From Paracyclopina nana (Eukaryota; Arthropoda; Copepoda; Cyclopoida; Cyclopettidae), in the NCBI GenBank assembly GCA_019096065.1, contig JAGUCH010000001.1, positions 5,766,001 to 5,830,000 on the forward strand: a stretch of DNA of 64,000 nt, given 5' to 3'. Below, one piece after another: positions 1 through 64,000 of the stretch. The notes under the pieces are model-generated. The model did no database searches. It saw only the letters and a program-made list of their open reading frames with translations, and was not told the DNA's origin. The translations under genes were made by a program, and so were the position numbers. Within the stretch, counting starts at the first letter, position 1, and each line of letters opens with the position of its first letter.

Positions 1-3000
1 CTGCCCTTAAACGGCTCTGTCACTAACTGCGCTCTCTCATCTTTGTTTTGCTCTGAAGACTTTATGTACAAGTAATGGCCACTTGGGCCAAACGTGGTGT
101 GATCAAAAGGAGGGCCGGTATTGAGGCTATTGCTTCCAGATCCTCGATTCCATCTGAAATTTGAGTACTCTTCGTTGTGCTTGAAAATTCCTAATGGGTT
201 GAAATCGTGCTCAAATTTGTCAATAAGAAGGTTCTGGCACTGCTCAAGGTCTTCGTCGGAGTTGTCACCACATTGGTCGGTCAAATCACAAAGTTGGTCA
301 TTTGGTACACACGCTTTAGAAGTGAGGCAGTGAAAGAATCCATCAGCGCACTGATCTTCAGCTGGCTTTTGGCCGCAATCGACGAATCCTAAATCATCAA
401 CGGCAACTCCGGCCTCAAAAGCGACCTTCGGCTCTAAAGCAATCTGTACGCTGAACGAGCTTTTTTGCCGACCAATCCCATTTTCAGACTTTCGCCAGGC
501 TCCTATTCCAGGGGAGTCAGGATAGAGCTGATCAAGCGGCGAGACTTTTTGTCCTTCCTCGGTAAGCAAGATCGGCGTCAAATACCCATTTTCTCCAATG
601 TTACCCGCGATATAGTACCAAAAAACAAATTTGCAGTCAGCAAACGAATTTCTGTACTGCGGACTCTGCATAGAGGCCAATTGATGAGAATGATCCGGAT
701 TGTCCTCCTGAGAATTCAGAATGAATACTAGGCCACCAGATGTTGAATTGGAGGGATCAACAATCGGTCCATGCCGATCCGCTTCGCCCATGTTGATCAG
801 ATCTTGGACTATACAAAAGGCTTAAACTTAGCAGCAGTTGTTTACTCCACTGCATTCCTACCTTTGAGTACTGTGAAGTCCAAGTCGTCAATTGTAGGCT
901 CGGTCCACAAGCAATTGTTGAGGCTATGGCAATCATCGAACAAGTAATAGGCAGGGCATTCTGCCTCGTCATCCTCAGCAGGACAGTCGGGCACAAAATC
1001 ACAAATTTTTTCCTATTAGTTATTGAGAAGCAATAGGTTAATCTTTTCTCTACCGGTTACCTGGGCATCCCAGGTTGGTTGAAATTCAGGGATTTTTGGT
1101 TACTGTTAGAGAAAAATGAATCCCTACCACCCTCAGCAAAAGTTAGACCCCGCGAAAAATCCCTGATCGGCCGGGAAAAATTTGAGAACATTGCACATTT
1201 TTCATTTCCTCGCTGCGCTCGGATGAAAAATAGTTGCTCGGTTCTCAAATTTTTCCCGACCTCTCAGGGATTTTTCTTGGGGTCTAACTTTTGGTGAGGG
1301 GGTAGGGAACTATTATTGTGCGTGACAAGTATTGGGACACTCTCCCCTCAATAATGTGATTCCCACGCTTGCTACATTTGACGAGGAAGCTTTCTAGTAA
1401 ATTAACAAATATCGCCCAATTATTAGTACAAACAGTTAAATCGGCAGATAATCTCACTGAACAGAGCGATAAAGCAAATATTGAAGGTAATCACTACTAA
1501 TCACCTTGCTGATGCAACTTCCGTCGCGACATCGGAATTCCATATCGCCACACTGCGTTGAGGTGGTTGAGGCAGTCGTCGAGGAAGTCGTTTCAGGATC
1601 AACCACAAACCTTGTTGAGCGAATGATTAACCTTGCAGATTACAGCATAACCACTGGGCATTATACCTGCACTTGGGAGTAAAGGACACATCATCGATGG
1701 CAATATCACCAGGAGGCATTGGGTCCATTTGAGTATACTCAGCTTCGAAAACTAACTGGTATTGCTTGTCCTTCATGTCAATTGCCATATCAACTCTGTT
1801 CCATACGTTGAAGGCATTCTCGTAATATTCCCAGACTATCATGCTTTCACTGCCATCATGAGGCCTAAAAAAGCAGCTAAGGTTTAGAGAGTGGCAAGTC
1901 TTTAAGTACCGCTAAAATACCTGATCGAAAGCCTCAGTGAAGCAATTTGTAGCTCCCTCAGGAGGTGGAAATAAAAACGAATTCGGCACTCATCATCAGC
2001 ATTTTCTGGTGGCTCCATCATTGAGCTGACCAAGCTCGATTTAACCACATTAGGTTCTGCCCCATTTTTCATTTCTAACACCATGTAATGGCCTCTATTA
2101 GAGAAAGTCGTGTGGTCGAAATTCGGGGCTCTTGCTTTTAATAATTGATCTCCGGACCCCCGCACCCAATTATCGGCCTGATTTGGATCGTTATGGAAAA
2201 ACTTTTCTTCTTCATCTTCAAATGTTTCCTGAAAGTAGCCTTGGTCTCTAGCGTCACAAAGTTCCACAGCCTCGTCGGAGTTGTCTCCGCAATCGTTAGA
2301 GAGGTCGCACAATTGGTCGGGGAAAATGCACACCTGAAATTGTTGAGATTGCCACAGATTTTGGGATGCTACTTTCAAGAGAAAAAAAAGGGAAAAAGTC
2401 TCTCGAAGCTAAGAATAATTTGTCTGATAGGATGGTACACGGAAGCATTAACTATGCATGAGATAGTCGTAACAGGCCAGTCATTCTCTAATTGGTTTTA
2501 GATTAACCAAATAATTACCTTATTGCTGCAGTGCCATTGGTTGGTGGGGCAGCTATCTTGGGACCTAGGTAGACCACATTCCAAAAAAGCGAGATCGTCA
2601 ATCGCGATACCAGCATCATAAGTCTTGCTTGGCTCTTTTTTAGCAATAACCTTGAGACAAAATGCGGAAATTTAATTAAAAATACCAGGGAGCTCGGAAA
2701 GGAAAACAAGGAGAAGGACGTTACACAGAATAAGTGGGCTGTTGCTGGATTCCGTGAATAAGGCCCACAATATCACCGCATTAAAAGCGCCACGCGCAAT
2801 AAAAAGAACGGACAATTTAATTGGGCCGAACGGGTGCCGCTTTAATGGGCCATGGAAAACAACAGCCTATACGCATTGGATTTTTCTGAGGCAAGCTTTT
2901 TCAGCATTTCACGTTTCCTCTTATACCTTGAAAACTGGCTCCCGTCGTCCAAGCTGAATTTTTCGTTGGCGCCATTCAGTATCGCCATGGGTATACAAGT

Positions 3001-3732
3001 AATCGAGAGGCATCTCCTCAGAATCAATGTGAATAGCCAGCTCTAAAAATATAGTACATCTATTGAAAAAAAATCGAATTTCATCTGCATTGGACCTCTT
3101 TTACCCAATGCCGAATGACTTCCGTCAGCATCATCCCCGGTATTGCCATTGATGTAATAAAAGAAGTCAAGGATACACACAACCGAAGAGTCTCTGTAAG
3201 CTGGGCTCATGATTCGGCCATTTTGATTGATGTAATCAGCTTCATTGCCAAGCTTTCCGAATAAGTACAGGAAATGAGAGCCCCCTAAGTAGGGGCCATG
3301 GCCGCTCGTGTAGGAGTCATTATCTAGAACAATATATAAAGCCATTAGCATCAATTCACTGGAACAATTTGCGGAGCAAATTCGCGATAAAATTGCATAT
3401 AATATATATGTACCTGACGCAACTATCCAGTCCAACTCATCAGTGGGCTCTTCGTTCCAATAGCACAGGGATTCCTTGCAACTTTCAAACAAGTACTGAA
3501 CAGGGCAGAGCTCTTCATCTTCTCCTTCGCTGCAGTCGTTCCAAAAGTCGCACACTTTGTCTTCACTAATGCAAGTATGGTCATGTGTGCACTCAAACTC
3601 GTCGGGTTGGCAGTACACCGGCTCGGCAAAAGGTGGCTCAGTGGGGCAATCTCCGAAGTCGACTGCAAAATCCAAATCATCCAAGGAAACGAAGCCATCA
3701 CTAGAATCTCCCCTGATTGCGACGAATATAAT
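1..3732 (-). other. Alternating LDLa and MAM domains (LDLa1-4, MAM15-18)
   Basis: Exons (minus): 3414-3732, 3105-3323, 2927-3042, 2519-2650, 1921-2333, 1667-1864, 1505-1610, 862-1012, 1-808 (open at the edge). LDLa1 lies in 3414-3732. LDLa2 is split by a phase-0 intron between 2519-2650 and 1921-2333. LDLa3 is split the same way between 1505-1610 and 862-1012. LDLa4 is in 1-808. Calcium-cage ends such as D-C-G-D-N-S-D-E are clear in LDLa2, and LDLa4 has the close variant Q-C-G-D-N-S-D-E. LDLa1 and LDLa3 are more divergent (E-G-E-D-E-E and P-A-E-D-D-E). The last exon is at least 808 nt and encodes the end of MAM17, LDLa4 and the start of MAM18. The 1505/1667 junction (a 56-nt intron with an AAG acceptor) is the least certain. 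Confidence 0.82.
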
Positions 3733-6700
3733 CTGTATTCGAACAGATTAATGTTAATCAAAAGAAAACTGTGAATGGGTTGCAAAGAGCCTTCAGTTAC
3801 CCAATAGCTGACGTCAGGCTTAATAGGCAGCACTTTTACTTGACCCACATGCCAGCCATTTTCAAGCTCAGCAGGATTTTCTATTTTCCAAATGTCTCGT
3901 GCTTGCCCAATCTCGTCTATAACTTGTATAGTGAAACTTCTTATGGCGGAATTCGTATGCTGAAAAAAGAAGAACAGAACTGCAAAAACGCAACTTAAAT
4001 TATGCTAACAAAACGCACCTCCATACTATAGTAAAATCTGAGGCACTCAATTGCATGGTCCTGAGGATTCATCAAAGGGCTCTTCAATTCAGCTGCTGCG
4101 CTAGGCTCCACCGTGTCATCAGCATCTACGTTAAGAAAGTAACGAACTTTGTACCCGTTGTGATCATCCATGGGTCCATGCTCTTGGTTATCGATAATGT
4201 CCTGCATTCGCGAAAAAATGGCGCACGAACATCACATAAATGAAAACTAGTGCAACTTCATAAATAGCGTACTTGTCCCCTCAGACGTTTCCATTTGAAG
4301 TTGCTCGGAGCTGAAGGGTCCCAGCCACAAAAGTCCGTCTCAAAGTTACAGAGTACATCTAAGAAATAAAAACTCCATTTCAGAAGGAGACCAAAAATGA
4401 GCAAAAAGTTTTACTCGGTGGAGGCTCAGTCGTCGTCGGTGCGGGAGGAGCTGCATTGGGAGGCTCTATCGCACAATCAGTCTGGTCATGATAAAATAGG
4501 AAATCATCTACACCACCCCAGCCATGTGTACCATCGCCTCTTTCCACTTTTATCACTACCTAGGAGAGAAAAATGTCGTATATAGTACGGCTATGCGCAG
4601 GCCTAAAAGGATGATTAAAATTCCCAATTTGGTTGGAGTGGAGGAGGGCCCCAGTTTGAGTGCTTAAAATTCAAAGAAGTTGGCAAAGCGAGCTAAGAGT
4701 GCATTTTAAAATACTTCGTAAGGCTCCTCAGATTCCAAAGCCACCCTGCCAAATTCCCAACCAGTGAATGAGGCGCTTTCTAATTTCCAAACGTCAATGT
4801 ATTCATCGGTTGCGGTGAGATGCTTGGAAATTGACAAATACTTGATTCCATCTTCCTGCAACGACGATGGTTCTTTTTAGAATGATAACAGCTCGTAGCC
4901 GTATGTCAAAATTCTTTACGTTTAGAGTGAAGACAAAGTGAAAGCACTGTTGCACAACTTCCGAAAAAGTTGAACTTCTAAGCGTTGTAACTGATCCGCT
5001 TTGATGTCCATATTGTGCAAAAGCTATCACAAAATAGCCTGAAAAGAGAGAGAGAGAGAGGAAGAACAGCAATTCGAAAAAGCCCCATTGACCTGATTGG
5101 TTTCCTCACCAACCAAGGTAATCAAATCATATAATGTAACATGCATTCATAATCCCGAGCCCTGCTATCGATTTTTGATTAAATCTATTCATATGATTGA
5201 GCAGCTCGCCACAAAGTTATGGGCTGGCATATCACTCATGCTACCTGACATATAGTCTACTCTGCTAGAAGCATAACTTTTAACAACAAGCTGCTGCATT
5301 AAAATACTCACCATGAGTGTCTCCAAAGTGGTCGTACTGCGGCCCACCTATAGAGGCTGATTGGTTGGCATTGTATCTATAAAAGTTAAAGTTGGGATCA
5401 TCAAGGTGCGATTGCGCGCTCCATCCACAAAAGTCGTGCTGAAAGATACAGTCTCCATCTGACGGTTCATGGGGAACGGCTTCTGGCGGTATAATGTCAC
5501 AATTTGCCTCATGCGGTACAAGCTCATAGTCATCAAAGGCAGCCCAGCCAACTAAGAAAGATAGGTTAAAATAGGGACGTAGATGGCAAACAGAGATTTA
5601 ATTCACTATCGTTGTCACCGCGGCGAGCAGAGAGAACGAGGCGAAACTTTTCTTCAGAATTGATCTTCACTTGGGCCTGCTCCCATAGGCCAATATGTTG
5701 ATTTCTCATTTGCCAAATGGGCACTACATCGGTAGAATCGCCTAGCAGAATGTCGATTGAAAGGAGGTCGATTCCTCCGAAAGGCTGCACAAAAAGAGTA
5801 GGATTTTATAGGCGTAGAATGTGCACCACCACGTACGTACTACGCTATAGTGTATACCATATGAAACGGCTAATGTATTCTGACAGCACCTACGCCGAAA
5901 AGGTATAAGAAGAAATTCTTTTACACCGGCAGCTTTGCTTTGCGCTCCTCGCACATGCAAAGCCTTTGGCGAGAAGATGGAATTAAAATGGTCTGCTTAC
6001 ATAGTAATCATAAAAGAACTTCAAACAATAGGGGCCTTCGCCGCCGTAGAAAGGGCTTTCCATGACAGCTACGTCATTTTCCTGAGCATCTGATGGCAGA
6101 GCAACCACAAAATAACCTGATGACGCATGATTGATAATTTTTTTGTTAGATCTAATGAAGCAAGCCATAACGAACCATCTTTCGCGTGCAAATGGTCAGT
6201 CTGAGGCCCCTGGATGCTCTCGGCTTGAAGTTGGTCTCCGGTTGTCCTACGCAAGTTGAAATTCGAGTCTCTTAGGGTCCAGCCACAAAGGCTATTTTGG
6301 AAGTCACAAGCAGTTGGAGGCGAAGAAGTGGTGGTCACTGGCGGTGGAGGTTTGGCATCTTCGGGAAAGATTTCACACTCGACATTGCCCTCAATGGTGA
6401 AATCGTCGACGGCGACGTAACCAGAGGCCTGCCCATTCCTCACAGCTTTGATTACAATTTTGAAGGGATTCGGAATGTTGATGTACACTCTGCCTTGCTC
6501 CCAAGAGTTTAATCGGATGTCAGAAAAGCTCCAAATCAGCACCTGGCTGCCTTCATTTTCCTGCATTTCGATAAATATTTGCAAAGCTTTGATCCCCTCG
6601 TGAGGCTGCGTAAAAAAAGAACGACGATGATGATGCATTGCACAGCTATGTTCGTGCCATGAATAAGAGTGCGCTTAATTACCCGGACATCAAAGTAGAA

Positions 6701-9700
6701 ATGGAAGCAGAAGCCTCCATGGTTCTCAATTAAAGGGCTGAGCATGATGGCTGCTTCACCGTCCAAATGATCATTTTTGGCGGAAGCGAAAATGAAGTAG
6801 CCTATTCGACGATAAAAGGGTTCCATTAGACGTTGGTGGATATTTCGGCGATACAGTAAATCTTACGCTGAGCATTATCGACATGGTCACTGGGAGGCCC
6901 TTCGATTTCTTCGTGGTTCAAAATTTCCCCAGTTGTTCGCTCAAACTCGAATGGAAAGTCTGGTGGGGAAGGCTGCAGAGTCCAGCCGCACAAGTCGGGA
7001 TTTTCAAAGTCGCATTCGTGCCACTCAGAGTGATGAGTTGTAGTGGTCGATATTGGAGTTGTCGATTCAACTGGCTTGGCCTGAACGGGGATTATGTCAC
7101 AATCTGTGTCCATGCTGTAGGTGAATTCGTCAATGGCAACAATTCCAGTCTCTCCAGGACTCCTCACCACCTCCACAACCATCTGTAGCAAACGACATCA
7201 AATTACTTTTTACTCGCATGACCCAGGGAAAGCACTAACCCTGAACTCGTAATCGATCACTAATTTAAATTGCCCAAACACCCAATCGTCAACAATTTTT
7301 TCACTGAGCACCCACAAGGGCTGCCTGAAGGCGTCCATGGCCTCAGTGAAGATGCCAATCGACTTGAAGCCATCGCCAGGCTGGAAAAAGAAAACCTTTT
7401 TTGACATGTCCATCCAATTATGCTCACTCAACCTTTTACCTGGAACCAATATTGGAAGTTGACGCAAACACTCATTGGGAGGCTCATTGGGCTGACAAAT
7501 CCAGCTATAGCTCCTTCTTTGTGAGCAAACAAGGCATTGGAATATAAAAAGTATCCTAATGAAAAAAACAAGCTCTTTTATGTGCTCGCGAGCACCAAAA
7601 TAAGACACACAAATCATTATTTACCGGCTCCGTTGCCATTATGATCAGTGACTGGACCTCCCAGCTGGCTTTCCATGAGCAGTTGACCAGTTGTGCGATT
7701 CCAATAAAACATGTTATCGTCTATCACCCCTCCCAATTCCCAGCCACACAGATCATCTTCGAAATTGCAGTTTAGCCAGTGAGATGGGACCGGAGTAGTG
7801 ATAGTGGAGGTGCTACTAGTGGTGGTGGGAAACGCTTCTTTAGGCTCAAAGTCGCACGTATCGCTATTCAAAAATTCGAAATCGTCCACCGCTATGTAAG
7901 AATTGTCATTGCGGCCCTTTCTGGCAACGAGCGTGATCTGAAATGCCCTTCATGCACTAAATAGTCATCATATAAGACGCAATTTTACCCTGAATTTTGC
8001 CTCCTCCGTGTCATGTGACCTTATTTCGACACGAGCTTTCGTCCACTTTGGCTCTCCATCGTTCCCATAAGCATCATCCAAATTCCAAACAATTGAAGGG
8101 AAAGGCTCATCTTGGTCTAAATGAGTCACATGGACCGCCAGCGATTCTCCCTCCCCTTGAGGCTAGAATAAAATTGAAAAGGACAAAAATATAGGAGAGG
8201 AAATTTTATCATACTCCAAAGTAGAAGAAGAAACTGAAACATTCGACAGGATGCTCTCTCCCCAGAAATACTTGTGATTCCAGAAATGACTCAGCCCCGT
8301 CGATTGCCAAAGGTCCAGCTCTGTAATCGCTCGCTATCATGAAATATTTTGAACGTTCCTCGTTGTGGTCATTGGGCGGTCCAGGCACAGATTCGTTTTC
8401 GAGCAACTCAGCTGTGTCACGACTCCAAGAATAGTTCATAGTGCTTCTAACCTCCCAGTCGCATAAATCGGCCTCGAAATCGCAGAGAAAGTCGGCTAAG
8501 GGGGCTTCTAATTAGTAACACAAACTTTATATCAAATTAATGCTTGCGTACGCTGTGGAGGCTCAGTGACTGTCGTAGTGGAAGCTGTGCTCGATGACGT
8601 AGGAAAGGCCTCTTTTGGCTCAAGGTCACAAGAGTCTGTGTTCACAAATTCTAGGTCATCCAACGCAACGAAGCTTTTCTCATTCGAGCCCCTCTTCGCG
8701 ATGAAAATTATCTGCAACGTGAGATTAATTATGGAGGAGGGCTTTCTTAAGCTCGCCCATTCAGATTTCTTTTACTTTATATGAGTCACTTTCAGAAAGT
8801 GCTCTGATCTCTACTCGTCCTTTCGTCCATTGACCTTTATGCAAAGAATCGTCAAGCAGCCAAATATCCTCCACAGCCGTCTCGCCGCCGGAATGAAAAA
8901 CTAATACTCTTAGCTCTTCGCCATGGCCATCCGGCTAAGAAAGAAAACAGTTAGTAATGAGAACATGGCACACATTCCTGTACTAATACCCCAAAGAAGA
9001 ACCAAAAATTGGCACAAACAATAGGATGGTCGAAGCCCATAAATTCGGGGGACAATATTTCCGTTTCGAGGCCAGGCGCAGTTGAGTCACCAGCTACAAA
9101 GTCACTTGCTATAATGTAGTAGGTATCTGAGTAGTCATTGTGGTCAGAAGGTGGACAAGGGACATGGTCAAACTCCAAGCCGTTCGAAGTTTCCCTAAAC
9201 CATTTGTACCGCTGTTGGTCATCACTTGTAACAACTTCCCATCCACAAAGATTTTCCTCAAAAGTACAATGTATGTCAGCTGGAAGGAGAACGAGTATTT
9301 CAGTCACAGTAATCTCCTCTGCTACGTAATGAAAAATTACGATTTGGCGGCTCAGTTGGAGTTGTCGGCGTGGTCGTTGTCGACGTAGTAGTAGTAGGCA
9401 CGGCCTCCCTCGGTTCGAATTCGCAAGTCGCAGTGTTCTTGAATTCAAATGAGTCCACTGCTATGAAGCTCTTGTCGTTGGAGCCCTTTTTGGCATAAAG
9501 CTCGACCTAATGGGAAGGGAAACGCTGTCTAATTCCTCTAAAAGCACCGAAGAGGATAAAGTAGTACAACCTTAAACTTGGCCCCCTCAACTTCATGGGA
9601 TCTAATTTCAATTCTGCCTTCGCTCCATCTAGGCTCAGCCTCGTGTCTATACGAATCGTCCAAAGACCAAACAATTTCAGGGAAAGGCTCGGCATCATCC

Positions 9701-12700
9701 AAGTGTGTCACATAAACTTGAAGAGACTCGCCTTGACCTTCAGGCTGAATAAAAAAGTGTGCAAGGGAATTAATGTTAGATGAGATAATCATCGACCGTA
9801 GATAGGAACTTGCATTCTTACCCCGAAATAGAACCAGAAGCTATAACATTCTACCGGATGTTCATGACCGAGGAAAATTGGTGATTCCAAGATGGTGAAC
9901 GAGTTCTCGGTAGCGGCAGACCCTAAGTGGTCACTCGCGATCATAAAATACTTGCTCTTGTCCTCGTGGTAATCATAGGGAGGGCAGGGTACCGAATTGC
10001 CTTCCAATTGCTCAGCTGTGCCGTGAAACCAATTGTACAATAAGTCGGGGTCTGTGGATCGTACTTTCCATTCGCACAAGCCATTCTCAAAGTCGCACAA
10101 AATATCAGCTACAGTAGTGGAAAAAACCTGGTAAGCACATATCCTTTTGGCGTAGTGAAGAAGCAGCAAGTTCAATTATTACGTGTTGGAGGCTCAGTAG
10201 GCGTCGGAGTAGATACTGTTGTTGATGTGGTTGTTGGCGCTGCTTCCTTTGGCAAGAATTCACACATGGCTTCATTCAATTTTACGAAAAGAAAGTCATC
10301 GAGCGCAGTATATCCGAACTCATTTCTTCCCCTGATTGCTTGCAATTCAATCTGAAATACATGTGATGCAATAAAGAGGAACCAATGGAATTGCAGAAAA
10401 AAGTACTCTGTATTCAAAGCCTTCATCTACTGATGCTTTTATTTCGATTTGGCCCTCGTGCCATTTCGGCTCGGAATCTTCTATGGAGTTTCTGTCAAAA
10501 TCCCACAAAAGAATTGTCTCGTCCTGGCCTATCCTTTGAATCACTCGCAATCTGTCACCATCGCCCTCTAACTGAAATTTTGTAAGCAATTTTTCATATC
10601 CATCATGGCAGATCGGAGATGAAGAAGTTTCTTACTCCAAAAAAGAACCAGAAGGAAAAGCAATTGACGGGATGCTCTGCGCCAATCAAGTAAGGCGAAA
10701 TAAGATCAGCTGTAGCCTCTGCTGGACTATCTGGTGGCAGCATGTTGCTTGCAATGGCAAATAACTTTTCTTTGCTGAACAGTGGATCATGCGGAGGTCC
10801 AGGAATGTCACTCTCCTGCAACCCGCTGGCATTTCTGCGTGAAAAAGCATACTTTGTTCCTTCCTCCTCCGCTGGCAAGTGTTCCCAATGGCAAAAGTCG
10901 ACCTCAAACGTGCAGCTAATCAGGGCTGAAATACGCATTTATGTAAATTAGGTGTGCTTTGTTTTAGTTTAAGGCAACCGAGACCTCCTGGTCCTTCAGT
11001 AGGGATTGGAGTGGTAGTCAAGGGAGTAGTCGAAGATGCAGGCGGCTCAGCTTCCTTCGGATTTATTTGGCAACTGTCGCTTTTAACGAACTCAAATTCA
11101 TCAATGGCTACAAATCCATGCTCAACTGAATTCCCTCTTCCAGCTAACACTCTAACCTGAAAGGAAGTATCCACCGATAAAAGCAAGGTGGTGATCTAAA
11201 AAAATTCTGATCGAGATAGAGAGGACCTTTCCATAAGGTAACAAAGTTTAGGTACTTTACCTTGAAATTGTGCACAGCATCAGGGGCGTGTAAAGCAACT
11301 TGACCTTGGATCCAGCCATTGCCCATATCCAAAATGTAACTGTCGGTTAGACTCCACACTATAACAGCCATTTCCGCTTCATCAAGTTTGTATACAGACA
11401 ACCAATTTCCATCACCATTTCTCTGGAATTTTTTTTCAAACTGAGGGAAACTTTTTCAGAGCTGAATAGCTCTAATTATCTTACTCCGAAATAAACCCAA
11501 AACCTCATGCACTCGACCGGATGCTCGCTAGCCAAGAAAATGGGAGATGTGATGCTGGTAGTGGCACCAGGCAACACATATTCTGACAGATAATTAGTTG
11601 TCATCAGGAAATGTGTATTCAAGTCCCCACTATGGTCGTAAGGAGGACCTTCAATGCTCAGCTCAGTAATTGATGATCCTGTCATTCTCTCCAAGGTAAA
11701 GTTCGAATTATCAGCCGACAGAGTCCATTCACAGATGTCAACCTCAAAGTCGCATTTTATGGAATCTAAAGAAGATTTCACTGACAACGAGGGCCATACA
11801 TGAATGCACAACCTTACCTCTATTGGGTTCTGTAACTGTAGTCGTAGACGAAATGGAAGACGATGTAGTGGTAGGTGTTGCTTGAGGTGGTGTCAGATCA
11901 CATGGCGAGTCGACGATTTGTTCTAAAATGAAGTCATCAATTGCAACGTAACCATTTTCATTCCTCCCTCTAATTGCTTGAACTTCAATCTGGAAAGGAA
12001 AAAAAACTATAATTAAGAGCATAAATCAAGAGAAAGGAAGCGCTCGTTTTACCCTGTACTCGAAGCTTTCAATATCTTGTGCGATTATTTCGATTTGTCC
12101 TTGATACCATTTAACTTCAGCATCAACAAAGCTCTTTTCCAATTCCCACAAAACAATGGGGCTTTCCGAGCCTTTAATCCGTTGTAGTACTCGAAGTCTG
12201 TCATTATCTCCATTGCCCTAAAAATGAGAAGCTTTCCTAAGTTGGCAAACATTTATGGCTGTGCCCACTCACCCCGAAAAAAAACCAGAATTTGAAGCAC
12301 TCTTTGTGATGTTCAGCTCCAACGATGTAAGGAGAAATAAGGTCAGCAGTGGAATCTTCTGGGCCATCAGATGGCAACATATTGCTAGCAATGACAAATA
12401 TTTTATCTCTCAGATCTAGATGGTCATTTGGTGGGCCTGGAATAGCCATGCCTTCAAGATCAATCGAGCTGTTTCTGAACCACGAATATTGTGGAGCGGC
12501 TGGAACGTGCTCCCAAAGGCAGAAGTCCTCCTCAAAAGTGCAGGCAATGAAGGCTATTTAAATGGTGAAAATGTAGAGACGCATAAGCGTGAAAACATTA
12601 GCTAATTTACGTCTGGGAGGCTCAGTCGGAATAGTTGATGTAGTAATCAGAGGCTGAGATGAGGACGTAGAAGGCATAGCCTCAGGCGGGGCAAAAGAGC

Positions 12701-14990
12701 ACTGGTCTGTTTCCAGAAATTGAAACCGGTCTAAAGCAATGGAGCCTTTTGTCAAAGAAGCTCCCAGCCTGGCCACAAAACTGACCTATAATAATGAGCA
12801 AGCATCACGTGGCTTGTAAAGCATAATAAACCAACTTTATGAGATCATAGCAAATCGGCTAAGCGATCTTAAAGCAGAAATTACTTTGTAGTTAGAGTCT
12901 TGGTTCGGAGCAGAAATTCCGACTTGAGCTTCATACCATTTTTCCTCACGATCAATAACGTACGTATCATCCAATGTCCAAATAACTGTGTTGGTTCCAT
13001 TTTCTTTAAGAATCAGATCAACCCTATTTCCATCCCCATTCTTCTGCAATTAATTTTCTTAACTGGTATCTAAAATGATTTCACTCATTCCCACCTGGAA
13101 GTAAAACCAAAACGAGAAGCACTCATTAGGGTGATCTTTCCCCAGGAAAGTGGGCGAAGTTATTCCAGCTTTTGCCGACGGCAATACATCATGAGCCATA
13201 AAGTTGGTGGTCAAAATATAAAATTTGTCCACTTGATTGTCTAGATCATGCGGGGGCCCATTATAGTTGTTCTCATCGGACAATGTACCCGTCGTTCTGT
13301 ACCAATAATAATGCGAATTATCATACCACATATCCCATTTACAATAGGCAGAAGTAGCCTGATTGACTTCGAAGTCGCATTGAATGAAGTCTACGATGGA
13401 ATTATGGCTCAGAAGTGTGATAGAAGAAATTATCAATTTTTTACCATCAGGTGGCTCAGTGACAGAAGTTGTTGGCAAAGTGCTACCCGATGTAGACGTT
13501 GGAGGTGGTGACGTTGGAGGTGGTGTCGTTGGTGTTGCCTCTCCTGGCTTAATATCGCATTCACTATAGACCTCCAAAAATAAGGTATCGTCAATCGCCA
13601 AAAAGCCATCCTGGCCTTGTCCCCTAATTGCACGGAATTTGATCTAAGGAAAGGGAATTTATAGATCTGCGTGGATATCGTGAAAATACTATTATATATA
13701 CCATATATTCATGGCCTTCCTCATCTTTGGACAAGAGCTGTATTCTTCCCTCTTGCCATGATGATTGAGTCCCATGTGACCAGTCGTATGGTAGGCTCCA
13801 TAAAGTTTCTTCAATATCTGAAGGTTTGGATACCATAAGCAAATCTAGCCTCTCAATTCCAGGTGCTTCCTGCAAATGCAACACAGTTTAAAATCGCTCA
13901 TACAATAATAATCATAAAGTGATGTACTTGAAAGTTGAACCAAAATTGAAAACATTCCGAGACATGCTGCTTGCCGTCAAAAAGGCCACTTTTAAGTTCA
14001 ACAAATTCTCGGATCCCGTCAGTGACTAGACTTGAAGTCAAAAATACGAAAAAGTCATCCTTCGAGCCCAAATGGGACAGTTCTGGACCGGTTACTGAAC
14101 TGTCTTCCAAGCTTGAAGAGCTTTGTCGTTGGAATGAAAATCCCGACTCTTCATTTGAGGCAAATGTTGTCCAGCCACAATAGCCATCTTGAAACTCGCA
14201 CTTTATGATATCTGAAGAAAGTTTACAGCAATTAATAATGCAGTTTAAGTGGATAGGCAATACCATCTGGAGGCTCCGTAGGCGAGACTGTAGTAGAGGT
14301 AGTTTTTGTAGTGGCCCCCTCTGTACATGAGTTTAAATCTGTGAATGGCTTGTTAATGACCTCGTCAACGGCTATAACACCATTTTCAGTCAGTCCCGCT
14401 GTTGTTGCAGCTTGAATAGATAAGGTTTCATTGGGCTCTAATACGAGTGACACAGGCCAAAAAGACCACTCTTGAGCTTTGAATTCAGAGGAGAATATCA
14501 CATCTCCAGTCTGATTGAAGACCAATAAAGCCACCGTTTGAAATGCTCCACTCAGCCAAACTCGAGTGTTGAAGCACCTGTTCCGATTTTCAAAAGGCGC
14601 TCCCTTCCAGTCAATTCTCGTGCCACGAATTATTCCCACATCGTTGGCAGGAACAATACTTATTAGGAATTTATCTGCAGAATATTTAAATAACATAGGT
14701 CAATAATTTAAAAAAGGAAAAATCGAGCTACTGTTGACATCTCCGTCGAATCCACTTTCAGGAAGATTGTCTATGTGTTCGTCCAACTCCAAAGTTGACT
14801 TGATTTCCCAATTCAATGTCACTGGAGAGTATCCGCAAAAATCTTCGGCATTCTCAAAGTGGCATTCTTCTCTGTCCTCGTCTCTAGCACTCGCTATAAC
14901 GGAATAAAATCATTAAATGCCCCGATGAGCCGAGACCCCTTTACCATAATGTAGTAAAGCAAAGCAGCAAAGAACCGCCTTGAAACTCAT
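1..14990 (-). CDS. Giant MAM / LDL-receptor class A multidomain protein (C-terminus beyond the window)
   Basis: Fifty exons can be chained on the minus strand with matching phases and no stop codons. They encode about 3,575 residues, and the frame is still open at position 1. The start at 14990 gives a signal peptide (MSFKAVLCCFALLHYG), so the product is secreted or type I membrane. I count 18 MAM domains (adhesive beta-sandwich modules with repeated C-x-F/W-E...C-x-W and G-P-P-x-D-H motifs; the last is cut by the window edge), separated by Thr/Pro-rich, probably O-glycosylated linkers. Four LDLa modules (about 35 residues, six Cys, acidic calcium cage) come in among the last four MAM domains. 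Known relatives are MALRD1 and MAM-domain proteins of apical epithelial membranes. Its promoter region is shared with the divergent hexosaminidase. Family assignment is very secure; exon borders are likely right but were read by eye. Function is inferred only as adhesion, scaffolding or endocytosis at an apical surface. Confidence 0.93.
1121..1308. repeat. 188-bp palindromic miniature element inside an intron
   Basis: The two halves are near-perfect inverted copies. They begin TCCCTACC and share the blocks AAAAGTTAGACCCC and GGGAAAAATTTGAGAA. The central loop is TTCCTCGCTGCGCTCGG. It sits in the roughly 490-nt intron that splits LDLa3 (1013-1504), by far the longest intron in this part of the gene. 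It looks like a MITE or foldback element. I see no clear target-site duplication. Confidence 0.75.
3414..7937 (-). other. MAM10-MAM14 with altered exon layout
   Basis: Coding exons (minus): 7625-7937, 7440-7555, 7240-7380, 6867-7182, 6683-6801, 6176-6605, 6001-6116, 5607-5784, 5312-5551, 4920-5038, 4715-4855, 4415-4559, 4273-4358, 4019-4201, 3801-3959, 3414-3732. In MAM10-13 the intron between the linker and the next MAM is mostly missing, so one exon carries the end of one MAM and the start of the next. A new phase-1 intron lies inside the domain, just before a G-Y-F/L motif. In 6176-6605 the B and C portions are fused as well. MAM14 has an extra phase-0 intron between 4273-4358 and 4019-4201. 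Confidence 0.85.
7625..14211 (-). other. MAM2-MAM9: eight tandem copies of a three-exon MAM module
   Basis: Exon triplets A/B/C on the minus strand: MAM2 13928-14211, 13702-13869, 13445-13643; MAM3 13095-13390, 12885-13043, 12611-12785; MAM4 12273-12553, 12053-12217, 11818-11989; MAM5 11485-11765, 11261-11422, 10985-11156; MAM6 10636-10925, 10407-10571, 10183-10351; MAM7 9822-10108, 9571-9744, 9341-9506; MAM8 8990-9279, 8776-8934, 8552-8711; MAM9 8215-8507, 7989-8162 and the first part of 7625-7937. In every copy A is 281-296 nt (phase 1 to 0), B 159-174 nt (0 to 0) and C about 160-199 nt (0 to 1). C ends in a Thr/Pro linker, usually closing with T-E-P-P. The A exon ends in a hydrophobic F-W-F/Y-x-F stretch. 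The linker of MAM2 contains a small internal P-P-T repeat. Confidence 0.88.
14264..14990 (-). other. MAM/LDLa gene, exons 1-3: signal peptide and MAM1
   Basis: Coding exons are 14945-14990, 14732-14893 and 14264-14674 (minus strand). Exon 1 holds only the signal peptide. MAM1 begins at C-H-F-E-N in exon 2 and is completed by the unusually long exon 3, which corresponds to two exons in the later repeats. It ends in a Thr/Ser linker closing with T-E-P-P-D. Introns are 51-57 nt. Every junction is phase 1, the class typical of shuffled extracellular modules. Confidence 0.85.
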
Positions 14991-15470
14991 TGTTTAGCGC
15001 GCCAATCCAATATCACAACTAATAGCTAATGTGATAATGGCATCATCATTTGAGTTGGGTGTTTTAACGCCGCAAAAAAGCATCTATTTAATTAAACCAC
15101 AAAAACGTAGAGATATCATTTACACGGGCCTACACGTGAGAGTGGTAAGGCTGCTCTTTATTTAATTGAACGCTTCATGCAAATATCACCATAAGCAAAC
15201 AATCCCTTTCATGTCCTCGCATAACGCAAATTGATTGTATTCAAGAAAGGGGTTTGACCAGAGCCATTTCAACATTTGCATGCAATAATGTACTGAAGAT
15301 GCTTTACAGGCCTCTTAAATGCAGGCTAATGTTATCTTTCCCTCTGGTTTTGCTTAGGCGGTTAAATTAAATTTTCCTTCACTGCGCTGTTAAGGCAAGG
15401 GCTCATTCTTATCTCTTCGGGGCAAAGCGTTGTTATCTTTTTATTACTTACTAGAATCCTAGCCCGCGGC
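14991..15470. promoter_or_regulatory. Divergent promoter region between the MAM/LDLa gene and the hexosaminidase
   Basis: The two start codons face away from each other and are 480 bp apart. On the plus strand TTATCT (AGATAA on the other strand) occurs at 15332-15337, 15409-15414 and 15433-15438, and TGATAA at 15032-15037. These match the GATA-factor consensus WGATAR. No convincing TATA box was seen near either start. Shared control is inferred from this layout, not shown. Confidence 0.5.
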
Positions 15471-18400
15471 ATGACCAAGTTGATCATTTCGGTCGGCCTC
15501 CTTTTCTTGCTGACTTTCAGGTAACGTAAGATTCTTCTTTTGTTGCAATCATAGATCAAGATCTTGGCGGTCCGTTCTTTTTGCTCTGTTTTGTTTGCCT
15601 TCAACTTTTCTGATTAACTTTCTTTTTCTTGAACTCCAAAGGCGAGAATCCATCTTTGCCGAGGGAGCTTTCACACCGTGGACCTACAAATGCGGCCAAG
15701 GTCAAAATGAGCAACCCTCTTGCATTAAGCTCGACACAATTGGCGATCCGAAAGGGGTTAGTTTGGCCGAATGCAAAATCACATGCGGGGATGTCGGGCA
15801 GCTTTGGCCCAAACCAACGGGAGATGTGAAGATTGGACAGGTACCATACGGGCTAAAAATAGGCCAACAAACCGTTTTCAGTTTTTTTCAAGAGCCTACA
15901 CACCATCACGTTGCCATGGTTCGTCTTAGAGGCCACAGCGACTTCAATTGTGTTTTCCATTTTGTAGGCAGTTGGGGAATTCAATCCTCACAGCATCAAA
16001 TTGGAGTTTTTGTCGAGTCAGGAGCTGCCAATGACTCAAAGTTGGCTAAAGGACACTTTGGATGAGCGAATTTCTTGGCTAATTAATGAGGCTGAAACTG
16101 AGGCTGGTGGTGGGGAATCCAAATCAACAGCGCTTTCCGGACAACTTACGATTAGATTATCTTGGCTGGAAGAAGAGGACCCTCCTAAACAGAAGGTAGA
16201 CTTGCCTCTGGAATAAGCGGTAAAAATGGGGCCCCACAAGAGTTGCACTTCTCGTTAATATAAAGAAATATTAACCTTAGGCGCACGAGCTGTACTTCCA
16301 GTTAAGGTTTTAAATTCGATAATGCCAGAACGAATTCACAAGAGGGCCTCAAGAATTTTCTTGATCCTTGATAGGCCGAAGACAACGCTACAGTGCGACG
16401 GCCGACGGTCTGTAGAGTTCAGCTGAAAGCTGAGCAGTCAAAGCTGAGCTCGGGCTCATGATCCAGCTTGCTGAGATCGTTGCCCAATAAGAAGAGAGTG
16501 CAACGGAAACGGTCCCCCGCAAGCCAGCAACGGTGAAGTCAGCTGATGTTGTATCAGGCTGAAAGTGTGCGTCAGAGACGGTACCCCCTTTCACTTAACG
16601 GAAAAAGATTTAAATGACTTGTCCGAGCTTTGATCAGCTGACTTCATTTGACGAACTAAGAAATACGGCTTCTGAGCATATCTCAAACTGTTCAATCAAA
16701 AATCAAAAATGCTAGAAAAAAATTAATCAAATAATGCAGTTCTGAGCATTCTGCCTTGCCAATAATACCTTGAACCTCGAATCTTTTACCTGCGACCGCT
16801 AAATTATATTTTTGCCGATTTTAGCATGTTGCTGAAGCATGTTAGCCTTAATTAATGTTTATTGCCTAGAGGGATACGGACGAGAGCTACTTGTTGTCCA
16901 TCGGAAATGACTTGGTCGTGAGCATCTCAGCAGCTTCCTATTTTGGCTTAAGGCACGGACTCGAGACATTGTCGCAGCTAATGGGTTTTGACCAAGTGCA
17001 AAAACGCTACATCGTTGCCACTGAAGTGCTCATCTCGGACCAGCCCACGTTCAAGTATCGCGGCGTGCTGATGGACTCGTCGCGCAACTTCATGCCCATT
17101 GCCACTGTGAAGAACGTCATCAACGGCATGGCGACCAACAAGGTAGCTGGCCAGAGCGCTTTTTCCAATCTCTAAACCAGCTAGCTAGTAGGTTAAAAGT
17201 TCGAACGCGTGCACAGATCCTTTGGGAGCAAAAGTGCTCGAAAAACGTGCCCAGCAGCTTAGAATCGTAAGAAGCTTGCGCTTGAAACAAAAAGGGCTAA
17301 ATTGGGCCCAAGATTGTCAATGAACTTTTTTTCCCTCGTAGTTGAACGTGCTTCACTGGCATTTGACGGACTCGCAAAGTTTCCCAATCCAGCTGGAGAA
17401 ATATGGTGAAACGACCGGAAAAATGGCTGAGTATGGAGCCTACGGTCCGAGCAAAATCTACACAGTGGCCCAGCTTAGGGGGCTAGTGGAGTTCGCCAAT
17501 AAACGAGGTTTGCAGATCGAGTGCAGCTGCGGAAGTAGCTAGTAGTTTTGATGATGGTGATTGCTTTTGCAGGCGTTAGGATCATTCCTGAATTCGATGC
17601 TCCCGCTCATGTTGGAAACGGCTGGCAATTTCCGGGAGCTGAGCAATTCACTGTTTGCTTTCCAAGTCAGCCTTGGTATCATATTGACTATGCAAATTCA
17701 AAAGTGGCCCTTTTTTAGCTCTTAGCAAACGCAATTGATCATGCTAGGCCCGCTTTTGAAACGCCACAGTCCATATGATCCAGGCCTGAGTACTGCGTTG
17801 AACCTCCATGCGGACAATTGAATCCCATGGTGGACGGAATGTACGACGTGCTGGACCAAATCTACGATGAGCTCTTCGACATTTTTCAATTCGACTCCTT
17901 CCACTACGGCGGAGACGAAGTACCATAAAGTTCCTTCCTTAGAGTACTATATCCAGTTATCTCGCGTCAACGATTCTTGCTATTTCGATTAGGTCAATTT
18001 GAAGTGCTGGGAAGCGAGTCCCGCTGTGACTGGACCCATGCAAGACCAAGGCATTCCCGTCACTGAAGAAGGTATAATAATCATGCTTCTTCTAATAACT
18101 TTTCCGAGGGCATGGCAGCTCCAAAAGATCAAAGACCTGAGCTATATTATATTTCGTACACTCTTCCGACTCTTGTGTGTGGTGAACAAAAAGATAATCT
18201 ATTTTCACTCTACAGGTTTCATTTATATCTGGAGTAGATTCCAGGAGCGAGCTAGGGCCTTGGTGGAGCAATATTCGCCAAATGCCGAGCATATTTTATG
18301 GACAAGCACCTTGACTGAAGCACAGAACATCGACTATCTGAAGAAGGACTACACTATTCAGATTTGGACCGACGCTAAGGTAATTCTAGAGGCAGCTAGT

Positions 18401-19277
18401 TTTTTTGCAAAGCATTGTTCCTCGCAAATATAAACTTCACGTCACGCATCTCATTACTAAAATCTAGGACATGGACAATCAGCAAATCGCGACCTTGATT
18501 CAAAGCGGGCACAAAATGATTTTTTCCAACACTGACGCTCTTTATATGGATTGTGGTTTCTCCGCATGGGTAGGAGAAGGGCTGAACTGGTGCGCTCCCT
18601 ACAAAAGTAGACTTCTTTTGCTTTATAAGTCTTTTTGAAATTGAAAATCATCAATACGTAGGTTGGCAGGATGTGTATGGAAACGACTTGTACAAGATCC
18701 TTGACGCTCACGGAGGGACTTTAGAAGACCGGAGCCGAATTCTGGGAGCTGAAGTGGCATTGTGGACTGAAAATGTAAGCTAGACAGAGTTGGGTTATCT
18801 TAAGCACCAGCCTTTATTCGTCAAAGTGGACTTGAGTAGCAGCACATTTATCACCTCTTTTGGTGGTTCCATCTGATGCATTTGGCGAAATCTGTCACAT
18901 GGCATCTAGCATAGAGAAAGTACTCAGAGGGGAAAGCCCGCTTCTTAGCTTCTTCAAATTGAATGAGTTAATCTGATATGAAGATATTTTTCCCAACTTT
19001 CTCTCATTCAGGTAAGTGGTCAAAGTTTTGAGGTGAAATTGTTTCCCCGGGCCTCTGCACACGCCGAGAGGCTGTGGTCTAATCCAGCCTCAACTTATTC
19101 TGAGGCTCAGAAACGTCTTGTCGAGCAGACTTACAGATTACTTCAGCGTGGCATCGGTTCAGATGGCATTCAAGTAAGATTACAATGAACACTCTTTACG
19201 CAGTAATTATGCTAATGACTCATTGGTCTCAGCCCGAATATTGCAGGCTCAACGAAGGAGAATGCTACGACTTTTGA
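15471..19277 (+). CDS. Chitooligosaccharidolytic beta-N-acetylhexosaminidase (GH20), complete
   Basis: Thirteen exons: 15471-15520, 15642-15840, 15968-16195, 16870-17142, 17342-17507, 17573-17675, 17784-17919, 17993-18071, 18216-18379, 18468-18606, 18662-18774, 19012-19173, 19233-19277. All phases match and give 618 residues, normal for the family. A signal peptide (MTKLIISVGLLFLLTF) is followed by an N-terminal Cys-containing segment with L-W-P-K-P-T-G, the GH20b domain, and the catalytic barrel from R-G-V-L-M-D-S-S-R-N-F-M. The catalytic Asp-Glu pair is in H-Y-G-G-D-E-V (about residues 384-385); relatives usually have H-M-G-G-D-E-V. L-H-W-H-L-T-D-S and the tryptophan-containing pocket A-E-R-L-W are present. 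The enzyme removes terminal GlcNAc from chitin oligomers during cuticle or gut chitin turnover, outside the cell. Intron 3 (674 nt) is the longest. Confidence 0.96.
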
Positions 19278-19322
19278 TGAAACAACTCTATGGCCTCAAT
19301 GTCGCTAAACTTTTTCTGCCGA

Positions 19323-19328
19323 AATAAA
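19323..19328 (+). promoter_or_regulatory. Candidate polyadenylation signal of the hexosaminidase gene
   Basis: AATAAA lies 46 nt past the TGA stop, on the coding strand. Confidence 0.45.
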
Positions 19329-20215
19329 GTACGAGATCAACCGCGACATGCGACACTTAATGGGAATTTCCCAGTGAGCTGGCAAAATCGATTCTCTCAA
19401 TCAAATATTTCCCACTCTAATCCAATTTTTATGCACTGTTCGTCACGCTTATCCAGATGTTGTATTTGTGAGTCACATTGCAAGTAATTCTGCTTTGGCT
19501 GCCATAAATGATTGGGCACATTTACAAGCTTACGCGCATTCTTAGTAAAATTGCTCAGCATGATATGAATATCAATTGCCAAATATAGCTGCTTACGAAA
19601 TAGGGGAAATATCAGCGAAACTTCTGTTAACGACAGGTACACCCCTTTAGCGTGTAATCAAGATGATCTATAGTAATAAGGTGAGTTCTTGTCGCTGCTG
19701 TACTATAGCACACAGTCTGACTGAGCTGTGGTAGGCTTCAAGACAAAATTTAAATATAATTCTGTGGATTTCACTTCCAAAAATTTCCATAACCTGCCTT
19801 AAATTATCAAAAAGTGCCCAAATTGCATACTTTTTTAAAAAATACAGAACTTATCTAGGAGCTCTTTTGAAGACGCGTGAGATTAGCCCGCTTGCTTCCA
19901 TGACTGACACATCACTTAAGCTCACGCGCTATGTAGTAAGAACTACTAGCGCCACCTAGGCTAAGACAAACAGATTTGGTGATTTTAGCATGCAAAACTT
20001 GCGTCAAGAACTCACTTACGAGACCCCCCTGCGTGTAATGACATTGTGTGAATGAACAGGTCTTTTATAGAAGCTGCGATGCTGTTTGTCCTTGTTCCGA
20101 TCAATTCTTATCAGAGGCAGCTGTTTTACAAAGGAGAACTGCTGCTATGATTATTTGTATGCAGGTGTCACATATAGCGAGGCAGTGTAGCCAGACAGCA
20201 GTTTGAGAGAGCAAC

Positions 20216-21157
20216 ATGGCAAATATGTTGCTGCTCAGGGAAATCGAAAACCAGCAGAACCTTCTGGTGGACCCAGAAGACTACACCAACAGCAATGAAC
20301 TGATTCAGGTGAAAAAGTTTTCCCATTAAAAACAAATACATAGAGCCCAGCAATCTGCTTCTGAACCTTGATGCTGCTGGGCCTTCAGTTGTCAGAGCAG
20401 CTTGTATGGCAATCAACGACATGTGTGGCTGGTGTTCCACTCCAAGTGATAAAAGCTAGAAAGCAAAATAGTAGTTGTCAACTTTTTCTTCATCTTCTGA
20501 GCTGACACCTTCCCCTGTGAAAATAAGTGTACACCTTCGCTGCAGATATCTTTAGGCGCTCAAGTGCGAAAGCAGCTATTACACTCACTTTAAGGAAAAT
20601 ACCCAATGAACGAATCCTTGACTTAGTGGTAGCCAAAAGAGTAGAGGTAATTGTGTGTTGTGCGAAGATTAGAAGTCGGTGAGACCTCTTCAGTCTCATA
20701 TGCATTCCATTCAGCATTTTCTTCTAGCATGCTTTCATTGTAGTACAACTTTGAGATTGTCAAAGTCCCAAATGGTCGTAGCTTTAAAGCTACAGAAGTA
20801 CAGGCACAACTGATTTCAAAACAGGAATTACATAGGATGCAAAGTTAGCATCTCTAATGGAGTCTCTTCTTACAGAAAGAGGAAACTACAACGACAACAG
20901 AAGAGCCAGTCATAACCACTACAACCGATCCCCCACCAGACGATAATGACCCAAATGAAATTATTCTAATTGTTGCCTTAAGCTGTGGAGGCGTGTTGCT
21001 CATCATAGTGATCGTTTTTGTGGTGGTGTTCTTTGTTGTGAGAAGTAAGCGGCGAAGAATCCAAGGAAGATACAGGCCGGCAGCAATGGAACAAGGCCAA
21101 AAAGCTAAATCTGGGCCTTACATCATTCCACTTCCACAACCTGAAAGGCTCATTTAA
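20216..21157 (+). CDS. Short Crumbs-like single-pass membrane protein (5' end uncertain)
   Basis: The last exon, 20876-21157, is well supported. It begins after a good TTCTTACAG acceptor and encodes a Thr/Glu/Pro-rich stalk, a hydrophobic span of about 27 residues (about residues 29-55 of the exon), then a 38-residue tail starting R-S-K-R-R-R and ending E-R-L-I-stop. The tail resembles Crumbs tails (about 37 residues): Q-G-R-Y-R-P-A-A-M-E-Q corresponds to the FERM-binding E-G-T-Y-R-P-S region, and ERLI is the PALS1/Stardust PDZ ligand. Upstream exons fit by phase: 20546-20646 (fair), 20346-20445 and 20216-20308 (weaker, because they need a 37-nt intron). No EGF or laminin-G repeats and no convincing signal peptide are visible, so it resembles vertebrate CRB3 in being short. 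Expected role, by homology: apical polarity complexes. Confidence 0.6.
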
Positions 21158-24100
21158 GCAACTGTACGCTGTGATCATTGTTTCGAAACTGCTCAAAATA
21201 TTGAGTTATTTTTTCTATGCTAGAAATTATATCATGACTAATATTTAACAAATATAGAAGATACTCACCATCTACAGAATAAGTGGTCTACTGTACTTCG
21301 GTACTGCCTTTTAATCTGCAACGAAGAAGCGAGTACGTACGCTAAATGAGACCAAAAGGAGAAGGTAAGCTTTGAGTGAGGCTATATAGACACGAGGCAC
21401 AACAGATGGGAAGAAGTAGGCGAAAAACAGACTTAGCTCATTTTTTCAGCGAACAGTTTTTCTTGGCATTACCTAATGGCTGAAAATGAATTCTGATACA
21501 TTATTTGCGAGTTGTACAGTGTTACCTGGCTTGGCCGCTCCACGGGGTGAATTCAACCTTGGTGCACGTCGCACAGACCTCGATTTTGGGCCTCATCCTC
21601 GGCCTCTAAACGGAGAGTCGAGAAGGAGAAAATATTCTACTAGATACTACTAAGCATAGAAGTAGAGCATGGAGAAAGCTCTGGCAGCCTCAGAGACAGT
21701 CACACCGGTTTTAGGCATCTTTCTGTCAGGATCAACAACTTGAACTTGTCCGGACGAAACACGAATTTTCAAATAAACACGCAAAAGTCTTGAAGAGTAT
21801 GCCGGCGCAAAAGTGTTAACAGGTAAGCTGAATTTTCCGGATACTGCAAGAAATTCTGCGACAGATTAAAACATGATGGAAAGCTTAGCGCACTTCTATG
21901 AACTTTACAAACAAGCAAGAAATTCCTTGAGCCCAATTAAGATCGTCAATTTTTTTTCGTGATAGATGAACACGCCAGGCCAGTTCAATCTCGATAAATT
22001 ACTTTTTGAAGCATAGTATTCATTTACAAGTCTTACCCTTGCCTTGATGACATTGCTATGATAGATAACTTTTCTTTAGCCAGACTATTACACCAACTTT
22101 TTGCTCCACTTTGCATTCAGTGATAGATGTCATCTGAAACGGCTCACTTAAAGATCTAGCAATGAAGTTGATCAAGGCCTGAGCTTGGATATTTTCTTTT
22201 GATTCGAGTGATCCTTATGAGTGATCAAAGAAAGTACGTCGAAAATGACAATAATGGGAAAATCTTTCTGTTCCTCTCTTAATTAAAACCCTTTATAGCT
22301 ACATGAAAAACATTATCCTAGCTGTAACTAATCTTTATCCTTGTCGCATGCCAGCCATTAATGCAACCATTAAGCAAAAAATGTGCTGCTACTCTAGCGC
22401 CCCAGCGACATGTTTTTGTTGCTTGAATTACCTATTCACAACAGTAACATAACAATAACAAACGCAAGTAGCACGCCTAGCGGACGGAAAGTTGAAACAT
22501 TTGGGATTAGGGAGTAGTCGATTCAAAATTCAGTGCTACAAGATCCCTTGATGTGCGCGTGCAGTGAATTTTGGATCGTTTACATCGTCTAACAAGAAAA
22601 GGATAAAAAAAGGACCGATCTTAGGGCAATTTTTGTGTGCATTAGCTATTTTTTTAGTTTCGTGTTGGCTACAAGTTTTCTAAACTGTTAGAAATCATTA
22701 AGATCAATGGAGCAAGTTTTTTGGCACTCCAATTGATAAGTCTGCAGATTATTTTGATTCTTGTTTTTACATTTCAGCCTCAAAAAAGTAGCACGGTTGT
22801 GTAAACCGTGAACCCTGAAATCCCAAGTATTTCTTCAGTAATGTCACTTGATGGCGTATCATTGTTATGATACTTTTGTCTATACAGTATTCCTTTAGCC
22901 ATACTTTGGGGCATTATTTTTGTGTTGTGATTTCTCTTAACCAATGTTGAGGCTAGCCTTATATGAATGTAACAGTCTTTCTGCCTTTAAGAGCTGCTGA
23001 ACATGCAAAAAGGCACTCTAAGGCTCATTTCGAGTCTATCTACAACACTTAAAAGCTACCCAAATAAGGCCTCTTAATGGCTAAAAAGATCATGAACACT
23101 TTTTTGTATAGTTACTTTTACGGTAAAATAGGTTCAAAATGAGCTTTGCGCTCAAAGTCCTGAAAGAAAATTCAAAATTAACGTTCCGGTAATGCTTACA
23201 ACATGCACACATGTTTTTTCATGAAAAAGGAAGTTCTTGCCATTTCAATAGCCTAGGACGCGTCATATTTGTTTCATATGCAGTACAGACTATCTGCATG
23301 CAGAGTATACCAAGTGCATCATCAAAAAGTCACCGACATTTTGAAATACAAGATATCGGATTTCTCTTTCATTAAAGCAGAACAAAAGATATAGGTGCAC
23401 GAATTAGCAACAATGCAGGAAAGGCAATTGGGTCGACAGTTTTCATTGACAGCCTCATTGTCAGGGAAAAGAATAAAAGATTAATGAGAAAACTTTTGCG
23501 AAGTGTGTGCGATGTCAGCGATGTGTGATCCGCAACAAAAAATAGACGGCTATGCATTCGCCCATAGATTCTTTAAGCATGCTCTAAACATAGCCGGTTC
23601 ACACTCACCAACAGCACAAGGAAAGAGAAATTGCCGTCAGAGAAAGCTCGTAGGTGGAACTTTATTTTTCTCTTGGTTTCACCAAACCTTTCGATTGGAT
23701 ACCTTCAGCACAGAACGCAAGCAAAACACAATGACTTGGCCAAAGATAGATGGCCATCGCTAAAAAATCTTAAATAAAATTAAGGGCTCCTGGGCTCGCG
23801 TTTGGTTGTCTCTAAAATATGAATAACATGAAATAGAAATCCTGATTTATTTATTTTGGATATAACATGATCAGTAAACAAGTGGCAGTTTTTTAGGCAA
23901 CGCAATTATTAAAAATTGCAGTACAGAGTTGGCTCTTTTTAACGTAGATTCCCAAGGTACATGCATTTTTGGCAAAACATGAGCTAGGCAATTTACGACC
24001 ACTCCATTTTTTGCTTCTCCCACTTCCTTTTGGTTTTCAAGGTGCTAGTTGTGCAACTTGTTCCCAGAGGATGATCCTAATTTTTTGAGGCCTTAGCCTA

Positions 24101-24307
24101 GGTAACTCAATTAGCAACTTCAGCTCCAGGGAAAATGGAACCAAATCGCCAACCAAAAGTACAATAAGCCTCTATCACCTATGCAATGAGGAATAGATGT
24201 TTGCTGTGGTGCTACACATTATTTTACGCACTGTAAACCGAATTTCCTCATGAGTAATTCACTTTGCCGGTTGACTCAGCTTTTTTGCACTCCCGATGCG
24301 CTATGAA
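21158..24307. other. Non-coding stretch, no gene seen
   Basis: AT-rich DNA with only short, unsupported reading frames. It includes the 3' UTR of the Crumbs-like gene; one AATAAA at 21772-21777 is a weak polyadenylation candidate. I found no clear repeat, tRNA or exon here. Confidence 0.5.
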
Positions 24308-24461
24308 GTAAATGATAACCCTAGGGATATTTTTTACTTAGCAAATGGTAAATGACAACCCTAGGGTTACTTTTTACTTAGTAAATGGTAAATGAGAACC
24401 CTAGGGTTACTTTTTACTTAGTAAATGGTAAATGAGAGCCCTAGGGTTACTTTTTACTAAC
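24308..24461. repeat. 40-bp tandem repeat, about four copies
   Basis: Units start at 24308, 24348, 24388 and 24428. Each is built around GTAAATGAGAACCCTAGGG followed by TTACTTTTTACTTA. The palindrome CCCTAGGG recurs exactly every 40 bp, and the last copy is truncated. Confidence 0.9.
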
Positions 24462-24952
24462 TTGGTCAAGTACTTGTCATAAGCAGGGATCCCTGACGTT
24501 TCCGGGGCCGCTGTAGTTTTCTTGGCCGCTTCAATCCATTTTTTCAATGATTTTTCACTTTTTTCACTTTATCACTACAGCTGTTGCTGCTTACTGCTAG
24601 GCAGTCGCTAAGCTACTTTGCTATGGTTTGTAGTTCTTGTTCAGGCTATAGAGGGCAGCAATGTTTCTAGATAGCAGAGCCATCTCTGGATTATTTCAGA
24701 AAACACGCTAAATTGATAATTAATTTATTTCTTAATATATTGCGTTATTGAAAAAAAGTTACTTTTAAGTCATGCTTGGATTCCACATTTCTATAGCTAT
24801 GCAAAGTTTCAGATATCTAAGTAGCACGGTTCCTGAGCAATTCCCACCTAGTAATCGGCATGTCTTAAGTTCATGGCCCCTTATGAAATTGCGCTTGATT
24901 TCGGCAAGTTCATTACTCACTTGGAAATTCGGTTTAAGTGCATAAAATTTGT

Positions 24953-25030
24953 ACCTGCTGCTTTTCGGGACTTTGAAGGTGCGGTAAAAATTGCGCTCGT
25001 ATGGTAAACATAAAACCTCAACTCACTTTT
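24953..25030. repeat. Half copy of the 27605-27779 inverted-repeat element
   Basis: It shares CTGCTGCTTTTCGGGACT, the block GAAGGT...GTAAAAATTGC and a following ATAAAACCTC with one arm of the palindrome at 27605-27779. The second arm is absent. Confidence 0.5.
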
Positions 25031-25170
25031 GACCTCGTTCTTTCTAAGCAATTTGGGGGATATTAAAAACTTAACGGCCCTGGAATCAAATTTGAGGCAT
25101 TTTAAGTAATTTAATGCCCCTCATATTCCATGGAACTGATCCAAATTCCAAAGAAGTTGGAAAAAAGAGA

Positions 25171-25242
25171 GGATCATGCTTGATTCGAACCTCAGACAGT
25201 TGGATTAGCATTCCAATATTCTAACCACTGAGCTATGGAAAC
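25171..25242 (-). repeat. tRNA-like sequence (degenerate; SINE head or pseudogene)
   Basis: Read on the minus strand, this 72-nt unit has an A-box-like TAGCTCAGTGGTTAGA, an anticodon arm TTGGA-ATGCTAA-TCCAA (would-be anticodon GCT) and a B box GAGGTTCGAATC. The acceptor and T stems do not pair properly, so it is not a working tRNA gene. It probably derives from a tRNA-related SINE. Confidence 0.6.
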
Positions 25243-25310
25243 ATCATGAAAGTTGCCTGCTATGTAAAGGACTTTACCATAATTTAAGCCAGATAAAGAA
25301 GTAATATGAC

Positions 25311-25368
25311 TGGGGTTTGAACCTTAGACTGTTGAATCAAGAGCCCAGCGCTCTAACCATCGTGAAAA
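25311..25368 (-). repeat. Second degenerate tRNA-like sequence
   Basis: The minus strand carries GATGGTTAGAGCGCTGGGC and a B-box-like AAGGTTCAAACCC, in the same orientation as the unit at 25171-25242 and about 70 bp from it. The 5' part is eroded. Confidence 0.45.
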
Positions 25369-25538
25369 ACAAATTTTGAAAGTATATTTTATTGCTCCCA
25401 AACTACAGGATGCTAGCTCATGAGAGCCAGTGATATTCACATAGCAACTAAAAACCAAGCAGTATTTTCTAGGGCACAGGGCAGCCCGGTAACTTTATTA
25501 AAACACTCAAAAATCATATTACAGAATATAAAATTGTA

Positions 25539-25624
25539 TATTTCGAGCTGGGGCACGTAAAGTAGGGTCATTGATCAATCAATATGCTTTAATGACCCTA
25601 CTTTACGTGCCCCAGCTTGAAATA
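25539..25624. repeat. Near-perfect 34-bp-arm hairpin
   Basis: The arms 25539-25572 and 25591-25624 are reverse complements with one mismatch, both containing GCTGGGGCACGTAAAGTAGG or its complement. The 18-nt loop contains GATCAATCAATATG. It is probably a tiny MITE. A hairpin RNA precursor is possible but unsupported. Confidence 0.85.
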
Positions 25625-27366
25625 AATAACTATAAGTGTACTGCATCAAAAAGTTAGAATTGATACCATGAAGAAGTTGACTTTCTTTGCCTAGTGCGCA
25701 CAATGTGATTTATGACCATGGTAAGTTTATCAGCAATTTTCTGGCCTTCCATCAAACGCTCCCATCAGAAATTAGTTATTCTTGGCTCCATCAAGATTTG
25801 CGCGTCAAGAACATTCCATTGATGTCTGCACAGAGCTTTTGACATAGTTATAGTTTGAGGCCCTAGATGTGAGCACTTCGTATCGCTAATTTGAGGAGAA
25901 ACAATTGGATACATATATCAATATGATATCAGTAATATGAATAAAAAAGTAATTGTTAAAAGTTAACTCTTCAAGCTGAACACAGATTATACAGATTTTA
26001 TTTCAAAGCTACTAAACCTATCATTCATCACAGGCCTCCTTCGCTCTGAAAATCATTGATCTCAGTCGTTCGGCCTTCATATGTATCTTTTTTTATTGCA
26101 GGATGTTTCCACAAGAGCTTTCCAAGGCGGCAGTGAAAAAAGCCTTCATTAAAATGTTGTTTTGAACGAAGAATGAGCTCATGTGAGAAATGTCCCAAAA
26201 GGATTTAAATGGATCGCCTGAGTTGATAGCCCCAAATGCAGCAAGAGCATCTTTGGAGGATGCAGAGGCTTTCTTCTCCTTGGAGGGGGATACTAAGCAA
26301 AGATCGCTATCATTGTCCGCCACACTACCATCCTGGTTCAGGAGCAGCCTTGACCACTCATTGGCAGGACGAAAAAGTAGAAGCTTTGTCAAAAAGAGGA
26401 TGCAAAGGCAGTCAAATGTCTGGACTATCGATTTACCACCGTCATCATCGTAAGTGGAAGCTAAAAGCATTATATCCATAATTCATGAAAATAAGTATCC
26501 CCAAAAGATTCAAGCTTTTCACTAGAAAAGAAATGTCTTCTTCACTTAGGTAGCACACCTATTAAAATACTTCCAAAGACACATAAAAGATACAGATGCA
26601 TGAAAATGGAAAAGAGTGAATGCCATTGCTTAGCCAGCATGTCAGTTGCCACTATTCTCAGCAAATTGTCCTACATCATGCACAAATTACGCAAAAAGTT
26701 TTGAAAAAAAGTGTAGTGGACTACGCGTGTACAGATTGTAAAACCTCAATCGTCAAACGTTGGATTGCGTGAAACACTAGAGACCTTAACAAAAGCAAAA
26801 CCAGACATTGCAATTGTAAACTTGCGGTAAAATGGTCTCTCTGGAAGTGAAAGCGAGTTTCGAAAAAAATTCTGAATTTTCTGAAAAAAGTTCACTTGAA
26901 GTGGAGTGATGCTAAATCAACAATTGACTGATATATCATTTTGTCGATATTGCCACTCAGTGCAAAAAGCCACGTTTATAACCTTTTTTGTGGTGCATTG
27001 AGCAGCGGTGAAAGCCGCCTACGATTGCGCTCCTCAAGCCAGGAAAGTTTGGCTGGCCTTTAAGGTCAATCAGTTTCATCACAAAGGCACAAGTAGAAAA
27101 AATGAGCTTCATTATAGTGGGATTTTGGGTCACCCGATCACATCTATCCTCTTTTGATAGCTGTCAGCCCGAGGGACAAATGCTTTTTTTCGCTAATGAA
27201 TCGGATATTGCTTTTTGGCAAAACAGAAAGCTCTAGAAAAATCCAATTTGAGCTCAAGTGCGAAAACGCGCGAAAACCTTGCAATTGTAGCGGGATCTGA
27301 ATTTTCCTGAATGAGGATTCGTAATGCATGCGAATTCCGACAGTTTCATCAGGCATCAAGCCTTCA

Positions 27367-27527
27367 AGGGCGTTCTCATATCGCAGTTTGGTCGAACCAA
27401 AACTGATTTTAGTTAAACCAAACTGATTTTGGAAGCACTACAAGAATGCTGACTTTTGTCCGGACTAAGTCAGTTTGGTCTAACCAGTATCAGTTTTGGT
27501 TAAACTAAAATGCGAAATGAACAATCA
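27367..27527. repeat. Family-B miniature inverted-repeat transposon, right end decayed
   Basis: It starts with AGGGCGTTCTCATATCGCA after TCA, and its interior has repeated ACCAAAACTGATT and GTTTGGTC blocks in both orientations, like the intact copy at 41907-42077. The right end has lost the GCCCT terminus. Confidence 0.75.
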
Positions 27528-27604
27528 GCAAAAAAAGCTAGAAAAGGCAGATAGCAAAGATGCATGTTGTTTACCACCCAACTTTTCCTCTTGATATTAG
27601 TATT

Positions 27605-27779
27605 TTACTTGCTGCTTTTCGGGACTGAGAAGGTAAGTAAAAATTGCCCTAGGTGAGTAAATGAAACCAAGCCGAATCTTGAACCGAGCGAAGCGAGGGG
27701 AATAGTGAGGCGAGGTTTTATTTTACTCACCGAGGGCATTATTTACGTTACCTTCGAAGTCCTGAGAAGCAGCAAGTCA
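27605..27779. repeat. 175-bp inverted-repeat element
   Basis: The left arm TTACTTGCTGCTTTTCGGGA...GCCCTAGGTGAGTAAA matches the reverse complement of the right arm ending GAGAAGCAGCAAGTCAA. The centre contains GAACCGAGCGAAGCGAGG, related to the loop of the 1121-1308 palindrome. Confidence 0.7.
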
Positions 27780-28070
27780 AATTTTATTAACTGTGACCGA
27801 TTTTCCGAGCGAAATGAACTTGCTGGAACGCCATATTGTGACGTCACGGGGTTTGCAAAAAGCTGACACGATCGGCAAAGTGAATTTACTCGCGAGTAAA
27901 ACCGGTTACAGTTAGTAAAAGAATTGTTCCCCTTAGGTGGTGTGATGCATGAATTCAATTATTTTCCGCGAATGCATATTTGTTTAGAAGTTGATGTAGC
28001 GTTCAGAGAAGCCCACCAAATTCATGCAGAAGGAGGTGAAATGTCATCAGCTGGTCATCAGGGCTTTTGC

Positions 28071-28260
28071 TAGTTCCAGTTCCTAGAACGCGCGCGGCGG
28101 CGGTAGAACGCAGATCGGGACCAGCTGACGTCGCGCGATCGAGAAAGCTGTTGGTACGTATTGTTCAGTGCACGTGGTCTTTGCCGGCCTTTTTCTCCGC
28201 TTGTCACGGCCCGAACAAGGCCCTCGAAGAGAGTAGAACAGCTATATGATGGCCTCGGAG
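28071..28260 (+). promoter_or_regulatory. CpG-rich island, possible distal promoter or non-coding first exon
   Basis: This is the only strongly GC- and CpG-rich patch in about 16 kb of AT-rich DNA. It contains GAACGCGCGCGGCGGCGG, a CRE-like TGACGTCG and CGCGCGATCG. A possible donor (TTG followed by GTACGT) sits at its end. It lies about 9 kb upstream of the first HCN coding exon on the same strand, so it could be a distal HCN promoter. That link is inference only. Confidence 0.3.
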
Positions 28261-28406
28261 GACGCCGCCTTGCTACACTGCTGCCCTATTTGGCCTCGAA
28301 AAATCTGTCCTCAGTTCAGTGTGAGGCTGACTTCAACGCACCAAAGAAGTTGTGAGCACTGGCCAAGCCAACAGATTCCTTCAGGTTCTGCCCAAAACTA
28401 CTAGCC

Positions 28407-29635
28407 TCCCTTGAGTATCTCCATTACCAGTTATGCTATATGCATTTACAAAAAAAGCTGATGGAAAACCACAGTGAACACTAGTATTGGTAGCAAATCA
28501 ATCTACTAACGTGGTAAAAGAGAAGAAAGAACAACAACTACAAAGTAGATCAATAGGAAAACGTACGTTGATGAACACACAGCTATTCATTATCATTAAT
28601 GAGTCCTTTAATCCTGTTCTACTGAAGCAGAGATCTTGAAGATTTACGTCATGAGTGTACTTTCATCATCCCTCATGATGCTACGATATGTGACAATGGC
28701 TGTCAACTTGCTTGATTAAAAATCTAACATGAAATTGATTAGAAAAGATTAAAATCATTTCATTCGTAATTCTTGAACATCTGAAAAAATAGTCAATAAT
28801 AGTGAAAATCTGATTGGAGAATACTTGCTCGATTCTGAGCAAGGCAAGCATTAAAGTTGACACAAAAATGGGAACGGCAAATATGCATCACAATTTTGAC
28901 ATTTCCAACCTCCAAGATCAGAAAGTTGAAAGAAATCGATGCATAACATACCAAGTACATGAATTCTTGCTACAAGAATATTAAGTTTACTAGCGATGCA
29001 AGAAGGAAGGCTACTCTTGTAACATTAGAAAGCCATTCATAAAAGGTTGAGGGGATTAAGGTATTGAAGAATGCATTAAAAGAAGCTTAGCCATCATCAC
29101 TTCACTTCTAGAAAAATGAAGTACTGCTCCTTGCATATGAAAGGCATTGGAACCACACAAAAGTAAGGTGCTTTCGAATTTTCTAGGAGCGTAAAAACCA
29201 TGGCTAAGCAGAAAAGAAGCTGATGGAGTAACTTTACTTGTCAAAAAATTCTCTAGATGAGTGTAGTAGAACACTACACGTTTAAGGTACAAATTAAAAA
29301 TTGACACTGACGAACTTTCTTTGTGCGATTTACCTCTTACGGTTTTGTGCAAAGAAAGCAGCAGGGTCATTGTTTTCAGCAAGGCAAAGGTATACAATTT
29401 TCTCAGCTTTCTAAGAACTAGTTCCTCGTGTATCGCTTATTGCACTGTTTGATGCACTGCAGTAGCCTGTTTCTAACCAGAATATTATAGTTCACCTAGC
29501 TCCTGAGGTATCACTATCTTGGTCGCAACTTTCTTTCATTTCATTTATGCAGATACCGCCTTGGAGCACTTCACTTTTTAAAAGTGCTTCCAAAAAAGCT
29601 CAAAAACGTTAGATGTTTATTGTTTAGTCAGACGT
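28407..29635. other. Non-coding stretch, nothing recognised
   Basis: AT-rich sequence with short unsupported frames. No repeat or RNA gene was recognised. Confidence 0.45.
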
Positions 29636-29734
29636 CCCCACCAGAACTTTGGTTCCCGATTCGAGAACGAATGTTACGCGATTCCTCCAGACTATGTATT
29701 CGGTAAAGAATCGTTCTACTCGATCTGTCTCGAT

Positions 29735-30449
29735 GGCTCTACTGGTTAAAGGCTAATCGGTAAAAGGCTATTTGGTGTAAGGCTAATTGGTAAAAGGCGA
29801 AATGGTGAAAGGCCAATTGGCCAAAGGCTAGATTAGAGAAAGGCTACCAAAAAAACGCTAAATTGATAACGATACAAGAGTTCAAATCATTTAATGACAT
29901 CTATTTTGATCATTGAAGTTCCAAAATAACTGGTTTTCATTGCCTAATTTTCCTCAATCAAAAAAAGCAGCTGCTTTGCTTTTAAAAATATTACGGGTTT
30001 GCTTAGCCTTTTTATCTTAGCTTAGCTTCGTCTGGCAGCAACATGAGAAAGGCCTAGTGTCTTGAAAATAGAATAAAGTTATTTTCCTTGGTGACAACAG
30101 AATCAAGTCTTGCTTATTCTCAATAAGCTAAATCAGCTTGGTCAGTCAAGTCAAGACAAGTAATTCTTGTTTGTAAAATTTTCCTTTGTACAGATCCAAG
30201 CCTATTTATGAATTCCTAAGCTAAGCCCAAAAAAGCAATTTTTGTCACAAAAAATAATGAAACTAAGAATTAACAAGGAAAACCAAAAGATGTCACTTGT
30301 GAACCAATCAAACACTATAACTCAAAAACATCTGCTATTGGCCTTTTCAATATAGCCTTTTACCAATGTAGCCTTTGCCCAATTTGCCTTTTACCAATTA
30401 GCCTCTAACCAATTAGCCTTTTACCGATTAGCCTTTAACCAGTACACCC
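29735..30449. mobile_element. Foldback transposon with terminal tandem repeats and 8-bp TSD
   Basis: The left end GGCTCTACTGGTTAAAGGC matches the reverse complement of the right end (GGGTGTACTGGTTAAAGGC) with two mismatches. Each roughly 100-bp terminal arm consists of about six degenerate 15-16-bp units of AATTGGTAAAAGGCT, oppositely oriented at the two ends. GTCTCGAT flanks it directly at 29727-29734 and 30450-30457, an 8-bp target-site duplication. Confidence 0.85.
29925..30055. repeat. Decayed fragment of family-A miniature element
   Basis: It shares AACTGGTTTTCATTGC, TTATCTTAGCTTAGC and a GGCAGCAACATGAGAAAGGC terminus with the right half of the element at 35001-35186. Only about half remains, inside the foldback element. 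Confidence 0.55.
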
Positions 30450-31146
30450 GTCTCGATTAGTCGGTTAATTTGACACAAAGAAATAATCATTGATGATTAT
30501 TACTCGAATACTTGGCAAAGAATCTTTAACGAAAAGCTTGATAAACATTCTTAGATGATTCTTTCATTATCAATCGTTTCATTTTCGTTTCCTCAGTAAA
30601 CATGACTATTTAGTGCTTGATTTTCTCTCGAATCATCAAGAAAGTTTTGTGTATCAACTTCATGTGAAATAATTGTATGGTTTTTACGTCACATTGATCA
30701 CGAAATATTCAAGCGATATATTTTCAATTAATTTTCATTAATGATTAATTATTGATCAATCATGAATGTTTCATCAGCGAATTGGTCACTAAAGGAACAT
30801 TTATGTTTTTTCTCGAATGTTCATGAAGAAATCATCAACCTTTTTTTGCTTGCAAGTCAGCAATTTATGTTTCTCAATTATCAACTGATTCAAACGAGTT
30901 CACCAAAGCAGCAATTAATTGAGACTCGCACGGTCACGTCAAATTTAAGAATAATTGAATCATGAGATTATCAAGGATTAATCTTGCTAGTATTTTTGTC
31001 AAGCGATCACTTAATTTTCATGTTTTTGGGTTATAGTCATACTTATGAACTTACAAAAAATTCAAAGTACTCTAAGAATTTAAGCTAGCTCCATCTATAG
31101 AATTTTCGGCACAATATTGTAGCTAAAAATATTACAAATTGCAGTG

Positions 31147-31265
31147 GGTCCTCTGTGGTCTAGAGGCAAGGCGCTGGATTCCAAATTTGAGGTTCATGGG
31201 TTCGAATCCACCATGGGTAAACTTTCTTTCTAGCTTTTCTAACTTTCTTTCTTTCTCTTTCTTTC
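31147..31265 (+). repeat. tRNA-derived SINE with pyrimidine tail
   Basis: The A box TGGTCTAGAGG and a perfect B box GGTTCGAATCC are spaced as in a tRNA, with a would-be anticodon loop TTCCAAA. The stems pair poorly, so this is not a functional tRNA. A CTTT-rich tail (31221-31265) follows, typical of a SINE tail. Confidence 0.65.
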
Positions 31266-32465
31266 AAAATCCATCATAGTCTAAAGATAGAGAAAGCTTA
31301 ATCAAAAAGCTAGAAAGCTCCCCATAAAAAAAATTTTTGACAGGTCCTTGAATAATAACTGAAATCAAGTCCTTGATCGAATAATAACTGAATTCAATAC
31401 CTGAAAAGTTCCTGAAAAGTTCCTGAATAATCTGGTTTGGAGGTTGAGAAAGAATTGTTAACAATTGATTAGGAAAGAATTATCAAATAATCATTGGTTG
31501 ATTTAAATAATCATTCGAGTACTAATCACTTTCTCAACTCGAAAAAACGTCACCGATTTGATACCGATTCAGAAAATAATCTAGAATATTAATAGTTCAC
31601 GAATTATCCTTGATTTTCAACCAAATTTTCAGGCAAAGTTCTGGTGGGGGTTTATCATGTTTTGAAAGTAATTGCCACCAGTATCGTAAGTGAGAAATAG
31701 ATTCGCAAGAGGCTAGCTTTCTATAATAACACAGATAAGGGCCCTCAGATCCCGAAGGAATCTGGTTAATTAATTAGGAGTCACAAAGCATGCTTGATGA
31801 TTTGTTGGCATAAAAGTGACCTTCAAATAAATCACTCCATCTACAAGATCAACATCCGTCCAATGACCGGACACTTTTGATTCGTTCAAAGATGAAGTCT
31901 TTCTGAAAAAAAGCATGTCAATGTCGATGAAAATTGTGCAAAGGAAAATCTCGGGGTGAGTACCATTAGTGGACGCATTCTTTCCTAACTATCAGTCATA
32001 CAAATAAAGCAGAGCAGCTTTTAGTTTCCTAATTCATACAAAAGTGCTAGAAATAGAAAATAATAATTGAGTACCCATATCTTCTAGTTTTACCCTCATC
32101 ATATTGACTTGTGAGTTAAGCAGCGTTTCCATGCTGTAATTCAAGCTACTACATTCATTAAGTTTCCTATAAGTGAAGCAATCTATCAAAATGCTCATCT
32201 ATTTTGCCGTGAGTTACCCCTTTTATAACTCGAGTTGAGTAGAAATCATGCCAATGTTTTTCAGCCACCTACTCAAACTGCATTTTGAGCTCAACTTTTT
32301 GCCAAAGTTGGTTGGCTATGGCAGCAAAGGTCACAATTGAGCTTCATGTTGTATTTGTTGCGTTTTTAGCAAGCAAAACTGGTATGAGAAAGTAGAAAGC
32401 ATTGCAAAGAATCAAGTACTAATATTTAGAAATGCTAAAAATGGTTGCAATGTGTGTGATTGTTT

Positions 32466-32653
32466 GGGTAACGGTAATAAGATCGAAATTTAAATTAAAA
32501 TCCAGGTAGAGGTTCATTTTTTGTTTTCCCGTTCGATCTTATTACCTAGTATCAATTTTAGTTCGATCTTAAAATCCAGGTGATTCGACTTTAAAATCCC
32601 TTATCAATTCGGCTTTAAAATCCCCCCTAAATTCGATCTTAATAACGGCACCC
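32466..32653. mobile_element. 188-bp MITE with 8-bp target-site duplication
   Basis: The termini GGGTAACGGTAATAAGATCG and, on the other strand, GGGTGCCGTTATTAAGATCG are imperfect inverted repeats. The interior repeats TTCGATCTTAAAATCC-like blocks. GATTGTTT flanks it directly at 32458-32465 and 32654-32661. The 8-bp duplication suggests a hAT-like or similar transposase; the superfamily is inference. Confidence 0.85.
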
Positions 32654-32661
32654 GATTGTTT

Positions 32662-35000
32662 TCCTCGTCATAAGAATTGCAATTCTTACTGGCAATATAA
32701 ATCTTATTTTATACTATTTTTCGTAGAGAAGGTAACTTGTGAGGGTTTTAATCATATCTATCATAACTCATCAACTTTCGCATTTCCGACATCGCTCATA
32801 TGACGAATAGATTTCATGATTTTGTGCTACATAGTAGTTCCGTCAAGAGTTGCTTTACGGGATGGGGCTAAAACTTTTTTGGAGCTGTGTAGAATTAAAA
32901 AGATTATAAGAAGAATAATTTGCGTTGGGCTACCATTCATATACTTCCATCCCAAGTGAAGCTAAACACAAAAACGGGCAAGAGTAGGCTGCTTGTTTGT
33001 CTTCCATGCATTGAATACACTACTAAGAAATCCTCCTTGATTGGGTTATAGAGTGTGCTTTTCCAACAGAAGCAGCCTTTGCCATGGCTATACTATATCT
33101 GATTTCCTAAGCCATTGCATTGCCTTATGGTCTTATAATCCTTACTATGAATTATGCAATAGGCATGTAATGCAACGGAGGAATGCAGTGAAAGGGTCAG
33201 CCTAATAAGAATGTGGGCATTCGCTTTTCGACATTGGCCACCCATTATGTTGAGATCCATTTCATGAAGCTAGATGCTAAATTATGGTCGAAGTGTGTGC
33301 ATGTTTATTAGCACCACAGTCCAAGCATAAATGCATAAAAATAATTTTGATGGCTTTTCTTGGACAGCCAACATTCGGTTCAAATAAGTTACTATGAGAA
33401 GATCTAGATAAGGGTGACTAATCCCTTGAAGGCAGACAAGGATTACCGTCCACAACGGGCTCCTTTATTGTAGCAGTAGTATACTTAAAGATTACCGAGC
33501 CCAAAAGAGGGAAGGCTTATGCAGGCAACTGCACCATGCCACTAAATTCTCAAATCTCTTAGGGAGAAAACATTAATAAGGATTGCCACATAAAGCGTAG
33601 AATTCGTAATTTCCGGCAGGCGCCTCCCTAAAAGTCTCAAAAAAGAAATTGTGGCCCTGCTTCAGACAGCTCTAACTAAAACGTGGAAGTTTTTCTGTAT
33701 AACAGAGTGGTAATTATTTGGTCATTATGTGGAGAGGGCTTTTTAAACGGAGGAGCATGCTTCACTGCCATCTTTGGCGAAGGCCCCAAAAAGTCTCTTG
33801 CATGATAAGGAAAGTTACATGGCGCCATTGCAAGTCCTTGAGAAAAAGCATATCTAATGCTTTGGTTTTTGTCCCACTAAATCAATCCCCCTCACATGTT
33901 GGTGTCACATGTTCAAGCCTCCATTTGTAACAGGGCTCAAGAACAGACTCAAAAGTTAGAGATGGGTATCTTGGGAGACATGCAGGAATGCGCAAGATCT
34001 ATTCAGAAAAATAGTAAATTGAAACTGGAGGCCACTTGAAGCCGTGAACATAACCCAGCCGAGCTTCGATCCTGAAACGAGAGCAGCCTTCTTTCTTCTC
34101 CATCCTTTGTGCCTCATGATGTCCTCGTTTTGCCCCCTTAAGGTATCGGCTTTCTTTAAGCTCAGACGCACACCAGAGTTGCTGCATCGGCTGACCAGCT
34201 AGCGCACTTTTCCTATGCGAAATGACATCAGTGATCTTGCTACTATGAAAAAGATCAGTCTATGATGCTGGCCAAGAAGGGTAATTAGTATCTTAGGTAA
34301 AAAAGGGTAGAAAGCAATTTGGCTCACATTGTGCATGTTTGGAGGCTAACCCTCGATACCCAGCCAATCGTTGACTATTGGCAATCTAAACCTTTACGGA
34401 TCCACTCGAATCTACTGAGACTGGTATAGCGTATTAGATTAAGGTGCTTTGGCTTACTTCTCCAAGAGTTTCCTCAAGCAGAGAACTCTGGCCCTGGTGT
34501 TAAGCTACACTTTTAAAATGTAATGTTGAGTCCAAATTAAGGGAGCATTTTCTATTTTTATAACGCGAGTTGGAGACGAGCAATTGACAAAAAACCGATG
34601 CACTGGCTAGCCACAGCAGTAGATTTCATTGCCAATGACTTGAGAGACAAGGCTAATCACATTATAGGGACTTGAGAGAGGGGCCAAGGACAAACAACGA
34701 GGCTCTTCTGACCTTTTTCCTAAAAACTGTCCAGCAACAAGGGACAACAGAGGCTTTTTTAATTATGCACACAAACATTATTTTTCTTTGATAAGGCATT
34801 TTCTTTTCTTCCCTACGCGAGGTAATGAAAACCAGATATTCATTTGTGGGTTGTGGGAAAGGGATGACCACTAGGGAACAATACGAATGATGACAACACA
34901 AAACCTCAAAAACATTGCTGAATATTGCTACATTTTTTGGGAGCACAAATGGTTTGTGTTTCTTACTTGACCTCTCCTAAAATGAAGGCTTGATTACATA
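32662..35000. other. Non-coding stretch, nothing recognised
   Basis: Only short frames occur on both strands; the largest (near 33718-33930 and 33956-34171) read as low-quality translations. No exon, RNA gene or repeat was recognised. Confidence 0.45.
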
Positions 35001-35186
35001 AAGCCGTTCTCATATTGCCGGAAAAAGCTAAGGTAAAATTAGCTAAGCTAAGGTAAAAATAGCTAAGCAAACGCTCAAAATTTCAAGCAAAGTAGCTGCT
35101 TTTTGTGAATGTTGAGCGAAATAACCGGTTTTCGTTGCATAATTTTTACCTTAGCTTAGCTTTTTCCGGCAATATGAGAACGGCCT
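35001..35186. mobile_element. Family-A MITE with 3-bp TSD
   Basis: The termini AAGCCGTTCTCATATTGCCG and, reversed, AGGCCGTTCTCATATTGCCG are inverted repeats continuing into GAAAAAGCTAAG. The direct repeat ATA flanks it at 34998-35000 and 35187-35189. A second, interrupted copy is at 57787-58570. Confidence 0.85.
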
Positions 35187-35189
35187 ATA

Positions 35190-37171
35190 GTTTTAAAGTG
35201 ATGCTCCCTGAAGAAAGGTTTCGATATAGCTAAGAAAATCAGACAATTCATCAATCCTTCAACTTGCATTTCAGAAGGGGTCATGCAACCGTTTTTAGAC
35301 ATTGGTTTGATAAGAGCCTATTGCTGTGAAGAAAGGCTGTTGCGTGATGCCAAAACACATTGCTAACAGTATACAATGCTCCCCAAATGCTTTCATGCTG
35401 CTCTGCTTGTTTAGAAAACATTTCCATGATAAATAGAATAAAATACTATAGCTAAGTTTATGTCAATACTGCTTACAATAGTACAATCATAACAAGCCAA
35501 CAAAAAACCTACACAATATTCTTTTTTACAGCCCCCAGCGAGTCTGTGTGTAAGGAACCATCCTGCCTATTTTCTCGCTTCCTAATTGTTTATTTTACTC
35601 ACTTCTTCTAGTTAAAAACAACTTAGAACAATTCACCAATCCAACATGCCTCAATTCATACTAAAATGGGTTGAGCGTGGTCTTTTCATTTCGCCTGCAT
35701 CCCAAACCGTCGTAGTTGCATATATAATCTTCATAAATGAGCATGATATTCTGCATATATCTTGTTGTTGTTTTCTTATGACTTTTTGTGGCGTCCCGGT
35801 GCAACGAAGACTTATTATTGTATAAATCTGAATGACATTCATAGCTTCAGCTATCCCAAGGGATCTACTATCACTATAACAGGAATTTGGTTATCGTGCA
35901 ATAGGCTCTTCGAAGAAAAGTACATTTAGCATTGCGGTATCCAGCGAGGAGCATTCAGAAAAACTAAAGTGCTTGAATGCTCTTAACAAGCCATTAAAAA
36001 GATGGCTTGGCCCCATCCCCAAAAAAACTAACTGCACTTCTTCATTACTAAAGACATGCCACTAAAAGCAATGTTTTTGCTCTATCAGTTCGTCTGTTGT
36101 CCAAACTTGGCAGCTGGCAATCGAACAAAAGCTTCTAACGTTCCCGCAATTTAGTCAACTTTACTTGCGATGATAATTTTTGCAGCCTTTTTGCCTCGTC
36201 GTAAAACAAGCTACTAGAAGAATTTTCTTGACAGTTGGCAAATAGTAGCCATCGCGCTTGTTTTCCTTTAATCTCGCAAAGTAAAGCAATTCCGAAAATG
36301 TACCCATGTAAAAATAAAAGCCCCAAAATGAAAGGAATCGGCCTATAACGGATATGAAGCATTCCAGCTATTGGTCACGTTTCACCCTCCAAAAAGGAGA
36401 GTCTTTAGCATACGAATGAAAGAATGATTCGCTATCTAGGTCAGAATTGGATATTGCTTGTAATCTAAGCAATAGCATGCCGAGAGGATGTTGCCAACGC
36501 ATATTCTTTAGTAAATTGACAATAAAAGGCTGATCATTTGTTTAGAATGCGAGCTGCCTAGCTATTCAGATCATATTACTGCAGGAACATATCTTATTTG
36601 TCATTCACTACAAAAAAGGACCTTGCGTCACAAAGCCCTTTCGTGCGCACTACTACAACTACCCTATATTACTTAAAACAACAACTGTGTACAAGCACCA
36701 CCTTTGTGCAGGTTAACCTTATTGAGCATGATCTTACACCGCGGGCTGCCGCGGAGTTAACGTCCTCGTGCTGCACTCAATAGCTGTGTGGTGCTGCGTA
36801 GAAGAGCATTAAACTGGGTTAATGCACACTAGCTCAAGTCATTGTGAGGCAATTACGAGGCTATCAGAACCGGCTGTGACAAATTGCAGAAACGGCTCTC
36901 AAGCACAATGTCTTCCAGAGCATACGTCTGCCTTGAGAAAAGCCAATTTGCCACAGCAAAGGTTGGCCCGCTAAGGTCTTCTCACGAGGAGGCAATCTTG
37001 ACATGAATGCACAAAATTGAGTTTCCCTCCCTACCACAACGCACTTGTCTTTGATTCAGGTGGAGCCGCTCGAGATCCATTACTTAAGCGAAAAGCCATT
37101 TCCTTTCGAAAAATGGTCAGTTTCGGGCTTGTAGTTAAAACGCTGCTGGGAGAAAGTCTCAGGAGGGCACT
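35190..37171. other. Upstream region of the HCN gene, no gene seen
   Basis: AT-rich sequence with scattered short frames. It presumably holds upstream control DNA of the HCN gene. I see no clear TATA box or conserved element. Confidence 0.4.
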
Positions 37172-40100
37172 ATGTATCATTGCACAATGAATCTTGTGAC
37201 AGACTGCCACAAAAGGTAAGTCGGTGCCCTCAAAGCGGTCGTCGACTGAAAAAAGAAAATCGCCTCAATTATTCAGTCTTGACTTGAGCTTTGTGCTTTC
37301 ATTTGCCAGAATCCTCGCAGCAGAATGTTTTATCATCTTGTTCCTGTCTACTTCTCTCTTTTTCGTGCTTCCTAACAGCTGCATTACAACATTAATGTCC
37401 ACTTTTCCACAGGGACACCGTCATCACCCCCGAGGAGGCCGAGCAGCTCATGTGCCCTCCATCGCCACAGAAGCATTGCCACGCCCGCCGAGGCCACTCC
37501 CCAGCTGCATCCTCGCTGGACGCCGACCAACAGTCACAGCAGCCCCAAAGGAGTAAATTGACATTGCAACGCATGAACAGCTTCCACGTGGGCCCCGTCA
37601 GGCTGCCACACCCAGTGAGGATGCCAAACGGTCGACTGGTGAATAGAAATAGCAATAGCCGCGCCTCCAGTGAGGACTGCAGCCAGCCGAGCTACCCAAA
37701 CCACCGGATTCTGGACACCAAGGGTCGGAGGTCGCTCTCTCTCAAGCACGGCCGGACTCTGGATGACATCACAACGACGTCGGAAGGTGCTAATCAACCG
37801 CCGCAACACCCCACTGTGACTAAAGTGACTACGGTGCCCCTATACAGACCCAAAAGGGGCTCAGATTCGAGGATGTCATCTCTGGACAGCTGTCATATTG
37901 CTATTGAGGAGATGGCAGGAAAGGCCTCTTTTCGCGGTACAATAAACAGAGTTTGGCACACGCTAGGTGATTCAAGCTAAAATACTCCCCACACTTTGGC
38001 TCGAGGCTTAGTGGCGACCCTCATAGTCAAAATCTCAACTTGTAGGCCCCCATTCATCTGTAATACCATTATGGATGCATAGTATACTAATTGGGGAGGC
38101 AGCTAAATAAAAAGTCCCTTTCCCGTTATAGTTTGAGAGAATTGTCGAGGACCTCAAGGTCACGCCAACTTTCTTAGGAAGTTGCAATTAAGATAGCTTT
38201 GTATTAGAACGAGGGAACGTCAAAGGGGCATTTTCAAAATTAGCTTACCTTACGTCGTGCTTTTCCCGTTAGGCCACAACAAGTCGCTACCGACTGTCTC
38301 CGACTCCACTCCTGGGCTGTCGACTGGCATGAGAAACGCCAAATTCAGCATTCGATCGCATGGATCCTTGCCAGAGGGCATGGTGCCATCCTCAACAAAT
38401 GACAGGGATGACATTTCTCTTTATGGCACGCCAAAAGAAGAAATGGGTCCAAATGCGTCGGGATTCGATGATGCAGATGCCAGTAAGCCTGGTTGGGTGC
38501 GCAATCAACTGCAAAATATCTTCCAGCCCACGGACAACAAGTTGGCCATGAAGTTGTTCGGGTCGAAGAAGGCCCTCATTCAGGAGAGAGTGAGGCAAAA
38601 AGCGGCTGGCCACTGGATCATCCACCCTTGCTCCAGTTTTAGGTAGGATATTCCAGATTTATTTCCTTTCCCTCCTTTTTATTGGCCTACTTTTGCAACA
38701 AACTTCTGCGGCTCGGATTTTGGTTATGCTTCACAACGTAAGAAAGCTGAACATCTCGCGTGACTAGAGCCAAACAATGAAAAGCCTGCCCCCTCCAAAA
38801 ATGTTCGCATAAACTTTGGAGGCTGTATCCAAGAGATGATGAAAGGATGAAAGTTTTGCTTAATTAATGCTAAGCGTCATAAACACAAGCTGCTCCTAGA
38901 ATAAAATTATAGAATTCGATACGTAATAGCCAATCATCAACTCTACAGAGCTTTAAAAAATGATCACGAATGTTCAGAAAATGACAGAATTGAAATAAGA
39001 GGCTTTCAGGTTCTAAAATAGAAAATTAAAAGGTTCTTTGTAACTGGTGCCTACTTACATGTCTATGCTTGATTGAGGCCGACAAAAGCAGCCAATTGCA
39101 ATTTCGGGCAATATTTCGGCGTGAAATATTTTTTAAGAAACAAGATAACCAAATAAGAAATCCTTTGGCACACTTTTGTAAGTTACGAATTACGATCCGC
39201 TGAGTTTGTTGACATCAAGCAGAACATGAAAGTTTCAAAAAATTTAAGGCGCTAAGATCTCAGGTAAATTGACCAAACTTAGTAATTGAAGCCCTTAAGC
39301 TTATTTTTTAACTTAGATTCTTAATAAGAAAAAAATAAGCAATAATTTGCAATTGATTTAAAGCATTTTGGATTTTTGTTGAATTTCACCAAGACTAAGA
39401 TCACTGGCCCGAGCTTTTTCGATGCAGTTCTGTCAGCTCGTCTTCATTGACAAAATATAGCGTAAACAAAAATATGGAGACTCGTGTGCCATTTTAATCT
39501 CAATTTTCGCTCATAGTACGTTATTGAATATGCTTCTAAAAGCTCTGACCATATTTACTAGCAAGACTGCATTCATGAAGAAGGTACCTTCGCCTCATTC
39601 AGAATATTCATTCATTTTTGGTTGCGTTACCAAGTCAACAGAGAGCTTATTTTTAATTACTTGCTAAACAGCATAAGGATCAGGTTGTATTGACATAAGT
39701 ATTTCCTTTAACCTCTACTTTTATCTTTTATCCATGATGGTTACGAGGCGAATTCTAATTGCTAATTACACTTGCTAGGTTCCTGGTCAAAGCCTGAAAC
39801 TTGTGCCCCAACATGGAAACCGCATTAGTCATTAGAGATTATCGAAAAAGTTTTACCTTTCAGGTTCTACTGGGATTTGTGCATGCTCCTCTTGTTGGTA
39901 GCCAATTTGATAATCCTCCCGGTGGCCATTTCCTTTTTTAATGATGACCTTTCTACCAGATGGATTGCCTTCAACTGTCTCTCGGACACTATCTTCCTGA
40001 TTGACATTGTTGTCAACTTTAGAACAGGTCAGCTGCTCCCATCGATTCTCCTTAATTGATTACAACATTATTGTGTACCCTGCAGGAATCATGCAACAAG

Positions 40101-43100
40101 ACAATAGCGAGCAAGTCATCATTGACCCAATGCTGATAGCGAAGCATTACATTCGAACCTGGTTCTTCCTGGATTTGCTCTCGTCAATTCCACTCGACTA
40201 TATCTTCCTGATTTTTAATGCTGGCAGTGATGTAAGTGGCTTACCTCGGGAGCTCAAAGATTCTCAATGTTTTGCTGACTGGATGCCTTTTTCCCATAGG
40301 AGTACGCAGAAAGCTTCCAGATCTTGCAAGCCGGTCGTGCCTTGCGTATCTTGAGATTGGCCAAGTTACTCAGCCTTGTTCGTCTGCTGAGATTATCCCG
40401 TTTGGTGCGATATGTCAGCCAGTGGGAGGAAGTGTATGTAAGTATCTTGAGCAAGTTAGCCAGTCCTGCCTTTTGATTACCATGCAACAACCAAAAATGT
40501 GTATTTAAAACAGCTACTAAACGGAGCTTGGAGAGTTTAGGACAATATTCTTCCAAACTTCAATTGACTTCTACTCGAAGCTTTTTTTTGCTTTCAACTG
40601 CTTCTTACGGCTGAGTTTTATTTTCAGTTCATTATGCTAACTTCATATAAGAAACAGCAACACTACAGCAGTCACGCAAACCTTCTAAAAAAGCTATTTA
40701 ACGTCTACTTTTTAAGTACGTGAGAGCAGGTTGCCCAAAAACTGGAGATGTGTGGATGAACTCGCAACTTTGTCATCAACTACCGCTTTTCATCTGTGTT
40801 TTCCTGAATTTTTCAAATGAACAACTTGGCAATTTTTGAAAGCTTGTTCAAAACCATTTCCTTACATTGACATTCGTGTGTGCTTTCTGTTCGACATATA
40901 CAACTAATCTAGATAGATTAGTAGTTGTGTATTGTAATTCACCGTTACCATGTGCTGTCTCTTACAAACCAATTTAGAAAATTATTAGGCATTCTGAACA
41001 GCTTTGCAAAGCGGTTCAACATCATTTTTTGCTTGAACTGCTACTGCTGCTGATAGCAAGGGATTAAGACACACTGCTCACGCATGACTGAGTAAGAGTT
41101 GCTCCACTAACATGCTGTTGGTTTTTGCAGCAGCTAGAAGTAGAACGACTATTTTTAGAGCCAATTTTTGTTTGCGAAGCAAGCCTTTCTCAAAATGTCT
41201 GCCACCACGCAAAAAGCCTAACAAGTAAAAGCAAGTTTAAGGAATGCAAGCTCTGTTTCATCTGCTAAAATCTATATTTTTGTGGTCGCAGTGATTTTAG
41301 AGCTTTGCTGCGCTTGCTATCATGCTTTATTTGACGGACTAGACCTAAATGGAAAAAGTACTAATGAAGTGTGTGTAGAGCTTTTATGAGCGCCACTCGT
41401 GTAATAGCAACAATAAATTACATCCACCGACGTGTTACATAAATGTGCCGTATCTCGTCATCACCTACTCTTTTTTCTAGATTTTACAAAACGCTCAAAA
41501 AAAGACACGTGAAAGACAGTCAAAAGAAGGATCATACAGCTCTCATGCCAACAGTTGGTTTTTCAAGGTAACATCGAGTACAGCAACAACACAAAAGGTT
41601 TAACATGACATCTTAGAAAAGACAAAAAGTTGGGACTCTTTTAGATGATGCTAGCTGTAGGATTCCTCGGAAATATAGCAATGTGATAATGGCCGATGCG
41701 AAGAGAGCCTTTATCACTGAATCAAGGTTTAGCAGTTAATTATGTCACTGACGTTTTAAAGCATTTTTGAAACTTTTGAATGGCTCTCGACATTTTTCGC
41801 TTTAGCTATCTTGTCATAGCTGTTATGTGTAGACGTTAATTCCAAAAATTGGACGAATTACGAGCCTTGGTAGGCTGGCACAGAAATAGCAATCAAGTTT
41901 CCCTGAAGGGCGTTCTCATATCGCATTTTAGTTTAACCAAAACTGATACTGGTTAGACCAAACTGACTTTAGTCCGTACATAAGTCAGCATTCTTGTAGT
42001 GTTTAGTTTAACCAGAATCAGTGTGGATTAACTAAAATCAGTTTTGGTTAGACCCAACTGCGATATGAGAACGCCCTTGAGAAAGCGCGACTCTTGTGCA
42101 CGTTACAACTGTCACTGAACTAGTTGATGTATTCGATTTCTTTGCCTCAACTTTGCGAATTTTGACTATGCCAGCGTAACGATTTGTCATAGACTCCTTG
42201 CTCTTTCTTCATCAAGGAAGGAGCGCTACACTCAATTCCTACTTTCCTAGTGGCAAAAACACGTTGTAAGAATGACCTTTTCCTTCTTGTCACTTCTGGT
42301 TTGCTGCCATAAAATAAGTTACTACAGGAGTTACGTATTTTTCTCTTCCTGTCAGCAATCTGTCAATTACATGCAGTTATAGAAAGTAGCTAGGAAAAAA
42401 CATAAATGTGACGACTACGTTTTGCAAAGTAATTGAATCTCCAGCTAATGCATAATAGTTTTTTCTCGACTTTCCACTGCTAGAGCACTGGTAGTATAAG
42501 AAGATGATGATTAGTTTACAAAACTGTTGGTTTTCCCATCTTTAACTGTCTGTAGGAGCACCAAACAAGGACAAAAAGTAGAATAGTTCTTAGAACTCGA
42601 TAATTTGATTTATCCTTTCGCAGTACAGTAGACACATATCATCACACTAACATGTATTCCTATGTTAAATGTGTTCAAACAATGTCGATGCATGTTTGTG
42701 CCTTGCTCGTGATTTGAAGGAGCGATTGCTATTCCTACTATTATCCGATTCCGCCCTGTTTTTTGTGTATCATCTAAAAACAACTAGCTCAAAAAAATAG
42801 TTTGGAGGAACGAAAGAATTCTTTGGCCTTGCTTGGAGTCTGGCTTTGTGCCAAAGTTGGCTCCTCGACTAAAAAGTAGGCTACAGTAATATCGTTGCTT
42901 TTTGTTAGCTTCAATGGGGCTCTTTTGTGTAAAAAGTACTATTCAAATGTTTTCTTTTCGCAAATGGCTTCAAAGAAAAAAAACCGCACGTAGCCTCGCT
43001 AACATCTATTCTTTTTCTCGCATAAAATAGGAACTGCTCAATTTTCAAGTCTATTTCTCAGGCGTTGCATGTGGCAATCAATTGCAAATTGCACGAAAGA

Positions 43101-46100
43101 AGGTCACGAGCTGGTTGCATTAGCGAACTTGGGTTTGGCAAGCAAGGTGTAGGCCGACCAATTCGTATGGCCATTCTGGTCGATGATTATACGTACTCTA
43201 TACATTGTGTTTACCTGTCGATGTACGATATTTCTACTCGAGTTTGTAATTACTTCATGTGTATTTTTCTCTCTTTCACTCTCCACACTCACTACTCCAC
43301 CATGACCCTACTACTACTACTTTGTGTGTCCTATTTACCGCGAACCTCAGTTCTTGAGCTCGTTGGGTGTGTTCATGCGGATCTTCAACTTGATCTGCAT
43401 CATGATGCTAATTGGACATTGGTCTGGCTGTCTCCAGTTTTTGGTGCCGATGCTCCAGGGATTTCCTTCCAACTCCTGGGTGGCCATCAATGAGCTCCAG
43501 GTAATGTTTTCCTTACAGTTTGCAGATTTTGCCAACGTTTTTGCCAACTTTCTCAACTTGATCTGCATAATGTCATTGTTGGCCCATTGGTCTGGATGCA
43601 TCCAGTTTCTTGTTCCTATGCTTAACGGCTTCCCAGCCGACTCCTGGGTGGCCATTAATGAGCTTCAGGTAGTATATAACAGGATTCCGCTCGAATTAAG
43701 TGAGTTTTAAAAGTTGGCTACAAATTGTCTCTCAAGTTTGGCCGCAACTTCTTTTGAAAGCACCTCAAGGAGAAGAAGAGTGCGAACAGCTATAGGTAGA
43801 GAGCAGCTGAGGTGAAAAAGGGAATTGCCTCAAGAATGGGAGAAAGTGCACTATACCCTCAAACTAGCAGCCATTCTGCATAAGTTTGCCCCACAATTTT
43901 CAGCCTCGAGCCTGCAATTAATCCGCATAGTTAATGATTGGGCCTTTGATGGCCGAGATCATTAAATGGCAGCAGAGCGCGTGTTTGCAGTCCCACATCA
44001 TCTTCTGCAACGACCTCAGAGGCAAAGCATGATAAATAGTTTTCTATTCATGCAGCAGGCAGAGCCAGCTTTGATTGCACTGCTACTGCCATTACCGCAG
44101 TGATATCAAACTTTCCTCTTGAGTCATGGCTTTATGATTCGGTGTAGCATTACAAATTGTTACGAGACCAGAAACTAGTCACAGCCCTGCAGTTGCCATG
44201 GTTTCAATGGCTCTTCTTTGTTCAACTTTTCTTTGGCTATATACATTGTGCGAACTTGCGGCCTAGGACGAGGAGGAGTGGAAAGTTGCAAAAGCCAGCT
44301 AACAAGAGTCGTTTTCCCATGTCTGATGTAGGAGTCTCATTGGGTCGAGCAATACTCATGGGCCTTATTCAAAGCAATGTCTCACATGCTGTGCATTGGA
44401 TACGGCCGGTTTCCGCCCCAAAGCCTGACAGACATGTGGCTTACAATGCTGTCCATGATCAGTGGTGCTACCTGCTACGCAATGTTCCTCGGACATGCCA
44501 CTAACCTCATCCAGAGCCTGGACTCTTCGAGGCGGCAATACAGAGAAAAGGTAAAATCGCACCATAAAAGGAGGGTTTTCTCATTAGAGCGCTGGCTTTC
44601 TAACTATGTGCTGCAATGTATCCATAGTGTACCGGCAGCTATTTTGGCTAAAACAAATTCTTTGCGGTGGTCTTTCTCTTGCAAAATCTAGCTCGCCCAC
44701 TTAAAAACCGAGTTCAATTTGCTCGCTGAAAACTTGATTGGATGATGTATTTTTCAAGACAAATAGCCGCGCCACTACCATTTGCTGTCAAAGTTGACGC
44801 GCAATGCAATTTGTGAAAGAAAAGTCCTCGGCGATGCAATTTTTTGCAAGCTCAATACTAGGAATAAAGGACAAGGCTGTGCAATCCATCTCACGGCAAT
44901 TTTTTCGCTGACATCCCACGAACAGAAGTACGTCGGCTAACTAACAAAATCACGCAGGTCAAGCAAGTTGAAGAATACATGGCGTACCGAAAACTGCCTC
45001 GGGATATGCGCACGAGGATTACGGAATACTTCGAGCACCGCTACCAGGGCAAGTTCTTCGACGAGGAGCAAATTCTGGGCGAGTTGTCAGAGAAACTCAA
45101 AGAAGTGAGAATCTTTTAGTGGCGTTCTCAAAAAGGAGCATACTTAGAAATGAGCTCTCCCATTGCAGGATGTGATAAACTACAACTGTCGCTCGCTGGT
45201 GGCAGCCGTACCCTTCTTCACAAATGCTGAGCCCGAGTTCGTGTCCAGCGTGGTCACTAAGCTGAAGTATGAAGTCTTTCAGCCAGGCAAGCACAACTTC
45301 CCTTTTTATGCGTTGCGGAGAGGATTAATTTTCCCTTTGCTTTGGCTCAGGAGACATCATCATAAAGGAGGGCACCATTGGGACAAAGATGTATTTCATC
45401 CAAGAAGGCATTGTTGACATTGTCATGTCTAATGGCGAGGTGGCGACGAGTTTGTCCGATGGTTCCTACTTTGGCGAGATCTGTTTGCTCACCAACGCGC
45501 GGCGGGTGGCCAGCGTCAGAGCGGAGACTTATTGCAATGTATTTTCGCTATCCGTAGACCACTTCAACGCAGTCCTTGACATGTATCCGGTAAGCAAAAA
45601 ATATAGCCAAGGCTGCGACCATTAAGCCCGCTATCAGACATAATAAGGAAGACCAGAGGAAGCAAGAGCTTTTACGTAATGACGACACTGCACATACTGT
45701 CACGAATTGTTGACGTTCCTTTCTCGATAATTGATTCTTGTCCAGGCGAAACTGCGATGAATTACCGTTTTTTAGCTGATGCGTCGCACAATGGAAAGCG
45801 TCGCCGCGGAGCGACTCAACAAGATCGGCATCAAGGACCACAAAATGGCCAACGCCTCGGCCTCGGACAACGAGAACACCTCGGCCTCTCCAGACCCGCA
45901 TGACGTCTCCGCCATTGTCTCCGCGCTGGCTCAGCAGCAATCAGATGCGGAGTCGAGCGACTCGGAGGACGAGGGCGGAGACAAGTCCGGGGGAGGGCGG
46001 GGCACTCACACCACCTCCGACCCCGGAAGCCTGCATCTCGCCAAAGACTTTTACAACGTGGGCAAGCTGCTGATCCAGACGACCACGATGCTTCCGCGGC

Positions 46101-46660
46101 CTCGCTCCGAGTCTTGCTTTTCCACCATGGACCCCGACCCCGGGGGGTCATCCGAGCAGGAGCAGCAGCAGCCCTCGCACAAGGGCAAGAAGTCGCCGAA
46201 GAGGGAGACGATGCTCCACCTGCCCCTGAACCCACTGAAGAAGTTGCAATCATCACTCCACAAATCAGAGACGAACCTGGAAGAGCAGCCGCCCCAGCAG
46301 CACCCCAAATCGCCCTTCTTGTCCCTCAAAACGCCGCCTGCCGTCCTCACCAAGCCGAGCTCGTCCCTGTACCCAGGCACAAAGAAGATCAAAAAGAGTG
46401 CTAGCACCACGACGCCGGCAGCCAACTTGCCACCTCCCCCGCCCCCGGGGACCCTGCCTGGATACTATGTACCCCGCCCGCCGGGCTCCAAACACCATCA
46501 TCATCACCACCACCACCACCATGGGAGTCAGCAGCCCCGAGGGACGCCCATTTCCCCCACCACAGCCTCCTCGCCCACCAAAAACTCACCACCCTCAGCC
46601 CTACCCCCTGCGACTGGGCCATCTGCTGCTATTAGCGCAAGCAAGAAGAGTAATAATTGA
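37172..46660 (+). CDS. Ih: Ih / HCN hyperpolarization-activated cyclic-nucleotide-gated channel, complete
   Basis: Exons 37172-37215, 37413-37966, 38273-38642, 39864-40027, 40086-40231, 40300-40437, then 43351-43500 or 43519-43668, 44332-44550, 44958-45104, 45169-45286, 45351-45589, 45776-46660. All phases match and give 1,057 residues. Visible parts: a Ser-rich N-terminus; the HCN domain (F-G-S-K-K-A...W-I-I-H-P); S1 from about 323; S4 about 438-464 with Arg or Lys every third residue and the HCN-type Ser break; pore C-I-G-Y-G about 543-547; C-linker exon 9; cyclic-nucleotide-binding domain in exons 10-12 with F-G-E-I-C-L-L and R-R-V-A-S-V-R-A. The long tail is rich in Pro and Ser and has ten consecutive His. 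It makes a tetrameric plasma-membrane pacemaker cation channel opened by hyperpolarization and modulated by cAMP. The start is the first ATG after an in-frame stop; a second in-frame ATG is at 37187. Confidence 0.95.
41907..42077. mobile_element. Family-B MITE in HCN intron 6, 3-bp TSD
   Basis: Both ends carry AGGGCGTTCTCATATCGCA as inverted repeats. TGA flanks directly at 41904-41906 and 42078-42080. The interior alternates AACCAAAACTGAT and TTAGTTTAACCA blocks in both orientations. It lies in the 2.9-kb intron ahead of the duplicated S5 exons. Confidence 0.88.
43351..43500 (+). CDS. Ih: HCN alternative exon 7a (end of S4-S5 linker, S5, turret), canonical version
   Basis: 50 codons, phase 0 at both ends, after a CGAACCTCAG acceptor. 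The start [14 protein letters not shown] matches the S4-S5/S5 sequence usual in HCN channels, and the end is S-W-V-A-I-N-E-L-Q. The donor GTAATG lies directly before an 18-nt spacer and exon 7b. Confidence 0.9.
43519..43668 (+). CDS. Ih: HCN alternative exon 7b, diverged duplicate of 7a
   Basis: It has the same length (150 nt), same phases, acceptor TTTTCCTTACAG and donor GTAGTA. 34 of 50 residues match 7a. The changes are concentrated in the first half ([12 protein letters not shown]), while the second half (H-W-S-G-C...S-W-V-A-I-N-E-L-Q) is nearly identical. There are no stops or frame errors, so it looks functional. Including both exons in one transcript would duplicate S5, so mutually exclusive use is expected. 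Confidence 0.88.
45287..45350 (+). other. Ih: GC-AG intron within the HCN cyclic-nucleotide-binding domain
   Basis: The border reads CAG-CCA-G followed by GCAAGC, with an acceptor TTGGCTCAG. Joining gives [11 protein letters not shown], exactly the expected binding-domain sequence, so a GC rather than a GT donor is used. The intron is 64 nt. Confidence 0.85.
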
Positions 46661-48567
46661 TTGCTGTGATTTATCGGCCATCGATGCTATTACGGAACGT
46701 ACTCTTTACTTAGTCCCCGTCAGAGGTATTTTTAGAGCTTACACCATATTCTGCTAGGAGCAAATGATAGGAAAACATTGCAACTCACATTCTCCTACGA
46801 TATATGCATAGGAATCATAATAGCAAAAGGAAAAAAATCTTCTTATTAACTACCATACAAAAATGATACCATATTTGAAGAAGTGAAAATAAAGAAAGCC
46901 CTGAGTGAGACCCCAACAGTAGGCATAATTATTATCGAGTTCAGCAATGAAGTAGCTGTACCGATTTCTCCGCGGAAAATTTGAGGCACGAATCACGCAA
47001 CCTTTTAGCATTTTCATTTCATCTGACTCCCATGATAATCGAGCTCGCATCAACTTTCCATGTAATTAGCATAATGGCTCTTACTTTGTTTGCTTGAGCA
47101 AAATTGTAGTTTCTCATGCTCGTTGGCCCAAAGTAAACAGTCCAATAAATAATCAGCTTCCGGCTGTTCTTGCTGTCGGCCGCTAAATATACTGCAGGAC
47201 TTTTTTGCTGATGGCCCAAATGCACTTTTCGCCTTTAACTGATATCTGTTCGCATTACACAGTTTGGCGCTGCAGTATATTGAGATAAAAGAGGTGCCAA
47301 TGTCTAAAATTGGACATTGTTTGAACAACTTTATGGCATTGCTATGCACTTCCAGCAAATATGCTGAAGATGCGTAGTTTATCTATTTGACGTCAGTGAT
47401 GATCGTAAAATTAGCCTAATCACGCAATGCAATACGAAGGGTGGAAAAAGAAGAACACCAATAAAACAAATGGATAATCGATGAGTATGTATTTGGTAAA
47501 GCAACAGATGCGCGAGATGTAGTTTATTTATGCTTATTCTCATCTCGCAGTCTCGACCTCGAGAATCAACCTCTGTGTTTATGAGAGATGAGGCTATCGA
47601 GAAGTTCTTACAAAAATAGTGACCATGCCATCTACTTGATGAAATTCTTTCCTCTTGCTACGTGTTTTTTCTATATATTGATGAAGGCTTTCTTCTCATC
47701 GGCTGCTCGCCTTCTGCCGTCAACATCTCTTGAATTATGAATAAAAGTTTCGGCTTGAAGCATGAGGCACTTTTACGACCAGCCTTTCGCTACAATTGCA
47801 AAAGTTGCAGCGGCATTTTTTCACAGAGGCCTTCGAAATTGGAAGAAAACAAGGCCTTTACGGTCGTCTTTTGTGATATCCTCTCCTCAATTATCTCAGC
47901 TCAAAAGTTGCAGGATAAAGAAGTAACTATCTTCTCTGTCAGCTCTGTGATTGATGACGCTACCCATTCATGCATTTGCGCCACGCTGGTTCATATGTAT
48001 GGGAGAAAAGCAAAACTGCGGTAGCCGCTGTGTAATTTCACTGTAAATTACCCGCAAGCTTGGCCGCCGAGCTCGCGATCAGCTATAGTAGTTTTGATAG
48101 GCATCACCCGAGTCAGTTTTGTTGCTATCTATTTGATTAGAGAGCTGCTGGCTTGTCTAGTGAGTGAGTGTGTGTGTGTGTGAAAACAACTAGCACTCTT
48201 CCAGTTTATGGATCTCCTCCAGAGTGTCAATACAGCTAGGCACTATAGTGTTAACCTTTGATAAATTACCCAGAGTGACATATATCGCGACAAATTTGTG
48301 AGTATGAATGAATACTATTACAATGTGGAGTATTAAGTTAGCAATTGTGCAAGTGGCAGCTTGCTAGCTAGTAGCTGCGTGAGCCCTCTTGAAACTTGAG
48401 CTGATTTTTATGCGTCTCTGGTGTCAGGCTGTCAAGATCAACGTTTCTCTGGGATTTCTTCTGAGACTTCTTCTTTTACGCCAAGAAAGCTTTCGGCATA
48501 TTTACATACACTAGATAGTGTGATATGCTCCGCGTTATAAGCAGTTATGGAAAACAATTTCCAACAA
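46661..48567. other. HCN 3' UTR and intergenic region
   Basis: An AATAAA at 46888-46893, 228 nt after the HCN stop, is a candidate polyadenylation signal. A short GT run is near 48168-48182. A 95-residue open frame at 47737-48024 has no recognisable features and is probably chance. Confidence 0.45.
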
Positions 48568-48621
48568 ATGAGTTGCACGGAGTGTGATACCAATGCAATG
48601 CATGTTTTCAGAACAACATGA
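48568..48621 (+). other. Candidate upstream ORF overlapping the receptor start codon
   Basis: A 17-codon frame from ATG at 48568 ends in a TGA that overlaps the receptor ATG in the tetranucleotide ATGA (48618-48621). It matters only if this stretch is unspliced 5' UTR. An acceptor-like TTTTCAG lies just upstream of the main ATG, so splicing could remove it. Confidence 0.3.
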
Positions 48622-51600
48622 GTTGTGGCTCGAGACTCACCTACGAAGATGATATTGCATGGACTTGGCAGGATGGCAGATTATTGGCCTTGGCCTTAAC
48701 TTCACTAGGCCTACTAGGGACCTTCCTTAACAGTCTTGTTCTTGTTGGAGTTGGAGGAAACGTCAGATTGGGAACAACTGTGAACAAACTGCTCATTTGG
48801 ATTTGTACAATGGCTTGCGGTGAAGCAACTTTGGGAATCCTAATGAAATCACTCATATTAGGTACTACTCCACCAACCACTTAAAATGCCATGCAGTAGC
48901 GCTGCTGTGCTGCTATGGCAGCTGCAACTAAACCCCAGATATATCAAAGTTCTTCTTAAAAGGAAACTTTGTTTGCTTCCTCCACTTTTTAAAAAGCTAC
49001 TAGCTGCAGCAGCAGCAGCGGCCTCTAAAAACTTCACCTAATTGGCAAAGTTGTGCTTTCCTTTCTTCAGCAGTCGAAATGAGAAGTTAATGCCCTGTAA
49101 TAATGATGACCGGCCTCTTCTCCCCGCAGCTCAAGTCATTCAAAAATCAGTTAGCTCACATTGGAACTTGATCGTATGCAAATTGGTTATTAGTCTGCCA
49201 TTTATCCTCTGCAATACGATATTGGTTCTTTGGTCCCTCATCTCGTGCTACAGGCTCTATCTGGTGAATAGAGCAGGTTCGTACCAAGTTCCTGAAAGTA
49301 ATTCTAGTATTTAATGCTGTATGCCTGCGTAGCGAACAAACGGCGACACAAAATTAGTTCTTCGAGCAGACATGGCCCTTCTCCGTCTTCTATGAAGAGT
49401 AATAAGAGCAGATGGAGCTTTTTGTGCTGCACTCATCAAAAGCACTCGGACTGTTGCTGCAAGCCGCAATCGTTGCTACCCGGCTTAGGATTATTCATCG
49501 GCGCGGCACTGGGCGGGGCCATGGCCTTATTTTCCGATTCTTTTGTTCTTCTGAGGGAATGCCGTGGAAATTGCCTGAGCCCCGATGAAGAATTCCAGGA
49601 ATGGAAGGCAGCCTTGACCATGATCGTGTCGGGCTGCGTCTTTCACATCCCTTCGAGCCTGTGCTACTGCTTCATCTACTGCATTGTCAAGCGCCACCAT
49701 CGGGAGCAGGTCTGCCCATATCTGCATGTCACAAGATCAGTTTTCTTGTAATAGCTATAATAATGCAGAAACGGTCCAAATTGGCCATGTCGGTGGCAAC
49801 GCCTGGCGCCATGGCCATTCAGATGACGCTCTTAACCAGTCGAGCGGGAGATCACGAAACCGTGCCAAAGATCAAGTTTGCCAGCCAACCCGAAGAAAAA
49901 GAGCTGGAGAGTGATAACATCGATTTGGAGGCGGTAGAGAGACTACGCAAACGAAAATCCCTGCCTAGCATGATTAGAAGAATGTCAACTTCAGTTATTG
50001 CCACGGTAATTTCTATCGCCAGCCCAGATTACTTTTCCAGGCTTACATTTGCAAGGCGCTCTCTCTCTCTGGCCTGGCCTTAATGTGCACACTTGAGTGC
50101 AATTGGCATGTCTCTAATTAGACACACCGCATATGCAACACGAGCAGTGTTTGTATTTTTAAGGCTCTCCCAAGGGAACAACATTTTTGTTCTCCTTTCA
50201 GCTTCAAGTTCCTCGGGAACGTTTTGGCAAATCTGGCGTCGTGAAACGGCGACCTGGCAAATCGAGTTCGCCGTCGTCTATGGCTGAGAATACGTCGGAT
50301 TTGTATGACCCATCATCAAGAGATCACGAAGAGACGACATCATGCTCCTCCAACGTTAGGGAATTCTCGAGAAATGGGGCCGAAAAAATGAGGGGACCCA
50401 GAAGAGGTAGCCAAAAACGCTAAATTATTTTTCCCAGACAGTCATCATTGAAAGCTTCAGTTTTATATTATGCTCTCCATGGACTTCAAGGTGCTTTTCT
50501 TCGCAAATGTAGCCAACTGCCATTTTGTTCCTAAGTTATGTACTTTTTTAAGGGGGCTCAGTTATGGAAGTCATGCGCAGAGAAGCAAAAGATATACGAA
50601 GCTTGGGTCTCATTTTCTAAACTAATTTGTAGATAACCTCAACAGCTTCAGATGGTTTGATTTCAGAATTGCCAAATAGAAGCTCTCCGTTATCTGTGCC
50701 TCGCTACAAATCAATGTCTCTTAATGTGGAGGAAAGGGTCAGCCTCTGCTGTTGGAAGTCACCCCTTCAGATTGAAAGGACTCCTAACATAATTATCGAA
50801 ATGGAAGTTGATGGTGATGAAAACAAGAGAGCCTCTGACAGCAAACCAGCACCTTTGTTGACTCTAAATGGGAAATCAATGGTGGCATCCCAAGATGAAA
50901 ACTCACAGAATACGAGGTACCAAATTACATCATATGTGGGATACTGCAATCTGCTGCACTGACTCATGCGTCAGAATAGTACAGTTCATTTTCATGCGAA
51001 CAAAGCCAAGTCCATCTTACAAAATGACCTCTCTACTCTACTGCTACTTCTTGTAGCACAAAGAAAAAATTTCTTCCTTTATGAAAAGAGAATTTATTAG
51101 TTGGCTCATCTCTTCTAACTCTCTCTCACTCAAAGTAGCTATTCTTAAGCTGCTTCTCTTTACATTTTTAATTCCATTTCATCAAAGATGTCGCCATGTT
51201 CGGAGACGAATGTCAGCGGCTGTGGGAAGGAGTTGCGAGGATACAGTCACCATGAGCCCTGAACCGAGCGGAATACAGGCATGCCCACGAAGGTCATCTG
51301 CCGCCAGCACTCAGCTCTCCAAAATTCGTTCCATCAGAAGACGCAGAAGGAACATCATTTCGGCCAAACTGAGGTATAAATTGCAAGTGAAAAACAATTG
51401 GACCCTTCTCGAATAGAGCAGCAGAGTCTGCTTTTGTAAGCCATAAAGAGATGCAGAGAACTGCTGCTTCAAAAAGCCTTTTAGAGCTAAATGCATCATG
51501 AGTTAGTGCTGCTTGACAAAGCTTTTTTCTCCCTCCTTTTTTGGTGGGTGAGAGTCCTCCTTTGGGTAAAACACATGCCAGTCAATAGGAAAACGCGTTT

Positions 51601-51889
51601 CTGCCGTTGAGGCCAATAATTGCCGATAATCCTCCTAATGCTTTCCTTGTGATGTTTCAGCGTGGCTTTCATTGTACTGAGTATAATCATGGGCCTTCTT
51701 CTACACTTTGGATACACTCGTGTGGACTTGATTCTGGGCTCGAAAGGTGACACGTTGACGCTAAGGGCCTTTATCAATGCTTTGGCCTTTGACGTTGTCC
51801 TCGTTGTCATCTCACCACTCATGCTACTCTATTCCTCCAAGGATCTAAGAAAGTCTATCAAAGCCAAATTTAACAAGAGCCAAAATTGA
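48618..51889 (+). CDS. Seven-transmembrane receptor with very long third cytoplasmic loop, complete
   Basis: Exons 48618-48861, 49130-49276, 49333-49709, 49769-50005, 50202-50406, 50646-50916, 51188-51373, 51661-51889. Phases match throughout and give 631 residues. Hydrophobic segments: TM1 about 21-46 and TM2 about 53-79 (exon 1), TM3 about 96-118 (exon 2), TM4 and TM5 (exon 3), TM6 and TM7 (last exon). The loop between TM5 and TM6 is about 300 residues, encoded mainly by four middle exons. It is Ser- and Arg-rich with R-R-R-R-R-N just before TM6. The end of TM3 reads S-C-Y-R-L-Y where class A receptors have D-R-Y, and TM7 has S-P-L-M-L-L-Y instead of N-P-x-x-Y. A Cys at the start of TM3 and Cys in the second outer loop could form the usual disulfide. 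It is an orphan G-protein-coupled receptor in the plasma membrane; ligand unknown. Confidence 0.8.
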
Positions 51890-53839
51890 CGCATCCATCT
51901 GTCGTTTTAAAGATGACGATCAGTTCTGGTGAACGCACAAGGAATTTGTCAATCATGTTACATAAGCGATGATGAAAGAGAAAGTCAGAGCACGATTGAA
52001 ATGGTTTTAATCAAGGCACAGTTCCTCAATATCCTAGATGGCACGAGAGGAAAAAATTCATGAATATAAAAGTGTTGTTATGTAAAAAAAAAAGCTGACG
52101 ACAAAATGGTGAAAATAGAAATGCCAAAAGTTGTCTTTTTTTTTAAAAAAAAGCCTATTTTGTCTAATAGAAATAAGTATTTGCGAGCCTTTCAGTGTTT
52201 TTCGAGAAACTGTCATACCTCAACAAATCCCATTTTTTGCAACAGGCTTTCAGCTTGTTGCAAGTGTCAAAAGATTCGCACTTGGGTTGAAACGAAGAAT
52301 GGGGAGACGGAAAATTGGCAAAAAATCATGTCAACTGCCCCAGAATTGATGGCTTACGCGGACTGAGTACAAATAACAAGGGGCGAGAGAGAATGATTTG
52401 GGGATGTCATAACTTGACTGGGCTCTGATGGGATTGACCTGTCAAAAGATAACTCGTAGAACCTTTTCTGAGACGCATTTCTACCGAAAATGCTTTCGAA
52501 AAAAGCCTTCCAGTTTTAAAGATGCTTAAAAGCTTTTTCGATTCGAGACACCTGTCTGCCAACAATTTTAGCAAAAGTATCCATCATAGTGCATTTTCGG
52601 AGCCCCGCATTCTGTACATTGATGCTTGTAATTTGAAAAATCTTGATTTGAAACAAATGTGACGGAATATTTGTGACACTTTAATCACGGAACCTTTGCA
52701 CTCATTCGTCTGACAAAACGAATTTGGAGGAATACCAAGTAATTCGAGGGCTTTCTACAATCGATGAGACACTTGCGAGCACGTCGAATGCTCCGTTTCC
52801 TTAAAGAGGCTCTTATTTTAATATTTTTATAGCCACAACTTTGGGGTTATCTACAGAATTGGGTATGCTTAACAGAGCTTCAGCTTCCAATCTCCTGATG
52901 ACATTGAAAATCAATATAGTCATAACGAGCCATCTGTTTGCTATGTTTACTCACAAAAAGCCAAATGGGCCTCCCACTGACAAACAAATGAACCATGCGA
53001 CTGAGGGTCCAGAAAGCTTTTCTAAATAGCCTATGCTCTCCCTACAGGGTCATACAAAATTAGTCGGTCATTGTCAAATTATGGAAATGAGAGGCTGGTG
53101 CGGTTGACTAAGCAGATGCATTTTTATGTGGTTCGTCAACATCTTGGCCTTGATTGGGCTTTTTAAAGATGCATGTGTAGCGGCTTACTCACATCTCATC
53201 CAATTCGTGCTACTTGCTGAAATAAACGCGGAGACCGTGCAACCCTGCAACAACTTTGATATTAAAGCTTAGTGCGATGCTCAACTCATCACTCTCAAGG
53301 AGGCAACAATGACTTCAAACAAGGATGCATACTATCCTTTCGAATTGTCTCAAAATAGATATCCACAGCCTGTCGTGGCCCAGCTAATAAGCGGTCACTA
53401 GAGAATAAAGTGTCCGTCCATTGCTACAATGGCGTTTTCAAAACCTGTCTTCTTCGCAAGTAATATATTTATGTTTTGGCACAAAACGAGAAACTTACAG
53501 TGATATAGTAAGGATATAAATTTGTATAGTTTGTATGAGCATCAGTATATGATTTAGCAATCGTCTAAAGCCAAAGCGGTTTTCATTATTCTCCGGTCTC
53601 CCAGAAAGACTAAAGTTGCTGCTTCCACGCACGCAAAGTTACATTTTTACTACAATATGTACTTTTAGTAAAAGTGAAAGCGGTTTTCATGCAGTTTTGT
53701 GCTTACGAGCGCGCAATTTCTTTAATAATATATTACTATAGTTGTTTTGCTTTAGTTTACTTATCATTATAAGTAGTAGTAGTAGTAGTTATATGGAGGG
53801 AAAAATCAAATCATTTTTATCCAAAACATGATTGTTCTT
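51890..53839. other. Intergenic region between convergent genes
   Basis: The receptor (plus) and the DEG/ENaC gene (minus) converge here, so it should contain both 3' UTRs. An AATAAA occurs at 53404-53409 on the plus strand. A short GTA repeat lies near 53773-53788. No coding exon was recognised. Confidence 0.45.
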
Positions 53840-56800
53840 TCAAATAATGCGTTCAGGGCCCGGCTGCTTTTCAACGAGGGCGCTTCCATTACTCAATGCA
53901 GGCGTGGTCGCACTGCACGAGTGTTTAACCGGATTCGCGAACGTTGTCAGCTGTTGCTGAGAACTGTTGCGGAAGCGGAAGTTTGGCGGGAGATTTAAAT
54001 TGGAGCAAAGCACGCTTCTGGTGGTGCCATCCTGAAGCTGGACGATGTGCTGAAAATTGCAGCAGGGTCCGGTAGTCGCAGCATGGGCTTCTTTGACCTC
54101 GAAATTCGAGGGGCTGACGACTGCTGAGTCATTGCTGAGCTGGTACTCGGAAGCAACGTGCTGCCCACCGCAGCAGCTCCTCCGATGGTGCAAATGGTGC
54201 AGGTCAGTTCTGGACACGGATTTGCTGTTTTTCAGCCGCTGCCGCTTCTTTTCCGAGGGGAAGAGGGCGGAATAGACGCCAAAGAAGCAGTGAAACAAAA
54301 TCTCAGCACCACTGATGAGGCTGAATCCCATGCACAGCCCCAAGAGACCACCGCTGTTGGCAATATATGACGTCTTGGTGATCTTCTCGTCCTTCTGGAA
54401 TCGTTTTGCATAAGGATCCTTGATGAAAATGTTAAACATCACCAAGTTCTCACGAGCGTACGTGAGTATGGCGTCCTCGATGGGGCACACGAGGTTGGTG
54501 CAATTCGGCACGTGGGACCGTGGAATGTCCCACGCGTTGTTCTTGCAGAACCTCTCCGGCCCCAGCTTCGTGAGGGGCTCCAGGATGGCGCACAAATTCG
54601 GGTACTCGCGCTCGAGGGGCTTCTTTTTGGGACCCTGGCACTTCTCCAGCAGCCGCTTGGCAACAATGCAAAACTCCTCGCGATAAATCAAAGTTTTTCG
54701 GTTCGGATACGATGAAGTGGTGACGAACAAGGAGTTGATTTGGTCCTCACAGTTGGACCGACATTTCACTTGTTTGCCATTGTATTCCACGTGGTCAAAC
54801 TGGCCCATTCGGTTCATAAGATCGTTCATGCAAGTAAGATTCTGCCCTATACAGATTTGGTAGTGCTTCAAAGCCTCCTCTCCACCCATGGTATGAAATC
54901 CTAGAAGAGATAAAATAGGCCCTGCTTTATTGCTAGGAAAAACGGGCCTTAATGGCCTACAAAGCTTTTTCAAGGCATTCATTTTTCATGTCTTTAACAC
55001 ACTCAGAGGGACAAGTGGCACCATGGATTGAACTACTTGAAAACTAGGTTACACAGACATAAAATGCGAACTTTGATGAGTGTTTTCAAACAGCTTCTTG
55101 TGCCAAAAACCAACTTTATATCGACTGCAAGAGCCGTACTTTATCGCGTAGTGAGTCCCAGCCAAAAATACACAGAATGGGCGTGCAGCTGGCCATAAAA
55201 AGTGCAAAGCTGTCGGCCCAACTTCAAATGCTTAATGTTCTATGCTAAGAACTGCACTTTGTCTGGAATCGAAACCGTTTTGCGTAGCTTAGTTGCTCAT
55301 TCTGCCATTTGCAGTACGATTGGAGAAAAGAATAAGCCGTAGGTATACATGGCTTCAGGGTAGCAGGTGAATCTCGATTTCCAATACAGAGTCAGAGGAA
55401 GTACATACTACAGCCCGTCCTGGAGAATTGTGGACACTTGAGTAGCAAGTCTATGCAAAAGTGATCAGAAATCTCTGAATCAGACTGCATATCTGAGAAA
55501 CCTTCCATAAACAGAGCTCTCAGCGAGGCGCATGAATATCTTAGGCACTTTCTCTCAATATTGTGCTAATGATGAACCCTGTAGGTGATCGTGACTTTGA
55601 GTGCATTACTCACAAAAATATCAAAGAATGCCTCTCGTGGTGGGGCCACCATATCATACGAATGGTGCTGAGGTTGCCACTTTTCCTACATTGTGCGATT
55701 ATGAAGTACAAAAGCTCTTACTCAGTTATTACTCTACGAAATGAAAATTCTGCCAAGGCCAGATGATATGGCTTTCGCAAAATAATTTTTTGTCTCCTTT
55801 CATTTGCATTTGGACAGATTTTGAAAATGAGCAAAAGAAATGGAAAAATGCATCGTATTTATTGGCCCGTTATTGTAATGTTTCCCGCTCTCCATAGCCT
55901 GCAGGTCTCAAAAATTAACAGATGCCACAACGAGCCAAGTCTCGATGCACTTTTGCAAAAATTTGGTTTTCTATACATACTTAATGATGTCGCAAATTTT
56001 CCAACCATGGATTTCCTGTATCTACATCTACCTATATGATATGTTCGCTAAAATAAGAGATGGTAGGGATTTTCCGGTGAAGAGGGCAGGCAGCGGGGAA
56101 AAAGAACGGATGAATGGTAATACTATTTGCAGAATCATGATCAATTTGGTCTAGCTTATTTGGTCATGTTGCAACCCTTGCATGTGCACTCACTTCTTAA
56201 GAAAATAGGAGATGCACGCATCAAATAATCCATCAACGCAGTTTGACGTGCCTAAAAGTAATTAGTTCAAAAATTAACCATACAGAATAGCAACATTTCA
56301 AGAAATTTCCAATACTTGTCTTTCTATGCACAGGCTGGCTGCAGGAAATTACATATTCATGTCGTGCTTTCCATAATAACGTAAAATGCGTGGAGAAAAA
56401 TTCAATAAGGAGTTTCTTCTGTTTTCGTTGTCAAAAGGAGTGATTCAAAACCTCATTGCTTCTCTTTTAGAACATTGGATTTTAGCAAGCTAACAACATT
56501 AGATGAAGAAAGCATTTTTGATAGGTTTGGTTACGCAAGGAAAAATAACGCTCTAGTTTGAGAGTGTTTAAAAGAACGGTTTTCCCCTTTTCATGCAAAA
56601 TGTACGCATTGTAATTGTTGCAAATCCTTTATGCAAGAGACATCCGGATTTCCTATCTGTAGCTGCACCATTTTTTTCGCAAAACAAAAGGGCTTGGGCC
56701 AGAACTTTGAAAAAGACATATTAGCCTCATCCAAAGCACCATTTCTTTAAGTGTAAGTGAGTTGGAAATTTCCAGGCCTGTTCAATTCGCGCTCTTGATA

Positions 56801-59800
56801 TTTTAAAAGCCCTCCACAACTCGATTACTGCACAGAAGTACTACAGACGAAGGGCGAATACAAACTTTTGCGATTGCATTGCATCGACTGTCTATGATTG
56901 GATGCTAACAAGTAGCAAGTTATGAGACCATAGAAAGTATGGTCGAAAGTGCTCCCAAGGGAAGGGCACAATTGCCAACTGCCGAATAGTGCGTAATACT
57001 AGGTGGTATTATCACACACTTACGACCCTCTTCGCCTTCTAATTCCTGCAACCTTTCATGGCTCACTGAAGCACTAAAGTTATTAGCTCAGCACAACGAT
57101 CATAACGATTAGGAAAAGTCCTGTCAATCATGGAATGTCTCATTATGGTTGGCGATTCAGATTTAACGACGTCCAAGCCAATTAACGACGAAACGTCTAA
57201 GCAGCACGATTATCATGAATTGCTGCTTGCTAAAGATCAGAATGGTGAAAATGAAAGCACGTCACATAAGCTACTTGGGCCTAGCAGCAGTGCTCCGCCA
57301 TAAATTACCATTTTTACCATAGTAGTATCAGAATGCTATCTCCCTACATCCCAAGGCTATTTACTGGGCTGCAATTTTATGCCGATCTCGTTGCATTGGT
57401 TGGCATCGACTTTTAGTTACCATTCTCTATATTTTAAGAGGATCTCTCTGTATGCACATTCATTTACCATTTGAATGGCTATGCTTAGGCTTGAGATACA
57501 ACAATGGGAAAATGCAAAATTGTGTTTTTTTAATCAGTGCAATTTCGGGTATTTCATGAATGGAAGATGGGGGCAATACAAGATACTTGAATGGATGAAG
57601 ATGTATTATCATACATATCTACTTAGCTAAGTAGAAAAAATCAAGAACGGCAAACAGTGCTCAATCAATCATTTTGATACTTTTAGTTAGACAACCAAGC
57701 CAGCTAGTTAGTACGTAATTAGGTCTCCTTCGATTTCATTGAGAACTTGTTATTACTGAATTAGAGTTAGTATGTACCAACTCTAAAGGCCATATATTCA
57801 AAAGCTAAGCAAACGCTCAACATTTCAAGCAAAGCAGCTACTTTTTGTGAATGTTAAGCGAAATAACCGGTTTTCGTTGCATAATTTTTATCTTAGCTTA
57901 GCTTTTTCCGGCTATAGGGCGATCCCATATTCGAATTTTTAGTCAAGTTACGTTGCTAAAACAGCAACCTTACTTGATCAGTTAAGTTCAGCTTGTTCTA
58001 GCCAAGCTCGGTTCGGTTTAGCAATGTTCAGTTGACCGCTGAGCTGACACGCCAACGCGTTGTACATCAGCAGCTGATGAGCAAAGTTACCTTTTCTCAA
58101 TTGAGCGAGCTTCAGTTACGGGCTCCATCATTTTGTCCGACACATTTCGTCAAGTTGTAAAATGTCCGACACATTTGGTATAGTTGTAAAATGACCGACG
58201 CATTTTTGGCGACGGGTACATTTTTTGCCCGACACATTTGGTATAGTTGCTAAATGACCGACACATTTTTGGTGATGGGTGCGTTTTTTGCCCGACACAT
58301 TTGGTGTAGTTGTAAAATGACCGACACATTTTTGCGACGGGTGCGTTTTTTGCCCGACACATTTGGTATAGTGGCAAAATGACCCTTTCACCCTTGATTT
58401 TAAGCTTGGCAACTGAACTTAGATGGACAAGTTAGCTAGAACTACATAAAATCAAGCTAAGTTCAGTTCTACCTACATAAATATCTAAGAACGGAACTGA
58501 ACTAAACTTTTTACCTAACTTAACTTGACTAACTGGCCAATACGGGAACGCCCTAATATGAGAACGGCCTTAACAATAGCAATTGAAGCATTAGCCCAAT
58601 TTCTAGTACAAAAAAAAAGTATAACATAAGTACGATTAACCAGTATACTATGGCGCAGCTGAGCGCGCGAGCTAGCACGGACCATAGTGAGGTGTCCATA
58701 CTATACTGATTTTGATTGTTGAAACCGGGCTACAATTACAACATAGTTACAGCTGAAAAGTTAACAGATTCTCTGAATTTTGCAGTTACTTCGTCAACTT
58801 GCTCCTTCGCTTAACTCGGTGAGAGGACCTGGTCAAGTGGTTTGATACCATAACCCCTTTTCCTTATGACAATTTTTTACTTTCCGAAATGCAACTTTGC
58901 ACATGTAAGGCGTATCTGCTATACTGCCACTAAGAAAACAAAGGGTCTCTCTCACGCACTCGTAATCTCATGATCATTTGTGTGAAGACCAACGGATAAA
59001 TGTACTTTGGCACAAGCCAACTCAGGAACCGCCTATTTCGAGTACCGAAAATTGAAAATCTGCTCAAATCAATTGTTCTTTTGTTACCAGAACCACCTGC
59101 TATTTCAATTTATTGGCAGGAAAGCGACTTTTCATCTTTTGTAGTCAATGCTCTTTGCAATTTTGGCAAAGAACACGTGGCAGTGAGCCATTTCACAACC
59201 AAAAAATATTTGAGGATATGTCAATATCAAAATCTCGAAAAAATTGAGCCTGAAAGGATTTTGGCTCGATTTTCGTGGGGAAGCTAAAAGAAATGCATTT
59301 CCTAGATTAGGGAGTGTGACAGTTGATTTCCACGAAAGATGAACACGACCGAGACAGCTGAAAGCGACATTCTCATATCCTTATGCAATTTTAACGCGGC
59401 GCAATCATCGTATAAACACGCTCGGGTAGGCCTATGGCTTTATGAAAAGAGTGCCTAGCAGCAGTCGTAGAAGCTTCACCAATTTGGTCGTAATCAGCGT
59501 AAAAAGTGGATCAACGGAAGAATGGTATTGAACAAATGTTGATGATAGCCCGGTTCCAACAAGGAAAATCAGCAAAGTCAGGAGACGTAACTTGACTTTT
59601 TAGCATAGTCAGGTCACAGCCAGAGACTTAGATTACTAGAGAAGCGAAATTACGTGACGTCATAGGGGGTGCGTGCCTCTTTTTTGGGACGCTCCAAAAG
59701 AGAATACAATGGCTTTTTGGCGCTGGCTGCCTGAGTTTGGGCTGGGGCTGACTTTTCATTCCAAATATTTCAGAAATGATCCATTTGTGATCAATGTCAA

Positions 59801-62800
59801 GTATAGTTTGAATGTAAGTTGACCAAGTACCTCTAACTTTTATTATCGACAGTTTTAAGGTTCTTATTGAAAGTTTCAATTTATTTAAGAATCATTTTTA
59901 TGGTACAGCCATTTTATCGTTCCCGGCTGAGCGTTCCTGGAAATGGCTAAACACTTTCAGAAAAAGTCGATTTTTGAACATATATGATCAAACTTGCGAA
60001 TCTGGTTACTCTGATATCATTTGACGGAAAATCTCGGCTCTAAGGAAACCAAGGCAGTATGTCTAATCTCTTTCTGATATAGCACTGATTTTGGCGTTAC
60101 TCTAAATGGGATTTTTATTGTCAAACAAATGCCGAGTGTGGCATTTTTTGAAAGTATACGTTTACATAAAAGTGATGAAAAAGATAACTTATTGACGCGT
60201 AGCAGAAAAGTGGAATGTTTACATTTTTACTTCGCTTCTCTTATAATCTAAGTCTCTGGTCACAGCTAGCTCGCGCGCTCAGCTCAACCTGACTTAACTG
60301 GTTTACCGTACTATACTATGCTGATATCCCGTGTTGGAACCGGGCTGATGATGACGAGAAAAAAGCTGATGATCTCACCTGGAACGCATTTACATTCCCT
60401 GAGTATGTTCTCGAATGCACTTTCGAACAGACAGTTGCTCATTTCATATCTGTAGCCGTGATCCCGGGGCAAATACTTGAGTGAGATCTCGTCCTCTGAA
60501 TAGCAATCCCTTTCTGCAGGTGAAAATCGATACATGGCGTTGGTCGACGTCACAATCAGGGTCGGAGTGACGGCGATTTGATTTTCGGTGCCCGGAGCGA
60601 TGTGGAATCCAGTTTGACGCATAATTGGCATGTCCAGGTGATGCACCAGGGCCACTTTGAGCCCTTCGGAGCCTTCGTCGTAGTAGCTGTAGTCGAAGGA
60701 CTCGATGTCGAAGAGCATGGTGTACCCGTTGTCCTTGCCTGTTTTAGCGCCCTGCAATAAATACCAAGGAGGGAGCCATAAAAGAACCTCGCACAAAAAA
60801 GCTGCTGAGTGCAGCTCGCCACTAAAAAGTGGCTTAATTCAAAAGCAGCAGGATTTTTTGTCAGGGCATTTTTCGATTGTCTTTAAGCATTCATAAGCAA
60901 ACGCTTCATCGTATAAGCTGTTGGCATGTGTTTGATTGCAGCTAAAAAGTAGAATAATTTCACCATAATGCTTCGCTTATGACTAATGCACTACTTCCCT
61001 TTAAAAAGTCGTTCAAAGATGCACCAGCAAAAACTTTTCTATTCTTGGTCGTTTTCTCTTTAGTAGAAGTTGCGATGACTTTGAATAAAAAATTGCCTTT
61101 CTCCGCCTTGTAATACTCTACAGCCAGAATGTCTTAGGTACTACGTATATTCGCGTAAAATAGTAAGCTCAATATGCGGCACAGAGCGCGTCTTCAGCGA
61201 GAAATCGATGTTTTTGACCTTGCTTGCCAAAAGCGGCGTATCAAACTCGAGGCAAGTTTAATTTCCTGCACTTGTGCCTCGGTCGCAAAATATTCATATT
61301 TGTCAGATGGTGCTTGAAAATGCTTTTTTCGGCGGTAGCAAAAAGTTAGCTAATCGTAGCAAGCGGACTCACCTTTTTGATGTTGGTGAACCAATGGCCC
61401 CAATCTGGATCAGGCAGGTTATTTTCAACCTGGTGTTGGGTTATCTCTGTAAAGTTGAGCTGAGGAGTGTACCAACAACAGATCCCATAATCTGTGCCAA
61501 AGTCACGCTCTATTTCAAATCTATAGGTTGTTGAGCCATTCCACTGAAATGTTGAACAAAATTGTAATGTAAAGCAATTTTGACACAAGCTAACTTTTTA
61601 GAAGAGGATTTCATAGTATAAATTGGGCAATGCTCTGTCTCACAATGTCATAATATTTTTTCATAAATGCAGTCCCTAAATAGCAATACCAGGATTAATT
61701 ATTTCCTTCAGCTTAAGTTTATCCTTAGATTATAGTTTCCCGAAAGGAAATAAGTATACCATTACGTATTTTCTCCGTTGTATTGTTGATTGCTTTAAGA
61801 ATCAATTCCAAAAATGTTTGTGCAGGCATTCGCAAAAAAGTAGAGTTAATGGTAACGTATTGCAGAAAATTCGAACGATCATCTCAACGCTCTCGTAGAT
61901 TTTTTACCGATTTTTTTCCCTTCTTTTAGCTCCAACACGTACCGCACTCATGCACACCTTTGATCAAACCCTCAAAAGATATGCCAAGAAGGCAAGTCCA
62001 TTTCTGCCTTTTAGCTTTCTTCTTGCAGGTCTTAAAAAGACGAATATTACTGCCTTTTGCATTTTTCATTTTGCGTATAGCAGCATTAGTTTTGCACGGT
62101 AGGCTCATTATCAGTCTGCACAACCGAACTCTCGGCTTGAACTTGGCTTTATCATCACCGCCATCAGAAGATCACACATGCACATGAGTACAATAGATTT
62201 CGAGAAAATTTCCATTTGAATTGTTTGAGTAGGAATCGACAATAGAATTTGCCTTTGATCTCTCTAAGGACAAATTGATAGAATGCCATATTCTCTTTTT
62301 GCTAGCAAATTCAATTTAGACCTGATTTTCCTGGCGGATAGCTTTTCAAGAGATTTGGAAACCTTTGTTTTTTATTCATTCACCGCAATCCTTATAAAAG
62401 CTGCTGAGGTATAGCAGTATTTCTCACACGTGCACCGCATGAATGCGTGACTTTCTATGGATTACAAGTGCATACCGTAGTATTGGCTAAATGCTACTTA
62501 CGCAAATGCCCCTCATTCATACTGAATGGACAGACCTGCAATACCCTTTAGGCCTTTCTCTGGAGACATTAAAGCATGCAAAACACGGTTCTAATTGGCT
62601 CATTAATTAATTCAGCTTGATTTCAGTCAAAGCTAAGTGCGACATTATTTTGATGCTCGCATAATTATCAACTTAGTATTTTCTTGACACTTGATTCAAG
62701 TTGAGCAATACAATTAAACCACCTTCAAAAGCAATGAAGAGTTTTTAGCAGTTTCCCTTGAGCGTTATCATCAAAAAGTTGTAATGTGTAGTATCAAGGA

Positions 62801-63703
62801 AACTTTATGAAGTCTTTGACACTTTGGAAGGGCAATTTTGCCCTCGTAATTGAGACAAGATCTTTTTGAAGGTAGCTGTACTAAACACACTGAGTTGAAA
62901 TCCTGCGCGGGGGAATTTTGAGTCTAAATTGGCTGAGCGCAGGCCTGTTTTCCACTATAAACTTGAGCAGCTATCTTCTTGATCAACTGGCAAGCTTTAG
63001 AAACCATGCCATTGAGAGGTTGACTAAAGCATACGAGTGTGCCTTTGAAAAGTCACAATGAATGGACCCACTCTAAAAGTTTTTAAGAGCCATCTAGGCT
63101 GAGCCCAAAATGGTGCTGCCATGTTGCTTTTTTGTTTCGCTGCTCGCGCGTCTGCACAATAAAAAGGAAGTTATTAGGCTGGAAATGTGCAGTTTGAAAA
63201 GTAGGTGGAATTGGTCAGACCATCATCTTGATGAATGGACCGGAAAGTAAGGCTCACTTCCTCTCAAGCACATAAATTGAGAGCCGGATGGGATGAATCA
63301 GATTCTTTTTTTTAATCAAATCGCTCCTTACCTTGCTCAGGATGAACATGTCCTTGCACTTTTGATGGGTCACCCAATTGATCGACAGCTCTGCTTCTTT
63401 GGTCTCGTTCATTTTTTCCAAGTACTCGCGCAGGATTTTCTCATGGATCGATATCTTCATTTCAGATTTGGCATAGTCCACCCCATCGTGGTAGCCCGTG
63501 CTGTGGCTCTCAGAGCTGTGAAGGCTGTTGGACGATTTGCCCTCAATGTAGTCGTAATAGATTTGCCGAATAAAAGTCTCGTTGTCGTATATACCCAATT
63601 CTTCGAAAAAACTTTTGCGCACTTGGTTGATGTTACACACCACCACTGACGGGAAGAATACTTCACTTAATGGAACTGTCATTGTATCCACTGTGGTCAC
63701 AAC
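53840..63703 (-). CDS. DEG/ENaC-family (pickpocket-like) sodium channel, N-terminus beyond the window
   Basis: Minus-strand exons 63332-63703, 61373-61543, 60379-60751, 53840-54900 join in phase and give 658 residues. The first visible exon starts just after TM1 with F-F-P-S-V-V-V-C-N-I-N-Q, the family signature; the exon with the N-terminus and TM1 is not in the window. The extracellular domain has T-D-Y-G-I-C-C-W and the Cys-rich C-x-C-V-P region. TM2 carries G-G-L-L-G-L-C-M-G-F-S-L-I-S with the G-x-S selectivity filter. A Ser/His/Cys-rich tail of about 140 residues follows and ends P-E-R-I-I. Members are trimeric, amiloride-sensitive sodium or acid/peptide-gated channels of the plasma membrane. 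The 5.5-kb last intron (54901-60378) is full of nested miniature transposons. Confidence 0.92.
54901..57786. other. DEG/ENaC last intron, 3' part
   Basis: AT-rich intron sequence. Short frames occur but no exon is needed to join the flanking coding exons in phase, and no repeat family was recognised. Confidence 0.5.
57916..58554. mobile_element. Family-C element nested in family A
   Basis: The left end AGGGCGATCCCATATT and the reversed right end AGGGCGTTCCCGTATTGG form imperfect inverted repeats. Many GTTAAGTTCAG / CTGAACTTAAC-like blocks lie in both halves. The flanks TAT (57913-57915) and AAT (58555-58557) fit a 3-bp duplication with one change. The centre holds the 63-bp tandem repeat. 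Confidence 0.75.
58136..58390. repeat. 63-bp tandem repeat inside the family-C element
   Basis: CCGACACATTTGGTATAG recurs near 58166, 58229, 58292 and 58354, a period of 62-63 bp. Each unit contains two related half-units beginning CCGACACATTT. The frame open across it encodes only the repeat and is not a gene. Confidence 0.88.
58622..58733. repeat. Relative of the 59547-60346 element, hairpin-like
   Basis: It ends in TGTTGAAACCGGGCT, like the 60346 terminus, and contains GCTGAGCGCGCGAGCTAGC, present in that element in the opposite orientation. CCAGTATACTATGG and CCATACTATACTGA form an internal inverted pair. The left terminus is decayed. Confidence 0.55.
59547..60346. mobile_element. Outer MITE with 6-bp TSD, carrying a nested element
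   Basis: Its ends are AGCCCGGTTCCAACA and the inverse TGTTGGAACCGGGCT. GATGAT flanks directly at 59541-59546 and 60347-60352. Without the nested insertion and its duplication the element is about 154 bp. It lies 26 bp inside the intron from the splice donor of exon 60379-60751 (minus). Confidence 0.88.
59620..60259. mobile_element. Inner 640-bp element with 6-bp TSD
   Basis: The ends CCAGAGACTTAGATTACTAG and, reversed, CCAGAGACTTAGATTATAAG continue into GAGAAGCGAA. TCACAG flanks directly at 59614-59619 and 60260-60265. No transposase-like frame is visible. It is inserted in the 59547-60346 element and is therefore younger. Confidence 0.88.
61544..63331. other. DEG/ENaC intron, no gene seen
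   Basis: This 1.8-kb intron separates exons 63332-63703 and 61373-61543. Short frames only; no repeat family recognised. The 621-nt intron 60752-61372 likewise shows nothing. Confidence 0.5.
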
Positions 63704-64000
63704 CTGCAAAATACTCAGCTAACTATAACAAGGATGCATTCTACAGCAGAAGACTTACTCCTTCATTTTACGTGTGTGGGATCGCTTTTCGATTTTTGTT
63801 ACAATCATCATTTATAGCTGAACAAATGACTTTCTCTAATATTAGCACAGCCTCCTATCAATTTCAATAATTGGCAGGAAGCAACTGAACCACTTTAAGC
63901 GAAGGAACTGAATTGCCTTCATTCTGTGTGCTAAAATAAGAGCTGTCGGCTAAGAGGTCATGCCTTGAGGTAAACCAAAAACCAAGAGGTAATGGTGACA

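Follow-up and report, generated by a model that had tools for sequence, protein, structure and literature searches.

A tandem pair of probably mutually exclusive S5 exons in the HCN channel gene of a copepod

The plus strand of the window, by which is meant the whole 64,000-nt stretch of Paracyclopina nana DNA analyzed here, carries an HCN (Ih) channel gene whose exons were delimited from reading frames and splice sites. The modelled part begins with the exon that encodes the HCN domain (Ion_trans_N; 38272..38642, 5' edge approximate), followed by an exon for S1 and S2 (39864..40027), an exon for S3 (40086..40231) and an exon for S4 and the start of the S4-S5 linker (40300..40437). Two adjacent exons, designated 7a (43351..43500) and 7b (43519..43668), then encode the same segment of the channel, namely the end of the S4-S5 linker, S5 and the turret, and are separated by an 18-nt spacer (43501..43518; gtaatgttttccttacag) that contains the 7a donor and the 7b acceptor. 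The pore, S6 and the start of the C-linker are encoded by the next exon (44332..44550), which like the S4 exon at 40300..40437 is common to both isoforms. The remainder of the gene consists of a C-linker exon (44958..45104), an exon spanning the C-linker and the start of the cyclic-nucleotide-binding domain (CNBD; 45169..45286), a CNBD exon (45351..45589) and the last coding exon modelled (45776..46660), which encodes the end of the CNBD and the C-terminal tail, with the stop codon at 46658-46660; all of these features lie on the plus strand. An earlier note on this sequence had described two adjacent 150-nt exons of identical phase covering the end of the S4-S5 linker, S5 and the turret, with flanking exons at 40300-40437 and 44332-44550; the pair proved exact to the base, and both flanking exons were located at those coordinates. 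Within the CNBD part of the gene, the intron at 45287-45350, immediately downstream of the exon ending at 45286, is of the GC-AG type (donor GCAAGC), and a GC-AG intron, of 55 nt, is also present in a myosin gene on contig C1 of the assembly. The C-terminal tail contains a run of ten histidine codons at 46493-46522.

Elsewhere in the window, open reading frames at 3046-3747 and 12240-12557 on the minus strand match MAM domains, the former also matching an LDL-receptor class A domain, and similar-looking open reading frames were seen by eye between them; the MAM-domain frames, spanning about 1-14700 on the minus strand, probably constitute one large multidomain gene. On the plus strand, an exon-like open reading frame at 16870-17172 matches GH20 beta-hexosaminidase.

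With either 7a or 7b in place, the modelled part of the HCN gene (from 38272) reads as one continuous frame of 858 residues and a stop. A 582-aa part of each isoform scores above cut-off for PF08412, PF00520 and PF00027 (the HCN N-terminal domain, the six-TM Ion_trans domain and the CNBD, respectively), and the 210-aa segment from S4 to the C-linker of both isoforms matches HCN4 with an E-value of about 1e-94. Searched individually, each exon finds the S5/turret of HCN4 as its best match in the PDB (7a, E 1.3e-14; 7b, E 6.9e-13), so that the assignment to an HCN gene made in the earlier note is borne out by the best PDB match and by all three HCN Pfam domains. A search of the organism's own assembly (92 Mb) with the S5 query returned two matches, which are 7a and 7b themselves, and the pore exon returned one; within the limits of this S5 and pore-exon search the gene appears to be single-copy. 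The best candidates for a second HCN gene were scored, and neither query yielded one. When ten exon regions of the gene were compared with the window by tblastn, no exon pair other than 7a and 7b came to light, the cross-match between these two being the only convincing one and all other non-self matches having E-values of 0.035 or weaker. The pore exon had no match in viral and prokaryotic contigs, as expected of an animal gene.

Exons 7a and 7b are each 150 nt long, in phase 0 and open, with AG directly 5' and GT directly 3' of each. They share 34/50 residues, a count given in the earlier note and reproduced on recomputation, along with 97/150 bases; when the 7b peptide was shuffled 20,000 times, no shuffle gave more than 15 matches, as against the 34 observed. 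That the exon pair itself is real is near certain. An assembly artefact in the form of a misjoined duplicate was considered and is unlikely, as the DNA of the two copies is just 65% identical. The 16 residue differences are concentrated toward the end that couples the voltage sensor to the gate, as the earlier note had also recognized: nine of them fall among residues 1-12 (hypergeometric P 0.0006, with the 12-residue cut picked after looking at the data), and 12 within the first 25 (P 0.016).

The 53 base differences are distributed over codon positions 1, 2 and 3 as 16, 9 and 28. Over the whole exon pS is 0.81, based on 31 synonymous sites, and pN is 0.23; for codons 13-50 the values are 0.67 and 0.13, and for codons 1-12 the pS estimate exceeds 1 and is unusable. 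At the 34 common residues, codon use is the same in 18 cases and different in 16. When 7a was evolved neutrally in simulations, the frame stayed intact with at least 34 identities in 0.4% of 4,000 runs at a divergence of 0.3 substitutions per site, and in 0/4,000 runs at each of 0.5, 0.8 and 1.2. A trend suggestive of gene conversion at the 3' end (synonymous differences 2/8 in the last nine codons and 14/22 elsewhere) was not significant (Fisher P 0.10). Compared with HCN1 residues 290-336, 7a is identical at 26/47 positions and 7b at 25/47, and each retains different HCN1-like residues. Because the two are about equally close to HCN1, neither resembles a decaying copy, and their divergence looks symmetric and constrained, with no sign of decay.

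These data bear on the idea that 7b is defunct or decaying, left unused in a gene that yields the 7a channel alone. Exon 7b does lack the arginine that is conserved at the position of HCN1 R297, a residue whose loss by mutation makes mammalian HCN2 leaky, and its acceptor has no full match to the branch-point consensus at normal spacing. However, its frame is open and its splice sites are intact, the retention of 34/50 residues at such high synonymous divergence would be unexpected without selection, and it has kept the HCN1-like residues D290, A292, L308 and D328 that 7a has lost. Decay of 7b thus appears highly improbable, and the reading preferred here, which we consider probable, is that the S5 exon of a single HCN (Ih) gene was duplicated in tandem long ago and that both copies have been maintained for mutually exclusive use.

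The 18-nt gap between the exons (GTAATGTTTTCCTTACAG), which went unremarked in the earlier note, has the form GT..AG and is in frame and free of stop codons. The other introns common to both isoforms of the HCN gene (seven measured) range from 58 to 1221 nt, and an intron in a GH7 gene of the same genome measures 49 nt. Among 32 introns in myosin genes, estimated from the profile coordinates of adjacent myosin-domain matches (45/84 rows used), the smallest was 52 nt, 17/32 were between 40 and 90 nt and none was below 40 nt, with the proviso that a very small intron might hide inside a myosin match and go unseen by this estimate. The myosin introns with the smallest raw gaps between match ends (19 and -1 nt) were read out as 55 and 53 nt; the former had been estimated as 64 nt, and the latter, counted by eye, as 53 nt. 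A distance of ~50 nt is the proposed minimum between a donor and a branch point in an account that cites the tropomyosin case (PMC7969005). Set against this threshold and the introns measured, an 18-nt spacer would make splicing of 7a to 7b, and with it double inclusion by normal splicing, very unlikely. Mutual exclusion, which the earlier note had called probable, is now strongly suggested by the spacer, on the strength of the DNA sequence. Exclusion matters here: the exon length of 150 nt is divisible by three, and a product containing both exons would not be removed by frameshift.

The likely basis of this exclusion is steric crowding. With no more than 18 nt between the exons, U1 bound to the donor of 7a and U2/U2AF bound to the acceptor of 7b would compete for overlapping RNA, and the branch point used by 7b would have to sit within the spacer or at some point upstream of it, whether in exon 7a or beyond; splicing of 7a to 7b would then be impossible, and each transcript would carry one of the two exons. 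In the last 60 nt before 7b, the best branch-point candidates are 5-mers matching yUnAy at 4/5 positions, and thus weak consensus matches, at 43504, 43490 and 43472, the first of which falls inside the 7a donor and the other two inside exon 7a. The arrangement is similar to that described for the homologous exon pairs of alpha-tropomyosin, alpha-actinin and OGDH, which are exclusive because the short distance from the donor to the following branch point leaves no room for both halves of the spliceosome (PMC7969005), and we infer the same here. For OGDH, the reported distance from donor to branch point is 25-41 nt, in an intron that is itself longer (PMC7969005), whereas in the present gene the spacer measures 18 nt in its entirety and 7b probably draws on a branch point at exon 7a or within it. 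Potential steric interference has been listed for 57 human MXE clusters (9%) (PMC5740500). If exclusion is indeed steric in the copepod gene, its spacer would be an extreme instance: a donor, a branch site and an acceptor would all be packed into or around 18 bases.

Exclusion could alternatively be enforced not by spacing but by mechanisms like those of Dscam, namely docking RNA structures or splicing regulators. Something must regulate the choice between the exons, and competing RNA structures have been described for other exon clusters (PMC6071210, PMC8042237), yet the local fold is no better than that of shuffled sequences (z -0.71, with 26/100 shuffles folding at least as well) and spacing alone would already be enough for two exons. 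Exclusion by such means is therefore considered distinctly unlikely, and steric crowding remains the favored explanation. A steric block does not, on the other hand, prevent retention of the spacer, which would produce an in-frame composite exon of 318 nt (7a-VMFSLQ-7b) with normal outer splice sites, from which reading continues to the normal stop; the resulting subunit would have two S5 segments and would probably be non-functional or dominant-negative. The absence of a stop codon in the spacer is what makes this reading feasible, but at 42% GC a stop codon is absent from 55% of randomly drawn 18-nt sequences of the form GT..AG, so that openness of the spacer is no evidence of design. In addition, the extra membrane pass would be expected to flip the pore, and a functional composite would need no internal donor and acceptor, yet both exist. 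We give the composite exon very little weight relative to mutually exclusive use of 7a and 7b.

A choice between the two exons would exchange the interface between voltage sensor and gate. Residue 10 of the exon is placed by phmmer alignments at the position of HCN1 R297, which from the numbering we take to be R339 of HCN2, an equivalence that fits the description of R297-D401 and R339-D443 as the same bridge. This residue is Arg in 7a (codon 43378-43380) and Asn in 7b (codon 43546-43548). Residue 3 of 7b is Asp (43525-43527) at the position of HCN1 D290, matching the Asp of HCN4; 7a has no Asp at the D290 position, with Ser (43357-43359) lying opposite in the ungapped alignment of 7a and 7b. 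Neither the Arg/Asn difference nor the 7b Asp was mentioned in the earlier note. Relative to HCN4, the S4-S5 linker lacks two residues, and the resulting gap adjoins the D290 position but is placed differently for the two exons; alignment of the 7a isoform to HCN4 puts this two-residue gap at the D290 position itself. As counted on the alignments, the equivalents of N300 and M305 are retained in both 7a and 7b, and those of D401, K412, H392, W281 and E282 in the exons common to both isoforms: W281 and E282 in the S4 exon, D401 (HCN2 D443) at 44521-44523 in the pore exon and K412 at 44961-44963 in the C-linker exon.

The R297-D401/R339-D443 salt bridge is described as stabilizing the closed state (PMC11189445, PMC9085832). 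The HCN2 mutant R339E is reported to have a minimum open probability of 43%, amounting to a leak (PMC11050684), with the qualification that the mutant data at the arginine site concern Glu and the residue in 7b is Asn. Reviews attribute constitutive conductance or a higher minimal open probability to mutations of Y331 and R339 (PMC3406610, PMC3439648). The HCN1 D290-K412 contact, in turn, forms with opening and promotes opening in simulations (PMC10317503). By these correspondences, a 7a channel would retain the closed-state salt bridge and would be without the D290-K412 opening contact, and a 7b channel would have lost the closed-state lock through its Asn and retained the opening contact. 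Without the lock and with the opening contact, 7b is expected either to shut less completely than 7a or to open at a less negative voltage, a prediction that is offered tentatively. The proposal of the earlier note that the gene gives two gating variants would in this way gain specific residues, the equivalents of HCN1 R297 and D290, as a prediction from sequence.

A broader reading is that two opposing gating contacts are split between the isoforms, so that splicing would switch the channel between a tight, more hyperpolarized form and a leaky, easily opened one. This is more speculative and on balance rather unlikely, but if true it would represent a natural counterpart of the engineered R339 mutants of mammalian HCN2. 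Several results count against the simpler gating prediction as well as this reading. In the open state R297 is also described as contacting E282 and H392 and thereby stabilizing that state (PMC10317503), so that loss of the Arg could weaken opening as well as closing. The D290C/K412C double mutant showed an increased basal current, contrary to the simple expectation of its authors (PMC10317503), and HCN channels are reported to gate without an intact S4-S5 linker (PMC11050684). A swap of 7a for 7b that takes both the arginine and the aspartate with it would constitute a ready-made natural experiment on this interface.

Alternative splicing of arthropod Ih genes is already established, in Drosophila and in lobster. 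Gisselmann et al. (2005) reportedly described splice variants of Drosophila Ih (DMIH), and the title of Ouyang et al. (2007) states that the channel properties of spiny lobster PIIH are modified by alternative splicing. PIIH is thus an arthropod Ih gene with alternative splicing like the copepod gene, and DMIH resembles it as a single arthropod gene diversified in this manner. The same S5 exon pair may exist in flies, and it may well have been described already in flies or lobster; it was not found among the matches listed in searches of the literature on Ih/HCN splicing and exclusive exons, from which absence from print is not claimed. For DMIH, at least 12 splice isoforms are reported, all with S1-S3 in common (PMC3344876). 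With respect to the vertebrate channels HCN1-HCN4, the domain order, the S5/turret and the positions of R297-D401 and K412 align with the copepod gene, the shorter S4-S5 linker being a difference from HCN4. In vertebrates four HCN genes are present, whereas gating diversity in the copepod would apparently come from exon choice in one.

Several features of other genes in the assembly are also of note. A GH7 cellulase gene, in this case in an animal genome, is located at C2:4495636-4497216 and has at least one clear intron, the 49-nt intron noted above. Its best PDB match is 4xnn, followed by 4gwa, which we take to be the Daphnia and Limnoria enzymes. Taken by themselves, these matches hint at a crustacean, and the similarity of the HCN sequence to insect Ih points to an arthropod. 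Among the 84 myosin-head matches, 11, on assembly contigs C2, C3, C4 and C7, cover the domain in full, from position 1 or 2 through to 679, in a single frame with no stop, and nine of these 11 lie in open frames of more than 1,400 codons; a twelfth whole-domain match, on C5, contains one stop. The 11 stop-free matches look like many intronless copies of myosin heavy chain. Insects are described as having one muscle myosin gene with exclusive exons (PMC2257972). In the copepod, the intronless-looking myosin copies stand in contrast to the exon pair of the HCN gene.
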